From: a virus
Reading direction: 5' to 3' (one strand)
DNA length: 45,113 nt
IMG/VR virus record: IMGVR_UViG_3300021364_000044
Location: 1 to 45,113 of that record
A program made the translations under genes and the position numbers. The notes below the pieces were generated by a model. That model saw only the letters and a program-made list of their open reading frames with translations, searched no databases and was not told where the DNA came from. Shown piece after piece: positions 1 to 45,113 of the stretch (position 1 is its first letter; the number at the start of each line of letters is the position of its first letter).

Positions 1-186
1 CCAGATGATCTGATACAGAATGCTAAGATCATGGCTCTGGAAGACCGACAGGCAGAACTACAGCGTCTACAGGAACGTATGAACGATCTTCAGATTGACA
101 TTAACAGAGTCTCCGGTGTCAACGAGACTCACAACGAAAAACTAGAGACTCTATTTGACATCTGGAATAATCAAATAGTTAAATAA
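1..186 (+). CDS. Hypothetical coiled-coil protein, C-terminal 61 residues only
   Basis: The reading frame is open from the first base and ends at TAA 184-186, so the start lies outside the window. The visible part is almost entirely charged helix (ALEDRQAELQRLQERMNDLQ) and looks like a coiled coil. It ends LFDIWNNQIVK, which resembles the end LFDLWNKKDD of the small membrane protein at 12557-12709; both could be cytoplasmic tails of one family, but that is inference from a short match. It lies 14 bases before the next gene on the same strand. No function can be given. Confidence 0.6.
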   Translation, partial: PDDLIQNAKIMALEDRQAELQRLQERMNDLQIDINRVSGVNETHNEKLETLFDIWNNQIVK

Positions 187-200
187 AATAGGAGACAAAT

Positions 201-467
201 ATGCAACCTAAAGACACTAAGCACATCCCTAGTCCTAAAATCTCAGGAGGTGCTAATGACATTTATATTAAACAAGAAGCGCCTAGAACTTCTGGGGGAG
301 CTAACAACATTTATATGGCAAATCCTTCTGCGACTGTTGGTGGCGCTAACGATATCTACATGCCAGAAAATCCAAAAGTTTCTGGTGGTGCAAACGATAT
401 TTATCTTCAAGAAAATCAAGCAACTTCAAAAACTGGAATCTATCTCAAAGATAACACGCCTGTATAA
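201..467 (+). CDS. Small protein made of GGANDIY repeats
   Basis: 88 residues, with a good ribosome site (AGGAGA) before ATG 201. The body is a tandem repeat: GGAN(D/N)IY occurs at residues 16-22, 32-38, 47-53 and 62-68, with a decayed fifth unit (TGIY) at 78-81, giving a period of 15-16 residues. Units end in Tyr followed by Ile, Met or Leu. No signal peptide, membrane segment or Cys. It sits immediately before a run of giant virion proteins, separated by only 11 bases from the 1223-residue gene, so a structural or chaperone role is possible. I do not recognise the family. Confidence 0.75.
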   Translation: MQPKDTKHIPSPKISGGANDIYIKQEAPRTSGGANNIYMANPSATVGGANDIYMPENPKVSGGANDIYLQENQATSKTGIYLKDNTPV

Positions 468-478
468 TAGGAATTAAT

Positions 479-3400
479 ATGAGCAAGAAGACCAACAGAA
501 ACACTAAAAAAGCAATAAAAGCCTTAAAGCGTAAACGCAATAATCGCGCTTATTACGTTTCTGGTGGTGTTATGGGTGTAGATACTCCAGAAGGCACAAA
601 ACATTTTAGGTTTAATGCCTATAGTGGTGGTACTACTACTGATGGCAATAGTGATGGTGATAGTGATGGTGATGGTGTTCCTAATGATCAAGATCCATAT
701 CCTAATAACCCTAATCTACCTTCAACAGGCGATGAAACAAAAATAAACAAACCAGATCCTTCTGACCCCGCTAAGGATGTTCTTGTAGAGCGCGAAGATC
801 TTCCAAAGATTCCTGACATTAAACCTATGGAAGTTGCTCAAGCCGGAATGCAAACAGTCCCTGACTATGCAAAGGCAGCTAAAGAAACTAAATTGCCTAA
901 AGGCTATACTGCTGAGTGGCGACCAGAAGATAATGCTTTTTTTGTTCAAGGTAGTTTTCAAAAACCTCAGATGCTTTCACCCGAAGAATATGCAGACTTC
1001 TTTAATGTTGATTATTCACAGTATACAAAAGAGGTTGCTGCTCCGGGCGTAGAAACTGCTAAAGAAGATATAGAAAAGCTTGCAGTAGGCGAAGACGTTG
1101 ATATCTCAGCGCCTTCAGAGAAAGTATCTCCTACGGATATTACTGCTACAAGTGGTACTGTTACTAAAGCACAAATGCCGGGAGAATACAATCTTGATTT
1201 TATTAGATTAGCAGCTCAAGATAAACTACCCGCTAATGCTGTAGTTAAAGTAAGATCTGATGGAAAATTATCTATCAGTACGCCCGGACGCGCAGCAGAT
1301 ATATATGAACCAGAAGATCTTATAAATCAATTTGGTTTAGAAGGTGACTTTGGTGGTCCTTTAAAAGCAGCACAAGCAACTCCATCAACTATAACTGCCG
1401 CAGAAGCTGGGACAGCTACAGCAGCTACACAAAAAGAAATTAAAGAAGAAGCTAAGGCTAAAGCAGCGACTATAGGCCCAGAAGACATTACTGTTACTGC
1501 ACCTACTTTACCTACAGCAGAAGAAATAGCGGCTGCTAAAGTAACTGCTCCTACAAGAGAAGAAGAAACAGTTACCTATGCTACTGCTAAAACTGAAGCC
1601 GAAAAGTATGGTATAGATTTAGATAGCATTCAAGACCCTACAGTAAAGCAAAGAACTGCTCAAACAATTTCAGAACGAGAAGAAAAAGATCTTCTAGATA
1701 TTGTTACTAAAGAAGGTATAAACTTAGAAGATATTCCAGAGTTTGCTATTGCTAAACAAAGGACTGCTCAAGTAGGTCAAGCTGCTCAAGGTATCGCACA
1801 ACAACTAGGAGAAGTCCCGTCTGTTGATTTACAAGGGCGAAGAGCTATTACAGGACAAGCTCCTCAAGGTGATGCAGCACAGATTGGTGGTGTACCAACA
1901 CTAGCAGCTTCTCAGATGCAAGCAGTCACTGGAGTTGCTAGATCAACCGCAGCAGCAGACATGATGGCTGTAGTAGGTAATATGCCTCCTAAAATTACGG
2001 CTGCTATATCAGAAGACCCTGCAACCGTAGAAGCTCAAATAGCAGATGAAACTTTAGAAGTTAAAGCAGCGGTTGCTGCGCTTCCTCAAGAAGCTTTAGT
2101 TTCTGTACAGATGGAAAAGCTTTTAGAAGGCTTGGAAGAAGGTAAGACTCCTGCGTGGGCTAGACCCGCAGTAGCCGCCGTAGAGCAGCAAATGGCTCGA
2201 AGAGGTCTTACTACTTCTACTGTTGGACGAGATGCTTTATTTAATGCAATTATTCAAAGTGCATTACCAATGGCTCAAAGTAATGCTCAAGCTTTACAGC
2301 AAAATGCTCAGCAGAACTTAAGCAACCAACAGCAGGCTAATTTAGCTTCTGCTCAAAATACTATGCAGATTCGTTTGGCTAATTTGTCTAATCAGCAGAC
2401 AGCAGCTTCACAAACTGCACAGATGGCTCAACAAATAAAAGTACAACAGGCTCAGTTTAGACAAGAAGCAGTTCTTACTACAGCACAACAAGAACAACAA
2501 GTACGTATGCAAAACATCCAGAATGCTCAACAAAGAGCCTCTCAGGAATCTGCACAGCGTCAACAGGCTGCTTTAGCTAATCTAGATGCAGGAGCCAGAA
2601 TGGATCTTGCAAACCTAGAAGCCTTAAATATGGCAGGACGCGAGAATCTAAACGCTACTCAACAGGCTCGTTTAGCTTCTTATCAGGCCAATGTTAATCG
2701 TATTATGCGACAAGCAGAGCTTACTCAAGATATGGAAAAAGCTAATCTTGATGCTACGATGCGTATGGAGCTTACGAATCTTGCAGAGCAAAATGCTGCC
2801 GCAAGAGACACTATGTCTGCTGAACAACAAGAGCGTCTTGTTAATCTTCAGACTCTTGTAGACTTTAAAAAGACTAATGCGAGCCTTGCTCAGCAAATGG
2901 ACATAGCTAATATGTCTAATGCTCAACAAATGGAGCTTGCTAATCTAGCCGAAAGAGCAGCTACAGACTCAGCAAACATGACTGAGGCTAATCGTTTTAG
3001 ACTTCAAGAATTAACTACTTATGTTAATGTAATGTCTCAAAACGAACAGCTTAGACAGAACGCAGAGCTTGCTCAGCTTAGTGCAAGTGAAAAGGTTTCT
3101 TTAGCTAACTTAACTGCTAAGAACCAAGCTGACTCCGAAAGCATGAGTGCTACTAATGTAGCTAATCTTCAGAGTTTTGAAAAGCGTATGCAGGCTGCTC
3201 AGGTTAATGCTCAGTTAGCCCAACAATTAGGCTTAGCTAACTTAAGCAACCAACAGCAAGCTGCTATGTTTAATGCTCAAATTAATGCTAATTTAGATAT
3301 GAAGCAGTTTGATTTTGAACAACAGGCTGCAATCGCTAATAGTAAATTTATGCAAACCTTAACGCTAAAAGATCTTGATAACGAGCAGCAAGCAGCTCTT

Positions 3401-4150
3401 CAACAAGCTACTTTAAATGCTCAAAGGGATTTAGCAGAGGCTGATTTAGTTACAAAAGTTTCTATTGAAAACTCTCGTAATTTTTTACAAAGAGACTTAG
3501 CAAACTTACAAAACGAACAACAAACAGCCGTTTTAAATGCACAAATGAAGCAACAAAGATTGTTATCTAATCAAGCTGCTGAGAATGCCGCACAGCAATT
3601 TAATGCTACGTCGGAGAATCAAACTAATCAATTTATGGCTTCTTTAGCTTCAAACATGGAACAGTTCAATGCTTCGCAAGCAAATAACATGCAGCAGTTT
3701 AATGCCTCAGAAGCTAATAGAATAGCAGCTATTGAGGCTGGTAATGATTTAGAAGCCGATAGGTTTAATGCTCAAATTGCAGTACAGGTTGATCAATTTA
3801 ATGCTGAAAATGCTTTTAGGCGTGAGCAATGGAATGCTGCAAACGCTCAAGCTATTGAGCAAGCTAATGTTGCTTGGAGGCGTCAAACAAACCTTGCAAA
3901 CACAGCGGCTCAAAACGCTGCTAATCAGTTAGCGGCTCAACAATCTTTTCAGCTAACAGCCGGAGAACAAAACTTTTTATGGCAGCAACTTAGAGACGAA
4001 GCAAGTTATTTAAGGCAGGCCTACGAAAACGAACAGCAACGTAGAACTACTTTGTTTGCTACGGCGCTTGCAAACGAGTCTGAGTCTGGTTCAAATAGAA
4101 ATATAAAAAGTTTAGTGTCTGGTATCATTGATGCGATGGGAGGTAGTTAA
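479..4150 (+). CDS. Giant Ala/Gln/Asn-rich coiled-coil virion protein, probably internal/ejection
   Basis: 1223 residues. The N-terminus is basic (residues 1-25), followed by an acidic stretch at about 55-75 (DGNSDGDSDGDGVPNDQDPYP) that matches the calcium-binding thrombospondin type 3 pattern. A Thr/Ala/Glu-rich part follows, then from about residue 590 a long helical region of degenerate units built on LANLxxxNxxQ and QFNA. The C-terminal motif QWNAANAQAIEQAN...WRR is one I associate with marine phage virion proteins. Length, composition and the position with four other large genes before the lysis genes suggest an internal virion or ejection protein, comparable in role but not in sequence to T7 gp14-gp16. 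It abuts the next gene without a gap. Confidence 0.7.
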   Translation: MSKKTNRNTKKAIKALKRKRNNRAYYVSGGVMGVDTPEGTKHFRFNAYSGGTTTDGNSDGDSDGDGVPNDQDPYPNNPNLPSTGDETKINKPDPSDPAKDVLVEREDLPKIPDIKPMEVAQAGMQTVPDYAKAAKETKLPKGYTAEWRPEDNAFFVQGSFQKPQMLSPEEYADFFNVDYSQYTKEVAAPGVETAKEDIEKLAVGEDVDISAPSEKVSPTDITATSGTVTKAQMPGEYNLDFIRLAAQDKLPANAVVKVRSDGKLSISTPGRAADIYEPEDLINQFGLEGDFGGPLKAAQATPSTITAAEAGTATAATQKEIKEEAKAKAATIGPEDITVTAPTLPTAEEIAAAKVTAPTREEETVTYATAKTEAEKYGIDLDSIQDPTVKQRTAQTISEREEKDLLDIVTKEGINLEDIPEFAIAKQRTAQVGQAAQGIAQQLGEVPSVDLQGRRAITGQAPQGDAAQIGGVPTLAASQMQAVTGVARSTAAADMMAVVGNMPPKITAAISEDPATVEAQIADETLEVKAAVAALPQEALVSVQMEKLLEGLEEGKTPAWARPAVAAVEQQMARRGLTTSTVGRDALFNAIIQSALPMAQSNAQALQQNAQQNLSNQQQANLASAQNTMQIRLANLSNQQTAASQTAQMAQQIKVQQAQFRQEAVLTTAQQEQQVRMQNIQNAQQRASQESAQRQQAALANLDAGARMDLANLEALNMAGRENLNATQQARLASYQANVNRIMRQAELTQDMEKANLDATMRMELTNLAEQNAAARDTMSAEQQERLVNLQTLVDFKKTNASLAQQMDIANMSNAQQMELANLAERAATDSANMTEANRFRLQELTTYVNVMSQNEQLRQNAELAQLSASEKVSLANLTAKNQADSESMSATNVANLQSFEKRMQAAQVNAQLAQQLGLANLSNQQQAAMFNAQINANLDMKQFDFEQQAAIANSKFMQTLTLKDLDNEQQAALQQATLNAQRDLAEADLVTKVSIENSRNFLQRDLANLQNEQQTAVLNAQMKQQRLLSNQAAENAAQQFNATSENQTNQFMASLASNMEQFNASQANNMQQFNASEANRIAAIEAGNDLEADRFNAQIAVQVDQFNAENAFRREQWNAANAQAIEQANVAWRRQTNLANTAAQNAANQLAAQQSFQLTAGEQNFLWQQLRDEASYLRQAYENEQQRRTTLFATALANESESGSNRNIKSLVSGIIDAMGGS

Positions 4151-5347
4151 ATGGGATTTTTTAGTAGCCTTTGGAAAGGCGTAAAAAAAGTCTTTAAAAA
4201 GATTGGTAAGGGTATTAAAAGTGCCGTGCAAGGCATCGGAAAATTTGTAGGTAAATTAGGAATTGTCGGACAAATAGGAATGATGTTCTTTATGCCTCAC
4301 ATAGGAGGCTTCCTAATGAAAGGCCTTTCAGGAGCCGCTAAAGCTCTTCTAGGAGTTACAGGTAAAGGTTTAGGAGGTACTTTAGCACGAGGACTTGGAA
4401 CTGTTCTAAACGGCGCACATAAGTTTGCTACGACTGCTGGTAATGTATTTAGTACGGTTACTGAAGGAGTTTCGCAGTTTGCTAAGACAGCCTTGAACAA
4501 AATACCCGGAGTAAGCATCGAGGGTGCTGCTACAGACTTTTTTGGTAACGATAGTGCTTGGTCTAGAACTCTTGATAAAGCAGGTACTGTTTTTGATCCC
4601 TTTAAAGGACAAGCTACTAGTTTTGGAGATAAAACTTTGGCTGAGTTTTCTAACAGTACAGGTATTAGCCAAGAAAACTTGATGACACTAAACCCAGAAC
4701 TTCAAGGTCTTAAACCAGACTCAATAGTTCCTAAAGATATTTACAGCACAGATGTTTCATTAATTAGAGGTATTGAGGCTAATGTAGGACGTTTACCTAC
4801 TCCTTCTTTAGATCCTACGTCTGCGTACCAGCAACAAATGAGGCAGGATTTAGGTTATCTTTCTGAAACCCCTTTAAGTGAACAACAACCCATACCTAGT
4901 ATGGAAGTTAAAGGCCCTTATGAGCCGTATGAAGAAAGTTATATTTTAACAGAAGATGGACAAGGTGTTGTTCCGGGTTCTATGCAATATGAAAAACCTC
5001 AAATACCTGCTGCTGTTTCTGAGCCTTCTTTGTTGTCTACGGCTGCAACCTCTTTACGTAAAAGTTTTGAAACAGATCCGCTTAGAACCACAGAAAGACT
5101 ACTAAATGTTGCAGGACAAGCACAGCAATTAGGCTACGAAGAGCCTGACGTTTTTTATGGAGCAGGCCCACAACTAGGAAGTCTCTATGAGCCTTCTGTA
5201 GGCTATCAACCTGAACAAGCTCCTATCCTTGATCCTTCTCAAGGGCTTTATGGTTATAGTGCTTTTGCAGGCGGTAATAGCTATGACTGGAGCCAAACTA
5301 GTCCTTATTTATATTATATGCAACAACAACAAAGGTATGCAGCATGA
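4151..5347 (+). CDS. Putative internal virion protein with cationic amphipathic N-terminus
   Basis: 398 residues, starting on the base after the previous stop. Residues 1-35 (FFSSLWKGVKKVFKKIGKGI and onward) are Lys/Phe/Gly-rich and would form a cationic amphipathic helix like membrane-active peptides; residues 36-85 are Gly-rich and hydrophobic. Around residues 160-198 the pattern LAEFSNSTGISQENLMTLNP resembles a LysM peptidoglycan-binding motif. The C-terminal third is Tyr/Pro/Gln-rich and probably extended. A membrane-active head plus a possible wall-binding motif, amid large virion genes, fits a protein ejected into the envelope at infection; this is inference. The stop overlaps the next start (ATGA). 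Confidence 0.6.
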   Translation: MGFFSSLWKGVKKVFKKIGKGIKSAVQGIGKFVGKLGIVGQIGMMFFMPHIGGFLMKGLSGAAKALLGVTGKGLGGTLARGLGTVLNGAHKFATTAGNVFSTVTEGVSQFAKTALNKIPGVSIEGAATDFFGNDSAWSRTLDKAGTVFDPFKGQATSFGDKTLAEFSNSTGISQENLMTLNPELQGLKPDSIVPKDIYSTDVSLIRGIEANVGRLPTPSLDPTSAYQQQMRQDLGYLSETPLSEQQPIPSMEVKGPYEPYEESYILTEDGQGVVPGSMQYEKPQIPAAVSEPSLLSTAATSLRKSFETDPLRTTERLLNVAGQAQQLGYEEPDVFYGAGPQLGSLYEPSVGYQPEQAPILDPSQGLYGYSAFAGGNSYDWSQTSPYLYYMQQQQRYAA

Positions 5348-5886
5348 GACTAGATGAAGATTTTATTCAATATAGCTCTAAGATGGATAGGGCGTTACCG
5401 GGAGAGTCTTTAACTAACGACCCTTCAAACCCCTATCCGTGGGAAAAGCCTCCTGAATATACTGATGTTGTTAAAGCCTCTGAGTATGTTTTTAACATGC
5501 TAACAGAAAAAGAAACATACATTAACATGATGAATATCATCGAAGACGGTATGCCCATCATGGATATTGCTCAGGTTCTTTTGTTTGAAGGTTTTAACCA
5601 AGGCAAATGGAATCCAGATCTTATGCTGCTTCTTATAGAGCCTGTAACGTATATTTTAATGGCTTTGTCAGAAAGAGCTGATGTTGAGTATAAATTATAC
5701 ACAGGCGAAGAAAACGACGAAGCTGAAGAGACAGATGTTTTAGGGGTTGAAGTGGCCCAAGAAAAGTTTGATAAAATTAAAAAATCTAAAGGGGCTATGA
5801 AAGTTCCTGAAGGGATTTTACCTGCAAGTATCGAAGAAAAAATAGAAGAGTTGCCCAAGCCTAAGAGTTTACTGGAGAGAGAATAA
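5344..5886 (+). CDS. Conserved phage protein, PGESLT/WEKPPEYTD family
   Basis: 180 residues, coupled to its neighbour by an ATGA overlap at 5344-5347. The N-terminal signature ALPGESLTNDPSNPYPWEKPP followed by a helical domain is one I recall from uncharacterised proteins of marine myo- and podoviruses, where it sits among virion genes. No enzyme motif, signal peptide or membrane segment. The second half is acidic then Lys/Pro-rich. It may be a virion component or an assembly factor for the large proteins on either side. Confidence 0.65.
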   Translation: MRLDEDFIQYSSKMDRALPGESLTNDPSNPYPWEKPPEYTDVVKASEYVFNMLTEKETYINMMNIIEDGMPIMDIAQVLLFEGFNQGKWNPDLMLLLIEPVTYILMALSERADVEYKLYTGEENDEAEETDVLGVEVAQEKFDKIKKSKGAMKVPEGILPASIEEKIEELPKPKSLLERE

Positions 5887-8156
5887 TGGCGATAGAAGAA
5901 TTAGGTTTTAGTCTTTTAGGACGCGCAGAAAAGCAACGCCAAAGACGAAGACGCGAGGAAGAAAGAGCCGACAAATATGCTCTTATAGGAAGCCTTGCAG
6001 GTCTTGGAATTAAATTTGCTAACAAATCCTTAGAAAAGAAAGCTAATAGTTGGCAACAAGACGAAGAAATTCTTGCTAGTCAAAGAAACTATAAAAGAGC
6101 TTATGATTCTAGTACTCAAACTCTTAATGATTGGGACGCAGCCTCTAGCCATGCTGGAGGTGTTGTTGGATATCTTGGTGATCAAATTAGACCAGAAGTA
6201 GAACGACGTTTAAAAATGAACATCGAAGAAGAAGCTTTAATGGACCCTGATGCTTTTGATCGAACTGTAGATGAGCAAGTACAAGGACTTATAGGAACAA
6301 GAGAGGGAGATGGTCTTTATGGTAATTTTTATAAGGCCCGTAATGCTGCTTTAAATCTTTCTCCTGATTCAGAATACAAAGCTTTTATTGAAGCTAAAAA
6401 TCCTGCTTATAGAAATACTTTAGATTTAATAGTGGGTAAAATAAATAAAGATGCTCCAGATAGAGAAACTTATGTCTCTAATGTTCTTAACAGTCGTTAT
6501 TCTACAAATGCACAAGCATATAATGCTGCTTTAGATGCCTATCAAAGAGGCCTTTCGGGTGTTTCCGCAGTTAAGCTGGGTGATGCTGTAAAAGAAAAAT
6601 TAGAATTTAAACCAGAAGAACAAGTAACAAAAAGAGAGCCTTATACTACAACTGTAGATGGTTTACCTATTACAGTAACACAAATAACAAAAGTAAATAG
6701 AAAAACAGGTCTTGAAACTATTAGCTATGAAGCCAAAGAAGGCGATGAAAGAGGTCAGGCTTTTGTTAATAATCAACTGACAAAAACTGAAGAAAGAACA
6801 GTTATCGATCCCTATACTGGTGTAGAACGAAAAGTGTTGGTAGCAGTCGGAGCAGGAGGCGTTGTTGTTGATAGTAAGACCACAGGAATGTCTGGAACTT
6901 TTAAACCCCCTGTAGCATTAGGAGACGTTACAGAAGAAAAAGCAAAAAGAATAGAAGCAAACTTTTTACAGGCTTTTCTTTCTAAACCTGATGGGCAAAA
7001 TAAGCTTGATGAGTTTAAAAAGCTTATCACTTTAGGCGACGAAGGCGTTACAGAAGTTGCTTATAATAATATTTTAAAAGCTACGCATCTTACGTCAATG
7101 TCTATTCAAGATAAAATGTTTGGTGGTGAAAATGTTCAACCACCTTTAAGAGCTTCACAATCTTTTCAAATAGACAGCGAAAAAGTGTCTATGGATTTAG
7201 CCGCTGAAATTATGACGTTACAACAAGAATATGCAAGCGATTCCGATACTAAGGGTGTAGGTTTAATTCAAAATTTAATGTCAGAAGTGGTTGGTGAAAA
7301 GGGGAATATAAGGGGGCCTTTAGTTCTTTTTGGTCTTGATAGATTAAATAGAAGATCTCAAGGGACTTATGATTTATCAGGTGTTTTTACAGAAAATGAA
7401 TTTCAATCTTTAGCTAGAGCAACTGTTTCTGCATCTGAAATGGAACGATACGACTTAAGAACTGTTGAAGAAAAAAAATACCTTAAAGAAATTATTGTTG
7501 AAAGTATTGAGGCTGGTGTACAAGAGGATGGAACAAATACTTCTGTATTTATGATTCCATTTAGAAAAGGAGGTGCTCCAATAGCTACTTTATTTGGAGT
7601 TAATCCTATTAAAGAAGAGCCTAAAACAAAAGTTCCTCCGCCTGTGATAGCAGCACCTGAACCAGAACCAGAAGAAGAAAAAGAAGAACTAGCTGGTCCC
7701 GATGTAAAAGAGCTTTTTAAGCGTAAAGAATATTTAGAACGCAGAACTTCTAACAGGGTTGCAGGTCAGAGATTAGATGAAGTAGATGAGTTAACAAATC
7801 TTAATCGTCAATTAGCAATGTTAGGAGAAGATACCACTCCTATTTATTTATCTAGGTCTAATAAAAGAAAATTAAATTCTAATATTGCTGATTTATTTAA
7901 TGCTACGCAGCAGCTACAAAGACAGCCAGCAGGAGCGGCTCAACGAAGCGCGAAAGTTAAAAAACTAGAAGAAGATGTAAATGAGTTTAGCTCTGCTTTA
8001 CAGGCTATAGATACAAGTGCTTCTAATGTAGCAAGAAGCATTAGAAACATCAGAGGCTTTAAAAACTTAGAACAAGAAGACATAGAACAAACTTTATTTA
8101 AAGCTTACAAAGACAAAGACTTTGTTGATCAAGTAATTGTTGCACTTTATCTATAG
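5886..8156 (+). CDS. Large hypothetical protein, probably internal virion
   Basis: 756 residues; its ATG shares one base with the preceding TAA (TAATG). Residues 14-30 are extremely Arg/Glu-rich (EKQRQRRRREEERADKYALI), followed by a mostly helical protein. An acidic Pro/Glu linker (PEPEPEEEKEELAGP) lies near residues 585-600, after which a second helical part runs to the end. No catalytic motif is visible. Position between proposed ejection proteins, and size, are the only grounds for the virion call. Confidence 0.6.
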   Translation: MAIEELGFSLLGRAEKQRQRRRREEERADKYALIGSLAGLGIKFANKSLEKKANSWQQDEEILASQRNYKRAYDSSTQTLNDWDAASSHAGGVVGYLGDQIRPEVERRLKMNIEEEALMDPDAFDRTVDEQVQGLIGTREGDGLYGNFYKARNAALNLSPDSEYKAFIEAKNPAYRNTLDLIVGKINKDAPDRETYVSNVLNSRYSTNAQAYNAALDAYQRGLSGVSAVKLGDAVKEKLEFKPEEQVTKREPYTTTVDGLPITVTQITKVNRKTGLETISYEAKEGDERGQAFVNNQLTKTEERTVIDPYTGVERKVLVAVGAGGVVVDSKTTGMSGTFKPPVALGDVTEEKAKRIEANFLQAFLSKPDGQNKLDEFKKLITLGDEGVTEVAYNNILKATHLTSMSIQDKMFGGENVQPPLRASQSFQIDSEKVSMDLAAEIMTLQQEYASDSDTKGVGLIQNLMSEVVGEKGNIRGPLVLFGLDRLNRRSQGTYDLSGVFTENEFQSLARATVSASEMERYDLRTVEEKKYLKEIIVESIEAGVQEDGTNTSVFMIPFRKGGAPIATLFGVNPIKEEPKTKVPPPVIAAPEPEPEEEKEELAGPDVKELFKRKEYLERRTSNRVAGQRLDEVDELTNLNRQLAMLGEDTTPIYLSRSNKRKLNSNIADLFNATQQLQRQPAGAAQRSAKVKKLEEDVNEFSSALQAIDTSASNVARSIRNIRGFKNLEQEDIEQTLFKAYKDKDFVDQVIVALYL

Positions 8157-8163
8157 GTAAAAC

Positions 8164-11100
8164 ATGGCAATATTTAAACAAGATTTTACGCGAGTTAAAG
8201 ACGCAGACCAAGAAGATCTTTACAAGCCTCGAACAGATTTAAAAATGAGCGTTACTCAGTTTGAGAGCAGTCCTAAAGTCCAAGAAGATGCAGAAAAGTA
8301 TTTTGGTTGGGTATCAGAGCAGTTCCCTGCAACGGTAGGCGGTGTTGGAGGCTATGAAGATATCGGAGAGTCTTTACGGGACGAAGACATGCGTCTTACT
8401 GATATGCTTGCTAGAGGTGTTTTAGATAAAGAAATGCCAAATGATGTTAAAGAAGCTTATCAAAGACTTCGAGATACTTGGGATAACAAAACAGAAATCA
8501 AAGGTTTTAAAGAAGGTTTATCAGCAACTGTAGATTATGCAACAGATATTGTTTCTGATCCTCTTAACCTTTTAGGTTTTATTTTTACAGGTGGCTCTGG
8601 AGTAGCTGCAAAAGAAACCGTAAAGACTGGCGTTAAGGCAACACTCAAGAAGCTTGCAACCGATGAAACTAAAGGAGCTGCTGCAACCAGAGGTGCTGTT
8701 GCTGGTGGTGCTTGGTCGGGTTTAGACAGCTATGCCCAACAAAGCGTAGAAACTAACGCCGGGATGCGGGATGGTATTTCTTTAGGAGAAGTTGGGTTAT
8801 ATACTGCTGTAGGTTCAGGGCTAGGTGCAGGTTTAGGCGTGGTTGCTACAGCACTGGGAGGCGGCTTAACAAGAAATACAGGGCGTATTAAAAATATTGA
8901 GCAAGAAGTTGCAGAGTCTTCTGCTAAAAAAGAAGACTTAGAAGCCCCTGTAAAGCTTCCTGATGAAGAAGAGCCTCCAACTATGGTGACTCCTCCGTGG
9001 AATCAGCCTTACGGTAAAATAGAACAACAGGCTGAAAAAGCTGTAGAGGAAGCTACAACAAAGATAGAAGTAGGAGCAACTCCTTTCTACAGTCAACCGG
9101 GGTCAGCTTATCAAAATCTATCACAGTCTATTGGGGGTGGTCAGGCTACTTCAGATGAAATTCAAGACATTGTAGAAGAAGCTGTTGCTCAAGGCACAGA
9201 ACCTAGACAAATAAAAAATAAAGTTTTATTTGAAGTAGGCCGTATTGCAAACGCAATGGCATCTAAAGTAGCTTTTAAGCCTGCTTCTTTGCTTGATTCA
9301 TTTACACCTTTTTCTTCATCAGCCTTAGAGCTTCAAAAGAAGTTTAGATATGACTTAGGTAGAAATATCTGGGGCGACAGAGAGTATGACGCTCAAGATT
9401 TCTATGAGGTCTTTAAAGAAACTGCTGGTGAATATTACGTTAAAACCAAAGTGGCTATGGAGCCTATACAGATTAACGTAAAAGGAAACTTATCAGAACC
9501 TGTAAACGCAGAGCTAGTTAGAGTTATTAGAGGCGCTACTTCTGAAAACGAAAACCTAAATAAGATAGGTAGTTTTATACGAGAAGAAATTCTTGGAAAA
9601 CTAGGGCGCGAGCTAAACGAAGCAGGTTTTATAAAAGAACCAACAGAAAACTATTTTCCTCGTTGGTGGAACCGCACAGCAATTTTAAACAATCAAGATG
9701 GTTTTGCTTCTAAATTAGTAGATGCTGGAGAAGCTAAAGATTTAGGAGAAGCTCAAGCAATCATAAGAGAAATCCTAGATAAGAAAAATCAATTAGGTGA
9801 AGGAAGCTCTTCGGGTGCTAACTTCTTTGCAAAACGAGTATTTACAAAAATAGATGATAATGACTTTGCAGACTTTTTAGACTCTGATGCAAACCGTGTA
9901 CTTATAAACTATTCAATGCAAGCCTCAAAGCAGCTCGCAAAAAATAGAGTCTTTGGCGTTAAAAACTTTGATGAGTTTGAAGAAAGGTGGATTAATCCTA
10001 TTGTAGTCGAAATGGAGCAAGCAGGTAAAACCCTCAGCAGAGGAGACAGGAAACGTATAGCTGACCTTTATCGTACAGCTACTGGCGAAGGTGTAAGACG
10101 CTTTGAAAACGAAACATTTGCTGGTCTTGTGGATGTTTACTCAACCGCTAATAGATTGGCTTATCTTCCGCTTGCGGCTCTTTCTAGTGTTACAGAAATC
10201 TTTATTAACGTTCAGAAGGCTGGCGTTGTTAAAACAATTAAAGGTTTTTCTCAGGCTGCAAATGCAGGACGTAAAACAATACAAACTGATCTTATAGATC
10301 TTATGAAAAAAGATCATGATCTTAAAGAGCCTGAAATCTGGAGAGAACTAAATAGATTTTCTATTGCCTTAGATACAGCCGCAGGAGATGTTGCTGAGCG
10401 TTTAGCTGGGGACACGTTTAACACAGACTTAACTCGTAAGATAAATAACGGTTTTTTTAGATTTACTATGCTAGATCAATGGACAAAGCTTGTACAGCTT
10501 ACTTCATTTATTACAGGCAAAGAATTAATTACTGATAATCTTAAGAAGATTGCAGCACGAGGAGACTTAGCAGACTCTAGAAGAATTAAGAGAATGCGAG
10601 ATGAGCTTAATGAGCTTGGAGTTAACATAGACGAAGGTGTTGCTTGGGTATCTAGAGGCGCTAAAGAAGATGATGATTTTTATAGAGCAGTTCAGAGAGG
10701 AGCTTCACGTTATACAAACGAAGTTATCTTGCAGCCTACACCTGAAGCAGGTATTAAACCTAGTTTGATGTCTAATCCTAGAACATCAATTTTATTTCAG
10801 TTTATGGGATACCCTGCTGCTTTTTCAAATACAATTCTTAAAAACGCAGCTACTAAAATAATGCGTGACCCTGTAGGTAATGTTCCTAAGACGTTAGCTG
10901 CTGGCCTTATTATGACTGAAACGGCTCGCTGGACCAACTGGGCAAGAAGCCACGGAGAAAGCGAAAAGCTAAAATCAGAAGAAGAAATATATGTAGAGGC
11001 TGTTAAGCGTTGGGGCGGTAACGGAATGGTTGCTGACATGATGGGAAGAGCGCAAAAATCTGCTGAAATATATCAAAGCCAAACTGCTTATCTTGCATCT

Positions 11101-11793
11101 TTAATGGGGCCTTTTGGTCAAGACGTTTATAAAATGATTAAACGAGATAGTCCTATACGTTTCTTGGGAGAAAAAGTACCGTTCTATGGTGCGCTTAGAA
11201 CTATTAGTCCTGAGCTTAAAGAAAACTATGATGATTTTATAAAAGATCTTGATAAACAAACCAGAGAAGCTTTAGTACCCGAAAGACCTCCAAAGCGTTT
11301 TGAGTTTAAAAAAGGCGGTGAAGTCTTAGATGTTCCTAAAGTTTCTAAAGAGCCTGATGAGCGCATCGATAAGATGACAGGGCTTCCTTATGATCAGCAA
11401 GCAGGAACAGCTTTTATAGACGAAGAAGATCCTTTGCGTAGATTAGGTTTTAAAGGCGGCGGTGCGGTAAGCGATCCGCTGCGTAGGTTAGGGTTTGGAA
11501 AAGGCTCTATTACTAGAGTTGGTCGTAAGGTATATCACGATGAAGAAGGTCAATCTTATTCTGAAAAGACTGAAACTATACAGCTAGATGATGGACGCTG
11601 GGTTAATTATCCAACAATAGATAAAGAAGGTAACAAAATACCAGAAAGGCTATTTAAGAAGCTTGTTGAATCTCAGGCAACTAAAGAAGGCGTCGTTGAT
11701 TTTATTACGGGCGAAGTTCTGCCTACGTTTAAAGATAAAGAAGAGGCTATTGAGCAAGCCGTTAAAAGATCTAAGAGTCTTCTGGAGGAATAA
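8164..11793 (+). CDS. Very large internal virion (ejection) protein
   Basis: 1209 residues. After a helical N-terminus, residues 124-146 (DYATDIVSDPLNLLGFIF) and 208-235 (Gly/Ala-rich, hydrophobic) are segments able to insert in membranes, as expected of a T7 gp16-like ejection protein; no lytic transglycosylase motif was seen. Near the end the octapeptide DPLRRLGF appears twice, 15 residues apart. The last ~90 residues (YSEKTETIQLDDGRWVNYPT ... EEAIEQAVKRSKSL) form a module I recall at the C-terminus of assorted phage structural proteins. It overlaps the endolysin start by one base, so virion and lysis genes are co-transcribed. Confidence 0.7.
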   Translation: MAIFKQDFTRVKDADQEDLYKPRTDLKMSVTQFESSPKVQEDAEKYFGWVSEQFPATVGGVGGYEDIGESLRDEDMRLTDMLARGVLDKEMPNDVKEAYQRLRDTWDNKTEIKGFKEGLSATVDYATDIVSDPLNLLGFIFTGGSGVAAKETVKTGVKATLKKLATDETKGAAATRGAVAGGAWSGLDSYAQQSVETNAGMRDGISLGEVGLYTAVGSGLGAGLGVVATALGGGLTRNTGRIKNIEQEVAESSAKKEDLEAPVKLPDEEEPPTMVTPPWNQPYGKIEQQAEKAVEEATTKIEVGATPFYSQPGSAYQNLSQSIGGGQATSDEIQDIVEEAVAQGTEPRQIKNKVLFEVGRIANAMASKVAFKPASLLDSFTPFSSSALELQKKFRYDLGRNIWGDREYDAQDFYEVFKETAGEYYVKTKVAMEPIQINVKGNLSEPVNAELVRVIRGATSENENLNKIGSFIREEILGKLGRELNEAGFIKEPTENYFPRWWNRTAILNNQDGFASKLVDAGEAKDLGEAQAIIREILDKKNQLGEGSSSGANFFAKRVFTKIDDNDFADFLDSDANRVLINYSMQASKQLAKNRVFGVKNFDEFEERWINPIVVEMEQAGKTLSRGDRKRIADLYRTATGEGVRRFENETFAGLVDVYSTANRLAYLPLAALSSVTEIFINVQKAGVVKTIKGFSQAANAGRKTIQTDLIDLMKKDHDLKEPEIWRELNRFSIALDTAAGDVAERLAGDTFNTDLTRKINNGFFRFTMLDQWTKLVQLTSFITGKELITDNLKKIAARGDLADSRRIKRMRDELNELGVNIDEGVAWVSRGAKEDDDFYRAVQRGASRYTNEVILQPTPEAGIKPSLMSNPRTSILFQFMGYPAAFSNTILKNAATKIMRDPVGNVPKTLAAGLIMTETARWTNWARSHGESEKLKSEEEIYVEAVKRWGGNGMVADMMGRAQKSAEIYQSQTAYLASLMGPFGQDVYKMIKRDSPIRFLGEKVPFYGALRTISPELKENYDDFIKDLDKQTREALVPERPPKRFEFKKGGEVLDVPKVSKEPDERIDKMTGLPYDQQAGTAFIDEEDPLRRLGFKGGGAVSDPLRRLGFGKGSITRVGRKVYHDEEGQSYSEKTETIQLDDGRWVNYPTIDKEGNKIPERLFKKLVESQATKEGVVDFITGEVLPTFKDKEEAIEQAVKRSKSLLEE

Positions 11794-12164
11794 TGGACTA
11801 CAAATATTTTACAGTAGATGAACTCAAGTGCCAGCATTGTGGCGATCACAAGATGGACGATGATTTCATGATGAAGATAGAAGCTTTGCGACATGAGCTA
11901 AGGTTTCCGTTTACGGTGACTTCTGCCTACCGCTGCCCGGATCATCCCATAGAGGCCCGTAAAGCCTCTCCGGGCGCTCATGCTTCTGGTAGGGCCGTGG
12001 ACATAGCTTGCCAAGGAGACAAGGCTCACAGGCTTCTACAGGCCGCTCTACGCATGGGACTCAGTGGCATTGGCGTTAACCAGAAAGGTAGTAGTCGCTT
12101 TATTCACCTAGATGACCTAGAGAATGACTCAGGTAGGCCGCGTCCTTGGGTATGGAGTTACTAG
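11793..12164 (+). CDS. Peptidase M15-family endolysin
   Basis: 123 residues; TAATG overlap with the preceding gene and a GGAGGA ribosome site. It carries the whole M15_3 (D-Ala-D-Ala carboxypeptidase-like) pattern: SAYRCPDHP at 44-52, then GAHASGRAVDI with zinc ligands His63 and Asp70, and the third ligand His105 in FIHLDD. Such enzymes cut peptide cross-links of peptidoglycan. No signal peptide, so export relies on a holin, and the next gene is a holin-like membrane protein. Length is normal for a single-domain phage M15 endolysin. Confidence 0.9.
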   Translation: MDYKYFTVDELKCQHCGDHKMDDDFMMKIEALRHELRFPFTVTSAYRCPDHPIEARKASPGAHASGRAVDIACQGDKAHRLLQAALRMGLSGIGVNQKGSSRFIHLDDLENDSGRPRPWVWSY

Positions 12165-12165
12165 C

Positions 12166-12555
12166 ATGAGTTTGGTGTCAACCTTGGTAGGGCCTGTAAC
12201 AGGCTTGTTAGATAAGTTCATTGAGGACAAGGATCAAAAAAATGCCTTGGCCCACGAGATTGCCACGATGTCAGAAAGACATCATCAGGAACTCATGAAA
12301 TCTCAGATAGAAGTTAACAAGGTTGAAGCGGCTAACTCTAATTTGTTCGTCAGTGGATGGCGTCCTTTTATCGGGTGGACCTGTGGGCTGGGTATGTTTG
12401 GCAACTTTATCACCATACCGTTTGCTAACTTTGTTTTAGCTTTACTTAAAATATCTATCGTTATACCTCTTGTGCCTCTTGAAACTATGATGCCTGTGTT
12501 GATGGGTATGTTAGGTCTGGGTGCAATGCGTAGCTACGAAAAGACTAGAAAATAA
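12166..12555 (+). CDS. Holin-like protein of the 3TM type
   Basis: 129 residues from ATG 12166, chosen because GGAG lies nine bases upstream; an earlier in-frame ATG at 12124 lies inside the endolysin. The N-terminal half is charged helix; NSNLFVSGWRPFIGWTCGLGM and the following hydrophobic segments (about 65-85, 88-108, 108-122) match the GTA_holin_3TM type found in phages and gene-transfer agents. It would permeabilise the inner membrane to release the endolysin encoded one base upstream. The tail SYEKTRK is basic and cytoplasmic. Confidence 0.8.
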   Translation: MSLVSTLVGPVTGLLDKFIEDKDQKNALAHEIATMSERHHQELMKSQIEVNKVEAANSNLFVSGWRPFIGWTCGLGMFGNFITIPFANFVLALLKISIVIPLVPLETMMPVLMGMLGLGAMRSYEKTRK

Positions 12556-12556
12556 A

Positions 12557-12709
12557 ATGACAATGTTAGAAGTTTTAAACACTGCTTGGCCTATTATGGT
12601 CGGGTTTGTGACACTAGTAGTTGTGCTGGCTAAGATGCATGGTGACATAGAAACCCTTAAAGAAAAGGTAAGAGTTTTATTTGACCTATGGAACAAGAAA
12701 GATGACTAA
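12557..12709 (+). CDS. Small membrane protein, possible lysis accessory
   Basis: 50 residues from ATG 12557, one base after the holin stop. One hydrophobic segment (WPIMVGFVTLVVVLA, about 11-25) is followed by a charged coiled coil (MHGDIETLKEKVRVLF). This one-helix plus coiled-coil layout resembles XhlA-type holin partners and some i-spanins, but there is no clear spanin pair. Its end LFDLWNKKDD resembles the partial protein at 1-186. It overlaps the next start by eight bases. Confidence 0.65.
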   Translation: MTMLEVLNTAWPIMVGFVTLVVVLAKMHGDIETLKEKVRVLFDLWNKKDD

Positions 12710-12884
12710 GAAAAAGAAATCTACTGTTAATAAAGCAGGCAACTATACGAAGCCTACGATGCGTAAGAATCTATTTAATAAGATTAAGGCGGGTTCAAAA
12801 GGCGGTAAAGCTGGTCAGTGGTCAGCACGTAAGGCTCAGATGTTAGCTAAGGAATACAAGGCTAAAGGTGGAGGCTATAAGTAA
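12702..12884 (+). CDS. Small basic protein, SKGGKAGQWSARKAQ family
   Basis: 60 residues from ATG 12702 inside the previous stop region (ATGACTAA). About one third Lys/Arg. The string TKPTMRKNLFNKIKAGSKGG followed by QWSARKAQMLAKEYKAKGGG is one I recognise from uncharacterised small proteins in marine phages and cyanobacteria. Strong positive charge suggests nucleic acid contact. The two genes that follow are equally basic and translationally coupled to it. Confidence 0.75.
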   Translation: MTKKKKSTVNKAGNYTKPTMRKNLFNKIKAGSKGGKAGQWSARKAQMLAKEYKAKGGGYK

Positions 12885-13126
12885 TGGCTCTTAAAAAATC
12901 TCAGAAGTCTCTGAAGCGTTGGACAAAACAGAAGTGGCGTACACCTAGTGGCAAGAAGTCCTCTGAAACTGGTGAAGTATATGCGCCAGCAGCAACCATC
13001 AAGAAACTTAAGTCTACACCAGCAGGTAAAAAGAAGCTCGCAGCGGCTAACAAAAAGAAAAGAGAAGCTACTGCTAAAGGTAAACAACATGCGAGACATG
13101 GTTTACATAAAGGAAAGAAGCGATGA
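12884..13126 (+). CDS. Small basic protein, KRWTKQKWRT family (DUF5872-like)
   Basis: 80 residues, TAATG overlap with the gene before and ATGA overlap with the gene after. The pattern LKRWTKQKWRTPSGKKSSET and the end HARHGLHKGKKR recall a family I remember as DUF5872, common in phages and large algal viruses; the accession is uncertain. Lys/Arg make up about 40 percent, with no acidic region. Function unknown; DNA binding or condensation is conceivable. Confidence 0.75.
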   Translation: MALKKSQKSLKRWTKQKWRTPSGKKSSETGEVYAPAATIKKLKSTPAGKKKLAAANKKKREATAKGKQHARHGLHKGKKR

Positions 13127-13437
13127 GAGATGACTATAAGAAAGGCGGTAAGTCTAAAAGAGATCCGCGTTTAGCGAGGGCAGGAGTCAGTGGTTACAAT
13201 AAACCAAGGCGTACCCCCAATCATCCCAAGAAAAGCCATGTCGTTGTCGCCAAAGAAGGTGACAAAATTAAGACCATCCGCTTCGGTGAGCAAGGAGCCA
13301 AGACAGCAGGAAAGCCAAAGGCAGGTGAATCTGAGCGTATGAAAAAGAAGAGGGCCAGCTTTAAGGCTCGTCACGCTAAGAATATTAAGAAAGGTAAAAT
13401 GTCGGCAGCTTATTGGGCTGACCGTACAAAATGGTGA
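13123..13437 (+). CDS. Small basic protein, HVVVAKEGDKIKTIRFGEQG family
   Basis: 104 residues, last + strand gene before the convergence point. The core KSHVVVAKEGDKIKTIRFGE and the end ARHAKNIKKGKMSAAYWADR with a terminal Trp are conserved in a family widespread in marine phages and cyanobacteria whose function I do not know. The ATG overlaps the previous stop (ATGA). Its TGA (13435-13437) directly abuts the stop of the opposing gene. Confidence 0.75.
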   Translation: MRDDYKKGGKSKRDPRLARAGVSGYNKPRRTPNHPKKSHVVVAKEGDKIKTIRFGEQGAKTAGKPKAGESERMKKKRASFKARHAKNIKKGKMSAAYWADRTKW

Positions 13438-13650
13438 TCACTTAACTCTACGTATCTCTAAACGTTCAGCAGCTATAACCTTTTCAGATATGTCATAAAT
13501 TAAAGCTGAGTGCTTATTGATAATATTTACCATGTACTCTAAAGATTCTTCGTAGTGTTCCATAGCTGCTACGGCAGTAACAATATCTACATTAGCTCGC
13601 ATAACGATCCCAAGCTTAGACTCAGGTGTAAAATATATTTCTTCACTCAT
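13438..13650 (-). CDS. Hypothetical protein, last gene of the leftward operon
   Basis: 70 residues from ATG 13650 (MSEEIYF), which overlaps the preceding stop in ATGAGTGA; an upstream in-frame ATG at 13698 would lie well inside that gene. Mostly helical and mildly acidic, no motif. Being the most promoter-distal gene of a 16-kb operon it is probably weakly transcribed. Confidence 0.6.
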   Translation of the reverse strand: MSEEIYFTPESKLGIVMRANVDIVTAVAAMEHYEESLEYMVNIINKHSALIYDISEKVIAAERLEIRRVK

Positions 13651-13858
13651 GTGTAAGGGCCTGTATGTTTTGTTGTAAATAGTCATGTAAGTCATCAAAC
13701 CTAAGATGACACTCTCTTAATACTGTTCTTATATACGCTTGTGTGTACTTATCTGGAAACACATTTGTAACCTCTTCACTTGGCAGAGCGGAAAGCTCAG
13801 TAACAAGCCTTCCTTTTCTGTCAAGAGCAACTCTAAAAGAAATGATGTTAGCGTCCAT
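13643..13858 (-). CDS. Hypothetical protein downstream of ribonucleotide reductase
   Basis: 71 residues from ATG 13858, one base after the reductase stop; a start at 13918 exists in frame but lies inside the reductase gene. Sequence (MDANIISFRVALDRKGRLVT) begins with a beta-like stretch and ends helical. Not recognised. Coupled to the next gene by an eight-base overlap. Confidence 0.6.
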   Translation of the reverse strand: MDANIISFRVALDRKGRLVTELSALPSEEVTNVFPDKYTQAYIRTVLRECHLRFDDLHDYLQQNIQALTHE

Positions 13859-13859
13859 G

Positions 13860-15719
13860 CTAAATCTCACACACACCTGAGACACATGCCAGCGTTTGCA
13901 TGGCTTCCGTGTTGTCATCTTTTTCTTCTATGTTCCAGTTGAAACGTTTAGGCATATCTTTAGATAGCTTAAGATACGTATCCTTGTCTATCTTCTGGTA
14001 CGGCGCTTGCTTATATACATGGTCTGCTTCTGGTAGGAAGCTAATGCCGCTAACGCTGTCAAAGTTTTCCCAGATCCACTGACACACAGAGAAGAAGTTA
14101 TCATCGTTATAGTAACAAGTCATTGATGGTTTGTGTTCGCACCAGTGATCTTGATAAGTCTTCCAGAGTTTAAGCTGCTCCATAGCTCCCATCTCCTCAA
14201 CGGTAACAGCCTTAGCTGGTGCTTTCTGAGGGAATGAGAAGACCCAGTTAGAGCTATTCATGATGTCTTCTTCGTGAGGGAAGCCTGCTTCAATCATTGC
14301 AGTAGCCAGCGGATCTTTTTTATCTGCGCGTACAGTACGTACATAATAGTCACTAAATCTAGGGTGAATGCCTGATGCGCTGTCTGTTAGCTGTGACACA
14401 GTGCCACTAGGTTTAACGCAGGTAATTGCTGCTGATTCGTTGACGCCTAGCTTCTTGGCCCACTCTTTGTTTGTGTCAATAGCTACCTGACGAAGCATAT
14501 CTAAGAGCTTGTCTAGCCCTGCTGTTGATCCATTGGTCAGCTTGCAGTCCATGATGCCTGTCAGAGATACACCAAGCAAAGCTTCTTCTTCGGTGTTCTT
14601 TTTCCAGATGTTTCTAAGATATCGGAAGTCAGTCATGGTTGATTGTAACGTACCTAAAATGGTAGCAATCTTAACTTTATATTTTAACGTATCTTCCGTG
14701 TCATTGGCCCGGACAATAACTTCAGAGAGGTTACAGAATTGATAAGGACGCAGAATAATTTCAGAGCAAGGGTTCGTCCCAAACTTATGAGTCGCATCAC
14801 GCCGCTCGTTCTTGGCAGCTACCTTCTGGGCAGCTATGCGGCTGAAGATTCCACGCTCGCCAGACTTAGATTCGTAGAGACGCTTCATCTCAGAGGAGTA
14901 AGTATCAAAATCAGGCCGCTCAGAGTAGACTGCGCTATTATTCGCCAAAGCCCTCTGACCGTTAGTAATATACCACTCACCATTCTTGGCGTTAGCCATC
15001 CGATTATCTGTAACATTACTCAAACTAATCAGGGCAGACCTACGTACTCCACCTACTACAACAATGTCGGCAATCTTGCAGACGAGATCGTGACACTCAA
15101 GAGACGTAAGCTTGCGTCCAGCAGCCCCCTTAAACAGCTCAACAGAAAAGTTAAACAGATCCGCAAGCGGTTGAGGACCAGAGGCTCTGCCGCCAAACGT
15201 CTTTAACCTAGCCCCGGCAGGACGGACACGAGTTAAATCACACTTAGGAATCTTTCCAGCATAAAGCAAGCTAATTAGCTCACGGAAAGAACTAGCCCAA
15301 CCTATTTTGCTATCTGAAACAACAATGGTTGACTCTGTATCATGAAAGGTGTCTGCAACTACAGGTAATTGATTAACATAGTCTCGCTCAACACTGAAGC
15401 CTACGCCAGTGCCGTTAAGTAAGATATACATTAGCTCATCAAAAGAACGAGGACTATCAATAGGTAAATAAGAACAATTAAAGCCTGCTACGTTGTCTCG
15501 TGCTAGGGCAGGACCAGCGGTCATCATGCAACGCATAGAGGGCATGACTTCCATATTTAAAATAGCTGTATACAGTTCTCCCTTATCTTCTGTGCTTAGC
15601 ATATTACCCCAGAAAGAAACGTACCGCATAACTGTTTCTTCCCATGTCTCTCTTCGGTTTTCGTCATCTAAGTAACGAGCGTACCTACTCTTGTGGATGT
15701 ATTGTTGATACTGGTCCAT
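13860..15719 (-). CDS. nrdJ: Class II (adenosylcobalamin-dependent) ribonucleotide reductase
   Basis: 619 residues from ATG 15719. A TTG 12 bases earlier (15731) follows GGAG too closely, so the start is ambiguous. It reduces ribonucleotides to deoxyribonucleotides using B12. Numbered from 15719: Cys82 (GFNCSY), the active-site string NPCSE with Asn316, Cys318 and Glu320, and Cys329 form the usual catalytic set, and Cys612/Cys617 (CVSGVC) are the C-terminal re-reducing pair. The 11-residue spacing Cys318-Cys329 and the five-residue tail spacing match the monomeric Lactobacillus leichmannii type (739 residues), of which this is a shortened version. Being single-subunit and oxygen-independent, it supplies dNTPs wherever the host provides cobalamin, alongside ThyX in the same operon. 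Confidence 0.93.
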   Translation of the reverse strand: MDQYQQYIHKSRYARYLDDENRRETWEETVMRYVSFWGNMLSTEDKGELYTAILNMEVMPSMRCMMTAGPALARDNVAGFNCSYLPIDSPRSFDELMYILLNGTGVGFSVERDYVNQLPVVADTFHDTESTIVVSDSKIGWASSFRELISLLYAGKIPKCDLTRVRPAGARLKTFGGRASGPQPLADLFNFSVELFKGAAGRKLTSLECHDLVCKIADIVVVGGVRRSALISLSNVTDNRMANAKNGEWYITNGQRALANNSAVYSERPDFDTYSSEMKRLYESKSGERGIFSRIAAQKVAAKNERRDATHKFGTNPCSEIILRPYQFCNLSEVIVRANDTEDTLKYKVKIATILGTLQSTMTDFRYLRNIWKKNTEEEALLGVSLTGIMDCKLTNGSTAGLDKLLDMLRQVAIDTNKEWAKKLGVNESAAITCVKPSGTVSQLTDSASGIHPRFSDYYVRTVRADKKDPLATAMIEAGFPHEEDIMNSSNWVFSFPQKAPAKAVTVEEMGAMEQLKLWKTYQDHWCEHKPSMTCYYNDDNFFSVCQWIWENFDSVSGISFLPEADHVYKQAPYQKIDKDTYLKLSKDMPKRFNWNIEEKDDNTEAMQTLACVSGVCEI

Positions 15720-15870
15720 ATCTTTTTTCAAACTCCTTTCTCAAAAAACTTACATTTCTTATCCTGTACTCTGAGTATCTTAGCACAGGCATCTCCTTGT
15801 TAAACGCTTTCTCGTCACAATAGTCAGCATACATCAACTGACAGAACAACTCAAACTCAGGGTTCTGCAT
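15685..15870 (-). CDS. Small hypothetical protein upstream of nrdJ
   Basis: 61 residues from ATG 15870, preceded at good spacing by AAGGA; another in-frame ATG lies at 15891. Sequence MQNPEFELFCQLMYADYCDE is acidic at first and then Arg-rich (YRIRNVSFLRKEFEKRYG). Its end overlaps the reductase start by about 35 bases, an unusually large overlap for this operon. Not recognised. Confidence 0.6.
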   Translation of the reverse strand: MQNPEFELFCQLMYADYCDEKAFNKEMPVLRYSEYRIRNVSFLRKEFEKRYGPVSTIHPQE

Positions 15871-16027
15871 CTCTAATGTCCTTATCGTCATCTAACATGC
15901 GTAACTGCTCACGCCTCAGACTCTTAAAGTTTTTTTGAGTCTTAGTAGGCCTGCCTTTGTGCTTCTTGTTGTACTTGTTTCTACGCTCTGTCTTAGCGTC
16001 GATGTAATTATTATTATTCTTTTTCAT
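15857..16027 (-). CDS. Tiny basic hypothetical protein
   Basis: 56 residues from ATG 16027 to TGA 15857-15859. Begins MKKNNNNYIDAKTERRNKYN; Lys, Arg and Asn dominate, turning acidic at the end. It overlaps DUF3310 upstream and the next gene downstream by 14 bases each, the normal packing of this operon, which is the main reason to accept it. Function unknown. Confidence 0.6.
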   Translation of the reverse strand: MKKNNNNYIDAKTERRNKYNKKHKGRPTKTQKNFKSLRREQLRMLDDDKDIRDAEP

Positions 16028-16337
16028 CTCTTGTTAGAATCTCTAGGAGTTTCTTTTCGTACCACTCTGCTTTCTTTAGATCCTCTATCCCGTTCTTGTA
16101 AGGGAACCTCCAGCGATACTTCAGACTGTTTCCGCGTAAGTACCCAATGAACTCTTCTTTGGTTAGCATGGCCTCGATTCCGTCGATGCACTCGATGTCC
16201 CCTTTGTTGTAGTGTTCAGGATTATTAACAGGATCTAGCATAGCGTTTACTACTCCGTATTTTTTTATATTATCTCTAACTGAGTTCCACTCTGCTGTAT
16301 CAGCGTTATCAATAGATTTTTTAGTTCGTTGTTTCAT
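16014..16337 (-). CDS. DUF3310 protein
   Basis: 107 residues. Residues 35-100 match the DUF3310 pattern closely: DPVNNPEHYNKGDIECIDGI, MLTKEEFIGYLRGNSLKYRW, then KNGIEDLKKAEWYEKKL. This family occurs in many phages next to nucleotide-metabolism and replication genes, and is sometimes labelled nucleotide kinase-like without proof. ATGA overlap with endonuclease I. Confidence 0.9.
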   Translation of the reverse strand: MKQRTKKSIDNADTAEWNSVRDNIKKYGVVNAMLDPVNNPEHYNKGDIECIDGIEAMLTKEEFIGYLRGNSLKYRWRFPYKNGIEDLKKAEWYEKKLLEILTRDEKE

Positions 16338-16828
16338 TCTTGTTCCTCCGGGTAATCTAAGTTTTCCTCTATCTTAGATTCAGGGTCAACCCAATCTTTC
16401 GGTATGCTATATACGCTATACCATCTAAAGCCGTTGGCTTCTGCCCACTCTGCATGAGATCTTTTTGTTCCGTCTTTTCTTCTAGTTGCTCCGGGCATAG
16501 GAGCGGCGGGGTCAGCAAAAAGAAATACAAGCTCTATGTTTTTAGGTAGAGCTTTTTTAATCCATACATATTTATTGTGTTCGGCGTGGTCCCAAAAGCG
16601 CCCCTTTGCTTCTAGGAATATTGTTTTACGACCAAACTTACGAATAAAGTCAGGGTGATAGGTATGTTCTACAATATATTCTGTAGTTGTACTGTGAATA
16701 TCCCACTGCTTAAGTATGCCTGAATGTAGCTCATACTCCCAGTTAGAATCATAGCCTTTTACTACGTTCTTTTCTACAGGCCTTTTAACTCTGCGCTTTC
16801 TTAAGCCTGATTTAATTCTTGGAGCCAT
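16334..16828 (-). CDS. Endonuclease I (T7 gp3-like Holliday junction resolvase)
   Basis: 164 residues; ATG 16828. Resembles T7 endonuclease I: an acidic residue in SNWEYEL (Glu31), TYHPDF (Asp60) and FLEAKG (Glu73, Lys75) line up with T7 Glu20, Asp55, Glu65 and Lys67, the metal-binding PD-(D/E)XK set. The enzyme resolves branched DNA and helps degrade host DNA. The conserved stretch FADPAAPMPGATRRKDGTKR follows. Slightly longer than T7 gp3 (149). It overlaps the gene upstream by 28 bases. Confidence 0.88.
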   Translation of the reverse strand: MAPRIKSGLRKRRVKRPVEKNVVKGYDSNWEYELHSGILKQWDIHSTTTEYIVEHTYHPDFIRKFGRKTIFLEAKGRFWDHAEHNKYVWIKKALPKNIELVFLFADPAAPMPGATRRKDGTKRSHAEWAEANGFRWYSVYSIPKDWVDPESKIEENLDYPEEQE

Positions 16829-17082
16829 GAAATATCCTTAATGTTTTCTAGCTTTGTACCAGCCTTATAAAGCTTCTTGATTTTTTGTTTAGCCCAGCGT
16901 TGTGTAAAGAAAGTAACGCGCCTTGATTTCTTAGCAGAGAAATAAGGGGCTTCTGGCAACATAGATGCAAAGTTATCTTTGGTTATCTTTTCTTGGTCTT
17001 CTTCAGGAACAATAGTCCTAAGCCAATCTATAAGAATAACATCTACTAGTTTATTTATCTTTTTTATTTGTTTACGGTTCAT
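16801..17082 (-). CDS. Hypothetical basic protein between two nucleases
   Basis: 93 residues from ATG 17082 (MNRKQIKKINKLVDVILIDW), overlapping the exonuclease stop; an ATG nine bases earlier is an alternative. Very Lys-rich with Trp and Phe, predicted helical, no known motif. No convincing ribosome site, so translation is probably coupled to the gene above. Confidence 0.65.
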   Translation of the reverse strand: MNRKQIKKINKLVDVILIDWLRTIVPEEDQEKITKDNFASMLPEAPYFSAKKSRRVTFFTQRWAKQKIKKLYKAGTKLENIKDISWLQELNQA

Positions 17083-17935
17083 AAACTTCATCAACCTTTG
17101 GTTTTTTAACAACCTTAGTAAAATACATAGGGCCTTTAGAATATTTAAATACTCTAAGACCTTTGCCATCATTAGAATCTTTATGGCACTCAAACTTGTG
17201 TGGGCAATACACGCAGTTCTTAGCAATACGCATGTTGCCTGACTTGCCCTCTGGTATTGGATCGTAACACAGCTCAGGAGGGTTAACAAGATCTAGCTTA
17301 TGTTTTAAATCTTTTATGCGTAGCTTTACGTTAGGCTTATCTAACTCTTCTGGTTGATAGAAGGCCAGCTCTCCTGTCTCTTTATTGATAGCAAGGAACC
17401 CGCCGTTGTTCGTACCTTCAGCCTGTTCATAGGCCGCAAGCTGAGCAAGATAACCGAAAGGATCTTCATCACTGAGTAAGCCTTTACTGAATTTACTAAA
17501 CGAAAAACCAGACGCTGATTTAATATCAACTACTTCACCGTCTATCTTACAATCCATGTGGCCTTTGATGCCGCTAACCTCTATCTCTTTCTGCTGGTCC
17601 GTAACCTCGTGGCCCGACATTTTGGTTAACAAAAGAACCAGCTCTTCTAGTAAGTGTCCATAAAGAAACTTGATAAAAGTAGATGGTAATATTTTATTGT
17701 TATTTATCTTTGAGTTCTTATCGAACCATAGCTGACGCATAGGCTTACCAATGTTAGACATCCTCAAAGCAAAGCCATCTCTTTGTTGTGGTACAGACCA
17801 AGACCTGATAACATCCTTAATGGACTCACCAAACTCTTCGATAAGATCTTCAGAGATATCTAAAGGTCCGTCATTAAGCTTATCTATTTGACTATAAATA
17901 TCTTCTACTATTTTTTGTGGTTCACGAATCGACAT
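17072..17935 (-). CDS. PD-(D/E)XK exonuclease, RecB/Cas4-like
   Basis: 287 residues from ATG 17935, with GGAAAC upstream. The nuclease core is GHMDCKIDGEVVDIKSASGF (about 125-144), containing the Asp...Asp-x-Lys metal site, preceded by a GHLLEEL helix (about 93-99). Near the end NCVYCPHKFEC is a Cys cluster of the type seen in RecB/Cas4-family exonucleases that hold an iron-sulfur cluster, though a fourth ligand further upstream is not obvious. It probably acts as the phage 5'-3' DNA exonuclease in place of T7 gp6. Confidence 0.78.
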   Translation of the reverse strand: MSIREPQKIVEDIYSQIDKLNDGPLDISEDLIEEFGESIKDVIRSWSVPQQRDGFALRMSNIGKPMRQLWFDKNSKINNNKILPSTFIKFLYGHLLEELVLLLTKMSGHEVTDQQKEIEVSGIKGHMDCKIDGEVVDIKSASGFSFSKFSKGLLSDEDPFGYLAQLAAYEQAEGTNNGGFLAINKETGELAFYQPEELDKPNVKLRIKDLKHKLDLVNPPELCYDPIPEGKSGNMRIAKNCVYCPHKFECHKDSNDGKGLRVFKYSKGPMYFTKVVKKPKVDEVYEP

Positions 17936-18186
17936 TTTCTTGTTTCCGAATTATAATGGACATATTGTACACCAAGTCTACGTTGGTCAGGTGTTTTAGC
18001 AGATAGCCTACTATCTTTATATGACTTAACGTCAATCAATAATGTTTCACCTTTAGGGGACACTGCCACAATGTCAGCAGGACCAGTACAACCACAGTTC
18101 TTGAACACATGGTAGCCTTTGTCCCATAGCCATGTGATGGCGTAATGTTCTGCCATGTCGCCCAACCTATTAGGATCATGTTTCAT
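17908..18186 (-). CDS. Small PD-(D/E)XK endonuclease-like protein (Hjc-like)
   Basis: 92 residues from ATG 18186, with GAGGG nine bases upstream. The layout NRLGDMAEHYAITWLWDKGY, then GPADIVAVSP, then LLIDVKSYK contains the Glu, Asp and Asp-x-Lys of a compact restriction-like nuclease fold, most like archaeal-type Holliday junction resolvases and phage predicted nucleases. With endonuclease I also present, two junction-type nucleases would be encoded. It overlaps the HNH gene by 11 bases. Confidence 0.7.
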   Translation of the reverse strand: MKHDPNRLGDMAEHYAITWLWDKGYHVFKNCGCTGPADIVAVSPKGETLLIDVKSYKDSRLSAKTPDQRRLGVQYVHYNSETRKCRFVNHKK

Positions 18187-18505
18187 ATTCAAAGCCCTCA
18201 AAAAAATCTAGTTGTTTACTTTCATCTTTATCTGTTTCTACTTGATTAAAATTAAGATAGTCTTTTTCTCTGTGTGTTTTTTTTCGGTGGCATATAGCAC
18301 AAAGAACAACACATTTAGATAGCTCTTCTTCTATAGCCTTCCAGCTATATTTAAAGGCTTTTGAAAGTTTAAATCTTTTTTTTGTTCTATCTATATGATC
18401 TAAATCTAAACACTCTGGTGATTCATTGTAGCCACATTCGGAACAGCCTTTTTCTAACTTATACTTTTCTATATATTTTCTTTTCTGTTCTTTAATGTGT
18501 CTCAC
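18176..18505 (-). CDS. HNH endonuclease
   Basis: 109 residues starting at GTG 18505 inside the end of the polymerase gene. Contains CSECGYNESPECLDLDHIDR and CVVLCAICHRKKTH: two CxxC zinc pairs, the DH motif and a final H, a complete HNH nuclease. It sits directly after the DNA polymerase, a usual landing place for homing-type HNH genes, but its close overlaps on both sides suggest it is settled in the operon. No intron or DNA-binding repeat was seen. Confidence 0.85.
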   Translation of the reverse strand: MRHIKEQKRKYIEKYKLEKGCSECGYNESPECLDLDHIDRTKKRFKLSKAFKYSWKAIEEELSKCVVLCAICHRKKTHREKDYLNFNQVETDKDESKQLDFFEGFEYET

Positions 18506-20237
18506 TCCAGTTATCTCCTATCTTGTATTCACCATCTAAAGGACAGTTAAGATTCAAAGCTTTACCTGCTTCACGTATGGCTTCGACACCCAGTTGACCA
18601 ACCTTCTCAGCTTGATCTTCTCTTACTTCTATCTGCCACTCATCATGCACGTTAGCAACAAAGTGTGCGTCTAGATCTTTGATCTTATCGTTAAGTATAA
18701 CTAAAGCTTTCTTCATAACGATAGCGCCAGCGCCCTGAAGCAGTGTGTTCAATGCACTGTGTTCGCTGCGTATGAATAACTTACGGCCATCTAGTGCCTT
18801 AAGATATCCTTTTCCTGATGCTCGTCCAATTCTATTTTTAAGATTCGCAAATGATGGTAGATTATCGATAAATGATTTTCTAAGGTTTCTCCCAGCACTC
18901 TTGCCTCCTCCAGCCACTGTTCCAAGCTTTGCATCTCCTGCTCCGTATAGTAGGGCATAGATGAAAGTCTTTGCCTGATTTCTTGATTCAAGTCCTGCAA
19001 GTTTTTGATTAGTGGTGTGTATGTCTCCATTAAGGATTTCATTTGTATAGTCCTCGTCGTTCATGTAGTGGGCAAGCATACGAAGCTCTAGACCACTAGC
19101 ATCAATGCCTACAAGTTTATATCCTTTTGGTACTGTCCAACAAGCTCTGCACTCTTTACCATAAGAAGAAGATACACTAGGTATCTGGGCCATATTAGGA
19201 CCGCGATGAGTCATACGACCAGTGATGGTGCCGTTATGGTTAACGAAGCCATGAACCCTGCCTGTCTTTTCGTTTACTTCTTTGAGCCAAGACTCAATCT
19301 GTGTTATCCGCTTCTGAAGCATAAGATACTCTGCGATAACTTCAGCCTCCTTGATGTTCTTGATCTCAGATAATATCTTTTCATCTACCTTGGCTTGACC
19401 TGTAGCAGTAAACTCCTGTGGCTTCCAGCCAAAGTCTTGTAGATATTCTCCTATCTGTTGTCGAGAACCCGGATTAAATTCCTTGGTATATACTCTTGTA
19501 ATAAAAGGCTTATGTTCTATTTCTTTAAACTCTGCATCACTAAGTCTAACTCCTTTGCCGAAGTTATCGAAGCCTGTCTTAAGTAGTTTACCTTTCGGGC
19601 TATACCTTTTAAAGATCTTACGTATTTCCTTCTTAGGCTTGAAGACCTTGGATATCTCTTCTTTAATCTCACTGACTCTAGATTCTAGTTTTGCAACTAG
19701 TATCGTTGATGTCTGAATGTCTAGAAGGAACCCATAATCACGCTGATCAGAAAGTATTTTATATACCTCATGCTCTAGCTGAACACTGTCTTTAGAGAAT
19801 CCCTTTGATTCTTTCTTGAGGGCCTTGAACACCTGATAGTTTAGAAACACATCCTGCTCACAATACTTGAGCATCTCTTCTGAGTATCTTGTGTACTCAT
19901 CGAACTCAATCTTAGGCGAGCCTAGAGCAAAGCCCCAACGTTCCAGACCATGATTACCTTCACGCACTGGATTGAATAGCCTTGAAAGTACAAGTGTGTC
20001 CACAAGAGTCTTATTAGATAAGTCAATACCTGTAAGCTTTCTGATTACTGGTACATCAAAGCACGATATATTATGTCCTATTAGTTTGTCTGCGGATTGG
20101 AGCAACTCAAGACCCTCTGATAATTCAGAAGGTCCATAAGAGAATTGCTGTTCGGTATCGACATCTAAGGCAGATAGACACCATATCTTTGTGGCGTCTA
20201 GATCATCTGTCTCAATGTCAAAGACAAGGGACTTCAA
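18492..20237 (-). CDS. Family A DNA polymerase, T7-like with 3'-5' exonuclease
   Basis: 581 residues, start TTG 20237 with GGAG eight to nine bases upstream, overlapping the primase stop (TTGA). Exonuclease motifs: DIET (Asp7, Glu9), GHNISCFD (Asp61), YCEQD (Asp129). Polymerase motif A GIDASGLELRMLAHYM (Asp379), motif B RNQAKTFIYALLYGAGD with Lys423 and Tyr427, motif C VHDE (His531, Asp532). Tyr427 is the equivalent of T7 Tyr526 and E. coli position 762. It is about 120 residues shorter than T7 polymerase, and no thioredoxin gene is visible, so the thioredoxin-binding thumb insert is probably absent. It replicates the phage genome with the helicase encoded just upstream. Confidence 0.95.
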   Translation of the reverse strand: MKSLVFDIETDDLDATKIWCLSALDVDTEQQFSYGPSELSEGLELLQSADKLIGHNISCFDVPVIRKLTGIDLSNKTLVDTLVLSRLFNPVREGNHGLERWGFALGSPKIEFDEYTRYSEEMLKYCEQDVFLNYQVFKALKKESKGFSKDSVQLEHEVYKILSDQRDYGFLLDIQTSTILVAKLESRVSEIKEEISKVFKPKKEIRKIFKRYSPKGKLLKTGFDNFGKGVRLSDAEFKEIEHKPFITRVYTKEFNPGSRQQIGEYLQDFGWKPQEFTATGQAKVDEKILSEIKNIKEAEVIAEYLMLQKRITQIESWLKEVNEKTGRVHGFVNHNGTITGRMTHRGPNMAQIPSVSSSYGKECRACWTVPKGYKLVGIDASGLELRMLAHYMNDEDYTNEILNGDIHTTNQKLAGLESRNQAKTFIYALLYGAGDAKLGTVAGGGKSAGRNLRKSFIDNLPSFANLKNRIGRASGKGYLKALDGRKLFIRSEHSALNTLLQGAGAIVMKKALVILNDKIKDLDAHFVANVHDEWQIEVREDQAEKVGQLGVEAIREAGKALNLNCPLDGEYKIGDNWSETH

Positions 20238-21877
20238 AGTTCCATCTCCTCAAGTTCATCATTATCTTCTAAGAATGTTTCTTTAAGTCTACCAGTATCC
20301 TTATCATACAGCAAGTGGGTAGCCATGCCAACATCACCAGTGTATCTAGACTTAAGAATCCTCATGTGTGTTGTCTGAGACTCTATTGGATCATCAGACT
20401 GTTGATTACGCTCTAAGGCGATAACACAATCAGAGATGTGAGCGATGCCGCCAGAGCCTCTGAGATGGCTCAGGTTAACCGATACTCCGTTCTCGTGACC
20501 TTTGTTACCTTCTAGTCTACGAAGGTGTGAGACAAGGATTAGGCCTGCTCCTGTTTGCTCTACAAGCTTCCGAAGCTGAGTCATAATCCTATCAATAAGG
20601 ATGCGCTCGTTACTCTCGTCTGAAGCAGAAACTAGCATATGAAGGTGATCAACAATAACCCACTTACAACCACAGCCTATGATCATATATCTAATTCTAG
20701 ACATGATCTCATCGAAGTCGCTGGCCCCAAAGTGAGCATAAATCCATACTCGATCCGCATGTTTCCTAAAGAATAAATTACTTAAGTTCTCGTAAGCCTC
20801 ACCCTCTTCTTCTCTAATTTGATCTATGTACAGCCGCTTGTCTGCTTCGATAGATAAGATACCGTCTGCGGTTCGTTTCCAATCTTCTTCTAAGGCCACG
20901 ATGCCTACGTTGTCTTGCGTTTGAGTGATTAGCCAATGCTCTAGTTCCCTTGTAATGCTGGACTTACCAAGCCCAGTTCCCCCAGTAATAGTAACTAACT
21001 CGCCCTGTCTTAAGCCATAAAGCTTCTCGTTTAGACCGTCCCACGGATAAGGAACACAGTCTTTCTTTTCGCGGTGATTAAGCTTTTCTAAGTTATCTGA
21101 AAGATTCAGAACTCCCGACGGTGTGTAGGTCTTCGAGGCCCACCAGTTTGTCATAAAGGATTGGTGCTGTCCTTTACGAAGCATATCATTAGCGTCCTTG
21201 AAGTCATCAGGAAGCTGCATGATCTTAGCTTTGCCGGGAGTCAGAAGTTTAGCAACCTTCTTGGCTGCATCATTCCCCGGCTTGTCGTTATCGAAACACA
21301 AAACAACTGTGTCAAATTTCTCGATGTATTCTATATTCTTTTTGATGTCGCTGACTGCACCATTAGCGCCATTCTTTACTGAGATTGCAGGCCATCTTGA
21401 ACCCATCAGTTCATAAGCAGCCATCGCATCACATTCACCCTCAGTGATTGTAATAAACTTACCGCCCTCTTGGAACGCTTGTTGACCAAAGAGTCCAGAG
21501 TCTTGTGATGATCCTTTCCAACTAAATATCTTACCAGCTTCACGTACCTTGTATCCTGATATCTCATTGGCGTTGTAATAAGGATAGTAATGCTTTACTA
21601 GTTCTCCGTTTCGAGACAACGCCTTGACCCCATACTTCTTAGCAGTGTCTAAGGATATTCCCCTGTCGTGTAACGCAATAAACTCTCCTTCTATTTCGTT
21701 CATGGAATTGTTTTTGTATGTCTTGAAGTCACTTACTGTTTCGCCTTTCATAGCCTTCTCATAATCTCTGAAGTATGTACCACAACTAAAACACTTTGCA
21801 GATCCGTCCTCGTTAATCGATACTGGATCGCTCCCTCCGCACTCTGGACAAGCCTTATGGTATTTTACAAAAGTCAT
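20234..21877 (-). CDS. Primase-helicase, T7 gp4-like
   Basis: 547 residues. Zinc finger Cys10, Cys13, Cys29 and Cys32 (CPECGG...CFSCG); TOPRIM primase residues Glu146 (ITEGECDA) and Asp196/Asp198 (CFDNDKPG); then a DnaB-like helicase with Walker A GGTGLGKSS (299-307, Lys305), Walker B in VIVDHLHML and later HLRRLEG and GSGGIAHISD. Both primer synthesis and unwinding are therefore present in one chain, as in full-length T7 gp4. ATG 21877 lacks a clear ribosome site and follows a GC-rich hairpin at 21887-21903. Confidence 0.95.
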   Translation of the reverse strand: MTFVKYHKACPECGGSDPVSINEDGSAKCFSCGTYFRDYEKAMKGETVSDFKTYKNNSMNEIEGEFIALHDRGISLDTAKKYGVKALSRNGELVKHYYPYYNANEISGYKVREAGKIFSWKGSSQDSGLFGQQAFQEGGKFITITEGECDAMAAYELMGSRWPAISVKNGANGAVSDIKKNIEYIEKFDTVVLCFDNDKPGNDAAKKVAKLLTPGKAKIMQLPDDFKDANDMLRKGQHQSFMTNWWASKTYTPSGVLNLSDNLEKLNHREKKDCVPYPWDGLNEKLYGLRQGELVTITGGTGLGKSSITRELEHWLITQTQDNVGIVALEEDWKRTADGILSIEADKRLYIDQIREEEGEAYENLSNLFFRKHADRVWIYAHFGASDFDEIMSRIRYMIIGCGCKWVIVDHLHMLVSASDESNERILIDRIMTQLRKLVEQTGAGLILVSHLRRLEGNKGHENGVSVNLSHLRGSGGIAHISDCVIALERNQQSDDPIESQTTHMRILKSRYTGDVGMATHLLYDKDTGRLKETFLEDNDELEEMEL

Positions 21878-21886
21878 ATAAAGTTA

Positions 21887-21903
21887 GGGGGCTATTCGCC
21901 CCC
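21887..21903 (-). promoter_or_regulatory. GC-rich hairpin at the primase-helicase start
   Basis: On the minus strand GGGGGC-GAATA-GCCCCC, six pairs around a five-base loop. The TAG stop of the DUF6447-like gene lies inside the structure and the primase ATG starts nine bases later with no ribosome site. It lacks a U-run, so it is more likely a translation- or stability-controlling element than a terminator. Confidence 0.65.
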
Positions 21904-22122
21904 GTCCTCCTCCTCTTCAGGTACAAGAGCATCGTTTGTTAATGCTCCTTTTATAACTGAGTGAAAGGTTTGTGCTGCTGCACGAAGTACATCAGCTCGT
22001 TTGCCAAGAGTCTGAATCTCAGCTTCTACTTCAGCTAGATACTGAAAAGAAACTTTAGCTTCATCACTAAGCTTTTCTACATCATACAGACCTTCGTCTG
22101 TTTTGTAAGTCCAGTTGCTCAT
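21892..22122 (-). CDS. Small acidic-tailed protein, DUF6447-like
   Basis: 76 residues. NWTYKTDEGLYDVEKLSDEA followed by a helix with QYLAEVEAEIQTLGKRADVL resembles the phage family I remember as DUF6447. The tail EEEEDGGE is very acidic. It lies between the SSB-like gene (ATGA overlap) and the primase-helicase, so a role at the replication fork is plausible but unproven. Confidence 0.7.
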   Translation of the reverse strand: MSNWTYKTDEGLYDVEKLSDEAKVSFQYLAEVEAEIQTLGKRADVLRAAAQTFHSVIKGALTNDALVPEEEEDGGE

Positions 22123-22535
22123 AGAGCCTCCTCTTCTTCGATCACATCGAACTCATCTACGTTACCATAAGGTACTAGGTCAACAACCTGAACCTTCTGG
22201 AGATCCAAACCCTTATAGACTTTACCTTGTCGAGTAACTTCCCAAGGTTTATACTGCACGTTAACAGTAGAGCCATTACCGACCTGACAATCCATAGGAT
22301 TCTTAGATCTGTCCATAAGCTCAGGTGCAGAACGAATCATACCATTAGGACCGTGAACCTTACGCTTAATTACAATCGTTGGTCCTTCTTCCTTGTCCTT
22401 TACGGTGTAACCCTCTGCTCGAAACTTGTCGGCAGTAGCTTCATCGACAACAACATTGATTGTATACACTGGCTCATAAGTAGTATTAGGTTGAGTAATA
22501 CTAGCCCAATAAGCAACACCAGATACAATAGCCAT
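22119..22535 (-). CDS. Single-stranded DNA-binding protein-like
   Basis: 138 residues from ATG 22535, seven bases after AGGAG. Predicted beta-rich (TYEPVYTINVVVDEATADKF, then GPTIVIKRKVHGPNG) with an acidic end DEFDVIEEEEAL. OB-like beta content plus an acidic tail, next to primase-helicase and polymerase, is the usual signature of a phage SSB (T7 gp2.5 type), although I cannot show OB-fold homology from sequence alone. Confidence 0.65.
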   Translation of the reverse strand: MAIVSGVAYWASITQPNTTYEPVYTINVVVDEATADKFRAEGYTVKDKEEGPTIVIKRKVHGPNGMIRSAPELMDRSKNPMDCQVGNGSTVNVQYKPWEVTRQGKVYKGLDLQKVQVVDLVPYGNVDEFDVIEEEEAL

Positions 22536-22547
22536 ACACAAACTCCT

Positions 22548-22826
22548 TTAGTATTTTTTATACCAGTTTCTTGGTTTCTTTTTCAAGCCACGAGAAGCGT
22601 GGCATTCAGCAGCCCACCAATAAGTGCTACATAACTCCTCCTCTATTTTCTTTCGGGTTGTTTTACTTCTTCTATCGTCAGTCAAAGGCCTAACGAACGC
22701 CCGTTTGTTACCTATTGCTACTTCACAATACCTCCAGCCTTCGCGGTACAGGGGTACTACAAACCTGTCACTACGCTTAGGATTTAGTAAAGTATCTTTA
22801 AGTTTAAGTATATCTTCTACAAACAC
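22548..22826 (-). CDS. Hypothetical basic protein
   Basis: 92 residues starting with GTG 22826, which overlaps the previous TAG (TAGTG). Arg/Lys-rich with Trp and Tyr: REGWRYCEVAIGNKRAFVRP and STYWWAAECHASRGLKKKPR. No recognised family; nucleic-acid binding is possible from charge. Confidence 0.6.
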   Translation of the reverse strand: MFVEDILKLKDTLLNPKRSDRFVVPLYREGWRYCEVAIGNKRAFVRPLTDDRRSKTTRKKIEEELCSTYWWAAECHASRGLKKKPRNWYKKY

Positions 22827-23077
22827 TAGTCTTCTCCGACCAAGCTATCCAGAAAGTCTGGAAAGATTTCTATCATATCATGCTCAGTAGCACTGAGTCT
22901 ACCATCTGTTTCCATACACCAGTCGCTGACAAAAGCGCGGAACTTTTCTCTTACCCGTTTGTCAGGAAGATGTGTACCAAGATGCATGACAAAGATCCTA
23001 GACCACGCATCATCAAGTGACGTATGAAAGTCACCGATACCGTCGAGCCATGCTTCAAAGTCTGCTTGATTACTCAT
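22826..23077 (-). CDS. Hypothetical acidic protein
   Basis: 83 residues; start ATG 23077 overlaps the previous stop in ATGAGTAA. Acidic and helical (FEAWLDGIGDFHTSLDDAWS). Not recognised. Position inside the replication operon is its only functional hint. Confidence 0.6.
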   Translation of the reverse strand: MSNQADFEAWLDGIGDFHTSLDDAWSRIFVMHLGTHLPDKRVREKFRAFVSDWCMETDGRLSATEHDMIEIFPDFLDSLVGED

Positions 23078-23249
23078 CTTCGTAGTCCCTCAAGTCAACA
23101 TTGAGGCGAAGTTTACCATGATTGTCATGGATGTAGAAATCTACGTAGCCTCCGTCACATACGGTGCTAACGATATAGCCTCCTGTTTTGGATTTAGAGA
23201 TCTTAAGTTCTTTAGCATCATGAACATGAATATTATTATTTACTGACAT
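23070..23249 (-). CDS. Tiny hypothetical beta protein
   Basis: 59 residues, ATG 23249 to TAA 23070-23072, filling the space between ThyX and the next gene with ten- and eight-base overlaps. Sequence MSVNNNIHVHDAKELKISKS then GYIVSTVCDGGYVDFYIHDN looks like a small beta sheet. GAG lies before the start. Unknown function. Confidence 0.65.
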   Translation of the reverse strand: MSVNNNIHVHDAKELKISKSKTGGYIVSTVCDGGYVDFYIHDNHGKLRLNVDLRDYEDE

Positions 23250-23881
23250 AACTCACTCCAAGCATGTTTGACTTTATCTTCACCATCTAACTCATTTTTA
23301 ATGCGCTCAGCGACAGCACGACACTCAAACTGAGCGTCATCGCTAAGGCGTAGTTTAACAACTCTAGCGAAAGCTACAAGTGATCCTGTCCAAATCCATT
23401 CTGTCATCATGCTCTGTGGTAAGATGATCCTTGCCTGCTCTGGCGCTACTCCTTTATCCAATAAGTATTTGTATGTGTCCTCTGCTCTTGTTATCAAGTC
23501 CCAGTAGGACGCAAACAATCCTGTGTCTTCTGAAATTATTTCATCGGACGATCCCTGCTTCTTGTTGTCTGCTCGCTTCCTCCAGAAGTAAGGCGCATGA
23601 AACGATGGCTCGTAGTCTACATATCTTCTACTTACTTCATTCCACACCAAGCCTACCTGATGCTTGACTAGCTGCCTAGCAACAAAGATAGGGGCCTTGA
23701 TTCTGAACTGACACTGAACGTGTGCGAATGGCGTCCAATGGTCATGTCTAGCTAGATACTTAATTAATTTTACATCCTTTGTTCCGAAGTCTTCTTCTGC
23801 TACTTCGTTGGCAAACGATACTCTAGCAGCATTAACTACTGTTCTATCATCACCAAGTATTCCAATTAATTCTACTTTCAT
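23240..23881 (-). CDS. thyX: FAD-dependent thymidylate synthase ThyX
   Basis: 213 residues. It methylates dUMP to dTMP using folate, FAD and NAD(P)H. The signature region is FVARQLVKHQVGLVWNEVSR RY (residues 66-87): the classic RHRx7S motif is replaced by Lys73-His74-Gln75 with eight residues before Ser84, a form I have seen in phage ThyX. NAARVSFANE (17-26), HWTPFAH (48-54) and ARIILPQSMMTEW complete the family pattern. Works with NrdJ to make dNTPs. ATGA overlap with the membrane protein upstream. Confidence 0.92.
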   Translation of the reverse strand: MKVELIGILGDDRTVVNAARVSFANEVAEEDFGTKDVKLIKYLARHDHWTPFAHVQCQFRIKAPIFVARQLVKHQVGLVWNEVSRRYVDYEPSFHAPYFWRKRADNKKQGSSDEIISEDTGLFASYWDLITRAEDTYKYLLDKGVAPEQARIILPQSMMTEWIWTGSLVAFARVVKLRLSDDAQFECRAVAERIKNELDGEDKVKHAWSELCQ

Positions 23882-24042
23882 AAGGCACTCACTGCTAAAA
23901 AGATTGTAATGAAGGCAACAACACCTAGCAACAGGAAGCGTTCCTTTGGTGTCAGGTAGCCTAGCTTAACATCTTCAAAGATATCTTTAAAGGTCGAGGC
24001 TAGTTTGTTTAGCAGCGAACGTGTACGGGACTTTATCAGCAT
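23878..24042 (-). CDS. Small C-tail-anchored membrane protein
   Basis: 54 residues if begun at ATG 24042 (AAAGAG upstream); a longer reading from 24138 overlaps the neighbour almost fully. Basic N-terminus (MLIKSRTRSLLNKL), then a single hydrophobic C-terminal segment FLLLGVVAFITIFLAVSAL. The start overlaps the preceding gene by 56 bases, more than usual here, so the start is uncertain. Could be a membrane-targeted host-takeover protein; unproven. Confidence 0.5.
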   Translation of the reverse strand: MLIKSRTRSLLNKLASTFKDIFEDVKLGYLTPKERFLLLGVVAFITIFLAVSAL

Positions 24043-24226
24043 AATATTCTCTTTGCTCGTCCTTTGTAAGAACATACGCCAACATTCCTTCAAGCATTTT
24101 AATGCTGTTTGCATCTTCATCTGAGATTTCGCATCCATCTAATAGCTCCACATGAGTTTCGTAACACTGTTTAATATAAGCAATCCCTACTGCCTCTAAC
24201 TGATCTGCGTCTAGTTTAATTTGCAT
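23987..24226 (-). CDS. Hypothetical acidic helical protein
   Basis: 79 residues, ATG 24226. MQIKLDADQLEAVGIAYIKQ and a following helix recall a small protein frequent in phage early operons, with no known function. Overlaps the LuxR-type gene by 16 bases. Confidence 0.65.
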   Translation of the reverse strand: MQIKLDADQLEAVGIAYIKQCYETHVELLDGCEISDEDANSIKMLEGMLAYVLTKDEQREYYADKVPYTFAAKQTSLDL

Positions 24227-24411
24227 ATCTTTAATCCGTGTAATACAAGCGCTGCTTGTGTTCTGTTATTAACGTGTAACTCCTGCATGATCTGTGACAG
24301 ATAACCTTTAACTGTACTATTACTCATGCAAAGAGTTTCTCCTATGTCGCTGTTGCTCATGCCTAGTTTTAAAAGATCAACTACTTCATCCTTTCTAAGC
24401 TGGCGTACCAT
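24211..24411 (-). CDS. Stand-alone LuxR/GerE-type DNA-binding protein
   Basis: 66 residues, all of it a LuxR C-terminal helix-turn-helix: LLKLGMSNSDIGETLCMSNS TVKGYLSQIMQELHVNNRTQ. The G(M/L)SNxxIxxxLxxSxxTVKxxL and HL-NRTQA pattern is complete, with no sensor or receiver domain. It probably binds DNA as a dimer and could regulate phage or host promoters. It overlaps the lipoprotein gene by 31 bases. Confidence 0.88.
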   Translation of the reverse strand: MVRQLRKDEVVDLLKLGMSNSDIGETLCMSNSTVKGYLSQIMQELHVNNRTQAALVLHGLKICKLN

Positions 24412-24590
24412 GTGCGGCCTCCTTCTGTTCTTTGTAGTTCAAGCGGGTCTTGACACCAACACTCTCGCTGCTGCGGTAGACAAACCAAGGTGCGAGTTGC
24501 CCCGCATATTGATTTGAACTTGATGCTACTTGGTGGTTGTTCAGTTGCCTGACAACCACTAAGTAGTATTAAAATAATTATTTTTTTCAT
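24381..24590 (-). CDS. Small Cys-rich lipoprotein
   Basis: 69 residues. MKKIIILILLSGC is a short type II signal peptide with lipobox LSGC, so Cys13 would be lipidated. Four more Cys follow (CGAT, CLPQ, ECWC). The mature part is about 57 residues and presumably periplasmic. It sits among early genes rather than with lysis genes, so a superinfection-exclusion or envelope-modifying role is as likely as an o-spanin. ATGA overlap upstream. Confidence 0.7.
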   Translation of the reverse strand: MKKIIILILLSGCQATEQPPSSIKFKSICGATRTLVCLPQQRECWCQDPLELQRTEGGRTWYASLERMK

Positions 24591-24862
24591 ATGTTCACAT
24601 GGTCCTCTTTGATAACTAGTTTAACGGTCACCTCGCCATCAGGATACGCTGAGTAAAAATCCCTGAGCTTATCTTTCAACTGAAGCATCAGCGTTATCTG
24701 TTGCTCTTCCTCTAAAGAATAATCTCTGTACCCTGCGACATAGGCCAAACGAGTCTTACCTATTTCTTTTACTACATTATCCTCGCCTACAGCGTAGTCT
24801 ATTGTGTAGGCTTCAACATAGTAGTCTGCGTTTTCTTTAGTTATGTGACATTCAATAGCCAT
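24587..24862 (-). CDS. Hypothetical protein
   Basis: 91 residues from ATG 24862, which has a strong GGAGG site upstream; ATG 24886 is an in-frame alternative inside the previous gene. MAIECHITKENADYYVEAYT suggests beta strands, then a helix. Not recognised. Confidence 0.65.
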   Translation of the reverse strand: MAIECHITKENADYYVEAYTIDYAVGEDNVVKEIGKTRLAYVAGYRDYSLEEEQQITLMLQLKDKLRDFYSAYPDGEVTVKLVIKEDHVNI

Positions 24863-25049
24863 CGGTTGCACCTCCGTTGAACGCATCTACTGCATCACAG
24901 ATTGCATAGTCTAAGTCGTAACCCCTGTCGCCCTTGCGAGTAATCTCAAACTCCTCTCTGAGGTAGTCAGCGATGTACATAGATAGCTTGGGCGTCATTC
25001 TAAAACGAACGCTATCTAAGAAAACGGTTTGGTGTTCTGTTAAAGCCAT
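24852..25049 (-). CDS. Hypothetical protein (MALTEHQTVF)
   Basis: 65 residues, ATG 25049, AGGAGATAC upstream. Helical start, then acidic (GYDLDYAICDAVDAFNGG). Its initiation region is nearly identical over about 25 bases to that of the gene at 25064-25372, which also starts MALT, so the two share a duplicated leader. Function unknown. Confidence 0.65.
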   Translation of the reverse strand: MALTEHQTVFLDSVRFRMTPKLSMYIADYLREEFEITRKGDRGYDLDYAICDAVDAFNGGATDGY

Positions 25050-25063
25050 GTTAGTATCTCCTG

Positions 25064-25372
25064 TTATGTCATAGCATATAAATACTTTGTTGTTTTATTT
25101 ATAGATTTAAGCATTTTGATGAAACTATCTATCTCAATGTCACAATAGTTGGTATCATATACCATGCTTATTGTTACTCCTTTCTCTTCAAAAATCTCTG
25201 AGGAACCTTTTACTGATATTGCGCCTCCGTCTGAGTCTGTGTAGATCCCGTGAACTTCTTCGTCATCTTCTGAAATAATATAGTCTGGACCGTCCATTGT
25301 CTGTGTCCAGTTTATAAAGTCTTCAATAGATAGGCCCGTAATTTCAGCAGCCTCTTCAAGTGTTAAAGCCAT
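25064..25372 (-). CDS. Hypothetical acidic protein with HTH-like N-terminus
   Basis: 102 residues from ATG 25372 (GGGAGATAC upstream). LTLEEAAEITGLSIEDFINW has the spacing of a small helix-turn-helix (LEEAAxITGLS), followed by a strongly acidic beta-like part. Its leader duplicates that of the downstream gene. DNA binding is a guess. Confidence 0.6.
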   Translation of the reverse strand: MALTLEEAAEITGLSIEDFINWTQTMDGPDYIISEDDEEVHGIYTDSDGGAISVKGSSEIFEEKGVTISMVYDTNYCDIEIDSFIKMLKSINKTTKYLYAMT

Positions 25373-25836
25373 GCTGGTATCTCCCTGTTTGTCCATCGCA
25401 TATCAATCTCATTGCGTCTTACTTTATAATAATTACGATACGCTGTGATTGTATCAGGATCTTTACACTCATCATACATACACTGAGGTGGATCTTGCCA
25501 ATCATAAGTTTTATCTAGACCTTCTGGGATACATCCAAGTACAGGCAGCAAGTTTGAAGTCTTGTGTACTTTACCATATCTATGAGTGTATTCCTGACAC
25601 AAGTGATACAAATGTTTGAATCCCCAAAAGTAAGACTCCGCAGAAGAGCGGAGCCACTTGGTTGATGGATGGTTGCGATATGCTGGTTTGTAAACATGAT
25701 CTTTTACAGAGGAATCAAACTCATGATGAGCAGTGCTGAGCATCAAAGCTGTCTCTTGAATCATCTTTACATTGTGCTTATCGCATTGGTACTGTGCTGC
25801 AATTTTAGGATCTTTGTCTATATAGAATAGATTCAT
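25363..25836 (-). CDS. Conserved phage protein (NLFYIDKDPKIAAQYQCDKH)
   Basis: 157 residues. Begins MNLFYIDKDPKIAAQYQCDK HNVKMIQETALMLSTAHH, a signature I recognise from proteins of T4-like and marine phages; conserved His, Cys, Asp and a central HPSTKWLRSS stretch suggest an enzyme, but the reaction is unknown to me. ATGA overlap with DUF932. Confidence 0.8.
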   Translation of the reverse strand: MNLFYIDKDPKIAAQYQCDKHNVKMIQETALMLSTAHHEFDSSVKDHVYKPAYRNHPSTKWLRSSAESYFWGFKHLYHLCQEYTHRYGKVHKTSNLLPVLGCIPEGLDKTYDWQDPPQCMYDECKDPDTITAYRNYYKVRRNEIDMRWTNREIPAWL

Positions 25837-26786
25837 GCTGCTTCCTTGAAGTTACGGATGATTGTTTCTCTTACAGTCTCACCTCGCTTGTAAGATATCG
25901 ATGCAATGTTAGCCTGAGATTGCTTACCGGATGCCGGAGCATGAGTAGACCAATCAGTCATTACATTATAGACTGACCACTGATTGTGACCAAGGGCTGA
26001 TCGATAGTGTTCGGTCCAACGATTCCACATATACATCAAAGCATTATTACCATAGATCTTAGGTTGCAATAACATCCGACCATAGCTATCGTTGGGATAC
26101 TCTTCGAGCCACTTGTCTACTGCTGTAGCCTTTGCTGCTTTAGCAAAGATTAAGAAGGCTTCTTGATTCGTGACGGATATTTCTGACCAACGCCACCACT
26201 GCTCAGCTTCTTTATTTAGAATTGTAACCGCATCAGAGATCAGCTTTGCGCCTTGGTCAATATCTAGTTTCTTGGTATGCCGTGACCTGTAAACATTAGC
26301 AGCTTTAGAGATAAACACTTGACCATTCATACAAGCCCACTGATTAGCACCAGCACTACAAATAAACGGAAACGTACCATCGAGACTAGAAACACTAAGA
26401 AGCGTAAGCGAGGCGCTGTCACCGTCTGGAGTATAGAGATTAACTTCAGGCAAAAGATGCCTAACAAAACACTTGGCACCATTGTGAGATACCTGAATAT
26501 CTTCAGTCATACCTTCAGTATTCAGATCTGATCGAGCAATAATGTTTCTTTGATTGTCGATCATTCGCTTGTAAGACAAGTCATATAAATCTGAATACCT
26601 AGAACCGTGCACACCAAGCTCTTGGCCTGTATCAGTTCTATAGATAACATGCTTAGATGAATCACGAATATAATTATTCTCATCTGAATATCTTAGAGGC
26701 GCTGAGGCAATATCAAAATCAGCAGGACCATAGCCAGCATCATTAAATACTCTAGAGTTTCCAAACATATTTACTACATTATTCAT
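25833..26786 (-). CDS. DUF932 (phage/plasmid-like) protein
   Basis: 317 residues. The ordering of YRTDTGQELGVHGSRYSDL, NGAKCFVRHLLPE, SLDGTFPFICSAGANQWACM NGQVF and a late helical domain ending YNVMTDWSTHAP matches DUF932, a family spread over phages and plasmids with no settled role. Length is normal. It is coupled by ATGA overlaps to both neighbours. Confidence 0.85.
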   Translation of the reverse strand: MNNVVNMFGNSRVFNDAGYGPADFDIASAPLRYSDENNYIRDSSKHVIYRTDTGQELGVHGSRYSDLYDLSYKRMIDNQRNIIARSDLNTEGMTEDIQVSHNGAKCFVRHLLPEVNLYTPDGDSASLTLLSVSSLDGTFPFICSAGANQWACMNGQVFISKAANVYRSRHTKKLDIDQGAKLISDAVTILNKEAEQWWRWSEISVTNQEAFLIFAKAAKATAVDKWLEEYPNDSYGRMLLQPKIYGNNALMYMWNRWTEHYRSALGHNQWSVYNVMTDWSTHAPASGKQSQANIASISYKRGETVRETIIRNFKEAA

Positions 26787-26962
26787 AGTATTACTTCCTG
26801 TTGTTTTACTTTAATGGTATAACCTAGTTCTTTTATTAATTTAATAACACCTTCTGTGAGTGTTTTAGTTCCCGCAATCCTTGCGAATACTTCAGAGTCT
26901 TTACACTCTGGGTAGTACATCGTGTTCCCATAATTGTTCTTCACTGAGATTGTTATTTCCAT
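26783..26962 (-). CDS. Tiny hypothetical protein upstream of DUF932
   Basis: 59 residues, ATG 26962 (AAAGGA upstream) to TGA 26783-26785, overlapping the DUF932 start as ATGA and the gene above by ten bases. MEITISVKNNYGNTMYYPEC then a helix and KVKQQEVIL: a small alpha/beta protein. Unknown function. Confidence 0.7.
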   Translation of the reverse strand: MEITISVKNNYGNTMYYPECKDSEVFARIAGTKTLTEGVIKLIKELGYTIKVKQQEVIL

Positions 26963-27219
26963 TTTGATAATCCTTTGAGTACCCCATCAGTTCCAGAAAT
27001 TCCGAAAAGGTAAGACTCTCTTGCCTCTTCAAGATCTTCTCGCAAGGCATTGAGCATAATTCGTTCAAGTCTTGCATTATATTTCCCTCCTAAGCGTTTG
27101 TTATTTATAATAATTTGATGGAACGTAGTCTGACCGTAGTAACCTACTGTCGGATCGTCTGGGTCAAGATCAACCCAAGCAGATCCAGAAACTTCACCAA
27201 CTTTGAAATCCAGATACAT
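26953..27219 (-). CDS. Hypothetical protein
   Basis: 88 residues from ATG 27219, one base after the preceding stop. MYLDFKVGEVSGSAWVDLDP followed by DPTVGYYGQTTFHQIIINNK suggests beta strands and then a basic helix. The longer reading from 27267 lies within the upstream gene. Not recognised. Confidence 0.65.
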   Translation of the reverse strand: MYLDFKVGEVSGSAWVDLDPDDPTVGYYGQTTFHQIIINNKRLGGKYNARLERIMLNALREDLEEARESYLFGISGTDGVLKGLSKWK

Positions 27220-27220
27220 A

Positions 27221-27823
27221 TTAATTTCTCTTTTTGATAGCTTCGATGATGATCGAATCACCCTCATGTCGGTAACACTTTAGGCAATCGATGCACTTTT
27301 GTCCAGTGCAGTTCTGATTCTCGACAAACTCATCTTTGCCGACCACGTTGAAACACTTATCAAATCCATGTGGTGGTTGTCGAACAACCCCAACACTTGG
27401 ATTTGAGTAAATAAGAATAAGATTCTTGGGTTGCTTGAACTCTAGATGGTACTGTCGAATGATATCTCGCCGCTTAGTCCAAAGACCAAAGGTGCAGTGA
27501 GGATTCTTACGTGCTATATCATGAAAATTTTTCATGTGAGCCATGTTAATTAACTCGCCATGACCATGAAACCGATAGAATGCAGCGTTTATAAACGGAA
27601 GATCATCATAGTTTATAGGTTGTGATAAGACATCAGAATTCCTCTGAAAAGCTGGCTGACAATTCTTCCTAGAACCTTGCAACATACTAGCAGAATAACA
27701 CTCATTACAGATAGCATCTGTCTTTCTCATGGTGCTACAAAATTTATTTGTTAGTGTATTAGTATTGATAGCCCAGATGCCAGCTAATTTACCAGACATT
27801 TTACTTTCATGAATTAGATTCAT
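27221..27823 (-). CDS. Cys-rich phage protein, GP88-like
   Basis: 200 residues from ATG 27823 with AGAGGAGA upstream. The first part NKFCSTMRKTDAICNECYS and the last CTGQKCIDCLKCYRH provide two Cys clusters, with AFYRFHGHGELINMAHMKNF and LWTKRRDI between. This resembles the phage family I know as GP88 (mycobacteriophage gene 88) in Cys layout. Metal or iron-sulfur binding is likely; catalytic role unknown. Overlaps the gene above by 17 bases. Confidence 0.6.
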   Translation of the reverse strand: MNLIHESKMSGKLAGIWAINTNTLTNKFCSTMRKTDAICNECYSASMLQGSRKNCQPAFQRNSDVLSQPINYDDLPFINAAFYRFHGHGELINMAHMKNFHDIARKNPHCTFGLWTKRRDIIRQYHLEFKQPKNLILIYSNPSVGVVRQPPHGFDKCFNVVGKDEFVENQNCTGQKCIDCLKCYRHEGDSIIIEAIKKRN

Positions 27824-28034
27824 GTAGATTCTCCTCTGCGGCTTTAGATCCAAGAGTCTCGACACCAAACTCATCTCTGAGTCTCAGTATAGCTTTGTAA
27901 AGATCCTTTCGAGTTTTATTGTAGCGTCTCCACTCAGACTTTTGAGCGGCATCATTGAGATTGATCTGACAATACAAAATTGTATTAACAATAGTTGTCA
28001 GTGTTTCTTTACCATTCTTCGATAAACTATACAT
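27807..28034 (-). CDS. Hypothetical basic protein
   Basis: 75 residues from ATG 28034, which follows AAAGGA at good spacing; an upstream ATG lies inside the preceding gene. MYSLSKNGKETLTTIVNTIL then an Arg/Lys-rich helix. No known family. Confidence 0.65.
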   Translation of the reverse strand: MYSLSKNGKETLTTIVNTILYCQINLNDAAQKSEWRRYNKTRKDLYKAILRLRDEFGVETLGSKAAEENLHESNS

Positions 28035-28044
28035 TACAATTCCT

Positions 28045-28251
28045 TTATGAGTGAGTGTAACCATCTTGCTCAATAGCCAACATCATACCCTTCCAAGGTA
28101 TAACTATAAATGCATCTTTTCCTAAACCATACATAACGTCTCTACGAAAGGCTAGATAATTCTTAGCTACACTAGTATCACGACACCAAACACGATACAA
28201 AGCTTCACGTTGAGACCTAGTTAATACAGGAAATTTCCATTCAAAATTCAT
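28045..28251 (-). CDS. Conserved small phage protein (VLTRSQREALYRVW)
   Basis: 68 residues. FPVLTRSQREALYRVWCRDT ... YLAFRR ... IVIPWKGMMLAIEQDGYTHS matches a small protein I recall from several phages, often paired with the gene upstream as here. Function unknown. ATGA overlap with that gene. Confidence 0.7.
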   Translation of the reverse strand: MNFEWKFPVLTRSQREALYRVWCRDTSVAKNYLAFRRDVMYGLGKDAFIVIPWKGMMLAIEQDGYTHS

Positions 28252-28481
28252 ACTACCTCCACATCAGAGTAAGTTTCAATCCAAACTTTAGCGCCACAAG
28301 GCAGCGGCTTGTTAGGGCTATAAACTAGACGAGCCACTAACTCACCATTGCGATCTAGTATCTTAGCTTCATTGCCTTTGCGATTGTTTCGCCAATCCTT
28401 AACAGTTAATACTGGTAAGTCAGCACCTTTAGCATTAGCTTTAATATTATGTTGATTAACATGAAGTACAGTTTTTTTCAT
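28248..28481 (-). CDS. Conserved small phage protein (VLHVNQHNIKAN)
   Basis: 77 residues, AGGAGAAAG upstream of ATG 28481. KKTVLHVNQHNIKANAKGAD LPVLTVK then LVYSPNKPLPCGAKVWIET is a conserved pattern in marine phages, usually next to the YTHS protein. Beta-rich, unknown role. A long hairpin (28497-28537) lies just upstream in the leader. Confidence 0.75.
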   Translation of the reverse strand: MKKTVLHVNQHNIKANAKGADLPVLTVKDWRNNRKGNEAKILDRNGELVARLVYSPNKPLPCGAKVWIETYSDVEVV

Positions 28482-28496
28482 CGGCTTTCTCCTTTG

Positions 28497-28537
28497 GCCT
28501 TATTAACTCTCTCAAGAAACTTGAGAGTTAATAAGGC
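28497..28537 (-). terminator. Long intercistronic hairpin, copy 1
   Basis: Inverted arms GCCTTATTAACTCTC / GAGAGTTAATAAGGC pair perfectly over 15 bp, with a further CAAG/CTTG inner stem and loop TTT on the minus strand. It begins eight bases after the stop of the 56-residue gene. There is no U-run after it on the minus strand, so it may be an mRNA 3'-end stabiliser or processing site rather than a true terminator; a TTTT tract follows on the plus strand. Nearly identical to copy 2. Confidence 0.75.
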
Positions 28538-28544
28538 TTTTAAG

Positions 28545-28715
28545 TTAATTAGATTCTTGCATTGCCTTGAGCAAATCCTCTCGAATAAAAGGATAACCAG
28601 TCTCTTCTAATTTAATAATAGTTTCAAAGAGTAATTCAGTTTCTATCTTTTCTTTGTATAAGAAGATAGCAGCAGTAATTCCTGAAGACACTAAAATAGA
28701 TAATAAAATTAACAT
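28545..28715 (-). CDS. Tiny membrane protein in cassette 2
   Basis: 56 residues, ATG 28715 to TAA 28545-28547, start chosen from AAGGAAT seven bases upstream. Residues 2-20 (LILLSILVSSGITAAIFLY) form one membrane helix; the rest is charged and ends LLKAMQESN. Its leader (AAGGAATATATTATG) and the hairpin after its stop are near copies of those of the 50-residue gene at 29163-29315. Function unknown. Confidence 0.65.
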   Translation of the reverse strand: MLILLSILVSSGITAAIFLYKEKIETELLFETIIKLEETGYPFIREDLLKAMQESN

Positions 28716-28740
28716 AATATATTCCTTAGATTAATGTGGT

Positions 28741-28766
28741 TGAGCAGTTTTACATCATGCTCAGGA
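28741..28766 (-). repeat. GAGCA/TGCTC hairpin element, copy A
   Basis: TGAGCA and TGCTCA arms enclose an 11-base loop. On the minus strand it reads CCTGAGCA-TGATGTAAAAC-TGCTCA and lies 26 bases before the 56-residue gene, in its leader. Confidence 0.75.
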
Positions 28767-28823
28767 TATCCTTTAAAAAACAGCATTTTGGAATATACTG
28801 GCTACAATATACTCCAGAATACT

Positions 28824-28847
28824 GAGCAGTTTATAGACATACTCAGG
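28824..28847 (-). repeat. GAGCA/TGCTC hairpin element, copy B
   Basis: Minus-strand CCTGAGTA-TGTCTATAAAC-TGCTCA. One arm base differs from copy A, but in RNA it gives a U-G pair, so the stem is kept. Followed by ATTCTGGAGTATATT, also found in copy C's flank. Confidence 0.65.
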
Positions 28848-29077
28848 TCTATATAATAATATAATTTTGTACAGCGGAGTTTTTTAGACTCAAGGTTACA
28901 TAAACGCCTCCAATTATCTATACATTTTTAATTTAGGTCCGTCACCCCTACTCATCCGTCTTTCGGATTTTCGGGATTCGCTAGGTATCATTACATTCTA
29001 GATTTACCGTCTAGTTTCGGATACAACCCAATAACATCTTAGAGTATACTTATTAAAATATACTCTAGAATATTATT

Positions 29078-29102
29078 GAGCAGTTTTGACTCATGCTCAG
29101 GA
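29078..29102 (-). repeat. GAGCA/TGCTC hairpin element, copy C
   Basis: Minus-strand CCTGAGCA-TGAGTCAAAAC-TGCTCA, eight bases after long hairpin copy 2. Stem of six pairs, loop of 11 ending AAAAC as in A and D. Confidence 0.75.
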
Positions 29103-29110
29103 GCCGGAGA

Positions 29111-29157
29111 AAAGGCTTATTAACTCTCTCAAGAAACTTGAGAGTTAATAAGCCTTT
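29111..29157 (-). terminator. Long intercistronic hairpin, copy 2
   Basis: Arms AAAGGCTTATTAACTCTC / GAGAGTTAATAAGCCTTT, 18 pairs, with the same inner sequence as copy 1 and a TTT loop on the minus strand, starting five bases after the stop of the 50-residue gene. On the minus strand the stem runs into TTTTCTCC, so it could act as an intrinsic terminator or attenuator here. Confidence 0.8.
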
Positions 29158-29162
29158 GTAAG

Positions 29163-29315
29163 TTATTTAGACTCCAGTAAATCTCTGTAATAATTTAAGT
29201 GATTAATAAACTGATCGTGGTCCATAAAACCAGTGATCGTCAGTATATCTACATGAGTCATTCTATTTTGTAGACTCACAAGCTCTTTCCACTCTGGAGT
29301 ATCATATCTATTCAT
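29163..29315 (-). CDS. Tiny soluble protein in cassette 1
   Basis: 50 residues, ATG 29315 to TAA 29163-29165, with AAGGAAT seven bases upstream. MNRYDTPEWKELVSLQNRMT then a helical end YYRDLLESK; no membrane segment. Leader and trailing hairpin duplicate those of the 56-residue gene, while the proteins share at most the pattern TG(F/Y)...FI...LLxxxES. Function unknown. Confidence 0.65.
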   Translation of the reverse strand: MNRYDTPEWKELVSLQNRMTHVDILTITGFMDHDQFINHLNYYRDLLESK

Positions 29316-29341
29316 AATAGATTCCTTATTAATTTAGATTA

Positions 29342-29366
29342 GAGCAGTTTTAGATCTTGCTCAGGA
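29342..29366 (-). repeat. GAGCA/TGCTC hairpin element, copy D
   Basis: Minus-strand CCTGAGCA-AGATCTAAAAC-TGCTC; the outermost pair is lost, leaving five. It lies 26 bases before the 50-residue gene, the same distance as copy A from its gene. Confidence 0.75.
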
Positions 29367-29376
29367 TCTTAAAGGC

Positions 29377-29871
29377 TTAGCCTTGAAGATGTGCAAGGAT
29401 AGATTCCATACCAGACTTAATAGTCTCGATAGACTCTGACATTTCAGCAATATCACCTTCAACGATAGTCATTCTAACCTTAAGATCATCAAGATCATTA
29501 GATTGCACCGGAGAAGCCTTTGGCTTAGGCGTTGCTTTTGGAGCTGCCTTTGGCTTAGCCTTAGACTTTGGCGCTGTAACCTTGCGGCTAGGCTTGTGAG
29601 TCTTAGACTTTTTGCCTTCAAAGTTTAGCTGAAGATTTGCTAACAAATAGCCAGGAAGCTCATCAGACTCAAACCATTCTGAAATCTGTAAACTCGATAC
29701 ACCCTTTGGATTGTTGGCAGCTAATACAGCTTCTACCTGCTTCCACAGTCTAAACCAATAGATATCGGGTATATTCTTTTGTTCCTGTACGACCTTTGCA
29801 AATTTATAAACTATGGCCCTGAATTGCTTGGCAGAGCAGAGTCGATCTTTTTTGTGTGCAAGTGTTTTCAT
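29377..29871 (-). CDS. First early gene: hypothetical protein with KAP-rich linker
   Basis: 164 residues, ATG 29871 with GGAG eight bases upstream. Residues 1-88 form a helical, Trp-rich domain (IPDIYWFRLWKQVEAVLA); residues about 89-122 are a Lys/Ala/Pro linker (KSKAKPKAAPKATPKPKASP); the rest is an acidic coiled coil. Basic flexible linker plus coiled coil suggest a DNA-associated oligomer. As the promoter-proximal gene it may act earliest in infection. The stop lies in the loop of a small hairpin (AAGGC-TAA-GCCTT). Confidence 0.75.
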   Translation of the reverse strand: MKTLAHKKDRLCSAKQFRAIVYKFAKVVQEQKNIPDIYWFRLWKQVEAVLAANNPKGVSSLQISEWFESDELPGYLLANLQLNFEGKKSKTHKPSRKVTAPKSKAKPKAAPKATPKPKASPVQSNDLDDLKVRMTIVEGDIAEMSESIETIKSGMESILAHLQG

Positions 29872-29923
29872 GTGTGTTCTCCGTGTTTTCGGGTTAAGTC
29901 GCAGCGACCCAGTGCCGCTTTGA

Positions 29924-29961
29924 CGTTTTCAATTAGGCTCACAGATCGAAAACGATGTCAA
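29924..29961 (-). promoter_or_regulatory. Candidate promoter of the leftward early operon
   Basis: On the minus strand TTGACA (29961-29956) is followed after 18 bases by CCTAAT (29937-29932), matching the sigma70 -35 fully and four of six -10 bases. Start would be near 29925, giving a leader of about 54 bases before ATG 29871. CGTTTTC (29924-29930) and GAAAACG (29948-29954) form an inverted repeat across the core promoter, a possible operator. Confidence 0.5.
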
Positions 29962-30173
29962 CAACTTTCTGGTGCGCGATCAATCACTAGCGCATAATGC
30001 GCCTGTTGACACGAGAAGAAAGCCTGCATAACGTCGCGTGTGATGCGTGTAGCGATGGCAGACCTTTCGAGACCTGTCAAGAGTTTTTTTTTGCTACTTC
30101 GTAGCAGTCTCGCGTGATGTGTGTAGGCTTGCGCGTGGCAGAGGACCACCAGAAAAGTAAAGTGAAAATTTTT

Positions 30174-30543
30174 CATAATCAAAGATTATGGGGTCGCGCT
30201 ATGTACGCGAAGAGTTTTGGGGATTGACTTTTTTTAACTACAAAGTAGTTAATTTCATAAATCTTCATAGAATGAAGATTCTGGTTGCTGAAAACTTTGC
30301 AAGTCTTTGAAATCTTTGATTTCAGAAGTCTTTAAAGTTAACTTTAAAGACTCTTTAGAATCTCTTGAGATTCTGTCAAGCGGTCTTAAATTTGCTGAGT
30401 TTCAAAGAAACTTTAAAGAACTCTAGAATCTATAGATTCTATTTAACATCGAAGATGTTAGCCGAAGGTCACTCTAAAGTACTTTAGAGTGCTTCTGAGT
30501 CTAAGAGACTCAGGGCGGGGCAGGAGGCCAGACGGGGTACCCC
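30174..30543. repeat. Array of twelve or more different short palindromes
   Basis: Consecutive inverted repeats, all of different sequence: 30174-30190 (7 bp arms, loop AAA), 30194-30210 (5 bp), 30234-30252 (8 bp, AAA), 30260-30280 (9 bp, AGA), 30294-30304 (4 bp), 30308-30324 (7 bp, TTT), 30327-30352 (26-base perfect palindrome), 30357-30374 (8 bp, TT), 30398-30412 (6 bp, AAA), 30424-30441 (18-base perfect), 30444-30460 (7 bp, GAA), 30470-30491 (22-base perfect), 30495-30513 (8 bp, AAG), 30534-30543 (GGGGTACCCC). Words such as AGAATCT and CTTTAAAG recur. Because repeats are not identical it is not CRISPR. Confidence 0.85.
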
Positions 30544-30601
30544 CTATATATACTAATGGGCATACATTTTAGGAAACTTTGGAGTGTCAAGTAGAACTAG
30601 G

Positions 30602-30665
30602 GCGGGTATTTAAAAGACCTTTAAAGTACTATCGCGGGTATTTAAAGATACTTTAAAGTAATACT
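30602..30665. repeat. Two-copy 32-base tandem repeat
   Basis: GCGGGTATTTAAA begins at 30602 and again at 30634; each copy continues with CTTTAAAGTA, and about 24 of 32 positions agree. It lies between the palindrome array and the terS promoter. Could be iterons or protein-binding sites. Confidence 0.7.
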
Positions 30666-30728
30666 TCTATATTATCTATATGTAACCGGGGGCGGCCGAT
30701 TACGTTAGTATAGCTTCAGATTTTATTT

Positions 30729-30784
30729 TTGTCAAGTTGTTTTTTTACTTGACAACAACTTTAAGCGACCCTATACTACTTGAC
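30729..30784 (+). promoter_or_regulatory. Operator-like inverted repeat over the terS promoter
   Basis: TTGTCAAGT (30729-30737) and ACTTGACAA (30747-30755) form a perfect 9-bp inverted repeat covering the -35 box, and ACTTGAC recurs at 30778-30784 over the start site. A further GTCAAGTAG at 30586-30594 is the exact reverse complement of CTACTTGAC at 30776-30784. This spacing suits a repressor or activator that loops or spans the promoter. Confidence 0.55.
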
Positions 30785-30785
30785 A
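30749..30785 (+). promoter_or_regulatory. Consensus sigma70 promoter of the rightward late unit
   Basis: TTGACA (30749-30754), a 17-base spacer and TATACT (30772-30777): an almost perfect host-type promoter. The start site, six to eight bases after the -10, falls at 30783-30785, that is on the ATG of terS at 30785, so mRNA from here would be leaderless. Confidence 0.8.
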
Positions 30786-31174
30786 TGAATAAAGAACTTA
30801 CAGAAAAACAACAGTCTTTCTTAGACCACCTAGTGGAACAAGGAGGTGATCCGAAGAAGGCAGCGGAGTTGGCTGGGTACAATAGTGGTCATTATCAGGT
30901 CGTTAAATCTTTAAAAAAAGAAATATTAGATATCGCTGAAGGAATCCTAGCTCAGTCAGCTCCAAAAGCTGCTTTAAAACTCGTAGAAGTTATGAACTCT
31001 GATCAGCCCATTCCTCAAGCTAACATGAGGATTCAGGCGGCTCAGACAATACTTGATCGTGTTGGTTTAGGCAAAACGGATCGCATTGATGTTAACCACA
31101 AAGCAGAAGGTGGTTTATTTATACTTCCATCTAAAAAAGAAGTAATTATTGAAGGAGAGTACGATGAAGCATAG
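30785..31174 (+). CDS. terS: Terminase small subunit
   Basis: 129 residues from ATG 30785. An upstream ATG at 30737 lies in the promoter -35 region and is not likely used. MNKELTEKQQSFLDHLVEQG GDPKKAAELAGYNSG is the N-terminal helix-turn-helix typical of phage small terminases, followed by a helical oligomerisation part and LGKTDRIDVNHKAEGG. It recognises the packaging site and hands DNA to the large subunit encoded two genes later. No ribosome site precedes the ATG, consistent with a leaderless message. Overlaps the next gene by 11 bases. Confidence 0.85.
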   Translation: MNKELTEKQQSFLDHLVEQGGDPKKAAELAGYNSGHYQVVKSLKKEILDIAEGILAQSAPKAALKLVEVMNSDQPIPQANMRIQAAQTILDRVGLGKTDRIDVNHKAEGGLFILPSKKEVIIEGEYDEA

Positions 31175-31388
31175 AGGTACAGTACCCTTCGGATATAAAA
31201 AAGAAGAAGATAAACTAGTTGAAATCCCCGAAGAACTAGAAGCCCTAGAAGAAATCAAAGGACTAGTTAAAGATAAAATACTTAGTTTACGCGAAGGCTC
31301 TCTATGGCTAGAGCATAAAACAGGTCGTAAGTTAAGCTACCAAGGCTTAAAAAATAAAATAGATGCCGATGCAAGATTGGGAACTTAA
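31164..31388 (+). CDS. Small protein resembling a serine-recombinase helical segment
   Basis: 74 residues from ATG 31164 (GGAG six bases upstream). HRGTVPFGYKKEEDKLVEIP ... EIKGLVKD ... SLREGSLWLEHKTGRKLSYQ GLKNKI follows the pattern of the Recombinase domain of large serine recombinases (PFGY...E...I...L..G.SLR.IA..L...G..S..GL), without any catalytic domain. In related phages a similar segment is, from memory, found just before or fused to the large terminase. Overlaps terL by 26 bases; perhaps a DNA-contacting helper of packaging. Confidence 0.65.
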   Translation: MKHRGTVPFGYKKEEDKLVEIPEELEALEEIKGLVKDKILSLREGSLWLEHKTGRKLSYQGLKNKIDADARLGT

Positions 31389-33045
31389 TCCAGATAAATA
31401 TCTTAAAGATGCAGACGGCTCTTTTATCTTTAAGAAAGATGGTACACCAAGGCTTAAGGGAGGCAGACCCAAAGGCTCAAAAGGCCGTGGATACAATTAT
31501 CATAGTCAAACTAAAGCTAAGCTAGAAACTAATAGAGTTATAAGAGAAAAAAAGAAAAAGATAACTCAAACAGAAAATAAATTAAAAGCGTATAAAGAAT
31601 CACTTAAAAAGAATAAAAGTACTCTAGAAAAGCTTGAAAATCCTTCTGCATCTAAAGTGACTACCCCAGAAGAACTCGAAGGGGTTAATAAGCACCTAGC
31701 CGAAGAATCAGAAAAGAATGTTATTTTTAGTCCCAATACGGGACCACAAGAAGACTTCCTAGCAGCCGCAGAGACAGACGTTCTGTACGGCGGAGCAGCA
31801 GGGGGCGGTAAGTCCTATGCTATGCTTGTAGATCCTCTCAGATACGCTCACAGAGCGTCTCACAGGGCATTAATCATACGACGTTCAATGCCAGAGCTAC
31901 GAGAACTAATTGATAAAAGCCGTGAGCTATACCCGAAAGCTTTTCCGGGTTGTAAGTATCGGGAAGTAGAAAAGCTCTGGAACTTCCCTTCAGGAGCTAA
32001 AATAGAATTTGGCTTTCTTGAGCGGGATGCAGATGTTTATCGTTATCAGGGCCAAGCATACTCATGGATAGGATTTGATGAAATTACTCATCTACCGACT
32101 GAGTTTCCTTGGAACTACTTAGCCTCTCGTTTACGTACAACAGATAGTGAGATTACTCCTTACATGCGTTGTACAGCAAACCCCGGTGGCGTTGGTGCTC
32201 ACTGGGTTAAAAAAAGATATATTGACCCTAATGAGCCAAATCAAAGCTTTTTAGGCGCAGATGGACTAACAAGAAAATTTATACCAGCTCGTTTAGAAGA
32301 TAATCCATACCTTGCAGAAGACGGACGCTACGAGCAAATGTTAAAAGCGTTGCCTCCGACACAGCGTAAACAACTCTTAGAAGGCAACTGGGACGTAAAC
32401 GAAGGAGCAGCCTTTACAGAATTTGATCCAAACACGCATGTTATTACTCCTTTTGAGATTCCTATAAGCTGGGAAAGAGTAAAAGGAATAGACTATGGTT
32501 ATGCCAGTGAATCTGCATGTATCTGGGCAACAATAGATCCTACAGACGGAACCTTAATAGTCTATCGAGAATTGTATCGTAAGGGCTTGACAGCACAGGA
32601 TTTAGGATCTATAATAACTGAAATGGAGTTGTCAGATCCTTTTTCTGTGGCAGGTGTCTTAGATACCGCAGCATGGGCTAGGACAGGCACAACAGGCCCT
32701 ACCGTAGGCGAAACACTGGTTCGTCAGGGCCACAAGCTGCGAAGAGCAGATAAAAATAGAATACAGGGGAAAGTACAAATCCACGAATACTTGAGGTTGC
32801 AGCAAAGCGGCAGACCGCGATTGCAGATTTTTAATAGCTGCCCTAACCTGATACGCGAACTTCAAAGTATTCCTCTGGATAAATCTAACCCCGAAGACGT
32901 AGACACTCATGCGCCAGATCATGCGTATGATGCTTTGCGTTATCTTATTATGTCTAGGCCAAGAGTTAATGATCCACTGGCTCAATTAAGGTACTTTAGA
33001 CAAGAACAGGCTTATATGCCAGCAGACGCAGACTTTGGATATTAA
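31363..33045 (+). CDS. terL: Terminase large subunit
   Basis: 560 residues. A basic N-terminal extension (residues 30-100, Lys-rich, possible coiled coil) precedes the ATPase: Walker A GGAAGGGKS (143-151), Walker B WIGFDE (Asp239, Glu240), motif TANPGG (271-276). The RNase H-like nuclease follows with Asp377 (GIDYGY), Asp434 (GVLDTAAW) and DHAYDALRY (519-527). It pumps DNA into the procapsid and cuts it. ATG 31363 is followed by a second ATG two codons on; no strong ribosome site, so translation is probably coupled. Confidence 0.95.
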   Translation: MPMQDWELNPDKYLKDADGSFIFKKDGTPRLKGGRPKGSKGRGYNYHSQTKAKLETNRVIREKKKKITQTENKLKAYKESLKKNKSTLEKLENPSASKVTTPEELEGVNKHLAEESEKNVIFSPNTGPQEDFLAAAETDVLYGGAAGGGKSYAMLVDPLRYAHRASHRALIIRRSMPELRELIDKSRELYPKAFPGCKYREVEKLWNFPSGAKIEFGFLERDADVYRYQGQAYSWIGFDEITHLPTEFPWNYLASRLRTTDSEITPYMRCTANPGGVGAHWVKKRYIDPNEPNQSFLGADGLTRKFIPARLEDNPYLAEDGRYEQMLKALPPTQRKQLLEGNWDVNEGAAFTEFDPNTHVITPFEIPISWERVKGIDYGYASESACIWATIDPTDGTLIVYRELYRKGLTAQDLGSIITEMELSDPFSVAGVLDTAAWARTGTTGPTVGETLVRQGHKLRRADKNRIQGKVQIHEYLRLQQSGRPRLQIFNSCPNLIRELQSIPLDKSNPEDVDTHAPDHAYDALRYLIMSRPRVNDPLAQLRYFRQEQAYMPADADFGY

Positions 33046-33048
33046 TAT

Positions 33049-33396
33049 ATGAAAAAAAGACAAAAGTATTCTAATGGAGGAGGCCCTACAAAATTTTCAG
33101 ATATTTTTAAATTATACGGGAATAGCCAACAGGGAGTAAAATCTACAGTAACTACACCAACTTCAAAAAAATTAATTGCTTCAGCAACTCAACAAGATGG
33201 TCGAAATGTAGCTACAACTTTAAACTTAAATCTTCCTGAAACAAATATAAACGTAACTAGAAATAAAGGCGGTAATACTTCAGGAAGTATATCTAAAAGC
33301 TTTGGTAAAAATTCTTCTATTACTGCAAATATTAGCAGACCTAAGGGTGGAGGCAGCGGTACTTACTATGGCATTACTTATTCTAAAAAACTTTAA
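33049..33396 (+). CDS. Hypothetical Ser/Thr/Gly-rich protein between terL and portal
   Basis: 115 residues starting three bases after terL. The N-terminus MKKRQKYSNGGGP is basic; the rest is Thr/Ser/Asn-rich with alternating hydrophobics (NVATTLNLNLPETNINVTRN) suggesting beta structure. No Cys, no membrane segment. Not recognised; the position suggests a minor head or decoration protein. Confidence 0.65.
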   Translation: MKKRQKYSNGGGPTKFSDIFKLYGNSQQGVKSTVTTPTSKKLIASATQQDGRNVATTLNLNLPETNINVTRNKGGNTSGSISKSFGKNSSITANISRPKGGGSGTYYGITYSKKL

Positions 33397-33398
33397 AT

Positions 33399-35582
33399 AT
33401 GACAGAAGAAAATACATTAACATCAAATGAATTATATTTTGAGCCTGTAGAAGACGAGCAAGGTCTTCAACTGACTCTAGAAGAATCTTTGCGTAATAAT
33501 CTCGTAGGTCTTCTTATTGATCGTTATCAGTCAGCAGAAAATGCTCGTGATTTAGACGAACGCAGATGGCTTACATCTTACCATAACTATCGTGGTCTTT
33601 ACGATAAAAACGTTCGTTTTAGAGAGTCAGAGAAGTCTCGTGTATTTGTTAAAGTTACTAAAACAAAGGTTCTAGCAGCCTTTGGACAACTTGTCGATGT
33701 TATTTTTGGAGCAGGTAAGTTTCCGATAGGTGTCAGCGAAACTAAGGTGCCAGAAGGCGTTGCAGAAATCGCTCATCTAGATACTAAGAATCCGCTTCCG
33801 GGTATCGAAACTTCGCTAGAAAATAACACCGAACAAAGCGAAAACCCTTATGATGTCGGATATGAAGGAGACGGAAAAACACTAAAGCCGGGAGCAACCT
33901 ACGGTACTCAAAAGTTTGATCCTAAGCCTGTTGAAATTATGGCAGAAAACAAGCTAGTTGAGGGCGCTAGTCCAGACCCGCAAGCAATAGAAGTTCATCC
34001 AGCGAAGCAAGCTGCTCGTCGCATGGAAAAGTTGATACACGATCAAATAGATGAATCTAATGGAGCAAGTGAAATACGAAATGCGTTGTTTGAAGCATCT
34101 CTCTTTGGTACTGGTATTGTTAAGGGGCCTTTTAACTTTAACAAAACCCTTAGTAGGTGGGAGGAAGATGAAGAAGGAAATAGGAGATATGCTCCAATTA
34201 GTGTGCGCGTTCCTCGTATTGAGTTTGTCAGCATCTGGGATTTTTTCCCTGATCCAAATGCTACAAACATAAACGAATGCGAGTATGTCTTTCATCGACA
34301 TAAGATGAATAGGACAAAGCTGCGATCGCTTGCAAAGATGCCCTACTTTGATAAAGATGCAATACGTGCAGCGATGGCAGCAGGTCCGAATTACGAAGAA
34401 AAAGATTACGAATCAGAATTAAAAGACGATCATCGCTCTGAAGCCTACGGCGCGGGGCAGTATGAAGTGCTGGAATATTGGGGAGTGATGGACGCAGAGT
34501 ATGCTCGCCAAGTGGGTATGGACCTTCCAGATGAAGTAGATGACCTAGATGAGGTACAGATTAATGCGTGGGTCTGCAATGGTCAGTTATTAAGAGCAGT
34601 AGTCAATCCGTTTACGCCTTTCAGATTGCCTTATCATGCCTTTCCGTATGAGCGAAATCCCTATAGCTTCTTTGGCATTGGGATTGCTGAGAACATGGAT
34701 GATTCTCAAAAGATCATGAACGGTCACGCTCGCATGGCAATAGACAATCTAGCGTTGTCTGGATCGCTCGTTTTCGATGTAGACGAGTCTGCTCTTGTTG
34801 GTGGTCAGTCAATGGAAATATATCCGGGTAAAATCTTCAGAAGACAGGCAGGAGTCCCCGGACAAGCCATCAACGGTCTAAAGTTCCCTAATACGTCAAA
34901 CGAAAACATGATGATGTTTGACCGCTTTAGACAACTAGCTGACGAGCAAACAGGTATCCCAAGCTACTCACATGGTCAGACGGGTGTTCAAAGTATGACC
35001 CGTACTGCTTCTGGGATGTCCATGCTCCTTGGCGCAGCATCCCTTAACATTAAGACAGTCATTAAAAACTTAGACGATTTTCTTTTGAAGCCTTTAGGAG
35101 AATCTTACTTTCAGTGGAATATGCAGTTCATGGAAAGTAAGATGGATGTTGAAGGCGACTTAGAAGTGAAAGCAACAGGCACAAACAGCTTGATGCAGAA
35201 AGAAGTACGTAGCCAGAGGCTCACTATGTTCCTCCAGACCGTACAGAATCCTGCTGTTGCTCCGTTCATTAAGATGAATAAGTTGATATCGGAACTTGCT
35301 TACAGCTTGGATCTTGATCCCGACGAACTGATCAATGATCCAGAAGAAGCAGCACTAATGGCTCAAATTATAGGGATGCAAAATAATGTTGGACAAACAA
35401 CTGGCCCGGAAGCTGGCCCCGCTGGTGAACAACCCGGAGCTATGGGAACCCCTGAAGGAGTACCTCCAGAAGGCCAAGACCTTGGAGCTACGGGTACTGG
35501 TGGGGGCAATATCGGAATTGGAAGTGTACCGCAGTCAGGGGAGAGTGAGTTCGCTGGAACGCCTAGAGCAGTTGCCGGATAA
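33399..35582 (+). CDS. Portal (head-tail connector) protein
   Basis: 727 residues, large as in podovirus portals. The N-terminal helix-rich part contains RDLDERRWLTSYHNYRGLYD; the mid-part includes VPRIEFVSIWDFFPDPNATN, YHAFPYERNPYSFFGIGIAE and QTGVQSMTRTASGMSMLLGA A, typical for the portal of this phage type. Twelve copies would form the DNA channel. The last ~70 residues (from about 650) are Gly/Pro/Thr-rich and disordered, exactly where another reading frame (35386-35619) becomes protein-like. Position after terL supports the call. Confidence 0.85.
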   Translation: MTEENTLTSNELYFEPVEDEQGLQLTLEESLRNNLVGLLIDRYQSAENARDLDERRWLTSYHNYRGLYDKNVRFRESEKSRVFVKVTKTKVLAAFGQLVDVIFGAGKFPIGVSETKVPEGVAEIAHLDTKNPLPGIETSLENNTEQSENPYDVGYEGDGKTLKPGATYGTQKFDPKPVEIMAENKLVEGASPDPQAIEVHPAKQAARRMEKLIHDQIDESNGASEIRNALFEASLFGTGIVKGPFNFNKTLSRWEEDEEGNRRYAPISVRVPRIEFVSIWDFFPDPNATNINECEYVFHRHKMNRTKLRSLAKMPYFDKDAIRAAMAAGPNYEEKDYESELKDDHRSEAYGAGQYEVLEYWGVMDAEYARQVGMDLPDEVDDLDEVQINAWVCNGQLLRAVVNPFTPFRLPYHAFPYERNPYSFFGIGIAENMDDSQKIMNGHARMAIDNLALSGSLVFDVDESALVGGQSMEIYPGKIFRRQAGVPGQAINGLKFPNTSNENMMMFDRFRQLADEQTGIPSYSHGQTGVQSMTRTASGMSMLLGAASLNIKTVIKNLDDFLLKPLGESYFQWNMQFMESKMDVEGDLEVKATGTNSLMQKEVRSQRLTMFLQTVQNPAVAPFIKMNKLISELAYSLDLDPDELINDPEEAALMAQIIGMQNNVGQTTGPEAGPAGEQPGAMGTPEGVPPEGQDLGATGTGGGNIGIGSVPQSGESEFAGTPRAVAG

Positions 35583-35619
35583 CGTTAAGATGATTATGGA
35601 GCAGAGAGATGCCGGGTAA
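35386..35619 (+). CDS. Overprinted small helical protein across the portal end
   Basis: 77 residues in the +1 frame relative to portal, overlapping its last 197 bases and reaching 37 bases beyond to overlap the next gene start by 11. The sequence VNNPELWEPLKEYLQKAKTL ... ELEVYRSQGRVSSLERLEQL is amphipathic and resembles small proteins encoded directly after the portal in other T7-like marine phages. AGGG lies before ATG 35386. The start could be internal. Because portal is low-complexity here, dual coding is credible, but not certain. Confidence 0.5.
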   Translation: MLDKQLARKLAPLVNNPELWEPLKEYLQKAKTLELRVLVGAISELEVYRSQGRVSSLERLEQLPDNVKMIMEQRDAG

Positions 35620-37747
35620 AAGAGCAAGCATACTAGACAAAGATTATAATCGAGAAGAATATGTTTTAGGAGGCGTACCAATGCTTCTTAGAGCAGTAGG
35701 TCAGTTTGCTTCTAAAGTTTTAAAGCCTAGAAATTTAGGTCAGGAACGAATTAAAAAAGCTGCTCAACAAACGGCTGAATATGCTAAAGGTCAAGCAAAA
35801 GGTGCAGCAGCGGGTTCTACAACAACAGTAGGCGTTGGTGGTCTTATATATAATATCTCTAGTGACGAACTACCCACTGTTGTAGAAAAAGCAAAAGCTG
35901 AAGACATAGAACTTAAAATTATAGACGAAAGAATAAACCCAGCAGATTATCCTGTTTATAAAAAAGACTCAGATTCTGCAAAAGCATTTAGACAAATGCA
36001 AAGAGAAGCTAAAAAAGCAGGAGCTACTTTTTTTGAGTTTGAAGGAAGGCCCTATAATACTAGAGAAAAAAAAGCTGAAGGCTCTTTAGTAGGTGCTCAA
36101 AAGAAACTTGATCTTAATAAAAATAATAAAATAGATAAAGAAGATTTTTCAATGCTTAGAGATAAAAAAGCCGCAGGAAGCAAAGTAATCACTAAAAATA
36201 TTATTGACTTTGCAGAAAAGCTTATGGCTAAAGAAGCTCCTAAGAAAGCAGCAGAGCGTCGAGCTTCAATTAAAAGCGCAGCAGAAGCAGAAGATATTAT
36301 TGTAAATAAAATTAATTCTGATCCTTTTGCGCTAGATGAAATGCCTCTGAGCATTTTAGAAAATCTTTCTGTTAAAAATAAAGCTAAGATAGGTTTGGCT
36401 GACGAATACTCTGCTGATATTGCAGAAAGCACAAGCGGTATGCTAAAAGATATGTCTCCAAAAGAAGCAGCAGATAATTTACTTGCTTTTGAAGATGATG
36501 AGATTTTTGATTATATGTCTACGTTAAATGCAAGAGATTTAAGACAATTTAAAGATAATTTGTCAGACGATGACTTTGAAGCCTTTGGAGATTATATGCC
36601 AGATTTAGGACCAAGAGAACAAAAAAATATTGGTAGTAAAATAGCCAAAAAGATTTTAAATTCAAAAAACAGAAAAAAACTTTTAAAAATGGCTGATGAT
36701 TTAGAGTTTGTTGATAGTCCAGAACCTGATGGTAAAACGGCCAAAGAATTTAAAAAAGACTTTAAAGACTTTGTAAATGAAAAAACTCCGGGCGTTAGTT
36801 TAATGTCTAGACAACTAGACGTTAATGAAGACTTAGATGATCTTGTTGATGAATATTTTATGGGTTTACGCGAAGGAAATAACGGAGACGTTATAACTGA
36901 CAGGAGCTTTAAACTTTTAGAAACTTTAAACCCACGCAACAAAAAAGCAGAAGGGTCTTTACTAGGATCTATGGAAGGTAAAGAAAAAGAAGCTGTAAAA
37001 GCAATTATTATTAATAAACTAACTGATATGCAAGATCCTAGTTCAAAGAGCCGAAATGACTCTTTAGTTTATTTACAAAAAGCTGATCCAAGTTTAGTCA
37101 TGTCTGCGATTGGACAAACTGTTTCTCCAGAAGATCAGCGACAAATAAGGACTCAGATTTTTGGACGCCAAGAGCGACAAGAAGGCGGCTCAATGCTTAT
37201 TCCACCTGAAATGGAAACAATGCCTGTAGATACTTACACACCCGCAGAGCAAGCAAACGCCGCAGAAAACATGCTTCCAGATGGAGAGATGGAAGATAAC
37301 TACATGGACTACGTTTTAGAAGAATCTTTAGAGTCCGACGAACAAGATTATTTAATGGATGCTTTGGAGTCAGATCCAAAGCTAAGCGATATTTTTGATA
37401 AAGTCCTTATGACTGCATCAGAATTTTCGGGAGCTGGAGAAGTCGAAGGCCCCGGAACAGGTGTATCAGATTCTATCCCTGCTCGTTTGAGCGACGGAGA
37501 GTTTGTGATTACCAAGAAAGCCACTGATCAGATCGGCGCAGACAATCTCCAACGAATGATGGATGATGCTGAACGTATGGCTGATGGTGGAGTAGCCCGT
37601 GAAGGGCGACAGTTCGGAGGTATTTTAGGAATGCCTAAAAACCCCGAAGAAGAGCTTGAGGCTATGTCACAGATGAGATCAACAGACGATGAGATTAATC
37701 AGGCGATGTTAAGATCTAATCAAGTGCCAAGTCTTAGGAGATATTAA
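35609..37747 (+). CDS. Large virion-associated protein with EF-hand-like and SDSIPARLSDGEFV motifs
   Basis: 712 residues, GGAG seven bases before ATG 35609. After a hydrophobic Gly-rich stretch (65-82), ATFFEFEGRPYNTR (139-152) is followed by the loop DLNKNNKIDKED (168-179), which has acidic or amide side chains at positions 1, 3, 5, 9 and 12 of an EF-hand. KKAEGSL occurs at about 154 and again near residue 450. The C-terminal part GVSDSIPARLSDGEFVITKK A is a motif seen in many marine phage structural proteins. Mostly acidic and helical. It sits where scaffold or head-maturation genes are found, but no protease motif is visible. Confidence 0.65.
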   Translation: MPGKRASILDKDYNREEYVLGGVPMLLRAVGQFASKVLKPRNLGQERIKKAAQQTAEYAKGQAKGAAAGSTTTVGVGGLIYNISSDELPTVVEKAKAEDIELKIIDERINPADYPVYKKDSDSAKAFRQMQREAKKAGATFFEFEGRPYNTREKKAEGSLVGAQKKLDLNKNNKIDKEDFSMLRDKKAAGSKVITKNIIDFAEKLMAKEAPKKAAERRASIKSAAEAEDIIVNKINSDPFALDEMPLSILENLSVKNKAKIGLADEYSADIAESTSGMLKDMSPKEAADNLLAFEDDEIFDYMSTLNARDLRQFKDNLSDDDFEAFGDYMPDLGPREQKNIGSKIAKKILNSKNRKKLLKMADDLEFVDSPEPDGKTAKEFKKDFKDFVNEKTPGVSLMSRQLDVNEDLDDLVDEYFMGLREGNNGDVITDRSFKLLETLNPRNKKAEGSLLGSMEGKEKEAVKAIIINKLTDMQDPSSKSRNDSLVYLQKADPSLVMSAIGQTVSPEDQRQIRTQIFGRQERQEGGSMLIPPEMETMPVDTYTPAEQANAAENMLPDGEMEDNYMDYVLEESLESDEQDYLMDALESDPKLSDIFDKVLMTASEFSGAGEVEGPGTGVSDSIPARLSDGEFVITKKATDQIGADNLQRMMDDAERMADGGVAREGRQFGGILGMPKNPEEELEAMSQMRSTDDEINQAMLRSNQVPSLRRY

Positions 37748-37750
37748 TAC

Positions 37751-37825
37751 GGCTACCTTGTAGTTGGCAAGCCCCAATTTAAAGACGTTTAAAAAATGGC
37801 TACCTTGCAAGAAAAAACAAGCCCC
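37751..37825 (+). repeat. Repeated GGCTACCTTG...CAAGCCCC element in the scaffold leader
   Basis: GGCTACCTTG(TAGTTGG)CAAGCCCC at 37751-37775 is repeated at 37798-37825 with a different middle (CAAGAAAAAA). CTTG and CAAG can pair, with GG/CC outside, giving two similar small RNA hairpins 47 bases apart, ending about 20 bases before the scaffold ATG. They may stabilise the coat-scaffold mRNA or bind a regulator. Confidence 0.6.
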
Positions 37826-37845
37826 GTAGAAAAGGAGTGGTAAAA

Positions 37846-38694
37846 ATGTCCGAAGTAATGCTAGAGGAGCGTGAATCTAACCCATACAACATGAAGAAAC
37901 CTTGGCACGATGCCGATCAAGGCACTAGGTCAAGAGCAGATGAAATGTTCTATGAAGAAAAAGAAGCACCACAACAAAAGGCTACCCGACAAAGATCGGC
38001 CCCTGAAGAAGAATCTCCTCAAGAAACTAACTATAAAAAGAGGTATGACGATCTAAAGAAACATTATGACGCTAAACTAAATGAGTTTCGTCAGCGCGAG
38101 CAAGAACTATTGGCTGCTTCTCAGCCTGAGTATCAAGCTCCTAAGTCTGAAGAAGATCTTACTAGGTTTAGAGAAGAGTATCCTGATCTGTATGATACGG
38201 TAGAAACCGTTGCACACATGCGAGCAGAAGAGCAAATGAGAGAAATGCGTCAGCGTTTTTCTGCTATTGAGCAACGCGAAATGGAAATTGCCAGACGCGA
38301 AGCTGAAACTGCACTTCAAGAACGTCATCCTGATTTTGATGAAATTAGAGGTGATGAGTCTTTTCATGATTGGGCAAAGGAGCAGCCGGAACAGATTCAA
38401 GATTGGATTTACAACAATCCAGATAATGTAACGTTAGCAGTCAAAGCACTTGATCTTTATAAGTTAGAGACAGGCAAAGGACGAAAAGGTCCGGGTAGAC
38501 CGCGTAAACAGCAGCCTGCCCCTGCACAGGGATCAGCAGCAGATATGGTATCTACGAAAACTACTGGAGTAGACGCCAAGCAGCCTAAGATCTGGACCGA
38601 AAGTGAAATAGCGAAAATGTCCTTAGATCAATTTGACAAACACGAAGAAGAAATTCGTGAAGCAATTTCTGAAGGAAGAGTTCGCAGAGGATAA
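37846..38694 (+). CDS. Capsid scaffolding protein
   Basis: 282 residues from ATG 37846, eight bases after AGGAG; a GTG nine bases earlier is less likely. Highly charged, Glu/Gln/Arg-rich, with a long coiled coil (about 55-165, KKRYDDLKKHYDAKLNEFRQ to AIEQREMEIARREAETALQE), a Pro/Lys hinge (GRKGPGRPRKQQPAP) and a helical, charged end typical of scaffolds that bind coat protein. Position just before the coat gene is the classic T7-like order. Confidence 0.85.
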   Translation: MSEVMLEERESNPYNMKKPWHDADQGTRSRADEMFYEEKEAPQQKATRQRSAPEEESPQETNYKKRYDDLKKHYDAKLNEFRQREQELLAASQPEYQAPKSEEDLTRFREEYPDLYDTVETVAHMRAEEQMREMRQRFSAIEQREMEIARREAETALQERHPDFDEIRGDESFHDWAKEQPEQIQDWIYNNPDNVTLAVKALDLYKLETGKGRKGPGRPRKQQPAPAQGSAADMVSTKTTGVDAKQPKIWTESEIAKMSLDQFDKHEEEIREAISEGRVRRG

Positions 38695-38722
38695 AACTTT
38701 TCTACTTTAGGAGTAATTTAAA

Positions 38723-39712
38723 ATGGCTTATAACGTAAGTGATCAATTTTTTGAACCGTCCACAGATACAGATGCTAACTTTGCAAACTCCGTATCTGGT
38801 CAAGCTAACTCGTTCTTCCTGCCAAAGGTATATTCCAAGCAGGTACTCAACTTTTTCCGTAAGGCGTCTGTAGCAGAAGCTATTACCAATACGGATTATG
38901 CTGGCGAGATTTCTGGATTCGGAGACACTGTTCGCATTATCAAAGAACCTACCATTACTGTTTATCAGTATGAGCGTGGTCAAGATGTAACGCAAACCAA
39001 GTTGACTGACCAAGAAGTAACTTTGGTTGTAGATACGGCTAACGCATTTAAGTTCATCGTAGATGACATTGAAACTAATATGTCTCACGTTAACTTCCGT
39101 GACGTAGCAACTTCTTCAGCAGCTTACGCTCTGCGTGATGCTTTTGACGAAGGCGTAATCGCTGCTATGTTTGCTGGCGTATCTTCTTCAAGCCCTGACC
39201 ACGTTCTTGGCTCTGACAGCGCAACTGACCTTGCTGCTGGTACTTTTGACGGTACTGGTAACTTGGACATCGGTTTTGGTGCTTCTGAACACGATCCTAT
39301 CGACGTAATGGCTCACATGGCTCGTTTGCTTGATGAGCAAAACGTACCCGAAGAAGGACGTTGGTTCTTAGCGTCTCCTGACTTCTACGAAGTGCTTGCT
39401 TCAAGCTCTTCTAAGCTTTTGTCAGTAGACTACAATGCTGGACAAGGTTCAATCCGTAACGGTCTTGTAAGCTCTGGTAAGCTCCGTGGTTTCAATATGT
39501 ACAAGTCTAATAACATTGCCGCAACGACTAACGCTGCTGGCAAGTGCTTGGCTGGTCATATTTCTTCTACAGCTACGGCTCAGACGATTACTAGCACTGA
39601 AGTAATCCGTGATCCTTCTAGCTTTGGCGACATTGTACGAGGCCTCCATGTATATGGGTCCAAAGTACTTCGTGGCGAAGCTCTGGTATCGGCTTTCTAC
39701 GGTATTGACTAA
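38723..39712 (+). CDS. Major capsid protein
   Basis: 329 residues, TAGGAGT upstream. NSFFLPKVYSKQVLNFFRKA, then GDTVRIIKEPTITVYQYERG QDVTQTKLTDQEVTLVVD and a late GRWFLASPDFYEVLASSSS fit the coat proteins of podoviruses with an HK97-like fold. Codon choice is visibly more optimised (GCTTCT, GACGGT, CGT) than in neighbours, as expected for the most abundant protein. A strong terminator follows its stop directly. Confidence 0.9.
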   Translation: MAYNVSDQFFEPSTDTDANFANSVSGQANSFFLPKVYSKQVLNFFRKASVAEAITNTDYAGEISGFGDTVRIIKEPTITVYQYERGQDVTQTKLTDQEVTLVVDTANAFKFIVDDIETNMSHVNFRDVATSSAAYALRDAFDEGVIAAMFAGVSSSSPDHVLGSDSATDLAAGTFDGTGNLDIGFGASEHDPIDVMAHMARLLDEQNVPEEGRWFLASPDFYEVLASSSSKLLSVDYNAGQGSIRNGLVSSGKLRGFNMYKSNNIAATTNAAGKCLAGHISSTATAQTITSTEVIRDPSSFGDIVRGLHVYGSKVLRGEALVSAFYGID

Positions 39713-39720
39713 TAGTCATC

Positions 39721-39754
39721 GGCTACGGGGGTCTTTATGGCCCCCACGCCTTTT
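39721..39754 (+). terminator. Intrinsic terminator after the major capsid gene
   Basis: GGGGGTC-TTTAT-GGCCCCC forms seven pairs (one G-U), extended by GGC/GCC outside, followed by TTTT at 39751-39754. It starts nine bases after the coat stop. The short U tract suggests partial termination, letting some transcription reach tail genes at a lower level. Confidence 0.85.
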
Positions 39755-39764
39755 GGATTAAATT

Positions 39765-39956
39765 ATGCCTCAAATAGGAAACGAACAAAACCCAATTAGA
39801 ATGAGTCCTAGAAGGACAACAAAGCTAAGAGGTAATTATATTAAAAACGAAGATAAAGCTAAGTTTGATGCAAACTACGAGCGTATCTTTGGTTCTAAGA
39901 CAGAACTTGAAATTGCACGAGAAACATCTAAGACATTTTCAATGGAGCAAGAATAA
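39765..39956 (+). CDS. Small basic hypothetical protein
   Basis: 63 residues, first gene after the terminator. MPQIGNEQNPIRMSPRRTTK then a charged helix. No motif. TAATG overlap with the next gene. Possibly a minor head or head-tail protein from position. Confidence 0.6.
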   Translation: MPQIGNEQNPIRMSPRRTTKLRGNYIKNEDKAKFDANYERIFGSKTELEIARETSKTFSMEQE

Positions 39957-40222
39957 TGCCCGGAACTACTAAATTTGAACAAAAAGGTAAAAAGAAAGAT
40001 CAGACAGGTGCAGACCTATACTCAAAAGGTAGAGGGCGGCATAAAAAAATGGGCGGTGGATACCAAAGAAATAAATTTACTGATGAAAACTTAATGATGA
40101 ATAAAGGTGGAAGAGCAATGTACGGACACGGTGGCTACGCTTCTATCAGTGATATGGAAAAAGCCTGCGGAAGTAAAACCGTTAAAAACACCATGCGTCA
40201 GAAGTACGAAGAAAGCAAATGA
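39956..40222 (+). CDS. Small Lys/Gly-rich hypothetical protein
   Basis: 88 residues. Very basic and Gly-rich (GRGRHKKMGGGYQRNKFTDE, NKGGRAMYGHGGYASISDME). Similar Gly/Lys/Tyr-rich small proteins occur in marine phage late regions. ATGA overlap with the next gene. Function unknown. Confidence 0.6.
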   Translation: MPGTTKFEQKGKKKDQTGADLYSKGRGRHKKMGGGYQRNKFTDENLMMNKGGRAMYGHGGYASISDMEKACGSKTVKNTMRQKYEESK

Positions 40223-40362
40223 AAGTATCTGCACCTAAAGGTTATCATTGGATGAAGTCTGGTAAGTCTTACAAGCTTATGAAAGACCCTAAAGATGGAT
40301 ACAAGCCTCATCGCGGTGCAAGTAAGACAGCAAACTTTCCAATTCAAAAGAAGCATAAATAA
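40219..40362 (+). CDS. Tiny basic protein (PKGYHWMKSGKSYKLMK)
   Basis: 47 residues, ATG 40219 to TAA 40360-40362, with an ATGA overlap before and TAATG after. KVSAPKGYHWMKSGKSYKLM K followed by PHRGASKTANFPIQKKHK matches a short conserved protein I recall from marine phages. Role unknown. Confidence 0.75.
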   Translation: MKVSAPKGYHWMKSGKSYKLMKDPKDGYKPHRGASKTANFPIQKKHK

Positions 40363-41132
40363 TGGCAACAACTTATCTACAATTATGTAACGAAGTCTTA
40401 CGTGAAATAAACGAAGTTGAACTAACTAGTGCAGACTTTGCTACAGCTGTAGGTATTCAAAATCATGTTAAAGACCTTGTAAATCGTGCTTACCTAGACA
40501 TGGTTAACGAAGAACCTCAGTGGCCTTTTTTAGCAGTAGGAGAAAGTGGTGACACTGATCCTATGTACGGTAATACTTATGTAGAAACCGTAGCAGGTAC
40601 ACGTTGGTATGAATTAAAACCAGCAAGCGATAGTTTAGTTACAGACTATGGTTACGTAGACTGGGATAATTTTTTACTAACTACTGTAGGTGTAAGTGGT
40701 GAGTCTGCACCTTATACCGTTAGGAATTTAAGATTCACAACTATTGAAGAGTGGAAAGATTACTATAGAATTGCTCAGAATAAAGATGATGCAGATACTC
40801 AAAACTATGGCGTACCCGACAGAGTAATTAAAAGCCCTGACAATAGGCGTTTTGGTTTAAGCTCTATACCCGACAAAGTATATCGCATTTGGTTTTATGC
40901 TTATGCATTGCCTACAGAATTAAGTGCATATACTGATGAACTAGTTTTTCCAGACTTATATGTTCCTGTATTAATTAACAGAACTAGATACTACGTACAT
41001 CAATTTAAAGACAATCCACAAGCAGCAGCTTTTGCTAACGAAGATTATAAAAAAGGTCTTAAGAACATGAAGCTGAATCTTATGGAGCCTGCACCCGGAT
41101 ACTTTAAAGACGATAGGATGAGATTTATTTAA
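40362..41132 (+). CDS. Tail tubular protein A-like (head-tail adaptor)
   Basis: 256 residues. MATTYLQLCNEVLREINEVE LTSADFATAVGIQNHVKDLV and NRAYLDMVNEEPQWPFL are typical of the T7 gp11-like adaptor (gatekeeper) family in podoviruses. It forms the ring joining portal to the tail nozzle encoded next. Length close to the usual 190-260. TAATG overlap with the next gene. Confidence 0.85.
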   Translation: MATTYLQLCNEVLREINEVELTSADFATAVGIQNHVKDLVNRAYLDMVNEEPQWPFLAVGESGDTDPMYGNTYVETVAGTRWYELKPASDSLVTDYGYVDWDNFLLTTVGVSGESAPYTVRNLRFTTIEEWKDYYRIAQNKDDADTQNYGVPDRVIKSPDNRRFGLSSIPDKVYRIWFYAYALPTELSAYTDELVFPDLYVPVLINRTRYYVHQFKDNPQAAAFANEDYKKGLKNMKLNLMEPAPGYFKDDRMRFI

Positions 41133-42751
41133 TGGCTACATCTTTACCGTTTGGTGTTTCTTGTCGCGGAGGGCTAAATACTAATCTCAACCAGTTTGAG
41201 ATGTTAGCACAGCCCGGACTTGCTATTGAGCTAGAAAACTTTGAAGTAGACTCAGATGGCGGTTACAGAAGAATTAATGGTTTTACGGCTTATGGCGGTT
41301 CTAGTGCAACAAGACCAAACGGCACAGAAGCCATACTAGGACTTTTTGTTTATGCTGATGGATTAGTTGCTACAGCAGGTACGAATGTTTATTTTACTTT
41401 AGATGGCATTACTTGGCTTCAGATAAACAGAGACAGTGTACATAGTTCTGGAGACAATTATACTACTTTTATAAGTCGAAGTACTTTAACTAGAACCAGT
41501 CAGGCTCAGTGTAATTTTGCTTTATATGAAGGGGACAGCGATTACGGAGAACTAATAATTACAGACGAAGGTTCTTCTGCTAAACCTTTTTATTTTAAGA
41601 TGACAGGAACTGGAGCTTTAACGGCCCGTACATATTTTGCAAAAGAAATTACAGTTAGCGGTTCAGTATATCCAACTGTATGTACAATGCACGACAGGCA
41701 CTTAGTAGTTTCAGGAGATAGTAATAATCCAAATACTATTTATTATAGCCATACTGATGCTCCTGATGATTTTGGAGGCACTGGCGCAGGAAGCATAAAA
41801 CTAGATGATAAAGTAATTGGCCTTAGACCCTTTCGTGCAGACTTAATTATATTTTGTAAAAATAGTATTTATAAATTAGTTAATATTAATGACTCTAGTA
41901 ATATTGCTGTTTTACCAGTAACTAAAAATGTAGGCTGTCTAGACAATCACAGTATTCAAGAAATTGCAGGGGACTTAGTATTTTTAAGTCCTGATGGCGT
42001 TAGAACTATTGCAGGTACGGCTCGTATTGGTGACGTTGAATTAGGCAGCGTTAGTAGACAAATTCAAAATATTGTAGAAATAATTGCAAAGGGTATTGAC
42101 GGTTATATTATAGATAGTGTAGTCTTAAGACAAAAATCTCAATATAGACTTTTTTATACTACAAGTACTCAAGCGGCTTCAGATGCTAAAGGTATAATAG
42201 GCTCATTAACTTCTAATGGTTTTGAATGGTCTGAAACAAAAGGAATACAAGCAAGAGCAATAACTTCGGGTTTTAATTCAGATGGCGTAGAGCAAACTTT
42301 TCACGGTGACAGTGATGGGTATATTTACGTACACGATGATGGAGATTCTTTTATACACTCAGGCTCTGAAGCAAATATTAGAGCAACTTATAAGACGCCT
42401 AACTATGATTTTGGAGACTTTGGAACACGTAAAAATATGCGTTACGTTAAAATCTCTGTTAGTCCAGAAGGAACGGCACAACCAACATTACGTGTAAGAT
42501 ATGATTATGAAGATACAGGAATACCACAGCCTTTAGATTATCAGCTACTTTCAGTACCGCTACCTGCTGTTTTTGGTACAAGCACATTTGGTACTAGTTC
42601 AGTTTTTGGAGCTACTAACGATCCAATGGTTCGCCAAGCAATTCAAGGCGGTGGTTATACAGCAAGTTTTAGACTTAGATCAGAGGACAAAAATCCACCT
42701 TATGCTATTAATGGTATGTATATAGATTATATACCATCAACTAGGAGATAA
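41132..42751 (+). CDS. Tail tubular protein B-like (tail nozzle)
   Basis: 539 residues, beta-rich. FGVSCRGGLNTNLNQFEMLA and GLAIELENFEVDSDGGYRRI open the protein as in other podovirus nozzle or stabilisation proteins; a later DKVIGLRPFRADLIIFCKNS and LDNHSIQEIAGDLVFLSPDG suggest beta-propeller blades. It lies between the adaptor and the fibre, as gp12 lies in T7. Shorter than T7 gp12 (794). Confidence 0.8.
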   Translation: MATSLPFGVSCRGGLNTNLNQFEMLAQPGLAIELENFEVDSDGGYRRINGFTAYGGSSATRPNGTEAILGLFVYADGLVATAGTNVYFTLDGITWLQINRDSVHSSGDNYTTFISRSTLTRTSQAQCNFALYEGDSDYGELIITDEGSSAKPFYFKMTGTGALTARTYFAKEITVSGSVYPTVCTMHDRHLVVSGDSNNPNTIYYSHTDAPDDFGGTGAGSIKLDDKVIGLRPFRADLIIFCKNSIYKLVNINDSSNIAVLPVTKNVGCLDNHSIQEIAGDLVFLSPDGVRTIAGTARIGDVELGSVSRQIQNIVEIIAKGIDGYIIDSVVLRQKSQYRLFYTTSTQAASDAKGIIGSLTSNGFEWSETKGIQARAITSGFNSDGVEQTFHGDSDGYIYVHDDGDSFIHSGSEANIRATYKTPNYDFGDFGTRKNMRYVKISVSPEGTAQPTLRVRYDYEDTGIPQPLDYQLLSVPLPAVFGTSTFGTSSVFGATNDPMVRQAIQGGGYTASFRLRSEDKNPPYAINGMYIDYIPSTRR

Positions 42752-42752
42752 T

Positions 42753-45113
42753 ATGGCAAGCTATACACGACAAAGCAGTTTTTCTGACGGAGATACTATT
42801 AGTGCTTCGTTATTTAATAACGAATATAATCAGCTAGTCACTGCTTTTTCTTATGCCTCTTCAGGTACTACTGGACACCGACACGACGGAACCGCTGGTG
42901 AAGGCGGTAATATTCATACGATTGGTGATCAAGATTTTTTAAATAAAATTGTAGTAGACTCTACGAACAATAGGTGGGGTTTTTATGTCCAAGTTTCTTC
43001 GTCTGCTGTTGAACAAATTCGTATCCAAGACGGCGCTATTGTGCCTGTCACTGATAGTGATATTGATCTTGGCACATCCTCACTTGAATTTAAAGACCTT
43101 TATATCGATGGCACAGCAAGCATTGATAGTCTCACTCTCACGAGCGGAGCTACTGTCACTGTAATTTTTGATGAAGATGATATGTCTTCAGACAGTGCAA
43201 CAGGCTTAGCCACTCAACAGTCTATTAAGGCTTACGTAGATTCTCAGTTTACAGGACAAACTTTAGAATTTAGTGGTGACTCTGGTGGTACTCTAAGCAT
43301 TGATTTAGACTCTGAAACTTTGACGCTTACGGGCGGTACTGGTATCGATACTACTGGATCTGTAAATGATCTTACTATTGCTATTGATAGTACGGTAGCA
43401 ACATTAACTGGTAGTCAGACATTAACTAATAAAACTTTAACTACACCTGTAATTAGTTCTATTTCTAATACAGGTACTCTTACGCTTCCTACGTCTACTG
43501 ATACTTTAGTAGGTAGAGCAACTACAGATACTTTAACTAATAAAACAATTAGTAGTGCTTCAAATACAATTACTGTTAATTTAGGTTCAGCTACAGTTAC
43601 GGGTACTTTAGCTCAGTTTAATACAGCACTATCTGATGGGTCTTTTGTAAGTTTAGCAGGTTCTGAGACGCTAACAAACAAAACACTTACATCACCGATT
43701 TTAACGTCTCCCGTAATAACTACACCACAAATTAATGATACTTCAGCAGACCATCAATATGTCTTTGCAGTCTCAGAACTTGCGGCTGATCGTACTGTAA
43801 CGCTTCCGCTGTTAACAGGTAACGATACTTTTGTGTTTGAAAGTCATACACAGACTTTAACTAATAAGACGCTTACGACTCCTGTAATTAGTTCTATTTC
43901 TAATAGTGGTACTGTTACATTACCTACAGGTACTACAACTCTTGTAGGTACTGATACTTCTGATGTACTAACTAATAAAACTATTTCAGGAGCTTCTAAT
44001 ACTTTAAGTAATATTGGTAATAGTTCTTTAAGTAACTCTAGTGTTTCTTTTGGAGGCGTTAGTGTTTCGTTGGGTTCTTCTGATGCTACTCCGGCTTTTG
44101 ACTTGTCAGATGCTACAGGATATACAGGAGATTCTAATCTTGTTACGACTGGTACAATTAGTTCTGGTGTTTGGCAAGGCACAGCAGTTGCTGATGCTTA
44201 TGTAGCTAACGACTTAACCATTAGCGGAGGTACTGTAGATAACACAGTTATTGGTGGAACTACAGCAGCCGCCGGAACCTTTACGACTCTTAATGTGACT
44301 GGTGACTTAACGGTTAGTGGAACTACGACTACTGTTAATTCAACAACCGTTACTTTTGATGATATTGTTTTAACACTTGGTGGTGATACTGCGCCTGTTG
44401 CTGATGATAACAAAGATCGTGGTCTTGAGTTTAGATGGCATAATGGTTCCGCAGCTAAACTAGGCTTCTTTGGTTATGATGATAGTGCTTCAGTATTTAC
44501 ATTTATTCCTGATGCTACAGAGTCTTTAGGAGCTTATTCAGGTGCAGCAGGCGACGTTTCTTTTGGCGCTGGTACTTTTGCGAGTGACGTAACGCTTACT
44601 GGCGCTTCTTACAACGCAGTCTGGGACTCTTCAGACAACGCACTTGAGTTTGCCGACAACGCTAAGGCAGTCTTCGGTGATGGCTCTGACTTACAGATTT
44701 ATCATGATGGGTCTAATAGCTTTATAGATGACACTGGAACAGGCAGTCTAATTATTAGAGCCGCAGATAACTTAGAGTTTCAAAAGTATACAGGGGAAAC
44801 TTATATTACAGCGGCGGCGGATGGCGCAGTTGATATTTATTACAACGATGCACAAAAACTAGCCACCACCGCCACAGGCATCGACGTAACGGGCACTGTG
44901 ACTGCTGATGGTTTGACACTTTCTTCAGAAGGCGACCAGATTAGCATACCAACGTCGGCTGGCTTCTCTGGAATCATTACGACTGGCGACAGTATCTCTG
45001 GCAACGCTTTTGAGTTTAAAAACGGCAACGGAATAGCAATCGTTTCAGACACAAATGATAGTGGAGTCACTGGCGGCGTAGATGCAACACTGATTGCACG
45101 GGGAAGCAGCGCA
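42753..45113 (+). CDS. Tail fibre / receptor-binding protein, 3' end missing
   Basis: At least 787 residues; the frame is open to the window edge. AGGAG precedes ATG 42753. Beginning MASYTRQSSFSDGDTISASL FNNEYNQL, it continues as Thr/Ser/Gly-rich beta repeats. LTNKT(L/I) occurs five times, and a block of about 25 residues (TLTNKTLTTPVISSISN and onward) appears near residues 223 and 367, with its DNA also conserved. Later LQIYHDGSNSFIDDTGTGSL I is a motif of cyanophage- and pelagiphage-type fibres. Trimeric fibre contacting host receptors; low-complexity repeats may recombine to change host range. Confidence 0.85.
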   Translation, partial: MASYTRQSSFSDGDTISASLFNNEYNQLVTAFSYASSGTTGHRHDGTAGEGGNIHTIGDQDFLNKIVVDSTNNRWGFYVQVSSSAVEQIRIQDGAIVPVTDSDIDLGTSSLEFKDLYIDGTASIDSLTLTSGATVTVIFDEDDMSSDSATGLATQQSIKAYVDSQFTGQTLEFSGDSGGTLSIDLDSETLTLTGGTGIDTTGSVNDLTIAIDSTVATLTGSQTLTNKTLTTPVISSISNTGTLTLPTSTDTLVGRATTDTLTNKTISSASNTITVNLGSATVTGTLAQFNTALSDGSFVSLAGSETLTNKTLTSPILTSPVITTPQINDTSADHQYVFAVSELAADRTVTLPLLTGNDTFVFESHTQTLTNKTLTTPVISSISNSGTVTLPTGTTTLVGTDTSDVLTNKTISGASNTLSNIGNSSLSNSSVSFGGVSVSLGSSDATPAFDLSDATGYTGDSNLVTTGTISSGVWQGTAVADAYVANDLTISGGTVDNTVIGGTTAAAGTFTTLNVTGDLTVSGTTTTVNSTTVTFDDIVLTLGGDTAPVADDNKDRGLEFRWHNGSAAKLGFFGYDDSASVFTFIPDATESLGAYSGAAGDVSFGAGTFASDVTLTGASYNAVWDSSDNALEFADNAKAVFGDGSDLQIYHDGSNSFIDDTGTGSLIIRAADNLEFQKYTGETYITAAADGAVDIYYNDAQKLATTATGIDVTGTVTADGLTLSSEGDQISIPTSAGFSGIITTGDSISGNAFEFKNGNGIAIVSDTNDSGVTGGVDATLIARGSSA

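Follow-up and report, generated by a model that had tools for sequence, protein, structure and literature searches.

Dissimilar perfect palindromes crowd the predicted leader of the first early gene in an HMO-2011-type phage

Why should a run of perfect palindromes, each differing from its neighbours, be packed into 370 bases ahead of the first early gene of a phage? The window analysed here is a whole virus contig of 45,113 bp, which its TerL, gene order and replication genes place among the HMO-2011-type podoviruses. Its TerL is 66% identical to that of Pelagibacter phage HTVC115P and 47–50% identical, over the matched part, to those of HTVC033P and HMO-2011. Alongside head and packaging genes, the contig carries a T7-like polymerase, a primase-helicase, endonuclease I and ribonucleotide reductase. 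The structural genes are oriented to the right, from terS onward, and the early and replication genes point left. HMO-2011-type phages are reported to be dominant and widespread in the ocean (PMC9038755); by keyword search, neither palindromes nor hairpins nor promoters are mentioned in that paper. The setting of the array is as follows, with the basis of each assignment in brackets.

16334–16828, minus strand: phage endonuclease I family gene, T7 gp3-like, of a junction-cleaving family (family match)
29377–29871, minus strand: gA, the first early gene, 164 aa (ORF; profile and structure prediction)
30540–30570, minus strand: strongly conserved leader element CTATATATACT...ATACATTTT in plus-strand letters, right of the array and near the cassette boundary (relatives)
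30678–30697, minus strand: strongly conserved leader element TATGTAACCGGGGGCGGCC in plus-strand letters (TATGTAACC..GG), close to where the leftward transcript should begin (relatives)
30707–30735, minus strand: predicted leftward early promoter TTGACA-17-TATACT, 11/12 to the sigma-70 consensus (consensus; conserved in relatives)
30749–30777, plus strand: predicted rightward promoter TTGACA-17-TATACT ahead of terS and the late genes, 11/12 to consensus (consensus; conserved in relatives)
30785–31174, plus strand: terminase small subunit, used as comparison gene; the same TerS occurs with and without the array (relatives)

Because of the two consensus promoters, the array is predicted to lie within a leader of ~0.8 kb belonging to the leftward early transcript, 5' of gA. 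The promoters stand back to back at 30707–30777, their −35 boxes forming an inverted repeat (TTGTCAAG...CTTGACA) that is conserved in relatives, and this pair is likely the switch between early and late transcription. The endonuclease I family gene is a possible candidate for a cruciform-processing enzyme. The divergent promoter pair, the association with gA and the extension of palindromes into the gA coding sequence of relatives, both described below, go beyond the first reading of this DNA. The array itself comprises the following elements, none of which is assigned a strand.

30174–30190: hairpin CATAATC-AAA-GATTATG; the loop is also AAA in relative L168 and ATA in L007 (repeat count and relatives)
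30234–30252: hairpin TTAACTAC-AAA-GTAGTTAA; TTT loop with identical arms in L337, L168 and L007 (loop inversion)
30260–30280: hairpin AATCTTCAT-AGA-ATGAAGATT; the loop is GTT in L168 (repeat count and relatives)
30308–30324: hairpin TGAAATC-TTT-GATTTCA (repeat count)
30327–30352: perfect palindrome of 26 bp, AGTCTTTAAAGTT/AACTTTAAAGACT (repeat count)
30357–30374: hairpin AGAATCTC-TT-GAGATTCT (repeat count)
30398–30412: hairpin AGTTTC-AAA-GAAACT (repeat count)
30424–30441: perfect palindrome of 18 bp, TAGAATCTA/TAGATTCTA (repeat count)
30444–30460: hairpin TAACATC-GAA-GATGTTA; TTC loop with identical arms in L337 (loop inversion)
30470–30491: perfect palindrome of 22 bp, CACTCTAAAGT/ACTTTAGAGTG (repeat count)
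30495–30513: hairpin CTGAGTCT-AAG-AGACTCAG (repeat count)

The earlier note had described this stretch as a dense run of differing perfect palindromes, more numerous than chance would give, and on both counts the description holds. Positions 30174–30543 contain 12 perfect inverted repeats with arms of at least 6 and loops of 0–4, and 500 dinucleotide-preserving shuffles per arm-length class never reached such a density (mean 0.70, maximum 4). With arms of at least 7 and the same loops there are 10 repeats (shuffle mean 0.20, maximum 3), and with arms of at least 8 there are 7 (shuffle mean 0.05). The palindromes of 26, 22 and 18 bases that the note had listed are all present and perfect, as are the loops AAA, AGA, TTT, GAA and AAG. 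Inverted repeats with arms of at least 7 number 27 in the entire 45-kb contig, 10 of them inside the 370-base array.

Relatives were collected from IMG/VR by scans with TerL and four TerS queries, which gave 215 non-redundant upstream regions, mostly from metagenome contigs; the thresholds applied to them (arm length, and 4 or 6 palindromes) were set by us. These regions hold a mean of 4.14 palindromes against 0.34 in shuffles, and the counts are bimodal, with at least 4 in 109/215 and at most 2 in 94/215. The arrays lie at the same position, while their arms, which reach 23 bp, differ widely in sequence, so the earlier suggestion that structure is kept while sequence changes is borne out by the 109 relatives that retain an array. 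Word composition was considered as a cause and rejected: array regions contain 6.8 palindromes per 570 bp, and Markov models of order 1–5, trained on the relatives' own array regions, produce 0.2–0.7. The arms nevertheless have a compositional style. Left arms are G-poor and, read from the loop outward, run pyrimidine / A-rich / pyrimidine (e.g. L017, L062, L059); across array loci the arms are asymmetric, with C favoured on the left and G on the right, and loop composition is strand-biased, with 821 T against 479 A on the plus strand.

Comparison of homologous palindromes indicates how such arrays change. Over 35 independent pairs of contigs, compared pairwise and with independence that is approximate, the arms carry 50 complementary double changes where about 2.7 are expected (~18 times chance), and divergence is 4.2% in arms versus 8.7% in spacers. 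Coupling between the arms is not immediate, since close relatives differ mostly by changes in one arm alone (216, versus 50 doubles). Mismatches of the A.C type, which correspond to G-U in a leftward RNA, are not enriched in stems: 483 stems with 5810 pairs contain 42 G.T, 24 A.C and 134 other mismatches, and the new single changes in the 35 pairs include 60 G.T and 50 A.C. Loops change in a characteristic manner. Where a loop is fully changed and the inner arms of homologous palindromes are identical, the new loop is the exact reverse complement of the old in 8/12 cases for 3-nt loops and 11/14 for 2-nt loops. Seven loop flips were counted in 62 independent pairs, 3-nt loops accounting for 6/107 against 0.0007 expected from substitutions. 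The window itself provides examples, its AAA and GAA loops standing against TTT and TTC in L337 with identical arms.

The paired complementary changes, the lack of a leftward-RNA wobble bias and the loop inversions together place the evolution of the array at the DNA level, as far as sequence comparison can tell. Both paired complementary arm changes above chance and spacer inversion between identical arms are what a repeat maintained by template switching would display. When a polymerase switches template between inverted repeats, arm homogenisation and spacer inversion are the described outcome (PMC8604942); such switching is also able to generate perfect stems and preserve them (PMC8794818), and quasi-palindrome events increase with transcription in yeast (PMC3820800). 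Among the candidates put forward in the earlier note, a site where template switching keeps perfecting palindromes fits best, in view of the compensatory double changes and the loop inversions; such switching explains both the perfection of the arms and the flipping of the loops. The lower divergence of the arms need not mean selection, because in proteobacteria short inverted-repeat regions are likewise more conserved than their surroundings (PMC8604942).

The array is not a fixed property of its lineage. Mapped onto a terS-terL tree, its presence requires at least 25 changes, and phages that are nearly identical and share TerS and TerL either possess or lack an entire array-gA cassette. The close pairs L198/L196, L052/L251, L132/L136 and L015/L019 share the right flank and both promoters, and everything leftward is replaced. 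L049 and L051 share flanks on both sides (98.9% identity on the right, 85–93% further left, where homology returns ~3.2 kb to the left), and one of the two has the array. Judged from these comparisons, array and gA belong to a single exchangeable early cassette. No enrichment of palindromes is seen in sister phages that share these promoters but have a different first-gene cassette. Array-free cassettes (L051, L256, L262, L312 and others) carry, in the same place upstream of terS, another family of first early gene, “gB,” with ...LTVKDGEL... and a glycine/glutamate-rich stretch.

The partner of the array in this cassette, gA, is predicted to consist of a four-helix N-terminal domain, for which prediction confidence is high, followed by a linker rich in K, P, A and S and by a C-terminal helix or coiled coil. 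Searches of Pfam and PDB returned no convincing match, PHROGs gave scattered single-member hits of which none is credible, and the fold search in Foldseek had no significant match; annotated phages contained no match, and no relative was confirmed in the genomes of bacteria or archaea. A profile built from the gA of the window detects the gene at 53/54 loci with at least 6 palindromes and at 6/63 loci with 0–2, the remaining 57 being without gA and the six being distant homologues without an array. A separate gA-seeded search, with a narrow alignment, yielded 74 loci with enough upstream sequence, and at least 3 palindromes were present in 74/74 and at least 4 in 71/74. Apparent gA-less arrays (L072, L079, L082, L189, L357, L359) proved on inspection to be mostly short, sparse palindromes near the threshold. 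The association of gA with the array could reflect linkage inside one cassette.

Palindromes also enter the gene. Fifty-five diverse gA genes contain 136 palindromes against 15 in synonymous-codon shuffles; this is not universal, as the gA of the window has none with arms of at least 6. Palindrome coverage peaks at 33% in the stretch 300–400 bp upstream of the gA start, falls to 7% in the 100 bp adjoining the start, is about 10% inside gA, and declines to about 3% and then 1% past the stop.

A weaker form occurs in culture. HMO-2011, CRP-1 and CRP-345 have shorter palindromes enriched in the leader and first early genes, and within codons CRP-1 gp01 has 11 against 1.75 in synonymous shuffles and HMO-2011 gp74 has 9 against 1.1 (cultured loci: GU557055 53.2–55.3 kb, as L085/L088/L089; MK613343 1–1200, as L093; MZ892990 1–1500, as L490). 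Their first genes look unrelated, and searches did not identify them as homologues of gA, so palindrome enrichment does not require gA. CRP-2 and CRP-13 have a few palindromes only, just before the start of the record, and no array was found in CRP-738 or in the SAR11 isolates HTVC115P and HTVC103P.

We tentatively favour, at somewhat less than an even chance and with function inferred throughout, the view that DNA hairpins are under selection in the gA cassette, where they would most likely form a site whose shape is recognised by gA. On this view an exchangeable early cassette consists of a palindrome-rich leader and gA, and the array would be the part of it that forms hairpins. Strong leftward transcription or replication of this stretch would expose single strands, the palindromes would fold in DNA as single-strand hairpins or cruciforms, and replication would repeatedly switch template within them, matching arms and flipping loops. 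The cassette would retain the structures because they are useful at the DNA level, with gA, whose make-up is oligomer-like and includes a basic linker, as putative hairpin recogniser. A gA-hairpin complex might serve in autoregulation, in replication start, or in protecting or organising the early DNA as it enters; our preferred guess is autoregulation or else organisation of the early region. Selection is preferred because template switching alone leaves unexplained both the absence of arrays from sister phages and the thinning of palindromes at the start of gA and past its stop. The T-rich bias of plus-strand loops is unexplained by a strand-neutral DNA model. Taken to its full extent, this reading would make the locus an undescribed early-region element: a sequence-independent hairpin array recognised by gA through its shape, continually rewritten by template switching during replication, and mobile between phages together with its gene. 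That composite claim we hold to be doubtful.

Template switching might also act with no function behind it, making, perfecting and flipping tolerated palindromes as a mutational by-product of a strongly transcribed, R-loop-prone first early unit. Loop inversion and arm homogenisation count as signatures of mutation, quasi-palindrome events linked to transcription have been described in yeast (PMC3820800), the density of palindromes drops with distance from the promoter while they enter codons too, and the C-left/G-right asymmetry of the arms recalls the asymmetric stem pair frequencies attributed to template switching (PMC8794818). Against a by-product stand the sister phages that share the promoters, carry another first-gene cassette and show no enrichment, coverage that is low beside the gA start and falls past the stop, and arm divergence half that of spacers; we consider it possible but improbable. 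Hairpins acting instead in the RNA of the leftward leader and the gA mRNA, for gA autoregulation, termination control or protection from RNase, appear unlikely. The earlier note had offered a highly structured leader RNA, and some features suit it: the array is inside the predicted leftward leader, the start-codon region of gA is nearly hairpin-free, palindromes fade past its stop, and leftward strands fold with a z of about −6. The other strand, however, reaches −5.6, the G-U type is not in excess (24 A.C against 42 G.T in stems, 50 against 60 among new single changes), the loop inversions are DNA events, and an Rfam search matched no family, which counts against a known RNA family.

The remaining candidates place the array in replication, packaging or virion transcription. 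An origin or single-strand initiation site carried by the cassette, with gA as initiator or loader, would suit the nearby turn in cumulative GC skew (29.5–30 kb), the succession of promoter and AT-rich hairpin region, and the exchange of a site and an adjacent basic protein as a unit. The skew turn, however, coincides with the change in gene direction, and since L049 and L051 share flanks with the array in one only, that phage type can do without it, although the other cassette may hold an alternative origin; the origin candidate of the earlier note, if taken as obligatory for the core replisome, is thus disfavoured by near-identical phages that have or lack the array, and the wider origin reading seems to us quite improbable. 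For a terminase recognition or cleavage (pac/cos) site, also proposed in the earlier note, adjacency to terS is the one argument. Phages with the same terminase can lack the array, and the clean cassette swap in L198/L196, L052/L251, L132/L136 and L015/L019, with near-identical TerS and TerL, leaves this very hard to sustain. N4 virion RNA polymerase promoters are DNA hairpins with 3-nt loops, and several stems of 5–9 bp in the array carry such loops. Across array loci, however, loops of 3 nt are fewer than those of all other lengths (0, 1, 2 and 4 nt) combined and arms extend to 23 bp; the contig, which seems to lack part of the genome, has no protein the size of the N4 vRNAP, and nothing in PDB or Pfam matches its two largest virion ORFs (1223 and 1209 aa). 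We regard N4-type promoters as the least credible of all these readings.

Modules that pair an initiator with its site, and partition-type modules, usually conserve the sequence of the site. The phage array resembles them as a cis DNA site beside the gene of a likely nucleic-acid-binding protein, in one exchanged cassette, but keeps only its palindromic form, and binding by gA is putative. Template-switch (quasipalindrome) mutagenesis elsewhere likewise involves short perfect inverted repeats, paired complementary changes and reverse-complemented spacers, sometimes in coding sequence; those events are reported as scattered, whereas the phage array is dense, conserved in position across the group and tied to one cassette (PMC8604942; PMC8794818). 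Perfect inverted repeats in protein genes, with coding and DNA structure both kept, are also found in Nematomorpha, but these are mitochondrial, far longer (up to 284 bp) and lack the link to a leader and a single early gene (PMC6649704). Minute inversions in chloroplast spacers such as trnH-psbA are similarly associated with palindromes and variable among close relatives, but occur at individual palindromes and not in arrays (PMC2903610). The hairpin rule of Mimivirus is another case of palindrome-forming hairpin signals in a viral genome, there at transcript 3' ends and linked to polyadenylation, whereas the phage array lies in a 5' leader with no sign of RNA-wobble selection (PMC4402537).

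If DNA shape and not sequence is what is kept, some 100 rewritten arrays form a natural set in which to study template switching and the evolution of DNA hairpins, and they come with an associated undescribed protein, gA. The weaker form in cultured HMO-2011, CRP-1 and CRP-345 makes the question testable.

Elsewhere in the early region of the window, the 19-base hairpin CTCTCAAG-AAA-CTTGAGAG occurs twice, at 28509–28527 and 29126–29144, 617 bases apart.
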